Assembly (NCBI GenBank): GCA_002843155.1 | Contig: PGZD01000003.1 | Span: 1-64,000, forward strand | Length of the DNA stretch: 64,000 bases | Origin: Gammaproteobacteria bacterium HGW-Gammaproteobacteria-3 | Lineage (GTDB): Bacteria; Pseudomonadota; Gammaproteobacteria; Methylococcales; Methylomonadaceae | Direction of reading: 5' to 3' | In this document: positions 1 through 64,000 of the stretch, piece after piece | Layout: each line of letters begins with the position of its first letter | Position numbering within the stretch: position 1 is the stretch's first letter | Translations under genes and position numbers: made by a program | The notes under the pieces: generated by a model | The model's input: only the letters and a program-made list of their open reading frames with translations | Database searches by the model: none | Told to the model about the DNA's origin: nothing

Positions 1-203
1 CAAGCCATCATGCCCAGGTTTCTCATCGCTGCGGCGAACACGCCACCCATGCCAGGGCGGTTGCTCAAATTAGCTGAGGCTTATGGGTAATCAGGAAAAG
101 ATAAGTCAATTGCACACGTTATAAAATACACGCTCCTTAGTCTCATACTTAAAAATGCGTATAATCGCAGGTTTCTCGAACGCTGAACTGGACTGGTTGG
201 AAA

Positions 204-1388
204 ATGGCTGATATAAAACAAGCGAATATTCTTAATTACCCGGTACTGGCTTTGGGCTTCAGGGCATTTTTTATGCTGGCCGGCTTTTCCGCAGTGCTGT
301 TGATACTGTTATGGAATGCTGTTTATAAGGGCGCGTTGACACTCCCCAACTATTTTGCGCCGAGCGACTGGCATGGCCACGAAATGCTGGTGGGCTATGC
401 TTCCGCTGTCATCGCCGGATTTTTGTTGACCGCCGTCAGAAACTGGACCGGGCTGCCGACGGCAACCGGCAAGCAACTGGCCGCTTTATGTCTGCTGTGG
501 CTGTATGGCCGCATACTGCCTTTTTACGCAGGATTATTGCCGGATATGTTGATTGCCTTGGTCGATTTTGCTTTTTTACCGGCTTTGGCCTACCAGATCG
601 GCAAACCCGTGATTAAATCCCGGAACCTGAGAAGCACAGTGTTTTTGCTGTTGCTGGCCTTGATGGCATTTGCCAACGCCTTGATTCATCTTGAAATGCT
701 GGGATTTCTAGCGGACAGCGCCCAACTCGGGTTGCAGCTTTTGATCGCGACCATTATCACCCTTATTCTGCTGGTGGCCGGGCGGGTGTTTCCATTTTTT
801 ACCGAACGCGGATTATCCGGCACGCTGGCGATTCGCAATCCGTTTTGGGACGCACTCTCGATAACGAGCGCCGTTTTGGTTTTTGTGTTACTGATGGCTA
901 AAATTTCCGGAATTTATCTGGTTGTCGTTGCGGTTTTTGCCGCGCTGGCAAATACGCGGCGCATTTTGGACTGGTATGTACAAAAAGTCTGGTATGTGCC
1001 GCTGTTGTGGATATTGTACATCGGCTATGGCTGGATTATTCTGGGCTTTGTGCTCACGGCGCTGGCGGCCTATAATCTGATTCCGCTGTCATTGGCCTTG
1101 CACGCCTTTACTTTGGGCGGCATCGGCGTACTGACTTTAGGCATGATGGCGCGCGTGTCGCTTGGTCATACCGGACGCGCGCTCAAAGCCTCGAATGCCA
1201 TCGCCATCGCGTTTGTATTGATCAATGTGTCCGCTTTTTTCAGGGTGCTGCTGCCTGCGGCTTTTCCGGCAGGTTATGGGCCGTTGCTTTATATCGCCAC
1301 CTTGTGCTGGCTGGCGGCTTTTTCATTGTTTCTGTTTGTTTACGCGCCGATACTGACCCGCACAAGGGCGGACGGCAGACCCGACTGA
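204..1388 (+). CDS. nnrS: NnrS family heme/copper membrane protein
   Basis: The 394-residue protein is almost entirely hydrophobic, with about 10-12 membrane segments, which is the usual size and shape of NnrS. It has the family's WHGHE motif at residues 56-60 and a conserved ARVSLGHTGR-type motif near residue 316-325. NnrS proteins are integral membrane proteins linked to the response to nitric oxide and nitrosative stress, and often accompany denitrification genes. No denitrification gene is visible beside it. The start is preceded by a GG-rich stretch (GGTTGGAAA). A TATAAT hexamer at 160-165 could be its -10 box, but no convincing -35 or FNR site was seen. It converges on hisC. Confidence 0.9.
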   Translation: MADIKQANILNYPVLALGFRAFFMLAGFSAVLLILLWNAVYKGALTLPNYFAPSDWHGHEMLVGYASAVIAGFLLTAVRNWTGLPTATGKQLAALCLLWLYGRILPFYAGLLPDMLIALVDFAFLPALAYQIGKPVIKSRNLRSTVFLLLLALMAFANALIHLEMLGFLADSAQLGLQLLIATIITLILLVAGRVFPFFTERGLSGTLAIRNPFWDALSITSAVLVFVLLMAKISGIYLVVVAVFAALANTRRILDWYVQKVWYVPLLWILYIGYGWIILGFVLTALAAYNLIPLSLALHAFTLGGIGVLTLGMMARVSLGHTGRALKASNAIAIAFVLINVSAFFRVLLPAAFPAGYGPLLYIATLCWLAAFSLFLFVYAPILTRTRADGRPD

Positions 1389-1422
1389 CGGGTTCAACGT
1401 GATTTGCATCTTACCGCGTTTG

Positions 1423-2508
1423 TCATTGCTTCAGACAAATGCGCAATGCCTTCAAAAAAGCCCTGTTTTCATCCGGCGTGCCGATGGTCGCGCGCAGGCA
1501 ATCTTTTAACAAACCGCCTTGCGGCGCCAGATTCTTGATTAAAACGCCCCGACTTTTCAATCCCTCGAATACTGCCGTCGCCTGATTTTCCGGCGTTCTG
1601 AACAGAATAAAATTGGCGGCGCTTGGAAATACGGTCAAACTTTCAAATTGCGACAAAGCTTTAAAAACTTCAGCCCTTTCATTGCAGATAGCTTGCGTTT
1701 GCCGACTGAACAGCGCGGTGTTTCGTAGCGCAAAATCGGCGGTGATTTGCGTCAAAATATTGATATTGTACGGCAGGCGAATTTTGTCGAGTTGCTCGAT
1801 AATGGCAGGGTTGCCTGCGATATAACCCAATCTCAGACCCGCCAGCCCAAGCTTCGACAGTGTGCGCAGCACCAGCAGATTATCAAAGCGGCCAAGCCGG
1901 TCGATGAAACCGGCATTGGCAAAAGGCGCATACGCTTCATCGATAACCACCAGGCCCGATGATGCCTGGATAATTTCCAGCACGGCGTCTTCACTGAATA
2001 AATTGCCGCTCGGATTATTTGGGTACGCCAGAAAAATAATGGCCGGACGGTGCCGGTCGATGGCGGCCAGCATGGCCGGTAAATCCAAATCAAAGTCACT
2101 TGCCTTCAGGGCTACATCAAGGTATTCAAGCCCGAGGCTCCGGCTGATTTGCCGGTACATGACAAAACCCGGCGCAGGTGCCAGCACAGCGGCTCCTGGC
2201 GGCAACGCCATGAGCAATAATTGGATGATTTCATCGGAACCGTTGCCCAGCAAAAGGCCAAACTGCCCGGAAATAGCGTAAGTTTGCCTGAGCGTCGCGC
2301 ACAGCTTTTGCGCTTTAGGGTCGGGATAGCGGTTGAGCTCACTCCCTTTCAAACTTTCCAGCCAGTCCAGGATAACCGGTTCCGGCCAATGATAGGGGTT
2401 TTCCATGGCGTCCAGTTTAATGAGTCCCGAAGCGTCAGCCACAGAATATGCCGATAGCGCCAGCACTTCTTGCCGGAATACCGTAGCAATCAGATTGGAA
2501 TGTGTCAT
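1423..2508 (-). CDS. hisC: Histidinol-phosphate aminotransferase
   Basis: This is a 361-residue PLP-dependent class I/II aminotransferase, the normal HisC length. It converts imidazole-acetol phosphate and glutamate to histidinol phosphate and 2-oxoglutarate. YPNNPSG lies at 162-168, DEAY at 190-193, and the PLP lysine is K219 in the TLSKLGLAGLRLGY stretch. It follows hisD and hisG on the same strand, which is the common gammaproteobacterial murA-hisG-hisD-hisC order. The 107-bp gap after hisD holds a REP-like palindrome. The co-location with hisD and hisG makes HisC more likely than the related aromatic aminotransferases. Confidence 0.95.
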   Translation of the reverse strand: MTHSNLIATVFRQEVLALSAYSVADASGLIKLDAMENPYHWPEPVILDWLESLKGSELNRYPDPKAQKLCATLRQTYAISGQFGLLLGNGSDEIIQLLLMALPPGAAVLAPAPGFVMYRQISRSLGLEYLDVALKASDFDLDLPAMLAAIDRHRPAIIFLAYPNNPSGNLFSEDAVLEIIQASSGLVVIDEAYAPFANAGFIDRLGRFDNLLVLRTLSKLGLAGLRLGYIAGNPAIIEQLDKIRLPYNINILTQITADFALRNTALFSRQTQAICNERAEVFKALSQFESLTVFPSAANFILFRTPENQATAVFEGLKSRGVLIKNLAPQGGLLKDCLRATIGTPDENRAFLKALRICLKQ

Positions 2509-2562
2509 AACATCACCGGGAAAATATAGAAAAAACGATTCAAGGCTTATCCAACATCGCTC

Positions 2563-2585
2563 GTAGGAGACCGATTTATCGGGCG
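2563..2585 (+). repeat. REP-like palindrome, copy 1
   Basis: The 23-base unit starts GTAGGAG, then forms a short hairpin (CCGAT, loop, ATCGG) and ends GGGCG. It lies in the hisC-hisD gap. A second copy in the opposite orientation at 21834-21856 matches at about 20 of 23 positions. The GTAGGAG head followed by an imperfect hairpin is the layout of REP sequences in Pseudomonas and relatives. It could act as a transcript-stabilising hairpin between hisD and hisC. No RAYT transposase gene is in the window. Confidence 0.55.
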
Positions 2586-2615
2586 ATTGGGGAGACGTTC
2601 CTGCAACCCAAATCC

Positions 2616-3923
2616 TTACGTTTTTATCCGGTATTCAGCTGAGCGGGCATGGGCGCAGAGGCTTTCGCCGCGCGCCAGAACCGATGCGGTTTCACCCAGC
2701 TTGCTGGCGCCTTTTTCCGAACAATTGATCAGACTGGTTCTTTTTTGGAAATCGTAAACCCCCAGCGGCGATGAAAACCGCGCCGTGCCGGCAGTCGGCA
2801 GTACATGGTTGGGGCCGGCACAATAATCACCCAACGCTTCAGCGGTATAACGGCCCATGAAAATAGCCCCGGCATGACTGATTTTTTCGGCCAATGCGGC
2901 AGGTTCGGCAACCGAAAGTTCAAGATGTTCGGGTGCGATAATATTGGCGATACAAGCCGCTTCATCCAGATTTGCGGCATGAATCAGAGCGCCCCGGTTC
3001 GAAAGCGAGGCTCTGATAACATCGGCGCGCTCCATTTCAGGCAATAATTTGCGGATGCTGCATTCGACGGCATCGAGGTAGGCCGGGTCATCGGCAATCA
3101 GTATCGATTGCGCGTTTTCATCGTGTTCGGCTTGCGAAAACAAGTCCATCGCTATCCAGTCGGGATCGGTTTGGCCGTCGCAGATAATCAGAATTTCGGA
3201 AGGTCCTGCAATCATGTCGATACCGACCTGACCATAAACCAGTTTTTTAGCTGTGGCGACATAAATATTGCCGGGGCCGACTATTTTATCCACCGCCGGA
3301 ATGGATTCAGTACCATAGGCCAGCGCCGCGACTGCTTGCGCGCCGCCTAGCGTAAAAACCCGGTCAACACCCGCCAGACAAGCCGCCGCCAGGACCAGGG
3401 CATTGCTTTCGCCTTCAGGTGTCGGCGTGACCATGATCAACTCCGCTACACCCGCGACTTTGGCGGGTATGGCGTTCATCAGTACCGAGGAAGGATAAGC
3501 CGCTTTACCTCCCGGCACATAAAGCCCGACCCGATCCAGCGGCGTTATTTTCTGGCCCAGCAGTGTGCCATCGGCTTCCGTATAATGCCAGGACGCCATT
3601 TTCTGGTGCTCGGCATAGGCGCGAATGCGTTGCGCCGCAGTTTCCAGCGCCTGGCGCTGATCCGGGGGCAGGCCGTCCCAGGCCATTTCAAGGGATGACC
3701 GGGGTAGTTCAAACTCCGACGCCGCTTCGATACTGCGTTGATCGAAGCGGTTGGTATAATCGATGACGGCGGCGTCGCCGCGCATTCTGACTTCGGCGAT
3801 AATGGCCAGTACGCGTTGCTGAATGTCGAGATTATCGGCTTCGTCAAAAGTCAACAGCGCTTTCAGGTGCTCTTTGAAGTCGGGGTCGGCGGTGTCGAGC
3901 CGTGCTATGTTGAATTCGGACAT
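2616..3923 (-). CDS. hisD: Histidinol dehydrogenase
   Basis: HisD is a zinc enzyme that oxidises L-histidinol to L-histidine in two NAD-dependent steps. The protein shows the family's [12 protein letters not shown] stretch, the [11 protein letters not shown] segment with glutamine and histidine that serve zinc binding and catalysis, and [10 protein letters not shown] near the C-terminus. I place the start at the ATG at 3921-3923 (435 residues, the usual length). It is preceded by GAAGGTAAGG and lies just after the hisG stop. A longer reading from 3956 would overlap hisG by 29 bases and adds residues without family similarity. Confidence 0.95.
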
Positions 3924-3927
3924 GGCC

Positions 3928-4557
3928 TTACCTTCTTTGATCCAGGGTTTTTTCAAATTGGTCGAGCAAGGATTGAATGGCTTCGTGCTTCATTTTCATC
4001 GCCGCTTTATTGACCACCAGACGTGAGCTGATGGTCATGATCAGCTCGCGCGGCTCCAGACCGTTGGCTTTGAGCGTATTGCCGGTATCGACCAGATCGA
4101 CGATACAATCGGCCAGTCCGACCAGAGGCGCCAGCTCCATCGAGCCGTAAAGTTTGATGATGTCGGCCTGAATACCTCGTTCGGCAAAATAGCTTTTGGC
4201 GGTTTTGACGTATTTGGTGGCAACCCGGATGCGGCCTTTGATTTCCGGTGCGCTCACTTGCGCGGCGGTCATCAGGCGGCAGGTGGCGATATTCAGATCC
4301 AGCGGCTCATAAAGGCTTTCGCCCCCGTGTTCAAGCAATACATCCTTACCGGCAATACCCATGTCGGCGGCGCCATATTCAACAAAAGTCGGCACATCGG
4401 TGGCGCGGATAATGACCAGCCGGACATCGTCCCGCGTCGTCTGTAAAATCAGTTTACGACTGGTATCGGGGTCATCGATCGGCTTTATGCCCGCTTGTTC
4501 CAGAAAAGGCAGTGCCTCTTCATAGATTCTACCTTTGGATACGGCAATGGTTAGCAT
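3928..4557 (-). CDS. hisG: ATP phosphoribosyltransferase, short form
   Basis: HisG catalyses the first step of histidine biosynthesis, joining ATP and PRPP. At 209 residues it is the short form, which lacks the C-terminal regulatory domain of the long form. The sequence begins [11 protein letters not shown] and contains the PRPP-binding-type stretch with [14 protein letters not shown] near residue 155. Short HisG proteins need the HisZ subunit for activity and histidine feedback. hisZ is not in this window and must be elsewhere. The gene follows murA by 9 bases and precedes hisD by 4. Confidence 0.95.
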
Positions 4558-4566
4558 GGTTTGACC

Positions 4567-5859
<1,293 letters not shown>

Positions 5860-6192
5860 TCAGTTTTCTTGGGACTTGCAATTTGAATCGGACTCGGCAA
5901 AATAGCAGGTCTGGTCAAGGCCGCTGAGTTTGGCCAATGTCAGCAATTGTTTCGGCAGTTTCCGAAGTTTCAATTCTATTTGCCGCTCGCGGGTATACTT
6001 GATCCATTCTATGACCAGGGCGAGACCTGCGCTGTCGGTGTTGCCGACCTGGCTTAGATCAAGGGTCAGGGGATTTGCCGAAGTCAAAAAAGTCAAAGAT
6101 TTGATTATTTTTTTGTCGATGCCGGTAAAGGTCAAATCGCCGCTGACTGCAAATACGCCGCCGCCCCGGTCAGTCACACTCACCGTACTCAT
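5860..6192 (-). CDS. mlaB: STAS domain protein, MlaB-like
   Basis: This 110-residue protein is a single STAS domain with the VGNTDSAGLALV segment that contains the conserved Asp-Ser. MlaB binds the MlaF ATPase on the cytoplasmic side and stabilises the MlaFEDB complex. The start ATG overlaps the mlaD stop by four bases (ATGA type), so the two are translationally coupled. In E. coli, mlaC lies between mlaD and mlaB. Here that gene is absent. Confidence 0.88.
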   Translation of the reverse strand: MSTVSVTDRGGGVFAVSGDLTFTGIDKKIIKSLTFLTSANPLTLDLSQVGNTDSAGLALVIEWIKYTRERQIELKLRKLPKQLLTLAKLSGLDQTCYFAESDSNCKSQEN

Positions 6193-6668
6193 TTTTCTTC
6201 CTTGTCTTCTTCGGCTTTTTGAAATAAATATTTGCCGATCATTTCTTCCAGGACAATGGCCGCCTGGGTAATTTCAATCTGACCGCCGTCTTTGAGATAA
6301 TCCATCGAACCGCCCGGTTCCAGATTGACATATTGCTCGCCCAGAAGACCCGCAGTATAAATAGAGGCGGAAGTGTCGTCCGGCAAATTGTCGAATTGCG
6401 ACTCGATACTCATCTCGACAATGGATTCGTAGCTTTGTTTATCGAGGCGAATGGCGGTGACACGGCCGATGCGGACACCCGCCACCGAAACCTGTGATTT
6501 TATTTTGAGGCCGCCGGAATTGGCAAAACGGGCGGTAACCTTGTAAGTGTTATCATTATTGCTGTATGAGCTCAAATTGCTGACTTGCAAGGCCAGGAAA
6601 AACAAACCGGCGAATCCCGAGGCGACGAAAAGTCCGACCAGCGTGTCCTGGGTGTGAGTGTGCTGCAT
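6189..6668 (-). CDS. mlaD: Phospholipid ABC transporter substrate-binding protein MlaD
   Basis: MlaD is the MCE-domain subunit of the inner-membrane complex that moves phospholipids between the membranes. It has one N-terminal membrane anchor (about residues 10-30) followed by a periplasmic MCE domain with the SVAGVRIGRV segment and the LLGEQYVNLEPG loop. I chose the ATG at 6666-6668 (159 residues), two bases after the mlaE stop. An upstream TTG at 6681-6683 would overlap mlaE and is less likely. Confidence 0.93.
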   Translation of the reverse strand: MQHTHTQDTLVGLFVASGFAGLFFLALQVSNLSSYSNNDNTYKVTARFANSGGLKIKSQVSVAGVRIGRVTAIRLDKQSYESIVEMSIESQFDNLPDDTSASIYTAGLLGEQYVNLEPGGSMDYLKDGGQIEITQAAIVLEEMIGKYLFQKAEEDKEEK

Positions 6669-6669
6669 G

Positions 6670-7452
6670 TTAATTGTCTCCAAACATGAGGGCGGTTAAG
6701 ATAAAGTCCAGACCCAGAATGGCAAAGGCGGAATTGACCACAGTACGGGTAGTGGAACGGCTGACGCCTTCGGAAGTCGGGATGGCGTCATAACCTTCGA
6801 ACAATGCAATCCAGGTGGCGGCAAAGCCGAACACGACACTTTTAATGGCGCCGTTGACAATGTCGTCGTAAAAGTCCAGATTTGCCTGCATTTGCGACCA
6901 GTAAGAACCATCGTCAACGCCCAGCAAACCAACGCCGACCAGATGGCCGCCGAGGATGCCAATGGTGCTGAACAGTGCGGCCAGTAACGGCATGGATAGA
7001 AAGCCGGCATAAAAACGCGGGGAAATGATGCGTTTTATCGGATCGACCGCCATCATTTCCATGCCGGACAGTTGTTCGGTCGCTTTCATCAAACCGATTT
7101 CAGCGGTCAGGGCGGACCCTGCTCGTCCTGCAAATAACAGCGCCGAGACCACAGGTCCCAACTCCCGCACCAGGGACGCAGCCACCATAATGCCCAACGC
7201 CTCTTCCGAGCCGAAATCGGACAGGATGTTGAAACCTTGCAAACCCAACACCATGCCGACGAACAAGCCGGAAATGGTGACAATCAGAAAAGTCAACACG
7301 CCGACTGAATACATTTGTTTGAGCAATAGCCCGGGGCGCGGCAAAACATAGGTTATACCCGCCAGGGTACACACCAGAAAAAGCGTGCCGCGACCCAGCT
7401 TGGCAAAACTGGTGCGGGTGCTGCGGCCCAATCGTTGTAAAAAGTTTAACAT
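6670..7452 (-). CDS. mlaE: Phospholipid ABC transporter permease MlaE
   Basis: MlaE is the permease of the Mla complex. The protein is about 260 residues, with a long N-terminal amphipathic part and about five membrane segments. It carries conserved family stretches such as GPVVSALLFAGRAGSALTAE and the EQLSGMEMMAVDP loop that contacts MlaF. The ATG at 7450-7452 (MLNFLQRLG) is placed one base after the mlaF stop. An earlier start at 7485 would run into mlaF. Confidence 0.94.
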   Translation of the reverse strand: MLNFLQRLGRSTRTSFAKLGRGTLFLVCTLAGITYVLPRPGLLLKQMYSVGVLTFLIVTISGLFVGMVLGLQGFNILSDFGSEEALGIMVAASLVRELGPVVSALLFAGRAGSALTAEIGLMKATEQLSGMEMMAVDPIKRIISPRFYAGFLSMPLLAALFSTIGILGGHLVGVGLLGVDDGSYWSQMQANLDFYDDIVNGAIKSVVFGFAATWIALFEGYDAIPTSEGVSRSTTRTVVNSAFAILGLDFILTALMFGDN

Positions 7453-7453
7453 G

Positions 7454-8395
7454 CTAATCCTGGCGGTTATATCTTGAGCGGGCACGCTTGCGGGAGCTTA
7501 TGGTTTTAACGCCTTTGGTGTTCAGGGATGGGCGTGGGTCGGAAATCTCGCTGAGCTTGTGTTTTGACAAGGCCGGATTGGCTTGCAGCAATAAATCATC
7601 CAGATAATCATTGGCCGGGTAGTGAAAATGAACCGGCCCGTCGGCTTTACCTTTCATGAATTGCTGCACCCAGGCCGATTCTGAATTTTCGATGGATTCC
7701 GGCGTTCCCCGCCCCACCACTTTACCGTTGGAAATAACATAAATATAATCCGCTATGGCCGCCGTTTCCTGAACATCGTGCGAGACGATAATACTGGTCA
7801 GGCCCAGCGTAGTGTTCAGAGATTTGATCAGATGCACCAGAACACCCAGCGAAATAGGGTCTTGTCCGGTAAATGGTTCGTCATACATGATCATCATCGG
7901 ATCCAGCGCGATAGCTCTGGCCAAGGCCACGCGCCGGGCCATGCCGCCGGATAATTCAGCCGGCATAAGCCGGGCGGCGCCGCGCAATCCCACCGCCTGA
8001 AGCTTCATCAAAACCAGGGTTCGAATCATCGCTTCGCTGAGATGGCTGTGTTCGCGGATCGGGAAGGCGACGTTATCGTAAACATCGATGTCGGTCAGCA
8101 GGGCTCCGCTTTGAAACAGCATACCCATGCGTTTACGCAAGTCGTAAAGATCTTTTCGGCGCAATTGCTGGACATCGAGCCCATCGACTATGACCTGACC
8201 CTGTTCGGGTGCAAGCTGGCCGCCGATAAGCTTGAGCAAAGTGGTTTTGCCGGTGCCGCTAGGCCCCATGATGGCGGTGATTTTGCCGCGTTCGATATCC
8301 AGGGAAAGGGCGTCGAATATTTTTTTATCGCCGCGCGAAAAAGTCAGATTGCGGACGGATATCAAACTGTTGTCGGGCGCTTCGCTGTTATCCAT
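7454..8395 (-). CDS. mlaF: Phospholipid ABC transporter ATP-binding protein MlaF
   Basis: MlaF is the ATPase driving the Mla lipid transporter. Walker A (GPSGTGKT) lies at 44-51, followed by the signature LSGGMARR, Walker B (IMYDEPFTGQDP) and the H-loop (VSHDVQE). At 313 residues it is about 45 longer than E. coli MlaF. The extra part is a basic C-terminal tail ending in an Arg-rich stretch (SSRKRARSRYNRQD). It starts the operon mlaF-mlaE-mlaD-mlaB that leads into murA. Confidence 0.95.
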   Translation of the reverse strand: MDNSEAPDNSLISVRNLTFSRGDKKIFDALSLDIERGKITAIMGPSGTGKTTLLKLIGGQLAPEQGQVIVDGLDVQQLRRKDLYDLRKRMGMLFQSGALLTDIDVYDNVAFPIREHSHLSEAMIRTLVLMKLQAVGLRGAARLMPAELSGGMARRVALARAIALDPMMIMYDEPFTGQDPISLGVLVHLIKSLNTTLGLTSIIVSHDVQETAAIADYIYVISNGKVVGRGTPESIENSESAWVQQFMKGKADGPVHFHYPANDYLDDLLLQANPALSKHKLSEISDPRPSLNTKGVKTISSRKRARSRYNRQD

Positions 8396-8560
8396 TCGCG
8401 TTGAGTGACAGTATCATCAAATCTAAACGTTCTATTTTGGCAGGCACTGCCAGCCCAAGTCAACAAAATGTCATATAACAGGATTCATAGCGCCAATCGC
8501 GATCCTGACCGACAGGGGCAATCTTATATTGGTGTGGGCTGAATTGGTTTTTTTGAGCCC

Positions 8561-9040
8561 TTATTCTTTGTGCAAAGGTTCCACTATAATTTTGTCTCCC
8601 CGCCTGATTGACGCCCGCCTGATAAAGCCCGCGTTCACTTCAAGCATATAACGCACCGGTTTCGATGAATAATACGCCTCACAATCATCGCTTACGCACG
8701 GCGGGACATGCTGCAACCATGAGACCACTTCGCCTGTCGCCGAAATAAACAAAATATCCAAAGGAATCAGGGTATTTTTCATCCACACACCGCGTACCGC
8801 ATCATCCGGAAAAACAAACAACATGCCCGCATCGGCCGCCAGTTCCTCGCGCTGCATCAGGCCTCTGGCCCAGGCTTTTTCGGTATCGGCAACTTCCACT
8901 TGCAGCCTGATGCCTTGCCGCTCAAAAAGCAGTCGGGTTTGCGCCGTCCTGTAAGGTTGCCGCGTATCTTTACAAGCATTGATAGCCATCATCAAGGCAA
9001 TGGCCAGACCCAGGCATTTAAAACGTCGCGGCCAGTTCAT
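8561..9040 (-). CDS. DUF192 domain lipoprotein
   Basis: The 159-residue protein has a hydrophobic N-terminus ending in a lipobox-like INAC (Cys23), so it is probably a lipoprotein. The rest is a DUF192 domain with GLMQREELAADAGMLFVF and VWMKNTLIPLDILFI, the two most conserved stretches of the family. The biochemical function of DUF192 proteins is not established. Two cysteines in the PPCVSDDCEAYY segment could form a disulfide. The start overlaps the end of the phosphopantetheinyl transferase gene by 23 bases, so they are probably cotranscribed. Confidence 0.85.
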   Translation of the reverse strand: MNWPRRFKCLGLAIALMMAINACKDTRQPYRTAQTRLLFERQGIRLQVEVADTEKAWARGLMQREELAADAGMLFVFPDDAVRGVWMKNTLIPLDILFISATGEVVSWLQHVPPCVSDDCEAYYSSKPVRYMLEVNAGFIRRASIRRGDKIIVEPLHKE

Positions 9041-9716
9041 CGTCTATTTCCAGAAGTTTTACGGTATCGATGCCGCCATCGTTGGCGACGGCACAGGCAA
9101 CACCCTCACTCAAGTCAATATCGGCAATACGCCAGTCCGCTGTAAGACCGCAGTTTTCAGGGACATGTAACAGAGCCTGAGGGTTGTCCGGGTTGATCAC
9201 GCATTGCTTCAAACCCAGCGCAATGCCGCCTCCGGTAGCTTTGACAAAAGCTTCCTTGCGCGTCCAGAAGCGGTAAAATTGCTCCAATTTCTCGCCTTCC
9301 GGCAAGTTTTGCCAATATAAAGCCTCCTTTTCGGCGAAACATTTTTTAACCAACGCAGCTAAAGTGCTTCTGGATTTGCAGAGCTCGATATCGACACCCA
9401 GGCGGCAATTTTTGGCTATCGCCAGCGCGAACCGGTTCTCTGAATGGCTTAAATTGAAGGTCCATTCAGGGTCTTCGATTAAATAAGGCTTGCCCCGCGC
9501 CTCTCTGCCGATGCCGATGCGCGAGGCCCTCCGGGCCAGATAGCGCGCCAGAATCCGCCGCGTCAGTGCATGTAATTCAACATGCCGGGCTTGTGCCGAA
9601 TGATACTTCAGTCTCAGGGCGCGCTGGCGCTCGGACGCGTCGAGCAGCCGCCAGTGGCGCTGATCGATTGTGTCACCAGGACTCAGCGTACCGTGCCAGA
9701 GATCGATGGCGTTCAT
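9018..9716 (-). CDS. 4'-phosphopantetheinyl transferase, Sfp type
   Basis: This enzyme attaches the phosphopantetheine arm of CoA to a serine of carrier proteins. The 232-residue protein has the Sfp-family motifs: GKPY and FNLSHS at 76-92, the magnesium-binding GVDIE at 107-111, and WTRKEAFVKATG at 151-162. Sfp-type enzymes often serve secondary carrier proteins rather than the housekeeping AcpP. The window holds one such carrier, the acyl carrier protein of the sphingolipid operon at 51.7 kb, which is a plausible but unproven client. It overlaps ggt by four bases and the DUF192 gene by 23. Confidence 0.9.
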   Translation of the reverse strand: MNAIDLWHGTLSPGDTIDQRHWRLLDASERQRALRLKYHSAQARHVELHALTRRILARYLARRASRIGIGREARGKPYLIEDPEWTFNLSHSENRFALAIAKNCRLGVDIELCKSRSTLAALVKKCFAEKEALYWQNLPEGEKLEQFYRFWTRKEAFVKATGGGIALGLKQCVINPDNPQALLHVPENCGLTADWRIADIDLSEGVACAVANDGGIDTVKLLEIDDELAATF

Positions 9717-11398
9717 TCGATCACGGCCAAACCTTCCCCGCGCGGGTCGCTGGCCGCTTCAAAGCTATGGCTGTCTTTACGCCATTGCACGGCCTGCATG
9801 TCGCCGTAGCGATAAGACGTTACCTGCAATTTATGCCCCAGAGCCCGTAAGTCGCTTATTTCAGCTTCGGTCAGACCGTCCGGTTCATATTGCAGCACAT
9901 CCGGTATATATTGATGGTGAAAACGGGGCACCCGCACCCAGGAATCAGGCCCCTTGCCTTCGGCAAAATCGAGTGTCGCCAGCAACACCATCGAAATTAT
10001 CCGGCTGCCTCCCGGCGTCCCCAGTGCCGCAATACGGTTTGCGTCTTCGAGAAAAGTCGGGGTCATGCTGGACAGCATACGCTTGCCCGGCGCTATCGCA
10101 TTGGCGGCGCCGCCGACCAGTCCGTAACCGTTGAGGGCGCCGGGCAAGCTGGTGAAATCATCCATTTCATCATTCAGCAAAACACCGGTACCGTCCGCCG
10201 CAAAGCCCGATCCGAACGGAAAATTGATGCTCAACGTCGCCGCCACGCGGTTGCCTTCGGCGTCGATAATCGAAAAATGCGTGGTGTTATCGCCGCCGGT
10301 TTGCTCTTGTATTTCACCCGACAAAAACACACTGGGTAAAACCTTATCCGGGCGAATGCTGCTGCGCTGGCCTGCGGCATAATCGGTGCTCAACAGGCGC
10401 GTTACCGGCGCTTCGATGAAATCGCCATCACCCAGATACAACGCGCGGTCGTGATAGCTTCGGCGCATAGCTTCGGTTATCAGATGTTTACGCACGCCGG
10501 CCTCGGCTGAGGCCAAATCGTATCCGGCCAGAATATTCAAGGCTTCGATCAAGCCGATACCGCCCGATGACGGCAACGAAGCGCCGGTTATGTCGATACC
10601 GTGATAATGGCCTTTGACCGGCGTCCTTTCAAGCACCTGATATTCATCCAGATCTTGCTGTGTCCAGATGCCGCCTGCCGCGCGCACACCGGCGACCAGT
10701 TTTCGGGCTGTCTCGCCTTGATAGAACCCCGCTTTGCCCGATTCGGCCAAACGCTCTAAAGTATCGGCCAAATCTTTCTGCCGCAATACCCAGCCTGCTT
10801 TGGGAACAGCGCCGTCAGCCAAAAAAATAGCGGCAGCAGCTTTGGAAGATTGCACTTCCTTGAGCCGGAATCTCAACAGTTTACGATAGCGCTCGCCGAT
10901 GCTGAAGCCTTCCCGGGCGTAGCGCAGCGCGGGTTTTAACGCCTGCGCCAAAGGCAAGCGGCCATAATGTTCGGACAAATACACCAGTGCCGCCGGTACG
11001 CCGGGAATGCCGGCCGCCAATGGCCCGTTCCTAGAAAGCCCGGGAATGACGCGCCCGTCTTTATCGAGATACATATCTTTATGCGCCGCCAGCGGTGCTT
11101 TTTCACGGCCATCGAGCAATGTCTCAAAATCGTCTTCGCCCCGGTGCAACAGCCAGAAGCCGCCGCCACCCAAACCGGAACCGGTCGGCTCCACCACGGC
11201 CAGCGCGGCACTGACCGCGACAGCGGCATCAAAAGCATTGCCGCCCTCAGCGATGGTTTCAATTCCGGCATAAGTCGCCAAAGGGTGAGCACTGGCAATC
11301 GCCACTTTGGCCGCCGCAGAAGTGTCGGCCAAACCGAACGTCAGAGCGAGGACCAGGGCGGTAATAACTTTAAAAAATCTCATTTTTGATAAGTGCAT
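9713..11398 (-). CDS. ggt: Gamma-glutamyltransferase
   Basis: GGT is a periplasmic, self-cleaving Ntn-hydrolase that hydrolyses glutathione and other gamma-glutamyl compounds. The sequence has a signal peptide (MRFFKVITALVLALTFG) and the GSGLGGGGF stretch. The cleavage site is at NTTHFS; the new N-terminal Thr is encoded at 10283-10285, and the GGSRIISMV segment follows. The total length is normal for an intact proenzyme. The start is uncertain: ATGs at 11398 and 11383 both give a signal peptide, and neither has a clear ribosome site. It lies downstream of the V-type ATPase gene. Confidence 0.92.
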   Translation of the reverse strand: MHLSKMRFFKVITALVLALTFGLADTSAAAKVAIASAHPLATYAGIETIAEGGNAFDAAVAVSAALAVVEPTGSGLGGGGFWLLHRGEDDFETLLDGREKAPLAAHKDMYLDKDGRVIPGLSRNGPLAAGIPGVPAALVYLSEHYGRLPLAQALKPALRYAREGFSIGERYRKLLRFRLKEVQSSKAAAAIFLADGAVPKAGWVLRQKDLADTLERLAESGKAGFYQGETARKLVAGVRAAGGIWTQQDLDEYQVLERTPVKGHYHGIDITGASLPSSGGIGLIEALNILAGYDLASAEAGVRKHLITEAMRRSYHDRALYLGDGDFIEAPVTRLLSTDYAAGQRSSIRPDKVLPSVFLSGEIQEQTGGDNTTHFSIIDAEGNRVAATLSINFPFGSGFAADGTGVLLNDEMDDFTSLPGALNGYGLVGGAANAIAPGKRMLSSMTPTFLEDANRIAALGTPGGSRIISMVLLATLDFAEGKGPDSWVRVPRFHHQYIPDVLQYEPDGLTEAEISDLRALGHKLQVTSYRYGDMQAVQWRKDSHSFEAASDPRGEGLAVIE

Positions 11399-11452
11399 CG
11401 TTAAACAATTTTTTGTATTAATTGAGCTTTGGACAAAAAGCCGCATCGCTTG

Positions 11453-13291
11453 TCACGGCGCTACCGCCGATTCGAACAGTGTTTCTATTTTTTGCATCAG
11501 TCCAAGATATTCATTCGACCTCCACACCGCATAATTCAGGTTTTTAAACAATCCGGTGAGGCGGATAAAATAATCCCGTGCCTCGTTCTGGTCGGCAAAG
11601 TGATACTCAGCCCTGACCAGCTTCAGTATCAAGGTAAAAATTTCTTTTTGCCTTGCCAACGGCACCGCCACATCGACTTCATCAAAAGCATCTTGCTGTA
11701 AATAAACCATATCGACCAGCAAGGACTGCTGATAAGTCAGATAGTCCTCCAGTGTCACACCCTCTTCCCCGGCCACCTGAATCATTTGATAGACATTGTC
11801 GCCTGCGGCCAGCAATGCCAGGATTTCATTGACATGGTCTATCCAGCCCGGCTCCAGCTCGCGCTCATACCAGGCGCGCAGTTGTTCTGAATAGCGCGAC
11901 CAGGACAACAAGGGATCGACGGCCGGATAAAAGCGCTTGTAGGCCCGATCGGAACTCAGCCCCAGAAAAGTTTTGACCGTACCCAGCGTTGACTGCGTCA
12001 CCGGTTCCTCGAAATTGCCGCCGGCCGGTGATACCGTGCCTATCAGGGTCAAACTGCCACTTGTACCGTCTTGATTTTCTATCACGCCGGCCCGTTCATA
12101 GATACTTTTAATGGACGAATCCAGGTAAGCCGGAAACGCTTCCTCGCCGGGAATTTCTTCAAGCCGCCCCGACGTTTCGCGTATCGCCTGCGCCCAGCGC
12201 GAAGTCGAGTCGGCCAGTAACAATACCTGCAAACCCATTTGCCGGTAATATTCGCCCAGAGCAATGCCGGTATAAATGGAAGCTTCGCGGGCGGCCACCG
12301 GCATCGATGAGGTATTACAGATAATGATGGTTCTGTCCATCAGCGAGCCGCCGGTTTTAGGGTCGGACATTTGCGGAAATTCGGTAATGGTTTCCACAAC
12401 CTCTCCCGCCCTTTCGCCGCATGCGACGACAATGACGATATCGACATCGGAATTTCTGGAAATCAAGCTTTGCAAAACCGTTTTACCCGCGCCGAAAGGC
12501 CCCGGAATACAAGCCGTGCCGCCTTTGGCGATAGGAAAAAAAGTATCGATCAAGCGTAAATGCGTGACTAGGGGTTCGTCCGGATATCGCCTCTGCACCA
12601 GATTATCGTGCAACAATGATTGCACCAGGGATCTTCGTACCGGCCAGCGCTGTTTGAGAGTGATGACTCGTTCCCTGCCATCGTGCAAGCGAATTTTGGC
12701 CACCGGCTCGTCAACGGTGACATTGCCTTCCTGTATCCAACTGACCTCGACTTCTTTTTGAATGGCGAAAGGCACCATGATTTTGTGCGAAAAGCGCCTC
12801 TCCTGAACAGTTCCCAGTACCGACCCCGCATAAAGCTTCGCGCCTGTTTGCACGCACGGTGTAAAGGCCCATTTGGCATTGGGATCCAAGGCCGGAAAAT
12901 CAACCCCGCGAGGCAAGAAATAACCAAATTCCGAAGCCAGTAAAGCCAGAGGATTTTGCAGCCCGTCATAAACCTGGCCCAGCAATCCCGGCCCCAGCTC
13001 GACCGATAACAATTCGCCGCTTTGCACCACAGGGTCGCCCACAGCCACGCCCAAAGTGCTTTCATAAACCTGGGCATCCGCCCGGATTCCATGAATTCTG
13101 AGCACCTCGGCCTTGAGTCTTTCCTGATGCCGGACTTCGGAGCGGGTCGGTAAAATATAAACGACCTCGTTTTGAGTCAGGGGCTTGTCGGATCCGGGCA
13201 AAGTTTCAATGGTCACCAGGTCGTCCTGAACCGCGATCACTCGCGCCGTAATTACACTTCGACCCTCGCTCAATTGTTTGTCGTTTAACAT
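11453..13291 (-). CDS. V/A-type ATP synthase subunit A, apparently orphan
   Basis: The 612-residue protein is a catalytic A subunit of a V/A-type rotary ATPase. It has the N-terminal barrel, the non-homologous bulge region (about 110-200), the P-loop GPFGAGKT at 264-271, CGERAGEV, and the stretches NTSSMPVAAREASIYTG and LADSTSRWAQA. It is about 20-30 residues longer than usual. Such a subunit works only in a complex with B, D, E and membrane subunits, yet none is next to it. Upstream is 450 bp of noncoding DNA and downstream is ggt. The ATPase motifs are intact, so it is not an obvious pseudogene. Confidence 0.88.
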   Translation of the reverse strand: MLNDKQLSEGRSVITARVIAVQDDLVTIETLPGSDKPLTQNEVVYILPTRSEVRHQERLKAEVLRIHGIRADAQVYESTLGVAVGDPVVQSGELLSVELGPGLLGQVYDGLQNPLALLASEFGYFLPRGVDFPALDPNAKWAFTPCVQTGAKLYAGSVLGTVQERRFSHKIMVPFAIQKEVEVSWIQEGNVTVDEPVAKIRLHDGRERVITLKQRWPVRRSLVQSLLHDNLVQRRYPDEPLVTHLRLIDTFFPIAKGGTACIPGPFGAGKTVLQSLISRNSDVDIVIVVACGERAGEVVETITEFPQMSDPKTGGSLMDRTIIICNTSSMPVAAREASIYTGIALGEYYRQMGLQVLLLADSTSRWAQAIRETSGRLEEIPGEEAFPAYLDSSIKSIYERAGVIENQDGTSGSLTLIGTVSPAGGNFEEPVTQSTLGTVKTFLGLSSDRAYKRFYPAVDPLLSWSRYSEQLRAWYERELEPGWIDHVNEILALLAAGDNVYQMIQVAGEEGVTLEDYLTYQQSLLVDMVYLQQDAFDEVDVAVPLARQKEIFTLILKLVRAEYHFADQNEARDYFIRLTGLFKNLNYAVWRSNEYLGLMQKIETLFESAVAP

Positions 13292-13613
13292 AATTCCCCC
13301 GGGATTGTTTGACTGTTAAACACGGCACGACCTATGCCAAGCAGGGCAAAGCATAGGCCAATAAAAATGACGACGCAAATACAAACCGCCTATCCTGTAG
13401 CCATTACCGACTCTATTATTTTACCTGGACAAGGCCTTTAAATTATCTATACTTAGGACCAGGACCGTGCATTTTATAACGTGTGCAACTGACTTGTCTT
13501 TTTGTCCGTCTTCTGCGTTGCCTACAGGGATGTAGGTAAGGGATGTGAGCCAAGAGCGGCGCTTTGTGTAAACAGTTACATAGCTCGCTATCGCTAAGTT
13601 TGCACGCCTTGAA

Positions 13614-13666
13614 CCCAGCACCTAAATTGGCTATGATTCAAAATCATAGCCAATTTAGGTGCTGGG
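13614..13666. repeat. Perfect 25-bp palindrome with 3-base loop
   Basis: The arms at 13614-13638 and 13642-13666 are exact reverse complements around the loop CAA. There is no T-run, so it is not a classical terminator. It lies in the 454-bp gap between the V-type ATPase gene and the SprA-related gene (13292-13745), where no convincing gene was found. Part of the right arm (ATTTAGGTGCTG-GCAAA) recurs with one mismatch at about 26203-26220, which suggests a dispersed repeat. Confidence 0.8.
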
Positions 13667-13745
13667 CAAAAATCTTAGCGTCAGTTGCCCAAGTTATTTC
13701 ATGCTCATTCCTTAATAAAAACATCCCTTCAGAATTGGTTTTGTT

Positions 13746-14303
13746 ATGCAACCGATCTCATCCAGCAGGCAACCCGTGGTAATGGGGGGGCTTCCCCTGA
13801 TGCCAACTGCTGCCAAAACAAAACCGGACGAGACTGAAAAATCACCGGAGGCTTCCGGCGCCACACCCGTCAAAACCGATCAAAACACCCCCCAATTCAC
13901 CCCCGAAGAACAGCGCCAAATCCAGGTATTCAAAGCCCGGGACATTGAAGTACGGGCTCATGAACAGGCACACTTGAGCGCAGCCGGGGGCTTTGCCACC
14001 GGTGGCGCCAGCTTTACTTTCCAAACCGGCCCGGATGGCAGGCGCTATGCTATCGGCGGGGAAGTGCAAATCGACATATCATCCGTCCCGGGCGACCCTG
14101 AAGCGTCTTTACGCAAGGCCGAAACCATCCGCCGCGCGGCGCTTGCGCCCGCCTCCCCTTCGGCGCAGGATTTCAGCGTCGCGGCCAGCGCGGCGAGCAT
14201 GGCGACCAATGCGCGCATCGAGCTGCTTAAACAAAATCAGCAAAATGGGGGCAGCGGCCAAAACACCGCAACTCAGGGCACACGAATTGACATTCGGGCT
14301 TGA
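13746..14303 (+). CDS. SprA-related putative metalloprotease
   Basis: The 185-residue protein resembles the SprA-related / CJM1_0395 family. It has a Pro- and Thr-rich low-complexity N-terminus (about 1-50), then the core VFKARDIEVRAHEQAHLSAAGG with HEQAH at 72-76, an HExxH-like zinc-binding motif, and the GPDGRRYAIGGEV segment. No signal peptide is seen. Family members are annotated as putative metalloproteases but the activity is not established. A run of seven G residues (13784-13790) lies within the coding region. The gene converges on the phosphoesterase gene with 5 bases between stops. Confidence 0.75.
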   Translation: MQPISSSRQPVVMGGLPLMPTAAKTKPDETEKSPEASGATPVKTDQNTPQFTPEEQRQIQVFKARDIEVRAHEQAHLSAAGGFATGGASFTFQTGPDGRRYAIGGEVQIDISSVPGDPEASLRKAETIRRAALAPASPSAQDFSVAASAASMATNARIELLKQNQQNGGSGQNTATQGTRIDIRA

Positions 14304-14308
14304 TTGCC

Positions 14309-15040
14309 TCAGATCTCTACCGTCTTGTTGACATCAAATCCCGCAACTGTTTTACGGCCCTCATAGCCCCTGGGATTACACAGCACTCTGGCGCCCGCGA
14401 TACGGTAATCAGCCAGGCTGTGGACATGACCATGAAACCAGGCCGTCACTTCATATTCATGCAGTAAGGCTTTCAAATCATTGCAATAGGCTATTTTTTT
14501 CAAGGCTTGCGGCGAATCGTTCCAGCTCCATTGCGAGGGCGCATGATGCGTCACCACTACCGTTTTACCCGCGAAAGGCCGGCTTAATTCAGCTTCCAGC
14601 CAGTTTTTGGACTGTTGATAGAGTCTCGAAAAACTACCCGAGCCAAACGACGTCTCATTGTAGGTAATTTTACGAAAATCATTTAACGACAGCTCCAGCG
14701 CTTCGGCTTTCTCGTCGCCGTCAACAAACAGGTCGGCCCATAAGGTACAGCCCAGAAAACGCACATCGTCATAATCGAGGCGGTTATTTTCCAAAAAATG
14801 AATCTGCTGACTGTCGGCGCATTCCCGGCGCAGCATAGTCAGCGTGTCATGGTATTCCTGAGTATAAAACTCATGGTTCCCGGCCACATAAATCACCGGT
14901 TTATCCAAAGTTTTCAACCACTCGACACCTTGCCGGTAAATGCCGATATCGCCTGCGGCAATAATGAGGTCGGCATCGTTTTGCGGGGCATCCAAAGCAC
15001 CGAACTCTAAATGCAAATCGGAAAAATAATTGATCTTCAC
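14309..15040 (-). CDS. Metallophosphoesterase
   Basis: This is a 243-residue calcineurin-type phosphoesterase. The metal-binding motifs are in the right order: DLH at 8-10, GD at 30-31, GNHE at 54-57, THHAPS near 165, and HGHVH near 203. The substrate cannot be told from the sequence. It stands alone, divergent from ispG with an 88-bp gap. A -10-like TATAAT at 15072-15077 in that gap faces ispG. Confidence 0.85.
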   Translation of the reverse strand: MKINYFSDLHLEFGALDAPQNDADLIIAAGDIGIYRQGVEWLKTLDKPVIYVAGNHEFYTQEYHDTLTMLRRECADSQQIHFLENNRLDYDDVRFLGCTLWADLFVDGDEKAEALELSLNDFRKITYNETSFGSGSFSRLYQQSKNWLEAELSRPFAGKTVVVTHHAPSQWSWNDSPQALKKIAYCNDLKALLHEYEVTAWFHGHVHSLADYRIAGARVLCNPRGYEGRKTVAGFDVNKTVEI

Positions 15041-15128
15041 AATTTAACTCTGTTGATTTTTTGCTATAGAGTATAATCGAAACAGCTTTTTTCAGTTAAC
15101 CCCATCCTTATTTCTAAAGATTTTTGTC

Positions 15129-16355
15129 ATGTCAATCAGCCCAAGAAAAAACACCCGGCAAGTTTTGATCGGCGACATCAAAGTCGGCGGCGGCGCGCCC
15201 ATCGTCGTGCAATCGATGACCAATACCGATACCGTCGATATAACGGCCACGGTCAACCAGGTCATCGAACTGTCCAAAGCCGGTTCCGAGATCGTCAGAA
15301 TTACCGTTAACACGGAAGAAGCCGCCAAGGCCGTGCCGGAAATTCGCAATCAACTCGATGCCAAAGGCTTTAACGTGCCGCTGGTCGGCGATTTTCATTT
15401 TAACGGCCATAAATTACTTGAAAAATATCCGGCCTGCGCCGAAGCCTTGAGCAAATTCCGCATCAATCCGGGCAATGTAGGCCGAGGCAAAAGCCGTGAT
15501 CCGCAATTCCAGCAAATGATCGAATTTGCCTGTCGCTATGACAAGCCGGTGCGTATCGGCGTCAATGGCGGCAGCCTCGATCAAGCCGTGTTGACCCGCT
15601 TGCTCGATGAAAACCGCTTGCAAGAAACGCCTTTGGAATTACCGGCCATCACCCGCGAAGCCATCATCATTTCAGCGTTGGAAAGTGCGGCGAGAGCCGA
15701 AGAAATTGGCCTCTCCGCTGACAAAATTATTCTGTCCTGTAAAATCAGCAATGTTCAGGAACTCATCCGCATTTATCAGGACTTGTCCAGTCGCTGCGAT
15801 TACGCCCTGCATTTGGGCCTGACTGAGGCCGGCATGGGCTCCAAAGGCATTGTCGCCTCGTCTGCCGCACTGTCGGTGCTGATGCAACAGGGCATCGGCG
15901 ACACCATTCGCATTTCGCTGACGCCGGAACCTGGCACCGCCAGAACCCAGGAAGTGATCGTGGCCCAGGAAATCCTGCAAACCATGGGATTTCGCTCGTT
16001 TACACCCATGGTAATCTCCTGCCCCGGCTGCGGCCGCACGACCAGCGATTATTTTCAAAAACTGGCGATGGAAATCCAATCCTATCTACGCATCAGTATG
16101 CCGGCCTGGCGCACCCAATACCCCGGCGTCGAAACGATGGAAGTCGCGGTCATGGGCTGCGTTGTCAACGGCCCCGGCGAGAGCAAAAACGCTAACATCG
16201 GCATCAGCCTGCCCGGTACCGGCGAATCACCGGTTGCCCCGGTTTATGAAGACGGCGAAAAAACCGTCACGCTCAAAGGCGAGCACATCGCCGAGGAATT
16301 TCAGGCCATCGTGGAACGCTATATCGAAACACATTACGGTAACAAGCATTCATAA
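15129..16355 (+). CDS. ispG: 4-hydroxy-3-methylbut-2-enyl diphosphate synthase
   Basis: IspG is the iron-sulfur enzyme of the MEP isoprenoid pathway that converts methylerythritol cyclodiphosphate to HMBPP. The N-terminal TIM-barrel part has [11 protein letters not shown] and GDFHFNGH. The C-terminal part has the cluster cysteines in CPGCGR (Cys298, Cys301) and GCVVNGPGE (Cys344). It is 408 residues, somewhat longer than E. coli IspG, mostly through extra residues between the second and third cysteines. The next gene starts two bases after its stop. Confidence 0.97.
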
Positions 16356-16356
16356 C

Positions 16357-16827
16357 ATGAATCCCGATGAAAATGCGTTGTCCGCCCTCGGCTGGCGCGA
16401 ATGGCTGGCCCTGCCCGAGTTCAATATCCGCCGCATCAAGGCCAAAGTCGATACCGGCGCGCGCACCTCGGCGTTGCACGCGTTTTTTATCGACCCTTAC
16501 CTGAAAGGCTCGCAGCATTGGCTGGTGTTCGGCATTCATCCCAACCAGCATGACCGGGACACTATTATCGAATGTCACGCCCCGGTTAAAGATCGCCGCC
16601 TGGTATCGGACTCGGGCGGACATAAAAGCCGCCGTTATGTCATTGAAACCCGCATCCTCATAGGTCATTTCCTGCTCACCACCGAAATGACACTGACCAA
16701 CCGCGACAGCATGAAATTTCGTATGCTACTCGGCCGGACGGCGCTGCAAAATAATTTCGTCATCAATCCCCAAGCCTCTTTTCTACAAGGGAAACCGGAT
16801 AAAACACTGTATCAAAATAATCTTTGA
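16357..16827 (+). CDS. Retropepsin-like ATP-dependent zinc protease family protein
   Basis: The 156-residue protein belongs to the RimK-associated, retropepsin-like aspartic protease family often annotated as ATP-dependent zinc protease. It has the KAKVDTGARTSALHA motif near residues 28-42, with the D-T-G of retropepsins, and a LGRTAL stretch near the C-terminus. The ATG at 16357 directly follows the ispG stop; a longer reading in the same frame inside ispG has no support. In the family this gene is often near rimK, which is not seen here. Its role is unknown. Confidence 0.8.
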   Translation: MNPDENALSALGWREWLALPEFNIRRIKAKVDTGARTSALHAFFIDPYLKGSQHWLVFGIHPNQHDRDTIIECHAPVKDRRLVSDSGGHKSRRYVIETRILIGHFLLTTEMTLTNRDSMKFRMLLGRTALQNNFVINPQASFLQGKPDKTLYQNNL

Positions 16828-16935
16828 TAAAAATCAGACAAGTTGCAAGCCAAATCCAAAGTTCAGTTTTTTTTCAGGTTTTTTTTTCAGAATCCGCTAT
16901 AGTAATTGTATAAAACCGAAGGCGGAGTCCCGAAC

Positions 16936-18515
16936 ATGAAAAAAAATTTCCCGGTCACCCAAAACCAAGTCGATTACGCACGCGCGCTGATCTTGACTTC
17001 CGCGACCAACCCAAAAGGCGTCATTACCATGTTAACCCGGATTTTCAGGCCGTCAGCGGTTTCAGCGAAGCGGAATTACTCGGCCAGAGCCATAACATCG
17101 TTCGCCATCCCGACATGCCGCCTGCGGCCTTTGCCGATTTATGGCAAACGCTAAAAAACGGCAAAACGTGGATGGGGCTGGTTAAAAATCGTTGCAAAAA
17201 CGGCGATTTTTACTGGGTTGACGCCTTTGTTACGCCAAAGTTCGAGCAAGGCAATATCACCGGCTTTGAATCGGTACGGGTCAAACCGGATAACGATACC
17301 GTCAAACGCGCCGAAAAGATTTACCGAAAACTCGATGCCGGGCAAAGTATCAACTCCTTTATCAGCCGGTTATCGCTAGCAGCCAAAGTCATGTCGGGAT
17401 TTTCCTGTATTCAAGCTGTCGTTTATGCAGGGTTTTATCTGACCGGTTTTATCGGCTCCGGCTTGGCGGCGCTGCTTTTTGTCAGCTCCTGGCTGGGCGT
17501 TTACTGCCTGGTGCAAATCACCACCCGGCCGTTAGCCAAGGCTGCCGCAACAGCCCGCGCGATCATCGATAACAAGGTTATGCAGCAAGTCTATACCGAT
17601 AACGGTTCCGAGGCCGGGCAATTACTGCTCGCTATCAAACTGTTGTCGGCAAAAACCAGGACCATTGTCCGGTGCCTGGCGGAGGCAACAGAAACACTGG
17701 GCAATAAAGTGCAAATCACCGATACCGCCATAGCCCGCGTGAGTGACGCAATGAACCGCCAGCAATCGGAAACCGAACAAATCGCCACCGCAATGCACGA
17801 GATGACCGCCACCATCAATGATGTCGCGCACAGCGCCAGTAATGCCGCAACCGCCGCCACCGAAGCCGATCAGCGCAGCAAAGTGACGATGGCGCGGGTG
17901 AGAGACACCATCGCCCTGATCGAAACCTTATCGGCCGAAGCCGGCGAGGCTGAAACGGCCATTCAGAATCTCGCCGATTACAGCAAAGACATCGGCGGCG
18001 TTCTCGATGTGATAAAAAGCATTGCCGAACAAACTAATTTATTGGCACTTAACGCGGCCATCGAAGCGGCCCGCGCCGGTGAGCAGGGCCGAGGCTTTGC
18101 GGTGGTCGCCGATGAGGTCCGCACACTGGCCGGACGCACTCAAAAATCAACCGAAGAAATCAATAACATGATCGAGGTACTGCAACAGGGCGCCCAAAAA
18201 GCCGTCGAAGAAATGGCCAAAGTGCGTGCAATGGCTTCAGACGGCGTCGAACACGGTAAAAACTCCACGCAGCTATTGACTGAAACAGGCCAGGCTGTCA
18301 GCGTCATCAGCGACATGACGCTACAGATCGCCAGCGCCGCCGAGGAGCAGCACATTGTTTGCGAAGAAATTGCGCGCAACATTGAAACCATAAGCCAATT
18401 ATCACAGGAAACGGTGAACCACGCAGCGGCGGCAAGCCAGTCCAGCGGCGACGCGGCAAAACTTAGCCGCGAACTTGGAGTCATGGTCGAACAATTTGAT
18501 GACTCTAAACGTTGA
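16936..18515 (+). pseudogene. PAS-domain methyl-accepting chemotaxis protein, frameshifted
   Basis: The gene encodes an Aer-like chemoreceptor: N-terminal PAS domain, two membrane segments (about 17395-17520), and a cytoplasmic MCP signalling domain with the hairpin tip [19 protein letters not shown]. It starts at ATG 16936 with a GGCGGAG ribosome site and reads MKKNFPVTQ to GVIT. The PAS sequence ([18 protein letters not shown]) then continues in another frame. The break is at about 17026-17028 and is repaired by adding one base. From there the frame is open to 18515. It could be a true loss of function or a sequencing indel at a C run. Confidence 0.85.
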
Positions 18516-18632
18516 GTCCAAGTTTGTTTGTTAAACAGACGCAGGCATTTGACCGGCGCACGGAAAAATGCCGATCCATCCCAAATTGAACGACCCGAAG
18601 CTTTCGATCTATCTTCCTGACACTGATACTTT

Positions 18633-18750
18633 GTAACCGTTCACAGGGTATCTGAAAGATTTCATCCGCAGATTTGGCTCGGATTTTTCTTTTAACCTGG
18701 GCTCTTTCGCGTCATCTGCGGATCATTCATCTGGGGCTGTGAACGGTTAC
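18633..18750. mobile_element. MITE-like element, 118 bp, with 8-bp target duplication
   Basis: The element has perfect 14-bp terminal inverted repeats (GTAACCGTTCACAG at 18633-18646 and its complement at 18737-18750). Just outside each end lies the same 8-base word GATACTTT (18625-18632 and 18751-18758), as expected for a target-site duplication. A second inverted repeat of 10 bp lies inside (18664-18673 and 18714-18723). It has no coding capacity. It sits in the 384-bp gap between the chemoreceptor and the glycosyltransferase genes. The mobilising transposase is not visible. Confidence 0.75.
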
Positions 18751-18899
18751 GATACTTTTGTCCGAGGACTCTCTTGCCGTCGGCGCAACGACAACGGCAA
18801 TCCGGTTACGACGCATATCCGGTAATATAAAGCCACCAACCAAAACGCTTTCATAGTAAACTTATTCCCGCCCCTTTAAGTTTAATGTTACTTTAATCA

Positions 18900-19907
18900 A
18901 TGTTTGTAAACTTATTGCTGATAAGCTCGTTTTTATTTTCAAGCTTGACTATTTATTTCATTAAAACTTATGCCCTCAAAAATTGTCTGGATGTGCCCAA
19001 TCAACGCAGCGCGCATCTTAAGCCCACGCCACGCGGCGGCGGCGTAGGTATCGTTTGCGCCTTTTTTCTGACTGTGATGGCATTTTGGGCGACAGGACGG
19101 CTTGAAGGTACCTCAGCGCCGGTTTTGCTCTTTGGGCTTCCGGTCGCCGCTATCGGTTTTCGAGATGACCATCGGCATGTGCCCGCTTGGACCCGCTTGC
19201 TGGTGCATCTTATTGCGGCAGCGGGCGCGCTTTATTTCATGCCCGCTTTGCCCCCCCTTACACTGGGCGGTGTGCGTGTGAACTGGCAGATTGTCAGCGC
19301 AGTGCTGGCCGTGTTTTATAGCGTATGGATGCTGAACCTTTTTAATTTCATGGACGGCATCGACGGTATCGCCGCTTCGGAAGCTGTTTTTGTCGCAGGC
19401 GCTCTTGGCTTTTTTCTGAACAGTGCCGATGCCGGGTTGGCCCGTGTTGCTGCGGCGTTAGGCCTTGCCTCGCTAGGCTTTTTGTTATGGAACTGGCCGC
19501 CCGCGAAAATTTTTATGGGCGATGTCGGCAGCGGTTTTCTGGGGTTTATGCTGGCGCTTCTGATTTTACTCGGGGCGCAAAAAGACCTTTTATTTTTATC
19601 GATCGGCATGATTTTGACGGCGGTTTTTATGGTCGATGCCAGTTATACCTTGTTATACAGGTTTGTCAGCGGACAAGCCTGGCATCAGGCGCATAGTTGT
19701 CACGCTTATCAACAGGCGGCCCGGAAATATGGGCATTTAAAAGTAATTGTAAGCGTCTGGATGATCAATCTGCTGTTTTTGCTGCCTGTCGCCCTGCTGA
19801 TTTTTCGCTATCCGGTATTGGCCTTGCCTGGCGTATGCGCAGTTTATATCCCTTTACTTTATCTGGCTCTGAAACTGGGTGCGGGCAAGGTACGCGCCGA
19901 TGTTTAA
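18900..19907 (+). CDS. Undecaprenyl-phosphate sugar-1-phosphate transferase, WecA/MraY family
   Basis: The 335-residue protein has about ten membrane segments and the family motifs: RSAHLKPTPRGGG near 38, FRDDHRH near 88, NLFNFMDGIDGIAASE near 142-157, and KIFMGDVGSGFLG near 205. Enzymes of this family transfer a HexNAc-1-phosphate from its UDP form to undecaprenyl phosphate, starting O-antigen or other surface glycans. The next gene overlaps its end by 8 bases and encodes a sugar-nucleotide dehydratase, which supports this role. Only these two glycan genes are present, so the product cannot be named. Confidence 0.88.
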   Translation: MFVNLLLISSFLFSSLTIYFIKTYALKNCLDVPNQRSAHLKPTPRGGGVGIVCAFFLTVMAFWATGRLEGTSAPVLLFGLPVAAIGFRDDHRHVPAWTRLLVHLIAAAGALYFMPALPPLTLGGVRVNWQIVSAVLAVFYSVWMLNLFNFMDGIDGIAASEAVFVAGALGFFLNSADAGLARVAAALGLASLGFLLWNWPPAKIFMGDVGSGFLGFMLALLILLGAQKDLLFLSIGMILTAVFMVDASYTLLYRFVSGQAWHQAHSCHAYQQAARKYGHLKVIVSVWMINLLFLLPVALLIFRYPVLALPGVCAVYIPLLYLALKLGAGKVRADV

Positions 19908-21720
19908 GTTTCGTTCCCGGCTCACTATTTTTATTCATGATCTGGTGATGGTGCCGTGCGCCTGGTACGGCGCTTATTGGCTGCGCTTTAATTTAGAGCC
20001 GCTGCCGGAGCGCTACTTTGCCGCCGCGACCGCTTTTCTGCCTTTTGTGCTGGCGATACAGGTTTGTCTGTTCTGGCAGTTTGGCTTGTACCGGGGTGTC
20101 TGGCGTTTTTCATCGCTGCCGGATTTGATTCGCATCGCCAAGGCAGTGGCGTCGGGGATGATTCTGATCACCATTGTCCTGTTTTTTTACAGCCGTCTGG
20201 CATGGGTGCCCAGAGCCGTTATACCCTTGTATTTTATCGTCTTGTTGTTGTTGCTGTCCGTGCCAAGGTTCATGTACAGAGCCTGGAAAGAAAAGCTGTC
20301 GGGCATCACCGACGGCGACCGGGCGTTGATCGTTGGCGCCGGGGCCGCCGGTGTGATGCTGGCGAAGGATTTGCTCGGCAATAAAAACTCAGGCTATCTC
20401 CCGGTCGCCTTTGTCGATGACGCCGTCAATATCCGCCAAAGGGACATTCGCGGCCTGCGCGTCGAAGGCGCTATCGACAAACTGCCGAAACTGATCGATA
20501 AGCTCGGTATCGAGGTGGTTTTAATCGCCATTCCATCGGCGACGGATGTGCAAATGCGCAGAATTGTCGAAATTTGCGAAGCGGCCCGAATCCCTTTTAA
20601 AACGCTGCCTTCGGTAAGGGATTTATTATCCGCACAGCATCTGGGTCAGAATTTACGCGACGTTTCGATTGAGGATATTTTAGGCCGTGCTCCTGTCCAT
20701 TTAAATTGGCAGGCTATTGCGGAAAATCTTGCCGGTAAAAAGATTCTGGTTACCGGAGGCGGCGGTTCCATTGGTTCTGAGCTGTGTAAGCAATTGGCGA
20801 GAATCAAGCTGGACGGCTTAGCTGTGCTGGATCAATCGGAATTCAATCTGTACAAAATCGACGCGCAATTGGCAGCACAATATCCACATACGCCACGGCA
20901 CGTCGTACTCGGCGATGTCGCGGATCGAGCGACGGTGCGCAGCGTCATCGAACAATTCAATCCCGACGTGATTTTCCACGCCGCAGCTTACAAGCATGTG
21001 CCCTTGCTGGAAAGCCAAATCCGGGAGGGCGTCCATAATAATGTGATAGGCACTCAAATTCTGGCCGAAGAGGCGGTCGCGGCGGGCGTCGGCCGCTTTG
21101 TGCTGATCTCCACCGATAAGGCGGTGAATCCCACCAATATCATGGGCGCCACCAAAAGGGCGGCGGAAATTCTTTGTCAGAATATGAACGATGCCGCCGC
21201 GACCCGCTTTATCACCGTCCGCTTCGGCAATGTGCTGGATTCGGCGGGCAGTGTCGTGCCTTTGTTCAGAGAACAAATAAAAGCCGGGGGACCGGTCACC
21301 GTGACGCATCCCGATATTTCCCGTTATTTCATGACCATACCCGAGGCCTGTCAGTTGATCATGAAAGCCGAAACGGTAGGCCGTGGCGGAGAAGTTTTTG
21401 TTCTGGATATGGGCGAGCCGGTAAAAATCACTTATCTGGCCGAACAGATGATTCGCTTGAGCGGCAAGCGGGTAGGCGACGAAATAGCCATCGAGTATGT
21501 CGGCTTAAGACCCGGAGAGAAGCTCTATGAAGAGTTATTTCATGAGCACGAACAACTGGTGCCCACCGATTATGAGAAATTATTACTGGCCAAGGCCCGG
21601 CTCTACGACCAGGCCAATTGGCAAACGCAGATCAATGCGTTGGTTCGAGCCTGCCGGGAAGGCAAAGAAGCCAACATGCTGAATGCGCTCAAATGCCTGG
21701 TACCGGAATATCAGAGTTAA
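19900..21720 (+). CDS. Membrane-anchored nucleoside-diphosphate-sugar 4,6-dehydratase, WbpM/CapD family
   Basis: The 606-residue protein has four N-terminal membrane segments, a first nucleotide-binding domain (LIVGAGAAGVML), and a second extended SDR domain starting TGGGGSIGSEL near residue 285. The catalytic motif is NIMGATKR near 413-420, with Met in place of the usual SDR Tyr, as is typical of WbpM-like large 4,6-dehydratases that act on UDP-GlcNAc. The start at ATG 19900 gives MFKFRSRLT and overlaps the preceding transferase gene. It probably supplies a modified sugar to the glycan started by that transferase. Confidence 0.9.
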   Translation: MFKFRSRLTIFIHDLVMVPCAWYGAYWLRFNLEPLPERYFAAATAFLPFVLAIQVCLFWQFGLYRGVWRFSSLPDLIRIAKAVASGMILITIVLFFYSRLAWVPRAVIPLYFIVLLLLLSVPRFMYRAWKEKLSGITDGDRALIVGAGAAGVMLAKDLLGNKNSGYLPVAFVDDAVNIRQRDIRGLRVEGAIDKLPKLIDKLGIEVVLIAIPSATDVQMRRIVEICEAARIPFKTLPSVRDLLSAQHLGQNLRDVSIEDILGRAPVHLNWQAIAENLAGKKILVTGGGGSIGSELCKQLARIKLDGLAVLDQSEFNLYKIDAQLAAQYPHTPRHVVLGDVADRATVRSVIEQFNPDVIFHAAAYKHVPLLESQIREGVHNNVIGTQILAEEAVAAGVGRFVLISTDKAVNPTNIMGATKRAAEILCQNMNDAAATRFITVRFGNVLDSAGSVVPLFREQIKAGGPVTVTHPDISRYFMTIPEACQLIMKAETVGRGGEVFVLDMGEPVKITYLAEQMIRLSGKRVGDEIAIEYVGLRPGEKLYEELFHEHEQLVPTDYEKLLLAKARLYDQANWQTQINALVRACREGKEANMLNALKCLVPEYQS

Positions 21721-21833
21721 AGAATGAGTAGCATTAGGCGAAGCGGCACTAAAAAAGAGATAACGCAGACCCGGAAAGAAAGCGACATCGAACAAAGTCT
21801 GATCAACAAGCTCACTATTGATTTACAGGCTGA

Positions 21834-21856
21834 CGCCCGGTAAACCGGGCTCCTAC
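21834..21856 (-). repeat. REP-like palindrome, copy 2
   Basis: Read on the minus strand it starts GTAGGAG and contains a 7-bp stem GCCCGGT/ACCGGGC with a two-base loop, ending GGGCG. It matches the copy at 2563-2585 at about 20 of 23 positions. It lies between the dehydratase gene and rlpA, two convergent genes, where it may also act as a weak bidirectional hairpin. Confidence 0.6.
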
Positions 21857-21887
21857 GGCTTGGCAATCCGTTGTTTCGGATGAGCCT

Positions 21888-22361
21888 TCAGCCACCCGAA
21901 CTCAAATCCTGCGCCTCTTTCAATAATGATAATGCCTGTTCACGTTCCAACGGTCTGATCACCACCTCACCGACGCCGGCTTTTGCTATACCGAGCTTTT
22001 TGGCGGCTGCGTAAGACAAATCCATGCCCCTTTTGCCGTGAAACGGGCCCCGGTCATTGATGCGCACGATGACACTGCGGTCATTCCTGGGGTTGGTGAC
22101 TTCGGCATACGATAAAAGCGGCAGGGTTTTGTGCGCGGCGGTCATCGCATACATATTGAACTTTTGGCCGCTGGCGGTTTTTTTGCCGTGAAACTTGGGG
22201 CCGTACCACGAAGCGGTGGTGCGTCTTGCAGGTGGTGAGCTGTCATCAACATAGCTTGACGGCTGCGTTTTTTGTTGCTGCGCCGCTGTCGCGGTGGGTA
22301 TGGCACTGATAAAACAACTGCTTGCTATAAAAACAGGAATTGCCAGTATGATGTTATTCAT
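21888..22361 (-). CDS. rlpA: RlpA family septal ring lytic transglycosylase-like protein
   Basis: The 157-residue protein has a signal peptide (MNNIILAIPVFIASSCFIS) and a double-psi beta-barrel domain with TASWYGPKFHGKKTASG and RINDRGPFHGKRGMDLSYAAA, the hallmark stretches of RlpA. RlpA proteins act at the septum; some cleave naked glycan strands. There is no SPOR domain, so this is the short form and may not be septum-targeted. I prefer the ATG at 22361 over a TTG at 22382. Confidence 0.85.
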   Translation of the reverse strand: MNNIILAIPVFIASSCFISAIPTATAAQQQKTQPSSYVDDSSPPARRTTASWYGPKFHGKKTASGQKFNMYAMTAAHKTLPLLSYAEVTNPRNDRSVIVRINDRGPFHGKRGMDLSYAAAKKLGIAKAGVGEVVIRPLEREQALSLLKEAQDLSSGG

Positions 22362-22420
22362 AAGGTAGAGCCTTTGTGTCAAAATCAGCCCGACTGTACT
22401 TTGCCAATCTTAAGTAACGC

Positions 22421-23644
22421 TTAACTGACGGCCAACGCTATGGCTTCAAGCGCAATTTGCAGCTCTTCATGCGTGCGTATGGCTAAAATCCTGATAGGGC
22501 TATCGTTTTGGCTGATGCATGCCGCCGCCGTAACGGCCTGATTATTCAAGTCATTGTCAATGACAATGCCCAGTTCTTTCAGACCCTTACAGCTTCGGCT
22601 TCTGATGGCCGCCGCATTTTCACCGACGCCGCCGGTAAAAATAATCGCATCGACACGGCCCAGAACCGCCAGATAAGCGCCAATGTATTTTTTGATGCGA
22701 TAACAATACAGTGAAAAGGCCAGGTCGGCACTCTCATCGCCTTGCTCGCAGCGCTTAAGCAGCGTGCGCATATCCTGAGTGCCGGTCATTCCGAAAAGAC
22801 CCGAACAATGATTGAGCTGGTTATCGACTTGCGCGGCGCTCATGCCGGTTTTTTGCTGCACGGCCAACGCAATCGAAGCATCGATGTCGCCGCAGCGCGT
22901 CCCCATCACCAGACCTTCCAGCGGCGTAAAACCCATCGAGGTATCGACACAGACACCGTTGGCAATGGCGCTGGCGCTGGCGCCGTTGCCCAAATGCAGG
23001 GTAATCAGATTCAATGTATCCAGCGGCTGTTGCAAAAAATCAGCGGCTTTTTGCGCCACAAAACGATGCGAGCTGCCGTGAAAACCATAGCGGCGTATGC
23101 CGAATTCCCGATACCAGGCTTCGGGCACCGCATAACGGTGCGCATAAGCCGGGATGGTCTGATGGAAAGCGGTATCGAATACCGCGATTTGCGGTAGTTG
23201 CGGAAATAATTCAAGACAGACGCGAATCCCCAAAACATTGGCCGGGTTATGTAAAGGCGCCAGTGCCGATAATTGCTCGATCGCATCGAGCACGGCCGGA
23301 TCGATGCGGGTAGGCTGGACAAAACGCTCGCCGCCGTGCACGACCCGATGGCCTATCACGGTCGGAACGCTTCGGGTATCGCTTAAAACAGCCGACATGG
23401 CGGAAAATCCTTGCTGATGATCCGGCTTTGGCAGCGTCAGTATCCGCTCCTGCCGTTGTCCCGAACCATCCAGCCAGTCATAGCCATGCCGGGCGCTGTC
23501 GCCGCCGATACCTTCGACTAAACCGTTAAGCAGAACCGTTTCGGAAGGCAGCGCCAGCAATTGATATTTGATCGAAGAACTGCCGCTGTTGATCACCAGT
23601 ACAGTATCTTCAGCGGCCTTCCCGCGCAACCTGGCAGCCGCCAT
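22421..23644 (-). CDS. ackA: Acetate kinase
   Basis: AckA interconverts acetyl phosphate plus ADP and acetate plus ATP. The 407-residue protein begins with about 13 extra residues, then VLVINSGSSSIKYQLL, the first phosphate-binding motif. It has the conserved HRVVHGGERF, FGIRRYGFHGSSHR and HLGNGAS stretches and FTGGVGENA near the C-terminus. The start is three bases after the stop of the phosphoketolase gene, so the two act together: phosphoketolase makes acetyl phosphate and AckA harvests ATP from it. Confidence 0.96.
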   Translation of the reverse strand: MAAARLRGKAAEDTVLVINSGSSSIKYQLLALPSETVLLNGLVEGIGGDSARHGYDWLDGSGQRQERILTLPKPDHQQGFSAMSAVLSDTRSVPTVIGHRVVHGGERFVQPTRIDPAVLDAIEQLSALAPLHNPANVLGIRVCLELFPQLPQIAVFDTAFHQTIPAYAHRYAVPEAWYREFGIRRYGFHGSSHRFVAQKAADFLQQPLDTLNLITLHLGNGASASAIANGVCVDTSMGFTPLEGLVMGTRCGDIDASIALAVQQKTGMSAAQVDNQLNHCSGLFGMTGTQDMRTLLKRCEQGDESADLAFSLYCYRIKKYIGAYLAVLGRVDAIIFTGGVGENAAAIRSRSCKGLKELGIVIDNDLNNQAVTAAACISQNDSPIRILAIRTHEELQIALEAIALAVS

Positions 23645-23647
23645 CGT

Positions 23648-26026
23648 TTAAACGGATTGCCAGGTCCAGTCGGCAAACTCCGGTTTATCGGTGCCATGCC
23701 GGTAAGCATACTGACTGCATTCGATTTGCATATCGCGCAGCCTTTCCTTGACATGGGCACCGGCCACTTGCAAACGCGGCACTCGGTTAATGACATCGAT
23801 GGCCAGACTGAAACGATCGATTTCATTACGGATGGCCAGCTCTAAAGGCGTGTTGATATTGCCTTTTTCTTTATAACCCCTGACATGCAGGTTTTTGTGA
23901 TTGCGGCGCCGGTAAGCAAGCCGGTGAACCAGCCAGGGATAACCGTGAAAATTGAATATCACCGGCTTATCTTCGGTGAACAGGCTATCGAAATCATAAT
24001 CCGACAAACCGTGCGGATGCTCGCTTTCGGGCGCCAGCTTGAACAAGTCCACGACATTGATGAAGCGTATTTTCAAATCGTGAAAATTTTCCCGTAACAA
24101 GGCAATGGCCGCCAGCGCTTCCTGGGTGGGCACATCGCCGCAACCGACCATGACCACATCGGGTTCCAGGCCCTGATCGTTGCTGGCCCAGCCCCAAATA
24201 CCGATGCCTTTGGTACAGTGCTTGACCGCAGCTTCTGCGTCCAGAAACTGAAAGTGCTTCTGTTTGTCGGCGACGATGACGTTGATATTGTCGGTACTGC
24301 GCAGACAATGATCGGCCACGGACAGCAAGGAATTAACATCCGGCGGTAAATAAATCCGGCAAACCGCAGGGCTTTTATTGACCACGATGTCGAGAAAACC
24401 AGGGTCCTGATGGGTGAAACCGTTATGATCCTGACGCCAGACCGTGGACGTTATCAATAAATTCAGCGACGAAATCGGCGCGCGCCAGGCAATGCCACGG
24501 CTGATCGCCAGCCATTTGGCATGTTGGTTGAACATCGAATCGATAACATGAACGAAGGCCTCGTAAGTAGAAAAAAAACCGTGCCGCCCGGTCAGAAGAT
24601 AGCCTTCCAGCCAGCCTTCCAGGGTATGTTCGGAAAGCATTTCCATGACGCGGCCGTCGGGCGACAATTCACCGCCGTCGGCATCTTCCGGCAAATAATC
24701 GCCCAGCCAGCATTTTTTGCTGACTTCATAAATGGCATCCAGTTTGTTGGAGGTGTTTTCATCCGGGCCAAAAACGCGAAAATTTGCCGGATTCAAGCGC
24801 ATGATGTCGCGTAAAAACTGACCTAAAGGCCGCGTGTTTTCGACCGTCTGATGACCGGGGTGCGCCACATCGACCGCATAATCCCGAAAATCCGGCAAGC
24901 GCAGTGCTTTACGCAGCAATCCGCCGTTCGCTTGCGGATTGGCGCTCATGCGCCGGGCGCCGGTCGGCGCATGAGCTTTCAACTCGGGCCGCAGACGCCC
25001 GTCGGCATCGAATAAACCTTCCGGTTTATAGCTCCGCAACCACGTTTCAAGCTGTTGTAAATGTTTCGGATTGTCTTTGATGTTCGCCAGCGGCACTTGA
25101 TGCGCGCGCCAAAAACCTTCGACTTTATGGCCGTCCACAGCCGTAGGCCCGGTCCAGCCTTTGGGGCTGCGCAACACAATCATCGGCCAGCGCGGACGCG
25201 CGGCATCATCATGCTGCCGGGCATGTTGCTGTATCCTGCGAATTTCAAGCACGCATTGCTCCATGACTTCGGCCATTTTCCGGTGCATGGCCATAGGTTC
25301 GCTGCCTTCGACAAAATAAGGCCGCCAGCCGTAACCTTGAAACAAATGTTCCAGCTCGTCGTGATCGATGCGCGCCAGAATCGTGGGGTTGTTGATTTTG
25401 TAACCGTTCAAATGCAGAATGGGCAAAACCGCGCCATCCCGAATGGGGTTTAAAAACTTGTTGGAATGCCAGGAGGTCGCCAAAGGTCCCGTTTCCGATT
25501 CGCCATCGCCGACCATGACGGTCACGATGAGTTCGGGATTATCGAAAGCCGCGCCGAAAGCGTGCGAAATACTGTAGCCCAATTCACCGCCTTCATGAAT
25601 CGAACCGGGCGTTTCCGGTGTGCAGTGACTGCCGATACCGCCCGGAAATGAAAATTCCTTGAAAAATTGCCGCAAACCTTCCTTGTCTTCGCTTTTGTTG
25701 GGATAAATTTCGGAATAGGTACCTTCCAGATAGACCGGCGCCAATACGCCCGGCGCACCGTGGCCGGGGCCTGCCAGAAAAATGGCGTCCAAATCGTATT
25801 GTTTGATCAGACGATTCATATGCACATAGGCGAAACTCAAACCGGGACTCGTCCCCCAATGACCGAGTAAACGGTTTTTGATGTGTTCCTGCTTTAAAGG
25901 CTCGTGCAGCAAGGGATTGTCTTGCAGGTAAATCATTCCGGCGGCCAGATAATTACAAGCCCGCCAATACGCATCGAGTTGCGTCAAGCCGGCGTCATCC
26001 AGAGGTGTCACGGTTTCGGCAGTCAT
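23648..26026 (-). CDS. xfp: Xylulose-5-phosphate/fructose-6-phosphate phosphoketolase
   Basis: Phosphoketolase is a thiamine-diphosphate enzyme that splits xylulose-5-P or fructose-6-P into acetyl phosphate and an aldose phosphate. The 792-residue protein has the family stretches [34 protein letters not shown] and [12 protein letters not shown], plus the C-terminal [13 protein letters not shown]. The ATG at 26024-26026 has a good ribosome site (AAGGATAAG); an upstream start at 26071 adds residues unlike the family. In type I methanotrophs this enzyme links the RuMP pathway to C2 products. Confidence 0.96.
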
Positions 26027-26202
26027 GAGGCTTATCCTTGGAAATTTAAAATAAAAAATGATAATAGACAATTATTACAGTAATGCTACAGAATAGCTTG
26101 AAGCCCGAATACAGACACGGCACATCGCTGGTTTTCAGCTATAGCCAGTAACTTCAGGAACAGGCATAAATTAATTTACGCAATTACCATGAAGAGCATG
26201 TG

Positions 26203-26222
26203 GATTTAGGTGCTGAGCAAAT
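26203..26222 (+). repeat. Partial copy of the 13.6-kb palindrome
   Basis: The word ATTTAGGTGCTGAGCAAAT matches the right arm and following bases of the perfect palindrome at 13642-13672 with one mismatch. The left arm is not present here. It lies in the gap between xfp and spoT. This may be the scar of a partly deleted repeat, or chance. Confidence 0.4.
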
Positions 26223-26244
26223 CAGGCGGACTCAAAATGACGGC

Positions 26245-28413
26245 TCACGCTTTAACCCGGGTGATTTTCAGTACGATGAACAGCTTTTTCAGCCGCCGCA
26301 TGATGTTGGCCAGATGCACACGATCCTTGACCGTCAATGTAATCAAATCGACTGAAACCCGGTCATCCTGATCGACGACAGTAACATTTTCGATATTTGA
26401 ATCCATCTCGGAAATAGTGGAGGCTACAGTGGCCAGAGTGCCGCGCTGGTTGAGCAGCTCGATGCGAAGGTCGGCGGAGAATTCACCGGTCGTGTCGGCA
26501 CTCCATTCCACGTCCAGCCAACTGGTTTGTTTTTTTCGGATTTCACTACTGTTACGGCATTCGTGATGGTGAACCACAATGCCCTTACCCGGATTGAAAA
26601 AACCGATAATGGAGTCGCCGGGTATGGGACGGCAGCATTTTGCCAAAGTTACCACCATGCCTTCGGTACCTTTGATGATGAGCGGTGATTCGACACCTTT
26701 TTCATTGTCATCAAGTTTCACTGCGGCGTAAATGTCATCCTGATTCAGGCGTTTGGCGACCAGAAACGGCATTTTATTACCCAGGCCAATGTCTTCAAGC
26801 AAGGCGTCGAGTGAATGCACACCGAGTACACTCAATAAAATGGCAATGCGGTCGGTCGGAATCGCGTCCAGTTGCAGATTCATGGCTTGCAGTTCTTTTT
26901 CCAGTAATCGGTGGCCCAGAGTGATGGCTTCCTGCTGTTTGAAATGTTTGAGATAAGCGCGAATACTGCTGCGTGCTTTGGCGGTGACGACATAGTTGAG
27001 CCAAAGCGGGTTGGGCCTGGCCCAGGAAGCGGTGATCACTTCGACGGTGACGCCGTTTTCCAGTTGTGTTTGCAAGGGCACCAGTTGTTTGTCGATGCGG
27101 GCCGACACGCAGGCGTTGCCGATATCGGTATGCACGGCATAAGCAAAATCGACAATGGTGGCGCCGCGCGGGAGTTTGATGATGCCGCCCTGGGGTGTGA
27201 AAATAAAAACTTCCTGGGGAAACAGATCGATTTTCAGGTTGTCGATAAACTCCAGCGAGTCGCCTGCCGATTTATGTATTTCCAATAATTCCCGCAGCCA
27301 TTCATTAGCGCGGGCCCCCGCGAGTTGGGCTTTTTCGCTATCGGATTTATACAGCCAATGCGCGGCAATGCCGGATTCGGACATGCGGTGCATTTCATGA
27401 GTTCTGATCTGGATTTCGATAGGGACGCCGTAAGGCCCCACCAGAACAGTGTGCAGCGACTGGTAACCATTGGCTTTGGATAAGGCGATATAGTCCTTGA
27501 AACGACCGGGCACCGGCTTGTACAGGTTATGGACGATACCTAAAATCCTGTAACAGGTGTCAACCTGATCGCATAAAATTCTGAAAGCGTAAACATCGAA
27601 TACATCGGCGAAGGAAATTTTTTTGTTCAGCATTTTCTGATAAATGCTGTACAGGTTTTTCTCCCGGCCTTCGACTTCGGAATCGATGCCGCTTTGCTGT
27701 AAACGGTTTTTAATTGAATTCTCGATAATTTCGACAATCTCGCGGCGATTGCCGCGCGCTTTTTTCACTGCGTTTTTCAATACCGCATGACGACCCGGAT
27801 ACAATGCTTTGAAACCCAGCGATTCGAGTTGATGCCGAATCTGGTTCATGCCCAGGCGGTTGGCGATAGGTGCGTAAATATCCAGTGTTTCCCGTGCGAT
27901 GCGGCGTTTTTTTACCGACGGCATGGAGCCCAAAGTCTGCATGTTATGCAGGCGGTCGGCCAGTTTGACCATGATGACGCGCAAGTCCTTGGTCATTGCC
28001 AGAAACATTTTGCGGACATTTTCCGCTTGTGCTTCGGCACGCGATTTACTGTCGATTTTACTGAGTTTGGTGACACCATCGACCAGCTCGGCCACTTCCT
28101 GGCTAAACAGCTGCGCGAGTTCTTTTTTGCTGATTGCCGTATCTTCTATGACATCGTGCAGGATGGCGGCCATGATGCCTTTGGCGTCCATGTGCATTTC
28201 GGCGAGGCAAATGGCCACCGCAATCGGATGGCAGATGTAGGCTTCCCCGCTTTTACGGAACTGACCCAGGTGAGCTTCGGCGCCGAAATGATAGGCGCGG
28301 ACGATGTCATCGATTTGCGCTGCCTCCATATAGCCTGAAAGAATCGAACGCAAGCGCAGGATCAGTTTATCCTGAGGGCGTTCTACTTCGATGCTGTCGG
28401 CTATCTGGAGCAT
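26245..28413 (-). CDS. spoT: Bifunctional (p)ppGpp synthetase/hydrolase SpoT
   Basis: The 722-residue protein has an N-terminal HD hydrolase domain with HLGQFRKSGEAYICHP and the intact ILHDVIEDT motif. A synthetase domain follows (RFKDYIALSKANGYQSLHT), then a TGS domain, and an ACT domain at the C-terminus. The HDxxED motif marks it as hydrolase-competent SpoT rather than RelA. The ATG at 28411-28413 lies five bases after the rpoZ stop. The rpoZ-spoT pair is the standard gammaproteobacterial order. Confidence 0.96.
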   Translation of the reverse strand: MLQIADSIEVERPQDKLILRLRSILSGYMEAAQIDDIVRAYHFGAEAHLGQFRKSGEAYICHPIAVAICLAEMHMDAKGIMAAILHDVIEDTAISKKELAQLFSQEVAELVDGVTKLSKIDSKSRAEAQAENVRKMFLAMTKDLRVIMVKLADRLHNMQTLGSMPSVKKRRIARETLDIYAPIANRLGMNQIRHQLESLGFKALYPGRHAVLKNAVKKARGNRREIVEIIENSIKNRLQQSGIDSEVEGREKNLYSIYQKMLNKKISFADVFDVYAFRILCDQVDTCYRILGIVHNLYKPVPGRFKDYIALSKANGYQSLHTVLVGPYGVPIEIQIRTHEMHRMSESGIAAHWLYKSDSEKAQLAGARANEWLRELLEIHKSAGDSLEFIDNLKIDLFPQEVFIFTPQGGIIKLPRGATIVDFAYAVHTDIGNACVSARIDKQLVPLQTQLENGVTVEVITASWARPNPLWLNYVVTAKARSSIRAYLKHFKQQEAITLGHRLLEKELQAMNLQLDAIPTDRIAILLSVLGVHSLDALLEDIGLGNKMPFLVAKRLNQDDIYAAVKLDDNEKGVESPLIIKGTEGMVVTLAKCCRPIPGDSIIGFFNPGKGIVVHHHECRNSSEIRKKQTSWLDVEWSADTTGEFSADLRIELLNQRGTLATVASTISEMDSNIENVTVVDQDDRVSVDLITLTVKDRVHLANIMRRLKKLFIVLKITRVKA

Positions 28414-28418
28414 GACTA

Positions 28419-28661
28419 TCAAAAAGCTAAGTGGCTCTCTGTCTGGATACCGCCGGGACGGTGCAGCAGTTCAATATTTGTGGTGTTGACATGACCTGCG
28501 GCAATTTCGCGTAAAGCCAGTACGGTATCTTTATCTTTGCCGCGCGGAATAAACGGCTCGGCGCCTTTACTCAATTGCCGCGCCCGGGTGCTGGCTAACA
28601 ACACCAGTTTAAAGCGGTTCTCCACATGTTCTAAACAATCTTCGACGGTGACTCTGGCCAT
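28419..28661 (-). CDS. rpoZ: RNA polymerase omega subunit
   Basis: The 80-residue protein starts [20 protein letters not shown] and continues with the [13 protein letters not shown] stretch, the conserved core of the omega subunit. It helps assemble RNA polymerase and forms part of a ppGpp-binding site in proteobacterial enzymes. The gene directly precedes spoT and is probably cotranscribed with it. Confidence 0.95.
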
Positions 28662-28775
28662 AATATATACCCATAACTAAAAATTTGATGTATGTTTTCG
28701 GCAACATAAGCTTGCCTTTCGTTTATTTTTATTTCAATTACTTTTAAACAAAATTTATTATATAAAAATCTCATC

Positions 28776-28823
28776 AACTATTCAGCGCATTAACATGAAC
28801 TTTAAAGGATATGCTGAATAGTT
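28776..28823 (-). terminator. Inverted repeat after pgk, possible terminator
   Basis: An 11-bp inverted repeat (AACTATTCAGC and GCTGAATAGTT) with a loop of about 26 bases lies 18 bases past the pgk stop. On the minus strand a run of five T follows after a few bases. The long loop makes it weaker than a standard terminator. Confidence 0.45.
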
Positions 28824-28840
28824 TTTGAGAAAGCCGAGGT

Positions 28841-30013
28841 TTAGCTGCCTTGTTGTAAAACTGCGACAGCGGGTAATTCCTTGCCTTCGAGGAATTCAAG
28901 AAATGCGCCGCCACCGGTTGAAGCATAAGAAACTTTTTCTTCAATGCCGTATTTGTCGATAGCGGCGAGTGTATCACCGCCACCGGCAATGGAGAAAGCA
29001 CTGCTGTCGGCAATGGCTTTTGCCATAGCTTGGGTGCCGCCGCCGAATTGATCGAATTCAAAGACGCCAACCGGCCCATTCCAGACAATTGTGCCTGCCG
29101 ATTTTAGAATACCGGCATAGTGCGCCGCAGTTTCAGGGCCAATATCCATAATCAAATCATCGGCTTCGACATCGGCTACTTTTTTAACTGTGGCTGTGGC
29201 GGTTTCGGAAAATTCCTTGGCGCAGACCACATCGACCGGTACCGGAATTTCGCCGCCATTGGCCTTGGCCGCAGCCATCAAGCGCTTGGCTTCGTCAATC
29301 AGATCGGCTTCGTACAATGATTTGCCGACCGGAAAACCTGCCGCCGCAATAAAAGTGTTGGCGATGCCGCCACCGACGATTAGTTGATCGACTTTTGCCG
29401 ACAGCGATTCCAGCACGGTCAGTTTAGTCGAAACCTTGGAGCCGCCAACGACTGCGACCAAAGGCCGCTCAGGACTTTCCAGCGCTTTGCCCAAAGCCTC
29501 CAGTTCCTTGGCCAGCAATGGCCCGGCGCAGGCCACTTTAGCGTGTTCGGCGACGCTGTGCGTCGAGGCTTGAGCCCTGTGGGCGGTGCCGAAGGCATCC
29601 ATGACAAAAATATCGCACAAGGCCGCCATTTTTTTACCCAATTCGGCACTGTTTTTGCCCTCCCCTTTATTAAACCGGACATTTTCACAGAGCACGACTT
29701 CGCCGGGTTGAATGTCAATACCGTCGATCCAGTTTTGTTCCAGGCGCACAGGTCTACCCAGTGCATCGGTCAAATATTCGGCGACCGGTTTCAGCGATGA
29801 TTCTTCACTGTAAACGCCTTCTTCCGGGCGGCCCAGATGCGACATCAGCATGACGGCCGCTCCCGCTGACAGGGCATGTTGAATGGTGGGCAAACTCGCT
29901 TGAATGCGTATGGCGCTGGTGACCTTGCCGTTTTTAACGGGAACGTTCAGGTCTTCGCGAATAAGGACTCGCTTGCCTGAAAGATCCAGGTCAAGCATTT
30001 TTTTAATGGGCAT
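28841..30013 (-). CDS. pgk: Phosphoglycerate kinase
   Basis: Pgk makes ATP from 1,3-bisphosphoglycerate in glycolysis and works in reverse in gluconeogenesis. The 390-residue protein has the conserved [30 protein letters not shown] and the C-terminal [17 protein letters not shown] stretches. It stands alone between rpoZ and a thioredoxin-like gene. Upstream (about 30055-30115) is an imperfect hairpin formed by CCTCGT and ACGAGG, of unknown meaning. Confidence 0.97.
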
Positions 30014-30167
30014 AATGCGTATTCTCGTTATCTGAAGGTTAAAAAAAGAGCGGCCTCGTCACTATAAAAATCACTTTGTAGCGATCATTTTTACGAGGTT
30101 CATTGCTCTGGAAATGAATGAATCGCAGATTCCTGAATTAAGCCGTTAACTTAAATCTTATGAGCTA

Positions 30168-30722
30168 TTAAGTTTTCCATTTGATCGAACAACCCATGCT
30201 CGGAATCTGATGCGCGGGGCCTCGGCCTGTTTCGGCAATCAACTTCATTGCCTGGAACAATTCGCGCGGTGCGTTGGCAGGCGCCGGTTGCATCCGGCTG
30301 GCATCGAGCCTGCCCCGGTATTGCAAGGCATAATCGGCATTGTAGCCAAAAAAATCGGGGGTGCACACCGCGCCGTAAGCTTTGGCGACCGCTTGTGTCG
30401 CGTCCAGCAAATAAGGGAAGCTGAAAGCGAATTCTTGCGCGATTTTTTTCATATTGTCGAACGAGTCCTCAGGATAATTATCGGTGTCGTTGGCCATGAT
30501 GGCAACCGCCCCGATGCCGTATTGTTTGAGTTCGTTCACATCTTGGACAATGCGCTCGCGCACGGCTTTGACATAGGGACAGTGGTTGCAGATAAACATA
30601 ATCAACAAACCGTTTTTTCCCATACATTGTTGCAACGACCAGTTTCTGCCGTCGGTACCGGGTAAATTGAAATCAATCGCGGGTTTGCCGAAATCACAAA
30701 CCGGAGTTTCCAAGCTAACCAT
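30168..30722 (-). CDS. Thioredoxin-fold (AhpC/TSA-like) protein
   Basis: The 184-residue protein is a peroxiredoxin/thioredoxin-fold protein of the type often annotated thioredoxin family protein. It has an N-terminal FGKPAIDFNLPGTDG segment and the redox motif CNHCPYVK, then the FPYLLDATQAVAKAYGAVCTPDFF stretch with the cis-Pro-like TPDFF. No signal peptide is visible, so it should be cytoplasmic. The ATG at 30722 has a GAAGAGGT ribosome site; a TTG at 30737 is less likely. Its substrate is unknown. Confidence 0.82.
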   Translation of the reverse strand: MVSLETPVCDFGKPAIDFNLPGTDGRNWSLQQCMGKNGLLIMFICNHCPYVKAVRERIVQDVNELKQYGIGAVAIMANDTDNYPEDSFDNMKKIAQEFAFSFPYLLDATQAVAKAYGAVCTPDFFGYNADYALQYRGRLDASRMQPAPANAPRELFQAMKLIAETGRGPAHQIPSMGCSIKWKT

Positions 30723-30797
30723 AATATACCTCTTCAAGTAATGGATATGTTGTCCGCTATTATCTTACCCGTTTGGCCGATAAATCAAATCCTGCGG

Positions 30798-32348
30798 TTA
30801 TTGTAACAACACCGCCGCGCTGATCAGTGCCGCGCTAAGCAGTATGGCAAACAGCGTACCGTTATGGTTTTGTTGCATTTGCTGGCGCATTTGATGCAAT
30901 TCCCGGTTGTGGATACTCATTTGCTCGCGCGCATGGGCGGCATCATCCAGCGCCTTGAACATCAGGGCGGGTATTTCCGGAAACTTTTCCGCCACTTCCG
31001 GGAATTGTTGCAGGATTTGTTTTATTTTCGCTTTCGGTCCCAAGCGTTCATGAAACCATTTTTCCAGAAACGGCTTGGCGGTTTGCCAGAGATCCAGTTC
31101 GGGATAAAGCTCGCGCCCCAGTCCTTCGATATTCAGCAAGGTTTTTTGCAATAACACAAGTTGCGGTTGCACATGCATGTCGAACCGGCGCGCAGTCTGG
31201 AACAAGCGCAGCAGTAAATGGCCGAAAGAAATATCTTTCAGGGGTTTTTCGAAAATGGGTTCGCAAACACTGCGGATTGCCGATTCGAACTCTTCAACCC
31301 GGGTATTACCGGGAACCCAGCCTGATTCGACATGCATTTGCGCGACGCGATGATAGTCGCGGTTGAAAAAAGCCAGAAAATTTTCAGCCAGATAGCGCTG
31401 GTCGGTTAGTGACAAGGTGCCGACAATGCCGAAATCGACGGCCAGATATTTATCCGGCAATTGCACAAAAATGTTGCCGGGATGCATGTCGGCATGAAAA
31501 AAATTATCACGAAAAACCTGGGTAAAGAAAATTTCGACGCCGCGCTCGGCCAGTAATTTAAAATCGGCATGGCCTTCTTGTAAACGTTTGGTGTCGCCGA
31601 CCGGCACACCCTGGATGCGCTCCATCACCATGACTTTGCGGCGTGTCAACGGCCAATGGACTTCGGGAATGTAAAGACTGTCGGAATCTATGAAATTACG
31701 GCGCAACTTGGCGGCGTTACCCGCTTCGCGCACCAGATCCAATTCGTCCAGCGTGGTTTTTTCAAATTCCGCGATCACTTCCACAGGGCGCAGGCGCCTG
31801 GCATCACTCCAGAATTTTTCGGCGAAACGGGCCAACTCGTAAAGCAGGCCGACATCGGCGCGGATATTGTTTTCAATATCCGGACGTAACACTTTGACGA
31901 TAACTTTTTGGCCGTCGAGCAGGCTTGCGGTATGAACTTGGGCAACAGAAGCCGATGCCAGGGGTTGATCGTCGAATTCGGCAAAGGCTTCGGCAATGGA
32001 CATGCCCAGTTCCTGCTCGATAATGCTGCGTGCGGTGTCGCTGGAAAAAGGCGGCACTTTGTCTTGCAGTTTGACCAGTTCGTCGGCGATATCGTCCGGT
32101 AATAAATCTTTGCGGGTGGATAAAGCCTGACCGAATTTGACATAAATAGGCCCCAGGTCTTCCAGTGCGCGCCGGATTCTGACGCCACGCGGCTCTGTTT
32201 GAGTTCTGCGCCAAAAGCTCGGCGACAGCACCGCTAAATAGCGTACCGGACGAAACAAATGCGTTTTAAGGACAATTTCATCAAGGCCATGAACAACCAG
32301 TACCCAATTGATATGCAGCAGGCGTAATAATATTTTGGGGCGAATCAC
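30798..32348 (-). CDS. ubiB: Ubiquinone biosynthesis accessory kinase-like protein UbiB
   Basis: UbiB is a membrane-bound atypical kinase/ATPase required for ubiquinone synthesis. The 516-residue protein has the family's KxGQ motif ([14 protein letters not shown]), the ASVAQVH segment, [18 protein letters not shown] and the DFG-like VDFGIVG motif, and ends in a membrane segment. It starts with GTG after AAGGT. It follows ubiE and ubiJ, the usual gammaproteobacterial order. Confidence 0.95.
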
Positions 32349-32396
32349 TAAGGTTACCTTGATTGTGTCGAAGCTTGAGTTTGAGTGCGGGATGGG

Positions 32397-33050
32397 CTAG
32401 TTATTGCTTTTGGTTTCGTCAGGTGTGTGGGTCCCTCTCGTTTCGGATTGGCTTTGCAGCCGTTCGATTCTTGCGCAAAGGCGGTCGAAATCGGCCCGGA
32501 GAGTATCAACCTGACGATAAAAAATAGCCGCTTCAGGGCCTGCCGGTAAGTCGCGGCTTTCTTCCTGGAGAAATTCCGCTGTGTTCAGCTTTAATGTTTC
32601 CAGGGTATCGCTTCCCCACTGTTGTCCTGTGCGCAACAGGCGGCCGATTTTATGCGCGACAATATCGCCTGTGACCTGCGCCAGTTTTTCTTCCGGATCG
32701 ATATCGAGTTGATCGAACAGTGTTTGCAATTTGCGCCCCGTTTGCATGTCGCCGCTGAGTGTTATCTCACCCGAAAATACCGGGCGCATCGGTTTGCCGC
32801 TAAGCCCCATCAGGCCAAAAGCCATGGCCGAACCGGTCAAGGTGGTGTCGGGTTCTCCCGGGTAAGTGTCGAGCACCTGAATATTTGTAGTAGTCGGGCA
32901 CAGATAAATCGTTTCATTGAAAGGCAGTACGGTGATGGCAATAACTTTACCGGCCAGCGGCGCGAGAAAAAAACCGACATCGCTATCCAGGGCCAGATAG
33001 TGATTGAGAGCGGTTTCAAGGGCGCCTGTCAATAAAGGTTTGAGGATCAT
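32397..33050 (-). CDS. ubiJ: Ubiquinone biosynthesis accessory factor UbiJ (SCP2 domain)
   Basis: The 217-residue protein has an N-terminal SCP2 lipid-binding domain (MILKPLLTGALETALNHYL, then GLMGLSGKPMRP) and a C-terminal coiled-coil-like tail. UbiJ helps organise the cytosolic Ubi complex and probably binds lipid intermediates. Its place between ubiE and ubiB is diagnostic. Confidence 0.92.
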   Translation of the reverse strand: MILKPLLTGALETALNHYLALDSDVGFFLAPLAGKVIAITVLPFNETIYLCPTTTNIQVLDTYPGEPDTTLTGSAMAFGLMGLSGKPMRPVFSGEITLSGDMQTGRKLQTLFDQLDIDPEEKLAQVTGDIVAHKIGRLLRTGQQWGSDTLETLKLNTAEFLQEESRDLPAGPEAAIFYRQVDTLRADFDRLCARIERLQSQSETRGTHTPDETKSNN

Positions 33051-33071
33051 ACGTGTGCCCGAATGGATTTT

Positions 33072-33821
33072 TTAAAGCTTGTAACCTCTGTGAACGGCTA
33101 CGATGCCTTGGGTCATGTTGAAATATTCGCAGCGTTCAAGACCTGCGTTTTCCATCATGTGTTTCAGCTCGTCCTGTTTCGGGTGCATGCGAATGGATTC
33201 GGCCAGATAACGGTAACTGTCTTCATCCTTGGCAATCAGGGCGCCGATTTTGGGCAGTAATTTGAAAGAATAAAAATCGTAGACTGTCTCGGTCAGTTTG
33301 TCGGTAGGGTGAGAAAATTCCAGTACGATAACGCGCCCGCCGGGTTTCAATACACGGTACATGGAGCGCAAGGCCGCGTCTTTATCGGTGACATTGCGCA
33401 AGCCGAAGCCGATACAAACGCAATCAAAGCTATTGTCTGCAAAAGGCAGGCATTCGGCATTGACCTGGGCATAATGGATGTTACCGCTAAGACCTTGATT
33501 TATCAGCCTATCCCGGCCTGTGCGTAACATTTGGGAATTGATGTCGGCCAATACGACCTGGCCTTTGTCGCCCACCCGTTTTTCAAATAACAACGTCAAA
33601 TCACCGGTGCCGCCCGCCAGATCAAGTACCTGGTCGCCGCTGCGGACATTGCTGAGCTGTATCGCGACGCGTTTCCAGATTCTATGGATACCTAACGACA
33701 TCAAGTCGTTCATGACATCATACTTGCTGGCCACGGAGTCAAAAACACCCTTGACCAGTTTAACCTTGTCATTGGCATCTACTTGTTTAAAACCGAAATG
33801 TGTTGTGTTTTCGTTTGTCAT
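33072..33821 (-). CDS. ubiE: Ubiquinone/menaquinone C-methyltransferase UbiE
   Basis: UbiE is the SAM-dependent C-methyltransferase of ubiquinone (and menaquinone) synthesis. The protein starts [19 protein letters not shown] and has the SAM motif [12 protein letters not shown], the [13 protein letters not shown] stretch, and the C-terminal AVHRGYKL. I chose the ATG at 33819-33821 (249 residues, close to E. coli) rather than the earlier one at 33866, which would overlap the upstream gene. Confidence 0.95.
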
Positions 33822-33858
33822 GGTGGTGTCCGGTAAGTCGGCAAGCGTAAAATTTAAA

Positions 33859-34239
33859 TCAAGCATTACCGCGCGTAAGACCTGCCGCTTTTAGTCTGTC
33901 CAGGTAATTCTGCCATAAATGCTGCTGATCCGAACCCAGTTTATAAAGCAAGGCCCAGGTATAAATGCCGCTGTTATGGCCATCGCTGAATACCGGAGCA
34001 ACGGCATAATTGCCCACTGGTTTGAGTTCAGTGATGCTAACATAAGCTTTACCCGCTTGCAGCACTTCTTGCCCCGGGCCATGGCCGACCGCTTCGGCTG
34101 ACGGCGTGTAAACCCGTAAATATTCATAAGGCAATTTAAACGTGTTGCCGTCATCAAAACTGATTTCCAGCAACTTTGAAACCTGGTGCAGTTTGATTTC
34201 GGTAGGCGTGGCGCTGATAGCGGGAGATTCGACGCGCAT
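33859..34239 (-). CDS. DUF971 / gamma-butyrobetaine hydroxylase-like N-terminal domain protein
   Basis: The 126-residue protein is a single GBBH-like N-terminal domain with [23 protein letters not shown] and the [18 protein letters not shown] segment, where a zinc-binding histidine is expected. Such stand-alone domains lie between hslU and ubiE in many Proteobacteria. The function is not known. It starts three bases after the hslU stop. Confidence 0.85.
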
Positions 34240-34242
34240 GGC

Positions 34243-35568
34243 TTACAGAATATAACGGCTTAAATCTTCATCCTGAGCCAGTTCCGACAAATGCGCATCG
34301 ACATAAGCGGCATCGATGAGCAGGGTTTGTTCGGTCAGGTCAGGCGCGCTGAAGGAAATATCTTCCAATAAGCGCTCCAGAATAGTATGCAGACGCCTTG
34401 CGCCGATATTTTCGGTCGTTTCATTGACTTGCCAGCCCAATTCGGCAATGCGCCGGATACCGTCTTCGGAAAAAGTCAAAGTCACGCCCTCCGTGGCCAG
34501 AAGGGCTTGGTATTGCTCGGTCAGCGAAGCATCCGGTTCGGTCAAAATGCGGATAAAATCAGCCGCCGACAAGGCATCGAGTTCAACCCGGATTGGAAAA
34601 CGGCCTTGCAATTCGGGAATCAAGTCGGAAGGTTTGGTCAAATGAAACGCGCCCGAGGCGATAAACAGGATGTGGTCGGTTTTGATCTGTCCGTATTTGG
34701 TGCTGACCGTGCTGCCTTCGACCAGTGGTAACAGATCGCGTTGAACGCCTTCACGCGACACTTCGCCGCCACTGCCGCCGAGTTCCGAGCGTTTGCAGAT
34801 TTTGTCGATTTCATCGAGAAAAACGATACCGTTTTGTTCGACGGATGCAACGGCGCGCAGCTTGATATCTTCGTCGTTAATCAGCTTTCCGGCTTCTTCT
34901 TCCTGTAATACTTTCAGGGCATCCTTGGTTTTCATTTTACGGGTGCTTTTGCGGTTGCTGCCCAGATTCTGGAACATGCCTTGCAGTTGACTGGTCATTT
35001 CTTCCATACCGGGCGGCGCCATGATTTCAACACCGACCGGCGCCGTGCGCACTTCAACTTCAATTTCTTTATCGTTCAGGTCGCCTTCGCGCAGTTTTTT
35101 GCGCATTTTCTGCCGGGTCGAGGCTTCGCTTTCGGACAATGTACCGCCGCTCGCGCTGGGCAGCAGTATATCCAAAACCGCGTCTTCGGCCGCATCGGCG
35201 GCGCGATTTTGCACCTTATCCATGGCTTCCTGGCGCGTCAGCTTAACGGCAGTGTCAACCAGATCGCGGATAATGGATTCGACATCGCGTCCGACATAGC
35301 CGACTTCGGTAAATTTGGTCGCTTCAATTTTAATGAACGGCGCGTTCGCCAGGCGGGCCAGGCGTCTTGCAATTTCGGTTTTGCCGACGCCGGTAGGGCC
35401 TATCATCAGAATATTCTTGGGGGTTATTTCGTCGCGCAAAGTGCCGCTGACCTGGCTGCGCCGCCAACGGTTACGCAAGGCAATGGCAACGGCGCGTTTG
35501 GCGTTGGCCTGGCCGATAATATGTTTGTCCAGTTCGTGAACGATTTCTCTAGGTGTCATCTGGGTCAT
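34243..35568 (-). CDS. hslU: HslU, ATPase of the HslUV protease
   Basis: HslU is an AAA+ unfoldase that feeds proteins to the HslV peptidase. The 441-residue protein has Walker [10 protein letters not shown] near 54-62, the pore motif GYVGRD, an intermediate domain (about 110-230), Walker B FLDEIDKI, and the C-terminal tail ending DLSRYIL that docks into HslV. The start overlaps the hslV end by four bases. Confidence 0.97.
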
Positions 35569-36122
35569 GCGGTGGGCTCTTTGGGTTCGGCGTCGAGTTC
35601 TTCAATGCGCAAATTGTGATTGGTATAAATGCAAATGTCGGCAGCGATGCCAAGCGAGCGCTCGACAATTTCACGGGCGCCAAGCTGGGTATTTTCCAAC
35701 AATGCGCGCGCGGCGGATTGGGCGAAAGGGCCGCCGGAACCGATCGCTATCAAATCATGTTCGGGTTCGATGACATCACCGGTGCCGGAAATGATAAAGG
35801 ACGATTTCGCGTCCGCGATAGCCAGCAAAGCTTCCAGCCTGCGTAAAGCCCGGTCGGTGCGCCAGTCTTTGGCCATTTCCACGGCAGCCCGGGTCAGATT
35901 GCCGCGATGTTTCTCCAGTTTACCTTCAAAATGCTCGAACAGCGTGAAGGCATCGGCGGTGGCGCCGGCGAATCCGGCGATAACCTGGTCATGATACAGG
36001 CGCCGGACTTTGCGGGCATTGCCTTTCATCACGGTATTGCCGAGCGTGACCTGACCGTCGCCGCCAATGACTACTTTGTCGCCTCGGCGAACGGAAAGTA
36101 TGGTTGTACCTCTAAAACTCAC
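35565..36122 (-). CDS. hslV: HslV, peptidase of the HslUV protease
   Basis: HslV is a threonine protease related to proteasome beta subunits. The 185-residue protein starts [17 protein letters not shown], so Thr6 is exposed as nucleophile after removal of a short propeptide, unlike E. coli, where Thr follows Met directly. [14 protein letters not shown] and [11 protein letters not shown] are conserved. It is the first gene of the block that runs through hslU to ubiB. The 312-bp gap upstream, to the tRNA gene, holds no other gene. Confidence 0.96.
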
Positions 36123-36347
36123 GTTTAATTCCTGTATTTTACGAAAACACGGTTGATTCTACCTGTTATTGTCCCTGATGGGGAAAACAATCTATGATTT
36201 AAGCCTGATTGCACCTTGGACTTCGGCTGAATAAATACTTTGGGGGCACAGGAAGTGAATTTCAAGTGGCATAGGGGGGTTGAAGGGACATGCGCAAAAC
36301 GTCAACAGTCTGTCGTCTTGCGCTTTCAGTACGGACATAAGATTTGT

Positions 36348-36365
36348 CCGGTAAAACCGGTTTTT
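36348..36365 (+). terminator. Hairpin with T-run, no gene before it
   Basis: CCGGT and ACCGG form a 5-bp stem followed by TTTTT on the plus strand. The only neighbouring gene to the left (hslV) reads the other way, so this may end an unrecognised small RNA from about 36200-36365, or be chance. Confidence 0.35.
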
Positions 36366-36386
36366 CAAAAAAGATTGTGAAGAATC

Positions 36387-36415
36387 TTGACTCGATAGTC
36401 ATAATCCGCTTTAAT
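36387..36415 (+). promoter_or_regulatory. Promoter of tRNA-Phe
   Basis: TTGACT at 36387-36392 and TTTAAT at 36410-36415 are separated by 17 bases, close to the sigma-70 consensus. The tRNA starts 20 bases after the -10 box. Confidence 0.7.
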
Positions 36416-36434
36416 ACGCCCTCTTTTGAGGTAC

Positions 36435-36510
<76 letters not shown>

Positions 36511-36525
36511 TAATAAAGAAAAAAC

Positions 36526-36548
36526 ACCGGTAAACAGCCGGTTTTTTT
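36526..36548 (+). terminator. Terminator of tRNA-Phe
   Basis: ACCGG and CCGGT form a short stem with a 7-base loop, followed by a run of seven T. It lies 15 bases after the tRNA. Confidence 0.75.
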
Positions 36549-37053
36549 ATGCCCGAAACTTTTTGGATGTCGAGTATAGGCTGTCTCCCCACACGCTTAA
36601 TATCCAACACCTCAGCAAAACAATCCAACTCTTCTTTTTTGCCTTGAATACTTAAATTCGGCAGTCTTGGCCGCATAGATTTGAAGATTTAAGGAAAAAT
36701 TCATTATATCAGCATAGAATTTTTGTTAGGTTTTTTGGTTTTGAGTTTCAATAGAAACAAAACCATGTTATTTGCCGCAAAAACTCGCGTCAAATCACTC
36801 ATTCTTTCCGAATAAAACCTGATTAAAAACAAATTATATTTTTAACATATTGTTATTTATAAATTATCTGTTGAATAAGGCAATTAGATTGCCAATATTT
36901 AAGGCTGCACATGCGCGACAATATGTCGCATTTTAATTGCCCTGAGAAGCTTTTAGACTGAACCTGACTCTTTGCTGAACAAGAAGTCCAAATAACTGAT
37001 CTTTTTCATGATACGGCCATGATGGCCGCATCCTTTATTTTTGGAGAGGCCAC
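36549..37053. other. AT-rich noncoding stretch
   Basis: About 500 bases without a supported gene. The part from about 36680 to 36960 is clearly richer in A and T than the rest of the window. A minus-strand open frame here is mostly the reverse of the tRNA and is not accepted as a gene. The right end holds the ribosome site (GGAGAGG) of the next gene. Confidence 0.6.
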
Positions 37054-37800
37054 ATGAAAAGAAATTATATGATCGACGAACCCATACCGTTACAGCACAA
37101 AGAACTTGTTCCACGAACCGCTTTTCACGAAGCCGGTCATGCCGCCGCTATTCATTTATGCAATCAGCAAAAACAACTGCCGCCAGTACATTTTCAGATT
37201 ACCCTGAACGGATTGTGCGGAGCAGCCAGCCAGACCCGACTTAAAAAAATCGGGGCAAAAGCCAACTGGGTCGCTACTGTCGAGGGCGGGCATTTGATTC
37301 ACAGCCTGCCCGTCTCCGTGATAGAAAACAGCCATTATTTTTCCAAACCTGAAAGTTGCGGCTACCTCAACGCTTGCGAGGCCGATATCGTCAATTTATT
37401 GGCAGGGCCCTTAGCCGAAGCTAAATATGTGGCTCAGCGCGACGATGAATATATTAATGTGCATTTGATCAATATCAACTCACTCAGGTTTTATGGCGGC
37501 ACTTCTGATCTGAAAAAAGTGGATGAATATCTGGAAGCGCTGACTAGCACTCGTAAAGAGCGTATCGATAAACTTGACGAACTGTTTTCCGCCGCCTTTC
37601 GGTTCATTGACGAACCTTGTCATTGGCAGGCCATAACCGATCTGGCGAATTATATTCTTCATAACGATAAAGATATTATTAGCTGTGAAGAAGCGAGTGC
37701 GGTGCTGGATTATTCAATGGCATCGAGCGCCATTATCTCGGAATACAGTGGTTTGTCGGTTTTTAACGCGGACTCTAGCTTGTATCGGTCGGTTGATTGA
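37054..37800 (+). CDS. Stand-alone HEAGH protein, FtsH-peptidase (M41)-like
   Basis: The 248-residue protein has the zinc-binding motif HEAGHA at about 26-31. About 85-90 residues later comes NLLAGPLAEAKYVAQRDDE, which parallels the AGRAAEE-type helix of M41 peptidases (FtsH). The second half is helical and acidic. There is no AAA+ domain, no membrane segment and no signal peptide. Similar small HEAGH proteins are found scattered in bacteria and mobile elements, and their substrates are unknown. It lies in an AT-rich region between tRNA-Phe and insertion-sequence fragments. The start has a GGAGAGG ribosome site. Confidence 0.7.
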   Translation: MKRNYMIDEPIPLQHKELVPRTAFHEAGHAAAIHLCNQQKQLPPVHFQITLNGLCGAASQTRLKKIGAKANWVATVEGGHLIHSLPVSVIENSHYFSKPESCGYLNACEADIVNLLAGPLAEAKYVAQRDDEYINVHLININSLRFYGGTSDLKKVDEYLEALTSTRKERIDKLDELFSAAFRFIDEPCHWQAITDLANYILHNDKDIISCEEASAVLDYSMASSAIISEYSGLSVFNADSSLYRSVD

Positions 37801-38208
37801 ATCTTGGCGTTTGATAACTAGTGCTTGAACGAAAAAGCCACTATCCCCAAAAATCCCCTGCCAGATTGTTTGAAATTCCATTCCAAGAACCGGCAGAGGG
37901 AGGGCAATTGCGGTAATGGATCTCTTGGATTCAAGTTATAAGTGCATTAACATATTGCTGAAATACGTCAGATTTTAACACTGATTGGCCTACCCGTTTT
38001 CCTGTTGTTTTTCTAAGCTTAAAAACTTGAACATCGAGTACTACAACTTGCGGCAGCAGCAAAATCTTGTGCGCCTGGCAATGAAAAAGCCTGGATGAAC
38101 AAACAAAAAGACCAGTTAAAGCAAAAATAACTATCCGAGTGTTCCGGAAGAACTGGACGCTTTTTTAGAAGCAGATACGATTGAAGCGCCGAACGCACCA
38201 GTACGCGC

Positions 38209-38372
38209 TTGCTCCGGTATATCAAAAACCATTCTCATCAGTTAGATTATAAAACGGCGTTGGCTCAGGGTTTGCCCATTGGTTCCGGGGAAATAGAAAG
38301 TGCGCACCGATATGTTATTCAGCAACGCTTAAAACTATCCGGTGCATGGTGGACTCCCGATAACGCGGCTTC
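38209..38372 (+). mobile_element. Transposase C-terminal fragment (ISKra4-like)
   Basis: The frame reads TALAQGLPIGSGEIESAHRY and then VIQQRLKLSGAWWTPDNAA, the conserved C-terminal part of transposases in which a GSG-[EV]-ES motif precedes QRLK and W residues (ISKra4/ISLre2-like). It then breaks off at about 38371, where sequence of another element starts. Upstream to about 38030 the DNA still contains pieces of transposase-like sequence, broken by stops. The rest of the gap from 37801 shows nothing recognisable. Confidence 0.65.
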
Positions 38373-39086
38373 CAAGCAACCCAGGCAAAACCCGGTGTCC
38401 ATGTATTGGACATAAGCCAAGCCAAAACCTTGCGGCTATATCAATCGATTACAGCCATCAGATAGGCGAATCCCTGTGCGCGCCGGACATAGGTGATGTC
38501 GGTGCTCCAGACCTGATTGGGCCGTTCGATCGCCAAGTCGTTTAACAAATACGGATAGACCCGATGTTCCGGGTGACTTTGGCTGGTATCGGGCTTGGGA
38601 TAAGCGGTTTCCAAGCGCGTCTTCCGGCGCGCTTCGGTAGTAATGGCGGCTACGCGGCACACCGGTTAACGCGCACTGGTGACTCAACGAGAGTTCCGGA
38701 GACGGGTTCAGCCTGGCGCCGCTCGCTTACAGGGATAGCCCGGACTTTTTTTAAGCCGGTCCAGCTCGACTTTCAGTCGCCCGATTTGGCTATACAGCGC
38801 TTCCTGGTCGGCTTCATACTGCTGGTTCTTTCGGCCTCGTTTAACGGTAAAGCACTCGACCAGCCCGGCTTGTGCTTCCTTTTTCCAGTTCGAGGCCTGA
38901 TTCGGATGTACCTGATGCGCGCCGGCGCTCTCGTTGATGGTCTTGTCGCATTTTAAGGCTTCTAGCGCCCTTTGGCTTTAAATTCGGCACTGCGTTTCTT
39001 TCTCTGCATGATCTTTTTCTCTACATTTGCTGGCGTTGATACATGCAGGTTACCACCTTAATTAGTTGTTCAGTTTTTTGGGGCCA
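38373..39086 (-). mobile_element. Truncated IS3-family element
   Basis: The left end is TGGCCCC followed by AAAAAACTGAACAAC at 39086 inward, as in IS3-group elements. Next is an orfA remnant (MQRKKRSAEFKAKG, then a stop). The orfB remnant contains VYPYLLNDLAIERPNQVWST followed by DITYVRRAQGFAYLMAVID. A stop replaces the usual Trp of VIDWYSRK, and the frame shifts again before MDTGFCLGCLEA. The rest of orfB and the right end are missing; at about 38372 it abuts the other transposase fragment. The element is dead. Confidence 0.8.
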
Positions 39087-39165
39087 TTATAGTTTGAAGC
39101 AAACGAAAAACCCGGCGGATGCAGCATAACCGGTCCGGCACAGGCTATAGATAATTTAGAGTACG

Positions 39166-40800
39166 CTAACCGCGCCACTTTTTATAAGTGTTGATTAGGC
39201 CGTTGGTGGAGCTGTCGTGGCTGCTGATGGCGTTTTTATCGTTGAGTTCGGGCAGTATTTTTTTTGCCAGCACTTTACCCAACTCGACACCCATTTGATC
39301 GAACGAGTTAAGATTCCAGATGACGCCTTGAACAAAAATTTTATGTTCATAAAAAGCAATCAATGACCCCAGCGTTTTGGGCGTCAGTTTTTTGAACAGA
39401 AAAGAGCTTGAAGGTTTGTTGCCGACAAAAACTTTGGATGCGATCAATGCCGCGTTGTTTTTATCCGGTTCCGGCAGTTCGGCGACTACCTGCTCGGCTG
39501 ATTTGCCTTGCATCAAAGCTTCGGGTTGGGCTAGAAAGTTTGAAATCAGCAGGTCATGATGATCGGGCAGGGGATAGTGACTGTTGGCCGGAGCCAGGAA
39601 ATCGCAGGGAATCAGCTTGGTGCCCTGGTGTATGAGTTGAAAAAAAGCGTGTTGGCCGTTGGTGCCGGGTTGGCCCCAGATGATGGGGCCGGTGCTGTAA
39701 TCGACGCTGTTGCCGTCGTTGTCGATGCTTTTGCCGTTACTTTCCATGTCGGCTTGTTGCAGATAGTCGGAAAAAAAGCGCAATGATTCGTCATAAGGCA
39801 CGATGGCGTGAGATTCGGCCTGGTAAAAATTATTGTACCAAATGCCTAGCAAGGCCATGATGACAGGAATGTTGCGTTCAAACGGCGTGTCGCGGAAATG
39901 CCGGTCGGCCTGATGCGCACCCGCCAGTAATTGTTCAAAATTGTCCATGCCGACGCTTAGCGCAATGGACAGGCCAATGGCGGACCATAACGAGTAGCGC
40001 CCTCCTACCCAGTCCCAGAATTCAAACATATTGTCGGGATCGATGCCAAAATCGATAACGTTTTGTTTATGCGTTGACACAGCAACAAAATGTTTGCCGA
40101 TGGCTTTTTCGTCCCCTGTCTGCTGCAGAAACCAGGTGCGCGTCGAATGGGCGTTGGTCATGGTTTCAAGTGTATTGAAAACTTTGGAGGCAACCACAAA
40201 CAAGGTAGTTTCGGCGGCAAGCGGTTTGAGTGTTTCAAGCAAATCAGCCTGATCGACATTGGAAACAAAATGCACTTTAAGCGAATCCGAAGCATAGGGC
40301 GTCAGTGCAGTAGTGACCATTTTGGGGCCCAGATTGGAGCCGCCAATACCGATATTGACAACAGCGGTGATCGGTTTTCCGGTATAGCCCAGCCACTGGC
40401 CGGAGCGAACTTTTTCGGTGAAAGTGCGCATTTTGGCCAAAACCGTGTTGATTTTGGGCATGACATTTTCATTGTCTACGAAGACTGGGCTGTTGCTCAG
40501 GTTGCGAAGAGCGGTGTGTAAAACCGCCCTTTGCTCGGTATGGTTGATCTTTTCACCTGAAAACAGTGTTTCAATTTTCGTGTTCAGTTCGGCCTGGGTC
40601 GCCAAATTCAATAAAAGTTGAAGGGTTTTATCGGTGATCAGGTTTTTTGAGTAATCGAACAGGATGTCATCAAACGAAATGGAAAATTGTTCAAAACGAT
40701 GAGGGTTTTTTGCAAAGTCGTCCTGAAGACGAAAAGGGTGACAGGAAGCATGATGGCTCAGCAATGCTTGCCAGGCTTGGGACTGGGTAAGAGATGACAT
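39166..40800 (-). CDS. pgi: Glucose-6-phosphate isomerase
   Basis: Pgi interconverts glucose-6-P and fructose-6-P; in RuMP organisms it links fructose-6-P to the Entner-Doudoroff and oxidative branches. The 544-residue protein has the conserved [14 protein letters not shown], the signature segment [16 protein letters not shown], and the C-terminal [12 protein letters not shown] with its conserved lysine. The length is typical. It is a single gene next to insertion-sequence fragments. Confidence 0.96.
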
Positions 40801-41092
40801 GATGTAGCGTTCCGATTAGGGAGAAATGGGTAGCAGTCTACGAAAACAGCGGACGGATATCAATCTATATTAGACTTTGATTATATGGTAAAATAACAGC
40901 CGTAACCAATAACCTTGTTGTCAATGGCTTTATTTGTAACAGGTGATATGTTAGAGTTCATCTTGCTTCAGGTTGAAAAATTTAAAAGAAAGCCTCGGTG
41001 CAAATTGGTCTCCGAACTTCACTTTTAGATATTTTAAACCCGGAAAAAGCATACAAGAAAATAATAATTAACTAACAAAACTGGAAGGTATT

Positions 41093-41686
41093 ATGAACAG
41101 CACACACTTGTTAAAAAAAGGTTTTCTGGCTCTTGTTGGCTTAGTTTTTTCCGCTTCACTGTGGGCGCATGGCGGCGCGGCGGGAACCGATACCGATCAA
41201 TGTAAATTCGAACTCGAACCTGGGCACTGGATTCACTACACCGCTTACCAGCCTAAAGCTTATCCGGCCGAAGAGTTTTGCGGCAATATTCCCAAAGCGG
41301 GTGAAATGACCCAGCTCGTTTTTGATTACCAGGATATTCGCTACAGAAATATGACGGTCGAGTTTGAAGTGACTAAAGAACCTGAAGGTAGCCGGGTATT
41401 TTTTCAACCAGCGGCAAAGCATAAATCGGGCACAGTGGTGCTGAGCTTGCCCAGCGGTGTTCCTGAGGCCGGTAAATATCTGATTCATATCACCCTGGTT
41501 CCGGATCAAGGCGAAAGACTGGATGCCCATATGGGCTTTGTCGCAGGCAAAGGTCAGGCTACCAGCGGAAGATTCAAATTATTGTATGTGTTTTTTGCGT
41601 TCGCAGCTTTATATATCCTCTATCTTTCCCACGCAGGGTTCAAGAGAAAAGTGGATGGTTTGTTGGGCAAAATAAAAGACGCATGA
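41093..41686 (+). CDS. Exported, C-terminally anchored protein of the copper operon
   Basis: I do not recognise this 197-residue protein. It has a signal peptide (to about residue 26, ending SLWAHGG), a periplasmic domain of about 130 residues with two cysteines (near 37 and 63), and a C-terminal membrane segment (about 163-180) followed by a basic tail. The periplasmic part looks like a beta-sandwich (MTVEFEVTKEP, then GTVVLSLPSGVPEAGKYLI). It is the first gene of an operon with a multicopper oxidase and a cupredoxin, and shares their design of a periplasmic domain on a C-terminal anchor. The start has GGAAGG. The 292-bp gap upstream holds no gene. Confidence 0.8.
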   Translation: MNSTHLLKKGFLALVGLVFSASLWAHGGAAGTDTDQCKFELEPGHWIHYTAYQPKAYPAEEFCGNIPKAGEMTQLVFDYQDIRYRNMTVEFEVTKEPEGSRVFFQPAAKHKSGTVVLSLPSGVPEAGKYLIHITLVPDQGERLDAHMGFVAGKGQATSGRFKLLYVFFAFAALYILYLSHAGFKRKVDGLLGKIKDA

Positions 41687-41718
41687 CGCAATCCTAAAAA
41701 TTATATAAGGTATAAAAA

Positions 41719-43446
41719 ATGCGGAAACAACCCAGAAACATTGTTTTGGGTACTGTCCTCGCGCTGATGCCGTTGATGGCATCAGCCGTTGCGGATTTGC
41801 CTGAATCAGTCAAAGTCGATTACGGAAAAGTCGAGCCTGTTTGTAATAATTTCAATCCCGAGTGGCGGCAAGCTCAGGAGCTGGAAGGGGTTAAAATTCA
41901 GGAGTCGTTATTATGCAGTCCTGACCGGCCTGAGGATATCGTTGCAGCAGTCAAAGGTACCAACAATATTCCCATGGAAACGTTGATGAATACCTATTTT
42001 GCCGCTGACGCCATTAGCAAAAGTGATGACAGGGACGGCGATGGCGACCCCGATCTGATCATCATCAAACTCGAAGTGGCGGAACTCAACGGGCATTCGC
42101 CTGATTTTCAAGGCGTCGTGCCTACCTTTGACATTGCGCCGGGAATTCAACCGGGTATGTGGGTGTTTGCACCTAAGAGCCGTGGCATGGCAACCAATAG
42201 TTTTGTCGGATTGGATGCCAACCCGCTGTTAAGGGCGCCATCACCTGTGATCAGGGTCGAACAGGGTGATACTGTCTGGATTCAATTGGAAAATACCCAT
42301 TATTTCCCCCATACCATACATTTACACGGGGTCGACCATCCTTTCGTGGATAGCGCGGGCGAAGGTAACGATGGCGTGCCTCAGACCAGCGAAAAGCTGG
42401 TGATGCCGGGGCAGAGCCGGACTTACGAGATAAAGCCGAGGCACTCGGGCACTTTTGTTTATCATTGTCATGTGCAAACGCATGTGCATTTGGCCATGGG
42501 CCTGGTGGGCATGTTGATCGTCGAAGAAAACCGTCCCAACAACTGGGTGCAGACTTTTAACGTCGGCGGCGGCCATGTCCGGCATCCTTCCAAAGCTGTT
42601 CTGGAGCAGTATGATAGTGAATATGATTTACACTATCACGCCATGGATAAAGAGTTACATAATGTGATTCAAAAGTATAACGACCCTCGGCTGATTGCCC
42701 AGAAAATGAACCGTGAATACGATTTGACCGAATCGACCGAAGACTATCACACGCTGAACGGTCGTTCGTTTCCTTATACCCTGCGGGAATCGTTGATTAT
42801 TGCCGAGCCGGATCAGAATATCAAACTCAGGATGTTCAACAGCACCGGCGAGATGCTGGCTGTGCATACACATGGGCACAAAGCGACCATCACGCATTAT
42901 GATGGTATCGAGCATAATCCCATCGCGCAAATTACCCGCGATATTTACGATTTGGCGCCGGCGCAGAGAAATGACTTGAAAATAAGTACGATAGATGATG
43001 GCTTTCATAGTTATGGCGAAGGCATCTGGATTTTCCATGATCACCGGGAAAAAGGCATTACTACGGATGGCATGAATCCTGGCGGCAATGTCAGCGCTCT
43101 GGTTTACAAGTCGTATCTCAATGATATGGGCATGCCAAAAGTGCAGGGTGCCGATATTTCGCCGCTGTTCACCAAAACTTTTTTTGAACGAAAAGTGCCG
43201 GTATGGCAGGATGCGGATGCCTGGAATAGCTTGGGTCAAATCAATGCGGAGGGTTATGTCGCACCGCCCTCAGCCCAACCGGTTGATATAGAAGCGCCGC
43301 CTGGTGCGCAAGCGGATAACCCGGTTAAAGATAATGCGCTGGAGAATTTTTTCGCAGGTCTAGTGTTGGGTGTGCTGGCTTATTTGTTGGTCATCAATCG
43401 AGCCAAAGTCATTCGGGTTGTTGCTTTACTTAAAGGTGGAAAATAA
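41719..43446 (+). CDS. Membrane-anchored two-domain multicopper oxidase
   Basis: The 575-residue protein has a signal peptide, two cupredoxin domains and a C-terminal membrane anchor (about 543-562). Domain 1 has HTIHLHG and YHCHVQTHVHLAM, which supplies a type 1 site (Cys, His, Met) plus trinuclear ligands. Domain 2 has HTHGH and FHDHREKG but no Cys. This pattern fits a type C two-domain oxidase, whose trinuclear sites form between subunits. Before domain 1 is an acidic DDRDGDGDPD loop like an EF-hand calcium site. The substrate is unknown. Its stop overlaps the next start (TAATG). Confidence 0.88.
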   Translation: MRKQPRNIVLGTVLALMPLMASAVADLPESVKVDYGKVEPVCNNFNPEWRQAQELEGVKIQESLLCSPDRPEDIVAAVKGTNNIPMETLMNTYFAADAISKSDDRDGDGDPDLIIIKLEVAELNGHSPDFQGVVPTFDIAPGIQPGMWVFAPKSRGMATNSFVGLDANPLLRAPSPVIRVEQGDTVWIQLENTHYFPHTIHLHGVDHPFVDSAGEGNDGVPQTSEKLVMPGQSRTYEIKPRHSGTFVYHCHVQTHVHLAMGLVGMLIVEENRPNNWVQTFNVGGGHVRHPSKAVLEQYDSEYDLHYHAMDKELHNVIQKYNDPRLIAQKMNREYDLTESTEDYHTLNGRSFPYTLRESLIIAEPDQNIKLRMFNSTGEMLAVHTHGHKATITHYDGIEHNPIAQITRDIYDLAPAQRNDLKISTIDDGFHSYGEGIWIFHDHREKGITTDGMNPGGNVSALVYKSYLNDMGMPKVQGADISPLFTKTFFERKVPVWQDADAWNSLGQINAEGYVAPPSAQPVDIEAPPGAQADNPVKDNALENFFAGLVLGVLAYLLVINRAKVIRVVALLKGGK

Positions 43447-44324
43447 TGAAAACTAAATTTTTGTCAATTGCGGCATTGGGTTTTCTGTTCTCTGCCGTAG
43501 CGCTTCGCGCCCAGGAAATAGAGGAACATAACCATTTGATGGATCATGGTGGCGGCCATTTGATGGATATGGGTGGCGGCATGGTCATGGGGCAGAATGT
43601 CGATACTCTACCCGGTGGCTGCGATAAAATCGCGGCGACCAAAGAAATTACAGTCCATGCCGGGCATAAGTACGCAGAAAAATTTCCGGGGCGGATGTTT
43701 GCCTTCGATACCCAGGAGTTTCAGTTTGAGCCCTGTACAAAATTGACCGTCAACTTCATCAATGACGATGATATTCGTCATCAATGGATGATGCACGGCT
43801 TACCTAAATACCTGTACCCGAAAGGTATGTTTCATCTGGAGGTAACAGGTCCCGGTAAAATCTCGGGTACCTTGATTTTGCCGCCGGGCGATAAAACTTA
43901 TTTGGTGCACTGCGATATTGCCCAACATATGGAAAAAGGCATGAAAGCGCAATTGAAAGTGGGGCGCGGCAGTGGTGATTTACCCAGTATTCCAGGGGTG
44001 ACGGCCTATGTCGTTCAAGACACCTATGATACTTCACCGGTAGAAGCAATCGTGCAAGCGCCCAAACCCGTCGCTACGACACCGGCAGCGGCTACGACGC
44101 AGGATAATGGCTCGTTTATATCCGGGGTCACGGTGATTGGTCTGGCGGTAGGTTTGTTGGCGGCGCCTTTGTTGGCGCGTAAATTCAAAGGTATGAGTTT
44201 GTCGGAGATCGTGGCTTATGTTTTTGAATTGCTGGCTGAAGCCATAGGCTATGTCTCAAAACTCGTCGGCAAACTGGCTAAGCTGGTCTTTTCCGGTAAA
44301 GATAAAACATTGCCGGAAAAATAA
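43446..44324 (+). CDS. Met/His-rich anchored cupredoxin
   Basis: The 292-residue protein has a signal peptide, then a Met/His/Gly-rich stretch (about 28-52, HNHLMDHGGGHLMDMGGG) of the kind that binds Cu(I) and Cu(II). A cupredoxin domain follows with type 1 copper ligands in HQWMMHG and HCDIAQHMEKGM. A Thr/Pro/Ala linker and a membrane segment (about 220-240) follow, and then a second hydrophobic stretch near 257-280. It overlaps the oxidase gene by one base and is probably its electron or copper partner. Confidence 0.85.
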   Translation: MKTKFLSIAALGFLFSAVALRAQEIEEHNHLMDHGGGHLMDMGGGMVMGQNVDTLPGGCDKIAATKEITVHAGHKYAEKFPGRMFAFDTQEFQFEPCTKLTVNFINDDDIRHQWMMHGLPKYLYPKGMFHLEVTGPGKISGTLILPPGDKTYLVHCDIAQHMEKGMKAQLKVGRGSGDLPSIPGVTAYVVQDTYDTSPVEAIVQAPKPVATTPAAATTQDNGSFISGVTVIGLAVGLLAAPLLARKFKGMSLSEIVAYVFELLAEAIGYVSKLVGKLAKLVFSGKDKTLPEK

Positions 44325-44341
44325 CGCTTTTTGTTAAAGTT

Positions 44342-44379
44342 AAAAACCCCTGTTGCTGTAAAGGCTCAGGGGTTTTTTT
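44342..44379 (+). terminator. Terminator of the copper operon
   Basis: AAAACCCCTG and CAGGGG with a 14-base loop form a stem followed by TTTTTTT, a strong rho-independent terminator right after the cupredoxin gene. Confidence 0.85.
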
Positions 44380-44390
44380 ATGGAGTTTAA

Positions 44391-44822
44391 ATGCCGTCTG
44401 AAGCATGGGGATTAATGAGCCTGTTTGTCAGCTCTTTTGTGTCATCGACCTTAGCGCCGGGCGGGTCTGAGGCTGTGCTTGCGTATATGGTTTCTGAAAA
44501 AGTTTATGAAGCGTCGATGTTAGTCATGATTGCAAGCATAGGCAATACGCTGGGCGCCATGACGACCTGGTATCTGGGGGCGCTGGCGGCCAGAAAATTT
44601 CCGTTGGAAACATCGTTGTCGCAACAAAAACAAAAGGCCGTGACGTGGCTGCAAAAATGGGGACGCTGGGTGTTGCTGTTGACCTGGTTGCCGGTCATTG
44701 GTGATGGGCTTTGTTTTGCCGGGGGCTGGCTGAAGTTTTCCCTGATTTCATCCAGCCTGATTATTTTTATTGGAAAATTAGGCCGCTATGCCGTCATTGC
44801 CTGGTTATTTGCCGCAAGTTAG
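44391..44822 (+). CDS. YqaA family (SNARE-associated/DedA-like) membrane protein
   Basis: The 143-residue protein has about four membrane segments and the YqaA/DedA-type features: LAPGGSEAVLAYMV near the start, the IASIGNTLGAMTTWYLG stretch, and LLLTWLPVIGDGLCFAGG. YqaA proteins belong to the DedA/VTT superfamily, some members of which are linked to lipid scrambling or proton-driven transport. The role here is unknown. A GGAG ribosome site lies between the upstream terminator and the ATG. Confidence 0.82.
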   Translation: MPSEAWGLMSLFVSSFVSSTLAPGGSEAVLAYMVSEKVYEASMLVMIASIGNTLGAMTTWYLGALAARKFPLETSLSQQKQKAVTWLQKWGRWVLLLTWLPVIGDGLCFAGGWLKFSLISSSLIIFIGKLGRYAVIAWLFAAS

Positions 44823-44886
44823 TCATCGGGTCTTGGCAATGGTAAACTTGCAAAGTTAAAGTTTAATGATTTGGCGAGGTTAGTTG

Positions 44887-45669
44887 ATGTTAAGGTATTT
44901 TCCCCAGCCTGGGTTGGCTTACGAGCATAAAAAACGCGATTATTTTATTGCCGCATTCACTTTTTTTTGTGTAGCGGTATGTTTATTGGCCGACGCCAAT
45001 GCGACTTTGGAGAAACAAAATGCCTTAGGGGTTTGCGGCTGGGTTTTTCTGATCGGTTTGTTGTTGGGCGAAGCCCGTGAAGTGCGCATGCAGGTATTGA
45101 TAGCGGTGGCTTTTGCCACTGTGGGCGAACATTTCGCTTCGCCTTATATGGGGGGCTATACCTACCGTTTTGAAAATGTGCCGGCTTATGTGCCGCCAGG
45201 TCACGGCATGGTCTATCTTACGGCTGTGGCGTTAGCCCGTTCAGGCTTGTTTTTGCGCCATGCCCGGCGCATTGCCGGTTTTGTCGTGCTGGTGTGCGGG
45301 GCGTGGTCGATTTGGGGCGTGAGTGGCTATGCTCAGCAAGGCGATTCGGTCGGCGCGCTGTTATATTGCATTTTTTTGGGCTACTTGTTCAAAGGGCGCT
45401 CTCCTCTGGTTTATCTGGCTGCATTTTTTATCACCACTTGGCTGGAATTGATCGGAACGGCCGCAGGCACCTGGAAATGGGCGGCTATCGATCCGGTTTT
45501 GGGCTTGCCGCAAGGCAATCCACCGAGCGGTGTGGCGGCTTGGTATTGCCTGGTTGACGCAGTGGCAATGGCAGGTGCCGCGCCGGTATTAAAAACCTTG
45601 TCAGGATTGGCGGGTTGGATTCGGATAGGGCGCTTGAGTGAGGATGTGGCTTTGCAAAGAGCTGAATAA
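44887..45669 (+). CDS. Conserved membrane protein of unknown function
   Basis: The 260-residue protein has about seven or eight membrane segments. I do not recognise the family. Notable polar motifs within the membrane part are GEHFASPYMGGYTYRFENVPAY, PPGHGMVYL and GLPQGNPPSG, which look like a conserved active or binding site facing the periplasm. The ATG at 44887 follows GCGAGGTTAG. It lies just upstream of msbA with a 43-bp gap. Confidence 0.75.
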   Translation: MLRYFPQPGLAYEHKKRDYFIAAFTFFCVAVCLLADANATLEKQNALGVCGWVFLIGLLLGEAREVRMQVLIAVAFATVGEHFASPYMGGYTYRFENVPAYVPPGHGMVYLTAVALARSGLFLRHARRIAGFVVLVCGAWSIWGVSGYAQQGDSVGALLYCIFLGYLFKGRSPLVYLAAFFITTWLELIGTAAGTWKWAAIDPVLGLPQGNPPSGVAAWYCLVDAVAMAGAAPVLKTLSGLAGWIRIGRLSEDVALQRAE

Positions 45670-45712
45670 AGGATGTTTTTTGCCTGTGGCGTAACGCATC
45701 TTATTTGAACGG

Positions 45713-47482
45713 ATGAAAACCATCGACACCAATAACGGCGCGGCGGCAAAATCAGGGTCAGGACTCAGGATTTACCGAAGGCTGTTAAGTTATGTGCTGC
45801 CCTATCAACGCTGGTTTGCCGTCAGCGTTTTTGGTTTTTTGATTTATGCGGCGACGCAGCCAATGTTCGCCGCTATTTTGAAGCATATCATCGATTCGCT
45901 ACAGGCCGATGCCAGGGAGAATATCGGTTTATTGCCTTTGTTGTTTGTCGGATTGATGCTGCTGCGCGGTGTCGGTTCCTATCTTGGTAACTACTTCATA
46001 GCAAAAGTCTCCACCAGTGTTGTTCATGTGCTGAGATGTAAAATCTTCAATCATTACACCCGGTTGCCAACGGACTATTATGACGCCAATAATAGCGGTT
46101 ATATGATGTCCAGAATTACCCACAATGTCGGCGAAGTAACGCAGGCGGCGACCGAGTCGGTGCAGACTATTATAAGAGAAGGTTTGACCGCAATCGGCTT
46201 GATAGCTTATCTACTTTATATGAATTGGCTTATGGCCGTTGCTTTTCTGTCGGTGACGCCGTTCATAGCCTGGCTGGTGCGTTACGTCAGCAAGCGCTTG
46301 CGCAGGCTCAGCAGGGATATTCAGGATTCGATCGGTAACTTGACCCATATTACTTCAGAGTTGGTGAGCGGCCATAGAATCGTCAAAAGTTATGGGGGTG
46401 AAAATTATGAAAAAAACAGGTTTCAGCAAAACAGCCAGTTTCATCGACGGCAATCGCTTAAATTAGCCGCAACTTCGGCCATTCATGGGCCGTTGATGCA
46501 ATTGATCATTGGCATTGCCTTGGCCGGGTTGATGTATTTGTCGTTAATCTTGATGGAAAACGCGACAGCCGGTGAATTTGTGGCTTTTATTACCGCAGCG
46601 TTTTTATTGCCACGCCCGATCAGGCAGTTAAGTGACGCCAATTCAAAAATTCAAAAAGGTGTCGTGGCCGCTGAATCTTTATTCATGATACTGGACGAGC
46701 CGGTTGAGGCCGATTCCGGGCACTATAAAACTGAAAAATGCCAAGGCAGAATCGAGTTTGATAAGGTAAGCTTTTCTTATCGAGGGGCTGCGCATCCGGC
46801 ATTAAAAGGGGTCAGTTTTGTTGTGGAGCCGGGTCAGACCATTGCTTTGGTCGGGGCTTCCGGCGGCGGAAAAAGCACCTTGATTAATTTACTGCCCCGA
46901 TTCTACGATTATACCGAAGGTAGAATTTTGTTGGATGGCGTGGAAATCAAAAACTATGAATTAACCAGCCTGAGACAGCATATTGCCTTAGTCACTCAGC
47001 ACATCACGTTGTTTAATGACACAGTTGCCAATAATATCGCCTACGGAGCCTTGGCGGGCGCTTCGGATGAAAAAATAAAACAGGCGGCGAAAGATGCTTA
47101 TGCGATGAATTTCATAAAAAATATGGCCCAGGGTTTAAATACTGAAATTGGCGAAAATGGTGTCAAATTATCGGGCGGACAAAAGCAACGCCTGGCGCTG
47201 GCAAGAGCGTTATTAAAAGATGCGCCGATATTGATTCTGGACGAAGCGACTTCGGCGCTTGATAACGAATCCGAGCGCTACATTCAAAAAGCATTGCAAA
47301 AAATCATGCAACACCGAACGACACTGGTTGTCGCCCACCGCTTATCGACCGTTGAGAATGCGGACAGAATTATCGTGTTGTCTGACGGTTGCCTTGTAGA
47401 ACAAGGCACGCACAGCGAATTGCTGGCAAAAAATGGAGCTTACGCTAGACTTTATGATGTGCAATTCAAGGAAAATGTGTAG
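45713..47482 (+). CDS. msbA: Lipid A export ABC transporter MsbA
   Basis: MsbA flips lipid A-core across the inner membrane. The 589-residue protein has six membrane segments (type IV exporter fold) followed by the ATPase domain with Walker A GASGGGKST, signature LSGGQKQR, Walker B LILDEATSALD and the H-loop VAHRLST. The overall sequence (TQPMFAAILKHIIDSL near the N-terminus) fits MsbA better than other half-transporters. lpxK, often its partner, is not next to it. Confidence 0.9.
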   Translation: MKTIDTNNGAAAKSGSGLRIYRRLLSYVLPYQRWFAVSVFGFLIYAATQPMFAAILKHIIDSLQADARENIGLLPLLFVGLMLLRGVGSYLGNYFIAKVSTSVVHVLRCKIFNHYTRLPTDYYDANNSGYMMSRITHNVGEVTQAATESVQTIIREGLTAIGLIAYLLYMNWLMAVAFLSVTPFIAWLVRYVSKRLRRLSRDIQDSIGNLTHITSELVSGHRIVKSYGGENYEKNRFQQNSQFHRRQSLKLAATSAIHGPLMQLIIGIALAGLMYLSLILMENATAGEFVAFITAAFLLPRPIRQLSDANSKIQKGVVAAESLFMILDEPVEADSGHYKTEKCQGRIEFDKVSFSYRGAAHPALKGVSFVVEPGQTIALVGASGGGKSTLINLLPRFYDYTEGRILLDGVEIKNYELTSLRQHIALVTQHITLFNDTVANNIAYGALAGASDEKIKQAAKDAYAMNFIKNMAQGLNTEIGENGVKLSGGQKQRLALARALLKDAPILILDEATSALDNESERYIQKALQKIMQHRTTLVVAHRLSTVENADRIIVLSDGCLVEQGTHSELLAKNGAYARLYDVQFKENV

Positions 47483-47649
47483 GTTAGGGGCTTAAGTTGT
47501 TTATCTGGCTTAACTGATTTTTGTAAGGATTGTCGATGCCTGGCGACGCATCATCCTTGGTTCATTAATCAAGGCAGACTGATGTTTACTAAAGGGTATC
47601 AACTGAGAAAACAGCTAATTAAACAGATAAGCTTTTAGGAAGGTGGCCA

Positions 47650-48612
47650 GTGAAATTGAACGTATTGGTATTAAGTTTGATTTTGTCTGTGACGGCGTCA
47701 ATCGCCGATACCGGGAATAAAAATGAACTGCAAATACAAATTCCAGGGCACTGGGTTTGGTCTGAGTTATCTTATCAAGCATCAAAGTGGCCCGCTGAAG
47801 CGCAAGTAGATTTTAGCTCTGAACGAGTTTCGGCAATGAACATGCCAACGAAATATGTTGTTAGTCCCCAAGGAATTCCTGTAAGCCCCAAAAAAAACGA
47901 CGTTCTGTTATTGCGAGCCAAAGTAAATCTGAAGCTCCCGTTACAGAGTGCCGATGATCAGTTTTTTGATGTCTGGTATGACCCGGATGATGGTGCCGCG
48001 TTAATGCGGGTTCATTGGCGACGGGGAGGGCGCCCCAAATGGAATGCCTATCGTTTTACCGATACGGGTGTTTTTCGCATCAAGCGTAAGCCGGGCAGTC
48101 ATGATGATGTGGTGCACTTGCCGAGTGAGTGGCGCGAGGAAGCCCGGTCATACTATAGCTATCAGGGCGGTCAACATGATTGCAACCGAGTTTCCGACCC
48201 GGTGGCGCTGTTTTATTTGCTTGCATCGAAAAGTGTATTATCAAGTTCAAAGACGACCGATATATGTGTGTTCGGAGAAAAGCACTTGCATCATGTGTCG
48301 GTCAAACAATCAAAGTCTCGGCGAGTAGCAGCAAATTTTCGCCTGGCCATTGACGGAAATGAATGGCGTCAACAAGGAGAGTACGACGTAACCGAATGGA
48401 CATTACGAGCGGTGGAAAGTGATGGTGATTCTGTGGAGCCCTTTAGTCTTCTGGGTTTACAGGGGGATATCCGGTTTCAGGTAGATCCTGTGTCGCACCT
48501 GCCTTTGATGTTCAGCGGGTCGATTTCAGGGTTTGGCCAGGTGGTATTCCAATTGACGCGAGCCTGTGGTTTTTCGCTGGATTCAGCTAAAGTCTCTGAT
48601 TTAAGTCCCTGA
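47650..48612 (+). CDS. Exported protein of unknown function
   Basis: The 320-residue protein has a signal peptide (MKLNVLVLSLILSVTASIA) and no membrane anchor, so it should be periplasmic. It starts with GTG after AGGAAGG. The sequence looks like a beta-rich domain, with blocks such as FFDVWYDPDDGAALMRVHWR and GDIRFQVDPVSHLPLMFSGS near the end, and a single pair of cysteines near 178 and 203. I do not recognise the family; the final GDIRF-DPVSHLP-SG block loosely recalls DUF3108 proteins. It is not clearly part of the following operon. Confidence 0.65.
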   Translation: MKLNVLVLSLILSVTASIADTGNKNELQIQIPGHWVWSELSYQASKWPAEAQVDFSSERVSAMNMPTKYVVSPQGIPVSPKKNDVLLLRAKVNLKLPLQSADDQFFDVWYDPDDGAALMRVHWRRGGRPKWNAYRFTDTGVFRIKRKPGSHDDVVHLPSEWREEARSYYSYQGGQHDCNRVSDPVALFYLLASKSVLSSSKTTDICVFGEKHLHHVSVKQSKSRRVAANFRLAIDGNEWRQQGEYDVTEWTLRAVESDGDSVEPFSLLGLQGDIRFQVDPVSHLPLMFSGSISGFGQVVFQLTRACGFSLDSAKVSDLSP

Positions 48613-48668
48613 TAAGATTGTGTAAGACTGGGTGAGAATAGCCGGGTCGATAAGATTTTGACAAAAAA

Positions 48669-48698
48669 TTGGTAATTTAAAGGTAACGACTTTATAAT
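48669..48698 (+). promoter_or_regulatory. Promoter unit 1 of the sphingolipid operon
   Basis: TTGGTA (48669-48674) and TATAAT (48693-48698) are 18 bases apart. The unit, from TTGACA at 48658 to TATAAT, recurs 62 bases downstream with strong similarity. Confidence 0.55.
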
Positions 48699-48730
48699 TC
48701 AGTCATGTGTTGCGATATATTGACATATTT

Positions 48731-48760
48731 TTGGTAATTTGAGACAGATAACTTTATAAT
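48731..48760 (+). promoter_or_regulatory. Promoter unit 2 of the sphingolipid operon
   Basis: TTGGTA (48731-48736) and TATAAT (48755-48760) are again 18 bases apart, with TTGACA 11 bases upstream at 48720. A further TATAAT lies at 48765-48770. The shared words TTGGTAATTT and ACTTTATAAT differ little from unit 1. A leader of about 160 bases without a visible gene separates it from the first start codon. Confidence 0.55.
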
Positions 48761-48932
48761 CTATTATAATGGAGCGTCCGTCCGATAAATTTTCTGCGAT
48801 GAAGTCCGGCATGGCTGGGAAACATCCATGTGCCGATGTTGATCGATTCGAAACTGCCAGGTGTGAACCTGTATTGCCGAAGACGATCTCGGGGCGGGTT
48901 ATTATTTGAGAGATAGAATAAAGGGTAAATTG

Positions 48933-50756
48933 ATGCAACCGACTGTAAGTTCTCATGATCTTGCTTTACGACTTTCCGCGTTTGCAACGCTTTCCGAGGC
49001 GTTGGATTACGCGGCCCGTGGCGATACCGGGGTGAATTTTTACAATGGCCGGGGTGAGCTTTACGCCGCAATTTCCTACAGGGATTTGCGTGATCAGGCT
49101 TGTTCATTGGCCCAGCGCCTTTGTGGTCTCGGTATTGAACGGGGTGGTCGAATTGCAATGGTGGCCGAAACCACACCGGATTTGGTGCGGTTTTTCTGGG
49201 CTTGTCAATACAGCGGCCATGTACCCGTGACGCTTCCTGCATCGGTTCATCTTGGCGGACATGGCGCATTCGTCAGTCAACTGCGCGGGCTCCTGGAAAG
49301 TTGTAAAGCAGAAGCTGCCATGGCGCCGGCGGATTTACTGCCTTTTCTCAAAGAAGCCGCAATAGGGCTTGATTTACGTTTGGTTGGCAGTCCTGAAGCT
49401 TTTTATCAATTGCCGCCTGCCAATATTGAATTGGTTGAAGCCGCAAGTCATGAAACCGCCTATATTCAATATACCTCGGGGAGTACTCGTTTTCCGCGCG
49501 GCGTTGTCATCGATCATGCCACTGTCCTCACCAATATCAACGACATGGCATTGAATGGACTCAAACTAAATGATCAGGATCGGTTTGCGACATGGTTGCC
49601 TTTCTATCATGATATGGGGCTGGTGGCTTTTGTCATCATGCCCATGGCTACACAGCGCTCGGTGGATTTCATCGGTACCCGTGAATTTGCCATGCGTCCA
49701 CGTTTATGGCCGGAATTGATGTCGCGTAATCGCGCTACTATTTCGTCGGGCCCGCCTTTTGGTTATGATCTGGTGGCCCGCCGAGTGCGGGCCAAAGACA
49801 TCGAGCAATGGGATTTAAGTAACTGGCGGGTTGCCTGCGTGGGTGCCGAGCTGATACGACCCGGGCCGCTACGCCGCTTTGCCGAGGCCATGGCGTCGGC
49901 CGGATTTGACCCGAACACTTTTGTTGCCTGTTACGGCATGGCTGAATGTGCTTTGGCTATCAGCTTTTCTCCGCTAGGCGAAGAATTGGTATTGGATAAC
50001 ATCGATACCGAGCATTTGCAAAAACGCCAGGAGGCACGCAGCGTATCGGTTGAGCAGGCGGAACAGCAAGGCATTCGGCTGGCGCAGCATGTCGATTGCG
50101 GGCCGCTTTTGCCCACATTTGAAGTTTCTATCCGTGATGATAAAGGCCGGATTTTGCCTGATCGCCAGTGCGGCACCATTTTTTTGCGGGGCCCCAGTGT
50201 CATGAGTGGTTATTTTCAGAATCCCGAAGCGACTCGGGAAGTGTTGTCTTCGGATGGCTGGCTCAATACCGGTGATATTGGTTATCTTGTCGGAGGTCAT
50301 TTATTCGTTACCGGACGCCAGAAAGATATGATCATCATTCATGGCCGTAATATTTGGCCGCAGGATCTTGAATATGTCGCCAAGCGGTTTCCCGGTGTGC
50401 GTTACACCGATGTTGCCGCTTTCGCCGTGACAATGGACGATGATGAAGAAAAAGCCGCAATCGTAGTGCAATGCCGTGAACGGGATCCGGTAAAACGCGC
50501 CCAGTTGGTGCATGATCTGAAAGGCGAAATCCGGGCCGAATTCGGCATTGATTGTTTGGTTGAATTGGTCCCGCCGCAAACCCTGCCGCGTACTTCATCG
50601 GGCAAATTGTCGCGTTCACGCGCCCAGTTGGATTTTCTTGAGCGCAATCGTCGGCAAGCCCGACCTGCGGACAACGATGATGCTTCGTTTTCAACCTTGA
50701 CCCTATTGCCCAAACGATCTGTAGAGGTGGCTCATCAAGCTCAGCGTATAGCATGA
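48933..50756 (+). CDS. aasR: Fatty acyl-AMP ligase / acyl-ACP synthetase of the sphingolipid operon
   Basis: The 607-residue protein is an AMP-forming acyl ligase of the FAAL type. It has the P-loop QYTSGSTRFPRG near 182-193, PFYHDMGLV, the ACYGMAECAL motif and the C-terminal TGRQKDMIIIHGRNIWPQD. FAALs load fatty acids onto carrier proteins. It opens an operon with a reductase-like epimerase, an acyl carrier protein and serine palmitoyltransferase, so it probably loads the carrier used by Spt, as AasR does in Caulobacter ceramide synthesis. The ATG at 48933 has AAAGGG; a TTG at 48906 is less likely. The symbol is by analogy. Confidence 0.83.
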   Translation: MQPTVSSHDLALRLSAFATLSEALDYAARGDTGVNFYNGRGELYAAISYRDLRDQACSLAQRLCGLGIERGGRIAMVAETTPDLVRFFWACQYSGHVPVTLPASVHLGGHGAFVSQLRGLLESCKAEAAMAPADLLPFLKEAAIGLDLRLVGSPEAFYQLPPANIELVEAASHETAYIQYTSGSTRFPRGVVIDHATVLTNINDMALNGLKLNDQDRFATWLPFYHDMGLVAFVIMPMATQRSVDFIGTREFAMRPRLWPELMSRNRATISSGPPFGYDLVARRVRAKDIEQWDLSNWRVACVGAELIRPGPLRRFAEAMASAGFDPNTFVACYGMAECALAISFSPLGEELVLDNIDTEHLQKRQEARSVSVEQAEQQGIRLAQHVDCGPLLPTFEVSIRDDKGRILPDRQCGTIFLRGPSVMSGYFQNPEATREVLSSDGWLNTGDIGYLVGGHLFVTGRQKDMIIIHGRNIWPQDLEYVAKRFPGVRYTDVAAFAVTMDDDEEKAAIVVQCRERDPVKRAQLVHDLKGEIRAEFGIDCLVELVPPQTLPRTSSGKLSRSRAQLDFLERNRRQARPADNDDASFSTLTLLPKRSVEVAHQAQRIA

Positions 50757-51718
50757 AAGGCCGCGTCGCGGTCACCGGCGCAACGGGATTCGTAGGCATT
50801 GCCTTGCTTCGGCATCTGGTCGGTGCAGGCTGGCAGATTCGTGCGCTGGTGCATAAACGCGCAATACCCGCCGATCTTGCGGCTTGTGTTGAAATTGTCC
50901 GGGGCGGCCTCACTGATAAAAAGGCGCTGCTGCAATTGGTCAAGGGGGCCGATGCCGTGGTTCATGTCGCCGGTAAGGTGCGTGGACGAAGCGCCGAAGA
51001 TTTTCATGCTATCAACGTGCAGGGTGTCGAAAGTCTGGCTGAAGTTGCGTCTACGCAGCCGATTCCTCCCCGCTTTATCCTGATCTCCTCGCTCGCGGCG
51101 CGTGAACCCCAATTATCTCACTATGCAGCTAGTAAGCGCGAAGGTGAATTTGCTTTGGCTCAAGTTGCGGCGGATTCCACCATGGCCTGCGCAGTATTGC
51201 GGCCGCCGGCAGTTTATGGGCCGGGCGATTTGGAGCTGAAACCGCTTTTCGATGCCATGGCGGCTGGTTTCGCGCCTTTGTTAGGCGTTAAAAAAGCCCG
51301 TTCTAGCGTTATCCATGTCGATGATCTTGCGCGCGCCATCGGGCGGCTTTTGGAGCAGCCTCAGGTGCAAGGATGCTTTGAGCTGCATGATGGTTGTGCC
51401 TTGGGTTATAGTTGGGATGACATCGCCGACGCTGTGTCCAGCGTGACCGGGCGACGCTCTATCAGAGTGCGGGTTCCGGCTGCGTTGTTGCGCACTCTGG
51501 CGCGTCTGAATGCGTTCGCTGCGGGCGTCCTGAATTATCAGCCCATGCTGTCGCCGGGTAAAGTCAACGAATTACGTCATCCGGATTGGTGTTGCGACAA
51601 CCGGGCCTTTACCGAAGCCACCGGCTGGCAACCCGAAATCAATTTACACGAGGGCTTGCGGCGATTGTTGTCTTTCGGCCCGACATCGCCCGCCACCGAA
51701 ACATCGGATGGTCTCTGA
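50753..51718 (+). CDS. cerR: NAD-dependent epimerase/reductase, putative 3-oxosphinganine reductase CerR
   Basis: The 321-residue extended SDR protein has the Rossmann motif TGATGFVG at 8-15 and the catalytic YAASK (Tyr124, Lys128). The start overlaps the ligase stop by four bases (ATGA). In Caulobacter, an epimerase-like SDR of this kind (CerR) reduces the 3-oxo group of the sphingoid intermediate. The same job is inferred here from its place between acyl ligase and carrier protein. On sequence alone it could be any sugar-nucleotide or steroid-type SDR. Confidence 0.8.
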   Translation: MKGRVAVTGATGFVGIALLRHLVGAGWQIRALVHKRAIPADLAACVEIVRGGLTDKKALLQLVKGADAVVHVAGKVRGRSAEDFHAINVQGVESLAEVASTQPIPPRFILISSLAAREPQLSHYAASKREGEFALAQVAADSTMACAVLRPPAVYGPGDLELKPLFDAMAAGFAPLLGVKKARSSVIHVDDLARAIGRLLEQPQVQGCFELHDGCALGYSWDDIADAVSSVTGRRSIRVRVPAALLRTLARLNAFAAGVLNYQPMLSPGKVNELRHPDWCCDNRAFTEATGWQPEINLHEGLRRLLSFGPTSPATETSDGL

Positions 51719-51725
51719 GGAAAAT

Positions 51726-51977
51726 ATGGAAAAATATGAGGATATTGTGCAAGCCCTTTTTGAGGACTTGTCACGTTTTCGCCGGGAAAAAATAAACCTG
51801 AGTGAACGGACTGATTTAGTGGCGGATTTGGGCATGGAGTCCATCAATGTCATGGAGTTGCTGCAAGAGATTGAAGACCGTTACGACATTTCAATTCCCT
51901 TGAATATCATGCCGGACATTCGTACAGTCGAAGATCTGGCGCGGCAGATTCAACACTTAACTATCGATAGAGCATGA
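51726..51977 (+). CDS. acpR: Acyl carrier protein of the sphingolipid operon
   Basis: The 83-residue protein is an acyl carrier protein with the pantetheine attachment site DLGMES (Ser39) and the usual four-helix layout. The ATG at 51726 is preceded by GAGGAAA; an ATG at 51708 inside the previous gene is less likely. It overlaps the spt start by four bases. A dedicated carrier next to Spt suggests that Spt uses acyl-ACP rather than acyl-CoA. It would need a phosphopantetheinyl transferase such as the one at 9.0-9.7 kb. Confidence 0.87.
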   Translation: MEKYEDIVQALFEDLSRFRREKINLSERTDLVADLGMESINVMELLQEIEDRYDISIPLNIMPDIRTVEDLARQIQHLTIDRA

Positions 51978-53152
51978 GTATTACAGAACGCTTCGCGGAA
52001 CTGGAAAACACGCGCCGTTCGCTGGCTGAAGTCAACGCCGACCCAGGTAGCCTAATTATAGAGCGCATTCTGTCTGCTACCGAAGCAATCATAAAAGGTC
52101 GCCGTACGGTGCTGGCGGGCACCAATAACTATTTGGGCCTTACCTTTGAAGCGGGCGGCATTGAAGCTGCCAGTCTTGCACTGCACGAGCAAGGCAGCGG
52201 TACTACTGGGTCGCGCATGGCCAATGGCAGTTTTGCCAGTCATATCGCTTTGGAACAGGCTTTTGCCGAATTTTACGGCTATCCTGGGGCGATGATTTTC
52301 TCCACCGGCTATCAGGCCAATCTGGGTGTGCTGGCGGGCCTGGTCCGGGCCGGTGATAAAGTGCTGATCGATGCCCACAGCCACGCCAGTATTTATGATG
52401 GCTGTAAACTGAGCGGCGCCGAATTTTTTCCTTTTCGTCATAATGATCCGGATGATTTGCACAAAAGGTTGCGCCGGTTGGGAGCTGCCGCAAAAGGCGC
52501 TCTGGTCGTGGCGGAAGGGCTTTACAGCATGTTGGGTGATACCGCGCCTTTAGCCGAGGTGATGGCGGTAGTCGATGACTATGCTGCGTATTTGATGGTT
52601 GATGAAGCGCATTCTCTCGGTATTTATGGTGAACATGGCCTGGGTGTCTGCGAGGCTGCGGGAATTTTGGATAGAGTGGATTTTATCACCGGGACTTTCA
52701 GTAAAAGCCTGGGTTCCTTGGGCGGTTTTTGCGTCAGCCGGCACGAGCAGCTTAATCTTTTGCGTTACGGCAGTCGGCCCTATATTTTTACTGCTTCCGC
52801 CAGTCCTTCCACCATTGCTTCGGCGCATTGGGCGCTACAACAGATAAAGACGCGACCGCAATTGCGTGAACGGCTCTGGGCCAATGTCGATCGGCTTTAT
52901 CAGGGCTTATTGAAAATGGGTTATCATTTAAGTGCGGCTCCAAGCCCTGTAATTTCTATTCGTGTAGAGGTGCTTACCGAAGCGCTAAGCATGTGGAATG
53001 CCTTGCTGGAATACGGGGTTTATGTCAATCTGGTATTGCCGCCGGCATCGCCGGATGGCGCGCCTTTATTGCGTTGCAGTGTGAGCGCCGCCCATACTTT
53101 TGAGCAAATCGATACTATTGTTTCAGCTTTCGCCGCAGCGAGGGAAAGCTAA
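51974..53152 (+). CDS. spt: Serine palmitoyltransferase
   Basis: Spt is a PLP enzyme of the alpha-oxoamine synthase family that condenses serine with a long-chain acyl thioester, the first step of sphingolipid synthesis. The 392-residue protein has the PLP lysine K244 in GTFSKSLGSLGGFCVS, DEAHSLG at about 213-219, and RPYIFTAS shortly after. The GGFCVS and RPYIFTAS words match bacterial Spt rather than BioF (8-amino-7-oxononanoate synthase) or Kbl. The operon partners support this. It is the last gene of the operon and is followed by a hairpin. Confidence 0.87.
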   Translation: MSITERFAELENTRRSLAEVNADPGSLIIERILSATEAIIKGRRTVLAGTNNYLGLTFEAGGIEAASLALHEQGSGTTGSRMANGSFASHIALEQAFAEFYGYPGAMIFSTGYQANLGVLAGLVRAGDKVLIDAHSHASIYDGCKLSGAEFFPFRHNDPDDLHKRLRRLGAAAKGALVVAEGLYSMLGDTAPLAEVMAVVDDYAAYLMVDEAHSLGIYGEHGLGVCEAAGILDRVDFITGTFSKSLGSLGGFCVSRHEQLNLLRYGSRPYIFTASASPSTIASAHWALQQIKTRPQLRERLWANVDRLYQGLLKMGYHLSAAPSPVISIRVEVLTEALSMWNALLEYGVYVNLVLPPASPDGAPLLRCSVSAAHTFEQIDTIVSAFAAARES

Positions 53153-53217
53153 GAATTAACGTGTGACGGCGTTTTACAAGTCCGTTTGGTGAATAGCTGG
53201 ATTAAAGGTTCGAAGTC

Positions 53218-53252
53218 GCCCTTGGCTCTTTTTTGAAAAAAGGGTCAAGGGC
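53218..53252. terminator. Bidirectional terminator between spt and sodB
   Basis: GCCCTTG and CAAGGGC close a hairpin whose inner part pairs C/T-rich with A/G-rich sequence (TTTTTT against AAAAAA), giving a stem of about 16-17 bp with wobble pairs. It lies between two convergent genes. Confidence 0.7.
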
Positions 53253-53345
53253 TTTGATGAAATAAAATACTTCCCGATCAAAAATAGCGCTGGGATAATT
53301 TATGGGCCAGCGCTGAATTTGATATTTGAAAGATATGCGCCAGTA

Positions 53346-53927
53346 TCAAGCGTCAAAATTAGCCGCAGCAAATTCCCAGTTGACCAAGGCCCAGAACGCA
53401 TCCAGGTAAGCGGGGCGGGCATTGCGATAATCGATGTAATAGGCATGTTCCCAGACATCGCAAGTTAACAAAGGTGTTTGGCCTTCGGTTAACGGGCTGC
53501 CGGCATTACTGGTGCTGACCAACGCCAACGAGCCGTCTTTATTTTTGACCAGCCAGGCCCAGCCGGAGCCAAAAGTGGTTACCGCCGTTTTGGTAAACGC
53601 CGTTTTGAATTCTTCAAAAGAGCCGAAAGTCCTATTGATGGCGTTGGCCAGGGCGCCGACAGGCTCGCTGCCGCCATTAGGGCTCAAGCTGTTCCAGTAG
53701 AATGTGTGGTTCCAAACCTGGGCGGCATTGTTGAAGATTCCACCTGAAGACTTATGAATAATCTGTTCCAGGGACAGACCTTCAAATTCAGTGCCCGGCA
53801 CTAAATTATTGAGATTGGTTACATAGGTTTGATGGTGCTTGCCATAATGGTATTCTAAAGTTTCCTCGGAAATGTGAGGCGCCAGAGCATTTTTTGCATA
53901 GGGTAAGGCAGGAAGTTCGAAAGCCAT
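53346..53927 (-). CDS. sodB: Superoxide dismutase, iron type
   Basis: The 193-residue protein is a Fe/Mn superoxide dismutase with metal ligands His27, His74, Asp157 and His161. The [14 protein letters not shown] segment and the short length fit the iron type of Gammaproteobacteria. It has no signal peptide. AAGGAG stands in front of the ATG. It is inserted between the two parts of the sphingolipid region and reads the other way. Confidence 0.95.
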
Positions 53928-54219
53928 GTTTTGTCTCCTTAAGATTTACGAAAAATAGCGAATTGCTAAACAGATCACGGGTATAAACCCAGTGTTTTAA
54001 TAAAGAATCATTAGTCTATCATTGCCCGTCCCTTAAATAAAAGCAACGGTTAAATTTAATTCAGGCGCCAAGTGCAACTTGCATCCACCCGGCTGTGGCA
54101 TAACGTTTAAGCCGGCAGCATTGACAAAACCTTAAAAAAGCCTTCGTGCGATAGTCTGCAAATTTGCCGACCATATCGGACAAGGTAATATAACATACTA
54201 TTAAATATGGAGAATCACA

Positions 54220-54981
54220 TTGAGTAAAGCTATTATCCTCAGCGCCGGACAAGGCAGCCGTTTACTGCCGTTGACCGCCAATCGACCGAAATGTCTTTTG
54301 CCAATCAATGGCCGTAGTTTGCTCGAATGGCAAATCGATATGCTGTTGAAAGCCGGTTTCGAGGACATTGTCGTCGTTGTGGGATTTTGTGCCGAGCAAG
54401 TCGAAAATCTGGTCGCGCAAAACTATCCTGAACAAGTGCGTACGCTTTACAATCCTTTTTATCAGGTTGCCGACAATATGGGTACCTGCTGGCTCGTCCG
54501 CAATGAAATGGATCGCGATTTCGTATTGATCAATGGCGATACATTGTTCGAGCAGGAGGTCGTTGAAACCTTGCTGAAGGGCGCCCGCCATGCCATTACC
54601 CTGGCCACCGATCACAAGGACGAGGCCTATGACGACGATGACATGAAAGTCACGCTCAATGGCAGGCAGTTATTGAATGTCGGCAAACAGATTCCGGCCG
54701 AACATATTCACGGTGAGTCTATCGGTATGTTGCGTTTTCAAGGCGAGGGTCCTGCGCTGTTCCGCGAACATCTGGATCGTGAGATGCGCCGTGAGGCTTC
54801 GGTGAAGCGCTGGTATTTGTCCACCATCGCGCAATTGGCGCAAACGGGGCAGGTGGGTATCCAGTCCATTAAAGGCTTGGCCTGGGGCGAAGTGGATTGC
54901 CAGGCCGATTTAGTCAATGCCGAGCAATTGACGGCGAACTGGTTTGAAAACGAACTCGATGCGCCAGCATGCGCCGACTGA
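54220..54981 (+). CDS. Sugar-phosphate/phosphocholine-type nucleotidyltransferase
   Basis: The 253-residue protein is a nucleotidyltransferase with GQGSRLLPLT at 10-19, PKCLLPI at 23-29 and the metal site NGDTLF near 108-113. Proteins of this length and type include CTP:phosphocholine or inositol-phosphate cytidylyltransferases as well as glucose-1-P types. The CDP-alcohol phosphotransferase 7 kb downstream makes a cytidylyltransferase forming a CDP-activated head group the favoured reading. The start is TTG after GGAG. Confidence 0.8.
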   Translation: MSKAIILSAGQGSRLLPLTANRPKCLLPINGRSLLEWQIDMLLKAGFEDIVVVVGFCAEQVENLVAQNYPEQVRTLYNPFYQVADNMGTCWLVRNEMDRDFVLINGDTLFEQEVVETLLKGARHAITLATDHKDEAYDDDDMKVTLNGRQLLNVGKQIPAEHIHGESIGMLRFQGEGPALFREHLDREMRREASVKRWYLSTIAQLAQTGQVGIQSIKGLAWGEVDCQADLVNAEQLTANWFENELDAPACAD

Positions 54982-55108
54982 TGCGCTTTCTGCCCGCCCG
55001 TCTTCGATTTGGCAGTTTAAGCCCCGGCTCCGAAATCGGTTGACAGGGTTTGACGCCAACAGTTTGTTACGAGGCGATGGGGTTATTTATACGCTAACGA
55101 GTTACAGG

Positions 55109-55936
55109 TTAGTCGGGCGCTTTCATTTGCCCGGATACAATCGTTTCAACCAATGCTCGGTCAGCCGGGGTATCCACATCCAATCCGGCTTCCGGGGTTG
55201 TTAAGGGCACCATGCCGACCTCTGCGCCAACACGCCTGGAAAGCCTTTCAAGGGCTTCTTTCAAGGTCAAATGTCCGCTGAGATAGCGCAACAAAAGCAT
55301 GGGTCCCAGCGCCACGGCCCAGCGCCAGGGCGTTTTGCGCTGACTGTCCAGTCTGCGCCAAAACGCCAGTACGTCGGCCGCCTGCGGGGTGCGCAAGGCG
55401 AACAGATTACACGAACGGTAAGCGCCATCCTGAAGTCTCAGTAAAGTACGTTTTAATCCCGGATACTGGGCGTCGAGAATGGCCCCTGCCAGCAGCGCGA
55501 CTAAAAAATCGTTTTGCGCCCGATCCACTTGGTCACAAAATTCAGCAATGATCTCCGGTGTCAATAAAGCATGATCGGCGGTGGTCACCAGGCAGCGGCG
55601 ACCTGCCTCCACTTGCTGAAAGGCATAGAGTGCGCTTTCGCTGGGACTGTCGCCGACGGGAAGCCATTCCACGCCTGCTTCTGCAAGTGCCGGAGCCATC
55701 TCCGGAGAAGCTTCTAAAAGCGCTTCGTGCGGTCCGCTGATAAGGATTCGGTCGATTCGACCGCTGCCGCATAAAGCATCGACAACCCTCAGCAGCATGG
55801 GTCGTCCACCGATCGGAATTACCGCTTTGAGATTGACGCCCGCCTCGGCACATAAAGGACTGTCACCGGGGCGCTGGCCCGCCAGCACAATGGCGGTGTA
55901 TTGTAGTTGCGGGTGTTGGCTATCTGCTTGGGGCAT
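55109..55936 (-). CDS. MobA-like NTP transferase
   Basis: The 275-residue protein has an N-terminal MobA/IspD-type nucleotide-binding domain: YTAIVLAGQRPGDSPL at 13-28, VIPIGGRPMLLRVVDAL near 39-55, and TTADHAL near 117-123. The C-terminal part ends in LTTPEAGLDVDTPADRALVE, typical of this fold. The C-terminal half has an added hydrophobic segment. It starts four bases after the GNAT-like gene's stop and so is in one operon with the putative ceramide synthase. The activated substrate is unknown. Confidence 0.75.
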   Translation of the reverse strand: MPQADSQHPQLQYTAIVLAGQRPGDSPLCAEAGVNLKAVIPIGGRPMLLRVVDALCGSGRIDRILISGPHEALLEASPEMAPALAEAGVEWLPVGDSPSESALYAFQQVEAGRRCLVTTADHALLTPEIIAEFCDQVDRAQNDFLVALLAGAILDAQYPGLKRTLLRLQDGAYRSCNLFALRTPQAADVLAFWRRLDSQRKTPWRWAVALGPMLLLRYLSGHLTLKEALERLSRRVGAEVGMVPLTTPEAGLDVDTPADRALVETIVSGQMKAPD

Positions 55937-55940
55937 GGGC

Positions 55941-57104
55941 TTATTTGGTTATAACTTTTTCATAAATACGGTAAAGCTTGTAAACTTCAGCGCCCAAGGT
56001 TTCAAGTATGCGTCGCAAACGACGGTTGTCTTCCAGAATCCAGGACAGCTCAAGTTCGGCTACTTTACGGCTCAGTATCGGTTCGCGAATGGCTTCAAAC
56101 AAGCTGTAAACAGCCGCAGTACCCAGATTGGTGCGATGATATTGTTTGCGCAGCCCCATCAGGGCGACCCGTGCGCGGCTGGGATGGCGCACTTTAAGGC
56201 GCCACAGCAGTTTGAGCCAGCCAAACGGCAGCAAGCGTCCGTTCAGATCGGCAATCGCTTCGTTGATGTCGGGAAGAATGACGATCATTGCCGCCGCTTC
56301 GCCGTCGATTTCAGCAATCTGAATGTAATCGTCCGGCAGTAAAAATTTAAGATTATTGCCGATTTCATGGAATTCGGCTTTGGTGAAAGGAATGTATCCC
56401 CAGTTATCGGTCCAAGCATCATTGAAGATGTCGCGTAGGATTTCCATGTCTTCGCTGTATTTTGCCCGGTTCAGTGAGCGCACCTGAAGGTTTTTGCCGG
56501 CTTTTCTGACTGCGCCTTCCATGACTTTAGGCGTTTGAAAGCCGAAAGTATCGAGCATGTAGGCGACCATATTTTTTACGCCGGAATAGCCGCAATGCTC
56601 CAGTTCGTCGGCGTAGTAAGGCGGGTTGTGGTTCATCATGAACATCGGCGGGCGCTCGAAACCGTCCACCAATAAACCGCACTCTTCATTGATTGACAGG
56701 TTGAACGGGCCGCGCGCGCATTCCGCGCCTTGTTCGCGTAGCCAGTTTTCGGCTGTTGTCAGTAATGCCTGGAAAACTTCAGTATTCTGTTCAGCTTCCA
56801 GTAGGCCGAAAAAGCCCATGTGCTCGTTGTGCGTCTGGTTGTAAAGCGTGTCGATTTGGGCGCTGATGCGCCCGACCGGCACACCGTCGCGAAAGGCAAG
56901 CCAGGCGCGCATTCTGCCGTGTTCAAAAAAAGGTTTTTTCGCCGACAAATGCTGTTGCCGCTCCAGATTGAGCGGGGTAATCCAGTTGGGGTCATTGCGA
57001 TAGAGCCTTTGAGGCAAGGCTAAAAATTCGCGCCAGTCGCCGTTCTCACCGGTCGGTGCTACTTTTAGATTGCCATCGCTCTGCATGTCGGGCGTTGTGG
57101 TCAA
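55941..57104 (-). CDS. bcerS: GNAT-like N-acyltransferase, putative bacterial ceramide synthase
   Basis: The 387-residue protein belongs to a GNAT-superfamily group often annotated only as N-acetyltransferase. Features include RNDPNWITPLNLERQ near 34-48, the GPFNLSINEECGLLVDGF segment, and the HNPPYYADELEHCGY segment. Length and motifs agree with bacterial ceramide synthase (CerS/bCerS) as described in Caulobacter, which N-acylates the sphingoid base. The nearby spt operon makes this the likely role. It has no membrane segment. It is divergent from the HIT-lptF-lptG genes. Confidence 0.72.
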   Translation of the reverse strand: MTTTPDMQSDGNLKVAPTGENGDWREFLALPQRLYRNDPNWITPLNLERQQHLSAKKPFFEHGRMRAWLAFRDGVPVGRISAQIDTLYNQTHNEHMGFFGLLEAEQNTEVFQALLTTAENWLREQGAECARGPFNLSINEECGLLVDGFERPPMFMMNHNPPYYADELEHCGYSGVKNMVAYMLDTFGFQTPKVMEGAVRKAGKNLQVRSLNRAKYSEDMEILRDIFNDAWTDNWGYIPFTKAEFHEIGNNLKFLLPDDYIQIAEIDGEAAAMIVILPDINEAIADLNGRLLPFGWLKLLWRLKVRHPSRARVALMGLRKQYHRTNLGTAAVYSLFEAIREPILSRKVAELELSWILEDNRRLRRILETLGAEVYKLYRIYEKVITK

Positions 57105-57211
57105 TGCAGACTCCGGGCAAGCGCTGCCGTAGCCGGAAAGTGAGTGGTATCAGAGTTCTGTTTTACTTTCATCAAAGATTTTTTTCATGTGTCGCTGAAA
57201 TTAAAGTTGTG

Positions 57212-57240
57212 TTGTCACGACTTCATTGGGTCGGTATCAT
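57212..57240 (+). promoter_or_regulatory. Promoter of the HIT-lptF-lptG-like operon
   Basis: TTGTCA (57212-57217) and TATCAT (57235-57240) are 17 bases apart, 60 bases before the first gene. They fit sigma-70. Confidence 0.55.
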
Positions 57241-57299
57241 AACCTTTAGAAGACGATGGCTCAAGCATCCTTAGGATTCCGGCTGGCAAATAATAGTGT

Positions 57300-57749
57300 G
57301 TGATGATGAAAATGACAGAAAATGTAACCATGAAAAAATTTGGCGCGCCGGCCACCGAGATCCGGGTTTTTGAGCATTGGGTCGTATTGTTGCGTCCGCA
57401 GCAGGTGACTTTGGGTTCTTTGGTACTCATCGCTACCGATAACGCCACCGCCTTCAGCGACCTTAGTCCCGCTGCGTTTACCGAACTGCACCAGGCGACG
57501 CGTGAAATCGAACACGCTTTGTCCAGCGCCTTCGGCTATGACAAAATCAACTACCTGATGCTGATGATGGTCGATCCTGATGTACATTTTCACATCCTGC
57601 CCCGCTATCGCCGAGCGCAGCTTTTTCAAGGTCATGACTTCTTCGATTATGGCTGGCCGGGGGCGCCCAAACTGGATGTAGCCAACCCAACCGATAGCGT
57701 TCTGAGCCAACAGATCCTCAAGCATTTACAAAGCCATTGGCCGAGCTGA
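57300..57749 (+). CDS. HIT family hydrolase
   Basis: The protein, up to 149 residues, has the histidine triad as DVHFHILPRY near residues 93-102 and belongs to the HIT superfamily of nucleotide hydrolases/transferases. Several in-frame ATGs (57300, 57303, 57312, 57330) compete for the start and none has a clear ribosome site. The next gene starts three bases after its stop. In this setting it may act on a nucleotide-linked head-group precursor, but that is a guess. Confidence 0.8.
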   Translation: MMMKMTENVTMKKFGAPATEIRVFEHWVVLLRPQQVTLGSLVLIATDNATAFSDLSPAAFTELHQATREIEHALSSAFGYDKINYLMLMMVDPDVHFHILPRYRRAQLFQGHDFFDYGWPGAPKLDVANPTDSVLSQQILKHLQSHWPS

Positions 57750-57752
57750 TCC

Positions 57753-58844
57753 GTGATACTTGAGCGTTATCTCATGCGGGAGGTCATGCGCCCGTTAATT
57801 GGCATGTTGGCAATGCTCATCGTGATTTTTGCCACCTACAGTTCGTCGCGGTTCCTAGCGGATGCCGTGGAAGGTCTGTTGGAAACCCGGACCGTGCTTA
57901 TCCTCACCGGGCTTAAAGCGCTGATTGCACTTGAAGTGCTCATTCCGGTTTCCTTGTACCTTTCGGTCATGGCGGCGCTTGGCCGCCTTTACAACGATTC
58001 TGAAATCACCGCCATGCAGGCCAGTGGCCGAGGGCCTGCATGGCTGGTTAAAACGGTCGCTACCCTGGCGCTACTGTTGGCATTGCCGACCGCGCTTTTG
58101 TCGATACAAGTGCGGCCTTGGGCTTATGCGCTGAGCTATTCGATCGAAAAACAAGCGGAAGCGAAATCCGATCTCAGCCGGCTTTTGGCGGGCCACTTCT
58201 ATCACAGCCAGGACAGTACCCGTACCATTTTTGTCGAAAAGCTTTCCGAAGACGGCTTGCTGATGGATAAGGTTTTTGTGCGCATGGAAATGGCAGGATC
58301 GCATTGGGCTATCGCGGCCGACCACGGAACCCGGACTGTCAATGATGCGACCAGCCAGCAAATTCTGACGCTGTTCGATGTTCATGCTTACCATTTGTTA
58401 CCCCTCGACAAGCCTTCTATGATTGGACGCTTTAACCGGGTCACCCTGAATATTACCCCGCCCAATGTCAAACCGGTGGAGTACAAAAGCAAATCGGCGT
58501 CCATGGGTGAGCTGCTGGTCTCGGATAACCTGGCGGACAAGGCGGAATTACAGTGGCGCCTGTCGACGCCGGTATCGACTATCATCATGGCCTTGCTTGC
58601 CGTACCCTTGTCCCATGTGCGGCCACGGCAAGGCAAATACGCCAAGTTACTGGCGGCAATTCTGATTTACGCGGTGTATTACAATCTTATCGGCATGGCC
58701 AAAACCTGGGTAGGACACGGCAGCCTTCCGGTGATCCCGGGCATCTGGTGGGTTCCCGCGCTGCTGGTGCTGCTCCTGTTCGCTTTGCTGGCGCCCGCGC
58801 CCGAAAAATTTTGGGTCTCGCGTCAGGCCAGGAAAAGTCCTTGA
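57753..58844 (+). CDS. LptF/LptG family permease, first of a pair
   Basis: The 363-residue protein has the LptF/LptG layout: N-terminal membrane segments, a central periplasmic beta-jellyroll domain (about 130-265), and C-terminal membrane segments, starting MILERYLMREVMRPLIG. The start is GTG. LptF and LptG form the permease that extracts LPS from the inner membrane. Canonical lptFG usually lie near pepA, which is absent here. In this setting a role in moving the sphingolipid is attractive but unproven. Confidence 0.83.
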   Translation: MILERYLMREVMRPLIGMLAMLIVIFATYSSSRFLADAVEGLLETRTVLILTGLKALIALEVLIPVSLYLSVMAALGRLYNDSEITAMQASGRGPAWLVKTVATLALLLALPTALLSIQVRPWAYALSYSIEKQAEAKSDLSRLLAGHFYHSQDSTRTIFVEKLSEDGLLMDKVFVRMEMAGSHWAIAADHGTRTVNDATSQQILTLFDVHAYHLLPLDKPSMIGRFNRVTLNITPPNVKPVEYKSKSASMGELLVSDNLADKAELQWRLSTPVSTIIMALLAVPLSHVRPRQGKYAKLLAAILIYAVYYNLIGMAKTWVGHGSLPVIPGIWWVPALLVLLLFALLAPAPEKFWVSRQARKSP

Positions 58845-58862
58845 CATGGTTCTTTGGTCTTT

Positions 58863-59933
58863 ATGAAAATTCTTGACGTTTACATTGCCCGTAATGTACT
58901 GCTGGGCTTTCTGCCGGTATTGTTGCTGATGCTTTCCCTGTTCAGCTTCATCGCCTTGGTCGAGGCGATGGAGGATGTCGGCAAAGGTCAGTTCCAGCTT
59001 ATCGATGCCATCAAAGTCGTTATTCTCACCCTGCCATTACGCGCCCTGGATTTGATGCCGACCGCCGCCTTGCTGGGCAGCGTGCTGGGTTTGAGCTGGC
59101 TCGCCAATCACGGTGAACTGATGGCCATGCGGGCGGCCGGATTTTCGGTCGAGCGTATTGCCTGGGCCGTGCTCAAGGTGGGGCTTTTTCTCATCGCTTG
59201 CGCCATCGGTCTGGGGGACACGGTGGTGCCAAGGTCTGAGCAAATGGCTACGGTAATCCAGGCTAAAACATCTCCCGGCATAACCAGCCTGGGTACCGAG
59301 GCTGATTTTTGGTCGCGTCAGGGCCAAAGTTTTATCAATGTTCGCCGGTTGCAGGATAACGCCCTGCCTGCCGATATTGAGCTGTTCAATTTTAATGACC
59401 GTGGCGAACTGCAAAGTTTCATACACGCAAACCAGGCCCGGTTTTTAAGTACCGAGCGCTGGTTGCTTGAAGACGTGACGATAAAACGTTTTTTTAACGA
59501 TGGCGCCGAGAGTATCGAGCATGCCGAACAATTGGAATGGCAGTCTTTTCTTACCTCGGCTCAGATGGACATCCTGCTGCTGCCGCCGGAAAGTTTGCCC
59601 AGCGCCGATCTTTATCACTACATCGGCCATCTGCGCAGCAGTGGCATGGACCCTTTGCGCTATGAGCTTGCCTTATGGCAAAAAATCAGTTTGCCGCTGA
59701 AAATCGGCATCATGGTGTTGCTCGGGATCTCGTTCGTATTCGGCTCCGTGCGCAGCGTGGCCATCAGCCAGCGGGTGCTGGCCGGTGCCGTGGTGGCCAT
59801 TTTATTCTATCTGGTCGAGAGGATGAGCGGCTATGTAGGGCTTTTATACCGGTTTAATCCGATATTGACCGCCATTGTTCCGGCGGCGCTGTTATTGATC
59901 GCCGCCGTCTGGCGTTTCCGGCAGATTCGTTGA
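58863..59933 (+). CDS. LptF/LptG family permease, second of a pair
   Basis: The 356-residue protein starts MKILDVYIARNVLLGFL, the typical LptG-like beginning, and has the same layout of membrane segments around a periplasmic domain. The motif RALDLMPTAALLGSVLGL matches the LptG coupling region. It lies 18 bases after its partner. No extra ATPase gene (LptB-like) is in the operon, so a pair of permeases would have to share LptB or use another ATPase. Confidence 0.83.
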   Translation: MKILDVYIARNVLLGFLPVLLLMLSLFSFIALVEAMEDVGKGQFQLIDAIKVVILTLPLRALDLMPTAALLGSVLGLSWLANHGELMAMRAAGFSVERIAWAVLKVGLFLIACAIGLGDTVVPRSEQMATVIQAKTSPGITSLGTEADFWSRQGQSFINVRRLQDNALPADIELFNFNDRGELQSFIHANQARFLSTERWLLEDVTIKRFFNDGAESIEHAEQLEWQSFLTSAQMDILLLPPESLPSADLYHYIGHLRSSGMDPLRYELALWQKISLPLKIGIMVLLGISFVFGSVRSVAISQRVLAGAVVAILFYLVERMSGYVGLLYRFNPILTAIVPAALLLIAAVWRFRQIR

Positions 59934-59943
59934 CAAGAGGCAA

Positions 59944-60690
59944 TCAGGCGTCCGCCACAGGCTTCCAGTCACGCATATTTTTTTTGGCGTCCTGTACATA
60001 AGCGCTGCGCCGGATAATGGCATTGAGCAGGTTATTCACCAGGCGTCCGAGCGGACGCAAAGGGCGGTCCACATCGAAAAACAATACGACGCGCGTTTCG
60101 TCGGTATCGTTTTTGACTTCATGTTCGAAATAATCATTGAAAACGATGCACTTGCCTTCGTCCCAATGCAAAATCCTGTCATCGACGCGGATATGGCAGC
60201 GCTCCCGCGCTTTGGGCACCATCAAGCCCAGATGAATGCGAATGATGCCGTTGGTTGGGCCTTTATGCGGCGGAATATGATAGCCGGGCGCGAGAATGGA
60301 AAACCAGGCGTTTTCGATATGCGGTACCGCATCGAGCAGGCGCGCAGTTTCCGGGCAGCGCAGACAGTTGTCGTCCACGCGATAACCGAAACCGTAAAAA
60401 ACGAAAGTTTTCCAGTTGTCGCCTTTTGAAATGCGGTGTTGATCGGGCGAAAGCTCATGAAACGCCGGAAGAGCGTCCTGATGCTGGAGGATGCCGTCCA
60501 ATTCCGTGCGTATTTTTTGCCAATTGGCTTCAAATTCGGCGGTAAAAGGAAACACGTTTTTGTCGAATACGGGCTCGTCACCTATCAGCGATTGCTGGGC
60601 GATGAAGCGGCTTACCGCACGAATCAAGCGTTTGCCTAATTTTTTGATTTTTTTGCGCCGATAGGTGCGGAACTGATCGAGGGCACTCAT
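59944..60690 (-). CDS. Aspartyl/asparaginyl beta-hydroxylase family dioxygenase, LpxO-like
   Basis: The 248-residue protein is a Fe(II)/2-oxoglutarate dioxygenase of the Asp/Asn beta-hydroxylase family. The iron and co-substrate region is HIPPHKGPTNGIIRIHLG, with a second iron histidine in NDYFEHEV. LpxO, from the same family, adds a 2-hydroxyl group to lipid A acyl chains, and 2-hydroxy acyl chains are common in bacterial sphingolipids. Hydroxylation of the ceramide is therefore a reasonable inference. The ATG at 60690 has CAGGAG; a start at 60711 is less likely. Confidence 0.82.
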   Translation of the reverse strand: MSALDQFRTYRRKKIKKLGKRLIRAVSRFIAQQSLIGDEPVFDKNVFPFTAEFEANWQKIRTELDGILQHQDALPAFHELSPDQHRISKGDNWKTFVFYGFGYRVDDNCLRCPETARLLDAVPHIENAWFSILAPGYHIPPHKGPTNGIIRIHLGLMVPKARERCHIRVDDRILHWDEGKCIVFNDYFEHEVKNDTDETRVVLFFDVDRPLRPLGRLVNNLLNAIIRRSAYVQDAKKNMRDWKPVADA

Positions 60691-60914
60691 GAATAAAACT
60701 CCTGGAAACATTATAAATAGTAATGATATATCAATCTGTCAGATTCAGGGAAAGGAAATCATTTCATGGACTTTTCAGTCGGTTTTTTCATCTGACAAAA
60801 CGCGATGCCGACGTACCGAAAAAAAGCTTTTTAATCTGATGCGTTAAGTAAACGCGGACAAAACCGTCATGCCGACCTGAATACCTTGAGCGCAGAGGCC
60901 GAAACATCTGATGA

Positions 60915-61865
60915 TTAGCGTTCGCGGAGCAGCAGGATATTCTGTGTCCAGGTTTGGGTAAAGTCCAGTCCGCTCGGGTTTAACGCCCTCGCCGTTATAT
61001 TCAGCGCCCAACCCTCGGGCGCAGGTTTTATCCGGTAAAGATGATAGGCGGCGCGTTCAGCCTTGGCGGATGAAGCCGACGGTACGCCGAAAACCGGCGC
61101 TATGCCGCACACCGTAGCCAATTCACCGGTGTGTTTTTTATGGCCGTGACCGTGCAGCACCAGTTCGACGCCGTGCTCACCCAGCACGGTTTGAAGTTTG
61201 GCGGCATCAAGCAAGCGTTTGCGCCAAATGACAGCGTTATCGAGCACCGGATGATGCAGCATCACGACTCTGAATAAGCCCATCTGGCGCGTCCGCTCAA
61301 GTATTGCCGCCAGCCGCGCTAATTGTTCGGGGCCGAGTGTGCCGATGGCAAGCCCCAGCGCCGAAGGCCGGGCGCTGGATAAGCCAATCAATGCCATATT
61401 GCCTCGAATTCGAAGCCAGGGAAAAGCAGATTGCGCCGCACCAGCGGCAGCGTTCGGCTTGGCGTCATCGCCCGCCCAGTAGGGATGCCAATAGGCCGCA
61501 CCCGCCTCCCATGCGCCGCGCACATAAGCTTCGTGATTACCCGGAATGACGCCGACGCAGTCCGGCGCGCCAAGTTCGGCCAGCCATGCGGCGGCCTGTT
61601 TAAACTCGGCTTCCAGTCCCAGATTGGTGAGATCGCCGGTCACTATGATTTGCTCGGGCCTTTCCGCGTGCAGGTCTGCCACCAATTGTTGCAAAACTTC
61701 GAAGCGGTGACGGTGGCGGCGGTGGCGATACCAGGACAAAAAACCAAACATGCGTTTATTAAGCAGCATGGCCAGGGGAATCCCGCCGGTTAACGGTAAA
61801 TGCGGATCCGAAAAATGGGCGAGGAGCTGTTCCGAGGATGCGCGGGGCGCTTTAGGGCTTGTCAT
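60915..61865 (-). CDS. Metallophosphoesterase
   Basis: The 316-residue protein is a calcineurin-type phosphoesterase with FSDPHL at 18-23, VTGDLTNLG near 75-83, GNHEAYVRG near 109-117, LHHPV near 202-206, and VLHGHGHKK near 236-244. The order resembles CpdA-like and lipid-acting phosphoesterases. The substrate cannot be told from the sequence. Given the neighbours it may act on a phosphorylated lipid or head-group precursor. It is divergent from the CDP-alcohol transferase gene with a 269-bp gap. Confidence 0.82.
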   Translation of the reverse strand: MTSPKAPRASSEQLLAHFSDPHLPLTGGIPLAMLLNKRMFGFLSWYRHRRHRHRFEVLQQLVADLHAERPEQIIVTGDLTNLGLEAEFKQAAAWLAELGAPDCVGVIPGNHEAYVRGAWEAGAAYWHPYWAGDDAKPNAAAGAAQSAFPWLRIRGNMALIGLSSARPSALGLAIGTLGPEQLARLAAILERTRQMGLFRVVMLHHPVLDNAVIWRKRLLDAAKLQTVLGEHGVELVLHGHGHKKHTGELATVCGIAPVFGVPSASSAKAERAAYHLYRIKPAPEGWALNITARALNPSGLDFTQTWTQNILLLRER

Positions 61866-62114
61866 AAGATAGCGCGCCGACGGTTTTTTATAGGTTGGAG
61901 CCGCTGGGCTTTTTTCAGTGCCATGTTTGATTAAAAGTTGTTAAATAATACGTTGCGTTGCGTCGCAGTGATGCTGACGTGTATGCAGTTTAGAGGCGGT
62001 TAATTCAAGCATAAAAAGTCAAGCCAGCCCTGTCTTGTAAATATGGCTTTTTACCACAACAACCCGCATAATAGCCATTTTTGTCTTGCGATCTGTTTGT
62101 ATGAGATCGATTTA

Positions 62115-62123
62115 CCCCCCCCC
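62115..62123 (+). repeat. Poly-C tract (9 bases) just before a start codon
   Basis: Nine C in a row end 11 bases before the ATG at 62135. Tracts of this kind can change length by slippage and affect expression. The spacing places it in the leader, where the ribosome site would be. Confidence 0.6.
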
Positions 62124-62134
62124 ATTTTACCGCC

Positions 62135-63364
62135 ATGAAAAATTACGCATTCCTGATCAATGAAAGCCCTGTAAAACTATGGGGACTGTCGTCGCGGGAG
62201 CGGCTGACCCGACAACTGGCGCAAGTCGGCGTCACCGATATTCTGACCCGACTCGACCAGGCTCCTCAGGACGCCAAAATTATTATAGTGCGCATGGACT
62301 ATCTTTTCCCCGACCGGGTGCTGCGCACATTGGTGGGCACCGAAGCAACATTGCTCAGCGTCCCGGCAGCCGGAGGCGAGATTCCGGTTGCCGCCACCGT
62401 TGTCAGCCAAAATGTTGACCAAGCGCTCGCCTGGCTATCCGCAGCAGACACTGCGCCTGAATTCGATGGGACGATGGCGCGCCTCACTCCGGAAACGCTG
62501 GTCGGCGATTACGATTCCAAGCTGAGAAAATTAGCGCCCCCGAAAGTGTTACCGATTAGTGAAAGCAACCGGGAAGTATTGGAAAACGAGCTGTTTACCG
62601 GTGTTTACAAAGGCATTACCGATTTAATTACCAAATGGGTTTGGCCGCGTCCCGCCCGCTGCGTGACGCGTTGGTGTGCTGAACGCGGCATACAGCCTAA
62701 TCATGTTACCGGCTTGAGTTTAGGTTTGACGCTATTGGCCGGTTGGGCATTTATGGAACAATATTGGACTTTGGGTTTGGCAGCGGCCTGGATCATGACT
62801 TTTCTCGACACGGTCGACGGCAAACTTGCGCGGGTAACGGTGACTTCCAGCGCATTCGGCAATATTTTCGATCATGGCATCGATTTACTGGCGCCGCCGG
62901 TGTGGTATGTGCTCTGGGGGCTGGCTCTGGGTGAAGGCGGCTATAACCCGGGCATCATGGCTGTTGCCCTCGATACCACCATACAATTGACCGTGATAGG
63001 TTATATTGTCGGCCGCGTCGCTGAGGGTGCTTTTCAGCTCTTTGGCGAATGTTCAATGTTTGCCTGGCGTCCTTTCGACTCCTTCTTCCGCCTCATTACG
63101 GCTAGGCGCAATCCCAATTTGGTGTTGCTGAGCGTATCTGTCCTCGCAGGTCGCCCCGATCTGGGGTTACTGGCGGTCGCGCTTTGGACTGGCCTTTCTA
63201 CCGTGATTTTGCTGGTACGCCTCGGCATAGGGCTGAATGTGGGCGTCATTAAAGGACAACCGGTCATTTCCTGGCTTGGGCAGCCGGAACAGGTGGCGAC
63301 TAACAGCCTCGCTGCGGATTGGTTTACCGATAAACAGACGGATTCCGTCCGCGTGGCTGAATAA
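62135..63364 (+). CDS. CDP-alcohol phosphatidyltransferase with extra N-terminal domain
   Basis: The 409-residue protein has an N-terminal domain of about 160 residues and a C-terminal membrane domain. The latter holds the complete CDP-alcohol phosphotransferase motif, with D225, D228-G229, A232-R233, G242, D246 and D250. The N-terminal domain begins FLINESPVKLWGLSSRERL and looks like a reduced nucleotidyltransferase-type fold, recalling bifunctional inositol-phosphate cytidylyltransferase/phosphotransferase proteins, but the nucleotide motif is not intact. It is a good candidate for attaching a phospho-alcohol head group to ceramide or diacylglycerol. Confidence 0.82.
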   Translation: MKNYAFLINESPVKLWGLSSRERLTRQLAQVGVTDILTRLDQAPQDAKIIIVRMDYLFPDRVLRTLVGTEATLLSVPAAGGEIPVAATVVSQNVDQALAWLSAADTAPEFDGTMARLTPETLVGDYDSKLRKLAPPKVLPISESNREVLENELFTGVYKGITDLITKWVWPRPARCVTRWCAERGIQPNHVTGLSLGLTLLAGWAFMEQYWTLGLAAAWIMTFLDTVDGKLARVTVTSSAFGNIFDHGIDLLAPPVWYVLWGLALGEGGYNPGIMAVALDTTIQLTVIGYIVGRVAEGAFQLFGECSMFAWRPFDSFFRLITARRNPNLVLLSVSVLAGRPDLGLLAVALWTGLSTVILLVRLGIGLNVGVIKGQPVISWLGQPEQVATNSLAADWFTDKQTDSVRVAE

Positions 63365-63370
63365 ATCGAT

Positions 63371-64000
63371 ATGAAGTTTACTGAAGAGACACGCACGCTG
63401 ATACGGCGGCAACTCGATCGGCCGTTACCGCCAGAACTCGACAGTTTCGCCGAGTCTCTGCGGCAACGCTACGGCGAATCGGTTCTGGCGATTCTCTATT
63501 ATGGTTCCTGCCTGAGACGGGGTCAGCATCAGGAAGGTTTGAACGATTTCATCGTGGTGGTGGACAATTACCGGCGCGCTTACGGCACGTTGTTACCGGC
63601 TTTGGGCAATGCCATGCTGCCGCCGAATGTTTTTTATCTGGAAACGCAGTCGGAATCTGTGCGTCTGCGCGCCAAATACGCCGTCGTCAGTTTGGCTCAA
63701 TTGCAAAGGCTCGCCCGGCCTGAACGCCTGCAACCTTATTTCTGGGCGCGGCTGGCGCAGCCGGTCGCTTTACTTATGGCGCGTGATGATAGCCGGATTG
63801 CCGTCGAAGCGGTTTTACTCGATGCACAGCGGGCTTTCATCACTAATGTCCTGCCTGCTCTCCCTGCTGTTTTTCAACCGCTGCAAGTGTTCACACAGGG
63901 CTTGCAACTGACTTACGCCACCGAATTTCGTTCCGAACGCAGCGCCGCCGTCGAACAACGCGTACTGGCCGAACAGGATTTCTACGAACAAATAGTAACA
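63371..64000 (+). CDS. Tam41-like cytidylyltransferase (partial, cut by window end)
   Basis: The open frame starts at ATG 63371, seven bases after the previous stop, and runs 210 codons to the window end. It has a nucleotidyltransferase motif LYYGSCLR near 42-49, followed by LNDFIVVVDNYRRAY near 57-71. This recalls Tam41, a phosphatidate cytidylyltransferase that makes CDP-diacylglycerol. The pairing with a CDP-alcohol phosphotransferase fits: one makes a CDP-activated lipid, the other adds the alcohol. The match is from memory of motifs only and should be treated as tentative. Confidence 0.65.
   Translation, partial: MKFTEETRTLIRRQLDRPLPPELDSFAESLRQRYGESVLAILYYGSCLRRGQHQEGLNDFIVVVDNYRRAYGTLLPALGNAMLPPNVFYLETQSESVRLRAKYAVVSLAQLQRLARPERLQPYFWARLAQPVALLMARDDSRIAVEAVLLDAQRAFITNVLPALPAVFQPLQVFTQGLQLTYATEFRSERSAAVEQRVLAEQDFYEQIVT

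Follow-up and report, generated by a model that had tools for sequence, protein, structure and literature searches.

The question raised by this locus is which lipid is made by a module of head-group genes (54220–64324) that adjoins the aasR-cerR-acpR-spt-cerS ceramide genes, and by which chemistry. The window is the whole stretch of 64,000 nt that was analysed; the source genome (G000) is estimated to be 100% complete and is in 135 contigs, and it belongs to a probable methane-oxidising bacterium. A preliminary description had proposed that two nucleotidyltransferases, a HIT hydrolase, a CDP-alcohol phosphotransferase, and a Tam41-like protein lie together and would build the head group of a phosphosphingolipid by forming a CDP-activated intermediate and transferring a phospho-alcohol. 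All of the genes it named are open frames at those positions, and the five of them lie within 54220–64324 (Table 1). The module does run past the window as claimed, but by just 324 bp; in the sequence inspected beyond 64000, another gene set (RlmH-like, Maf-like, and RNase G-like by sequence) starts after 64324. CerS (55941), the LptF/LptG pair (57753, 58854), the lipid-hydroxylase-like AspH (59944), and the metallophosphoesterase (60915) are also found in this span and were unlisted in that description. Scans for promoters and terminators brought no useful result.

Table 1. Ceramide and head-group genes of the cluster, numbered from the first letter of the window.
Coordinates	Strand	Product	Match or remark
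48906..50756	+	AasR-like fatty acyl-AMP ligase / acyl-ACP synthetase	NCBIfam NF006624, 742 bits over cut-off; conserved in cluster
50753..51718	+	CerR-like NAD-dependent reductase	Pfam Epimerase 3.6e-26; conserved in cluster
51726..51977	+	AcpR-like acyl carrier protein (DLGMESINVMEL)	open frame read
51974..53152	+	Spt, serine palmitoyltransferase	Aminotran_1_2 3.3e-48
54220..54981	+	CpgD-like CTP:phosphoglycerate cytidylyltransferase (predicted)	NTP_transf_3 E=4.6e-15
55109..55936	-	CC_1153-like second nucleotidyltransferase, weakly CofC-like	NTP_transf_3 1.2e-13; TIGR03552 CofC 0.0079
55941..57104	-	CerS, bacterial GNAT-fold ceramide synthase	Acetyltransf_1 4e-9; orthologues in same cluster
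57300..57749	+	HIT-family hydrolase	HIT 1.3e-4, just over cut-off
57753..58844	+	LptF2-like export permease (predicted)	LptF_LptG 4.1e-59
58854..59933	+	LptG2-like export permease (predicted)	LptF_LptG 6.2e-69
59944..60711	-	AspH/OlsC/LpxO-like lipid hydroxylase	Asp_Arg_Hydrox 1.1e-52; OlsC model 245 bits, below cut-off 450
60915..61865	-	CC_1158-like metallophosphoesterase	Metallophos 1.7e-12; conserved beside cpgA
62135..63364	+	CpgA-like CDP-alcohol phosphotransferase, degenerate N-terminal cytidylyltransferase-like domain	CDP-OH_P_transf 5.6e-9
63371..64000 in window; true end 64324	+	CpgC-like Tam41-fold nucleotidyltransferase	317 aa, contig C121

The cluster for ceramide (di)phosphoglycerate (CPG/CPG2) of Caulobacter crescentus, CC_1152–CC_1168, comprises cpgA–D, spt, cerS, cerR, and lptF2/G2 (PMC11324152, PMC12275187). 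Judged by published descriptions, domain content, gene order, and motif spacing, on which the orthology to the Caulobacter proteins rests, 54220, 62135, and 63371 correspond to CpgD, CpgA, and CpgC, 55941 to CerS, 57753/58854 to LptF2/LptG2, and 55109 and 60915 to CC_1153 and CC_1158. Relatives of five out of six Caulobacter head-group proteins are present in the cluster. The gene set, with its order largely kept, recurs in Gammaproteobacteria, Betaproteobacteria, Desulfobacterota, Nitrospirota, and Alphaproteobacteria, so the cluster is beyond chance.

CpgA was predicted to fold with a pLDDT of 94, and the degenerate extra domain noticed previously proved real: approximately residues 1–130 form a reduced version of the cytidylyltransferase fold, resembling AF2299, the N-terminal part of which is a cytidylyltransferase-like domain. 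AF2299 is also the best fold match of the whole model (VIA Z 23.9, 318 residues). The intact motif DTVDGKLARVTVTSSAFGNIFDHGID agrees with the CDP-alcohol phosphotransferase consensus DxxDGxxARxxxxxxxxGxxxDxxxD, and nearly every residue of it is invariant across 63 sequences. AF2299 and IPCT-DIPPS of Archaeoglobus share two-domain architecture and fold with CpgA, but the identity is low (12–17%), the GxGxR nucleotide motif is missing from the N-terminal domain of CpgA, which is probably inactive, and the partners of CpgA, unlike those of the archaeal proteins, are sphingolipid genes.

Ligand-contact residues reported from CpgD crystal structures (R16, K26, N90, T93, N110, D112, M147, K161, S170, and W201) correspond by motif spacing to R14, K24, N86, T89, N105, D107, M142, K156, S167, and W198, respectively, of the 54220 product, which on this match appears to be a cytidylyltransferase with the CpgD contacts; they are mostly invariant among 12 orthologues. 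CpgD structures were not among the PDB sequence matches listed. The second nucleotidyltransferase adjoins cerS, the same as CC_1153 in Caulobacter; together with the phosphoesterase it goes with CpgC, which helps to order the pathway steps.

The occurrence of these genes outside a sphingolipid context, named in the preliminary description as speaking against its reading, was looked for in 274 genomes of the same class. Strong CpgA matches were present in 11 of them, each with both CerS and CpgC (Fisher p ~6e-15 for CpgA-CerS and ~1e-16 for CpgA-CpgC, with relatedness ignored). CpgD-type proteins (at least 205 bits) were found in 14/14 genomes with CpgA and in none of the eight that have CerS without CpgA; CpgD occurs exactly where CpgA does, and the two are one unit. 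Synthesis of ordinary phospholipids, of an osmolyte (di-myo-inositol phosphate), or of Bacteroides-type inositol/ethanolamine sphingolipids would fit the resemblance of CpgA and CpgD to the two halves of IPCT-DIPPS, as well as a weak match of CpgA to phosphatidylinositol phosphate synthase models, but is very improbable in view of the strict company of CpgA, the conserved phosphoglycerate contacts of CpgD, and three other CDP-alcohol phosphotransferases of the source genome that are free for housekeeping. The ordinary phospholipid or osmolyte role was rejected on the first two of these grounds. Because CpgA is always accompanied by CerS and CpgC, and CpgD tracks CpgA, the module serves sphingolipids and not ordinary phospholipids, and the proposal of a phosphosphingolipid head-group module is upheld.

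The Tam41-like character of CpgC was likewise borne out by fold and family profile. The protein alone had no match in Pfam; Tam41_Mmp37 was matched by six of 14 members of its family (best 3.9e-11), and the family profile recognized Tam41 structure 6ig2 (9.5e-6). The predicted structure of a homologue (pLDDT 90) has Tam41 6ig4 as its best PDB match (1.1e-10). Y, G, S, and D of the nucleotidyltransferase core YGS...D are invariant across 51 sequences. Fold and core are common to CpgC and Tam41, the mitochondrial CDP-diacylglycerol synthase, but the identity is 18%, and CpgC, judged by its sequence, presumably acts on ceramide-1-phosphate or on one of its derivatives.

The published CPG2 scheme begins with CpgB, the ceramide kinase (DAGK_cat, GGDG motif) thought to open the Caulobacter pathway, the gene of which is usually positioned between cpgA and cpgC. 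CpgB was not found anywhere in the source genome, nor was any DAGK_cat lipid kinase; the sole weak match there is an NAD kinase beside a recN-like frame, while Caulobacter was matched in the same search. CpgB is absent from at least 13 further genomes that keep spt, CpgA, and CpgC (14 in all with the source genome), and relatives of Spt, 53–57% identical, are present in 13/13 of these. Inspection of the gap frames of 12 CpgB-less loci, part of which were covered by profile searches, revealed no recognisable kinase. DAGK-type matches in CpgB-less genomes were rejected as CpgB, all scoring at most 49 bits with the CpgB profile.

That the source organism has a CpgB which dropped out of the assembly or escaped detection through divergence is improbable. 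The number of contigs would allow it, 12 of the 14 CpgB-less cases besides Pseudomonas umsongensis are draft genomes or MAGs, and CpgB lies elsewhere in the cluster or genome in relatives L138, L147, L193, L140, L178, L182, and L154. Against it are the estimated completeness of the genome, the gap of 6 bp between the adjacent cpgA and cpgC, which leaves no room at the usual place, and the clear separation of CpgB profile scores (at least 107 versus at most 49 bits). Moreover, the isolate P. umsongensis DSM 16611, in which cpgA and cpgC overlap, has no CpgB-type kinase in its 6.7 Mb genome.

The CpgA tree requires about eight gains or losses of CpgB. The kinase was lost repeatedly from otherwise intact clusters, and its step is replaceable or bypassable. 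Bypass would mean that CpgA of CpgB-less bacteria transfers phosphoglycerate from CDP-glycerate directly to ceramide, with ceramide-1-phosphate unneeded and CpgC acting on a later intermediate. CpgA and CpgD are retained where CpgB is lost, and the closest solved relatives of CpgA in single-sequence comparison, choline/ethanolamine phosphotransferases, do such reactions (CDP-choline + diacylglycerol). Nevertheless, this route is unlikely: CpgC would lose its presumed substrate, yet is kept in all 14 CpgB-less genomes, Caulobacter CPG requires CpgB and CpgC but not CpgA, and the CpgA tree shows no split by kinase status. The invariant residues of CpgC are kept in the CpgB-less loci aligned; since its catalytic residues persist, ceramide-1-phosphate is probably still made by another kinase. 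For this role the source genome offered a single candidate, DgkA, which is weakly supported. CpgB-positive genomes commonly carry DgkA too, and, being present in nearly all genomes, it is uninformative as a discriminating marker; CpgB-less L120 (G274) is without DgkA, but has other DAGK-type kinases. A natural test is offered by close relatives within Pseudomonas that differ in having CpgB, which P. serbica has and P. umsongensis DSM 16611 lacks.

With the kinase step so replaced, the module most probably makes an anionic phosphoglycerate-ceramide (CPG, probably also CPG2) for export to the outer membrane. The chemistry would be that of Caulobacter minus the Caulobacter kinase, with the reactions and substrates extrapolated to the source organism. 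First, AasR, AcpR, Spt, CerS, and CerR would form dihydroceramide. Second, a non-CpgB kinase would convert ceramide to ceramide-1-phosphate; the likeliest is a lipid kinase of broad range, for example DgkA. Third, CpgC would use CTP to turn this into CDP-ceramide, a putative intermediate that with (phospho)glycerate would give CPG, and the metallophosphoesterase may strip an extra phosphate. Fourth, CpgD would make CDP-glycerate from CTP and 2-phospho-D-glycerate. Fifth, CpgA would join CDP-glycerate to the acceptor CPG, giving CPG2 with CMP displaced. Sixth, LptF2/LptG2 would move the lipid outwards. AspH, found in 14/80 named loci, is a possible N-acyl 2-hydroxylase of ceramide; as a marker of CpgB loss, hinted at by G000, G264, and G247, it was rejected, CpgB being present in nine of the 14 AspH loci. 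The HIT gene is found in 23/80 named loci and in a Roseomonas plasmid cluster.

In the Bacteroides inositol/ethanolamine phosphosphingolipid pathway, a CDP-alcohol phosphotransferase finishes the lipid. The final step would be alike here, but CerS and the CpgA–D counterparts are proteobacterial enzymes. The difference from Caulobacter claimed in the preliminary description mostly does not hold, as the genes correspond one by one to CC_1152–CC_1165; it stands only for the ceramide kinase, which was unnamed there. As in the Caulobacter CPG2 cluster, counterparts of the ceramide genes, CpgD, CC_1153, CerS, LptF2/LptG2, CC_1158, CpgA, and CpgC share one neighbourhood. CpgB is present in Caulobacter but not in the source genome, and the lipid hydroxylase is of AspH type within the cluster, whereas Caulobacter uses the distant DesA-type enzyme CC_0202. 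In Caulobacter, CPG2 is able to replace lipopolysaccharide, and it has been proposed as a target of polymyxin. The cluster represents the known Caulobacter-type phosphoglycerate-ceramide pathway, the range of which now includes plasmids and a probable methanotroph, and what is new is a variant of it without CpgB.

The genome holding the window is 3.13 Mb long and estimated to be 100% complete. Its sphingolipid cluster spans 48906-64324 of contig C121 (79,557 bases), so that the module does continue past the window, as the preliminary description had proposed, ending 324 bp further. The gene coordinates and family assignments made there were also correct on re-examination. The pathway itself is known but the host is new, and the first head-group enzyme, CpgB, has been lost recurrently.

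Genes of the sphingolipid cluster on contig C121 (single numbers are gene starts)
Gene	Position	Strand	Remark
ceramide backbone genes	from 48906		order aasR, cerR, acpR, spt; upstream of head-group genes
cpgD-like	54220
CC_1153-like	55109	(-)
cerS	55941	(-)
HIT	57300
lptF	57753
lptG	58854
aspH	59944-60711	(-)	AspH/OlsC-like lipid hydroxylase
metallophosphoesterase	60915	(-)
cpgA-like	62135
cpgC-like	63371-64324

Immediately 5' of aasR, window:47650-48612 encodes a probable secreted protein of 320 aa without Pfam match, a possible candidate for an unnamed cluster component; its relatives lie within or near the sphingolipid clusters of loci L087, L121, L142, L145, L157, and L165. An MsbA-type exporter (window:45713-47482; TIGR02203, 760 bits, over the cut-off) is also near the ceramide genes, as ABC transporters are near several relatives' clusters, and these could be candidate flippases. 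AspH-type lipid hydroxylase genes are within 14 of 80 CpgA loci, and in a Roseomonas cluster a sterol-desaturase-type gene adjoins CerS in place of aspH; by prediction, the ceramide acyl chain may be hydroxylated by either enzyme type.

Strong CpgA matches (E below 1e-60) were found in 11 of 274 sampled genomes of the same class, all 11 also with CerS and CpgC (Fisher values for CpgA co-occurrence ignore shared ancestry), and the proposal that the module serves a sphingolipid, rather than occurring without sphingolipid partners in relatives, thus stands. CpgD-type proteins are present in 14/14 CpgA genomes versus 0/8 CerS genomes without CpgA. Genomes G080, G205, and G127 (loci L085, L086, and L087) have CerS, CC_1153-like protein, phosphoesterase, CpgB, and CpgC, while CpgA and CpgD are both missing, which fits the published view that these two add the second phosphoglycerate. 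The same gene content suggests a first-step role for the CC_1153-like protein and phosphoesterase, in conflict with published Caulobacter mutants, where CC_1153 and CC_1158 act in CPG2 formation. A GT-like (possibly ELM1-type) frame adjoins CpgC in these three clusters, whose products may be limited to CPG or a glycosylated form.

When the whole genome was searched for DAGK_cat, the sole match was a sub-threshold NAD kinase next to a recN-like frame; Caulobacter, serving as the control, was positive. Among 80 named CpgA loci, cpgB is usually directly 3' of cpgA. With a profile separating true CpgB (at least 107 bits) from other kinases (at most 49), CpgB was found nowhere in 14 genomes with spt, CpgA, and CpgC (G000, the window's own; G264; G247; and those of L120, L121, L155, L158, L160, L161, L169, L172, L175, L191, and L192), most of which are drafts or MAGs, where single cases can be wrong. 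In the isolate P. umsongensis DSM 16611 (L175), cpgA overlaps cpgC, whereas cpgB separates these genes in P. serbica and Pseudomonas sp. KK4, which are closely related to it. A quick CpgA tree requires 8 changes in CpgB loss/presence, and well-supported branches force 7 of them. A general artefact is unlikely because of the cpgA/cpgC adjacency, the isolate genome, and the recurrence of loss, which apparently is so far undescribed within the open-access literature of one library.

CpgC keeps its invariant residues in the aligned CpgB-less loci, and by this conservation its substrate is probably still formed. This favours replacement of CpgB by another kinase over a bypass, in which CpgA would transfer phosphoglycerate directly without a ceramide kinase and which we consider improbable. 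E. coli DgkA can phosphorylate ceramide in vitro. DgkA is present in G000 and in 10/11 tested CpgB-less genomes, but also in 7/8 tested CpgB genomes or in most relatives of the controls, so its presence is permissive for replacement, not positive evidence.

The modelled window CpgA (pLDDT 94) resembles AF2299 across its two domains (Foldseek 1.1e-10; VIA Z 23.9, 318 residues, rmsd 3.7). Its N-terminal domain by itself is cytidylyltransferase-like (Z about 10) and without the GxGxR loop, hence rightly called degenerate. Tam41 was the best structural match of CpgC homologue L146 (pLDDT 90), in agreement with the Tam41-like assignment at 63371.

A complete methane/ammonia monooxygenase subunit A gene (G000:C50:13577-14290) points to a probable methanotroph of the Gammaproteobacteria as host, one with sphingolipids. 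CpgA is in 1/26 sampled genomes of the host family (G000 alone) and in three from another family of the same order; the cluster is also plasmid-borne in Pseudomonas, Diaphorobacter, and Roseomonas, and its horizontal acquisition is likely. The cluster can move together with resistance genes, as on plasmid pPNP1 of Pseudomonas sp. JS425 (L228), where CPG2-type genes adjoin sul1, intI1, IS6100, and Tn-type genes. Three Nitrospirales loci have a second, CpgA-related gene 3' of CpgC, at about 13.4 kb in L118, about 11.5 kb in L125, and about 3.8 kb in L135.

The module had been thought to differ from the Caulobacter pathway; compared by published descriptions, however, the gene set matches that of Caulobacter crescentus, with CpgB missing here. 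The published genes are CC_1152 (CpgD, forming CDP-glycerate from CTP and phosphoglycerate; PMC12275187), CC_1160 (CpgB, ceramide kinase; PMC10331486), and CC_1153 (CofC-like nucleotidyltransferase), CC_1154 (CerS), CC_1155/1156 (LptG2/LptF2), CC_1158 (phosphoesterase), CC_1159 (CpgA, CDP-alcohol phosphotransferase domain), and CC_1161 (CpgC, CDP-DAG synthase domain) (all PMC11324152). The annotated alphaproteobacterial Roseomonas plasmid cluster (nucleotidyltransferase, CerS-position gene, LptF/G pair, HIT, metallophosphoesterase, CDP-alcohol transferase, DAG kinase family, hypothetical) matches the order CC_1153-CC_1161. Ligand-contact residues named from CpgD structures (PMC13228409) recur in 54220 at equal spacing as R14, K24, N86, T89, N105, D107, M142, K156, S167, and W198, and are invariant or almost so in 12 orthologues, except T89 (mostly T or S). 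Matched through published residues and spacing, they give a strong but indirect indication that 54220 corresponds to CpgD.
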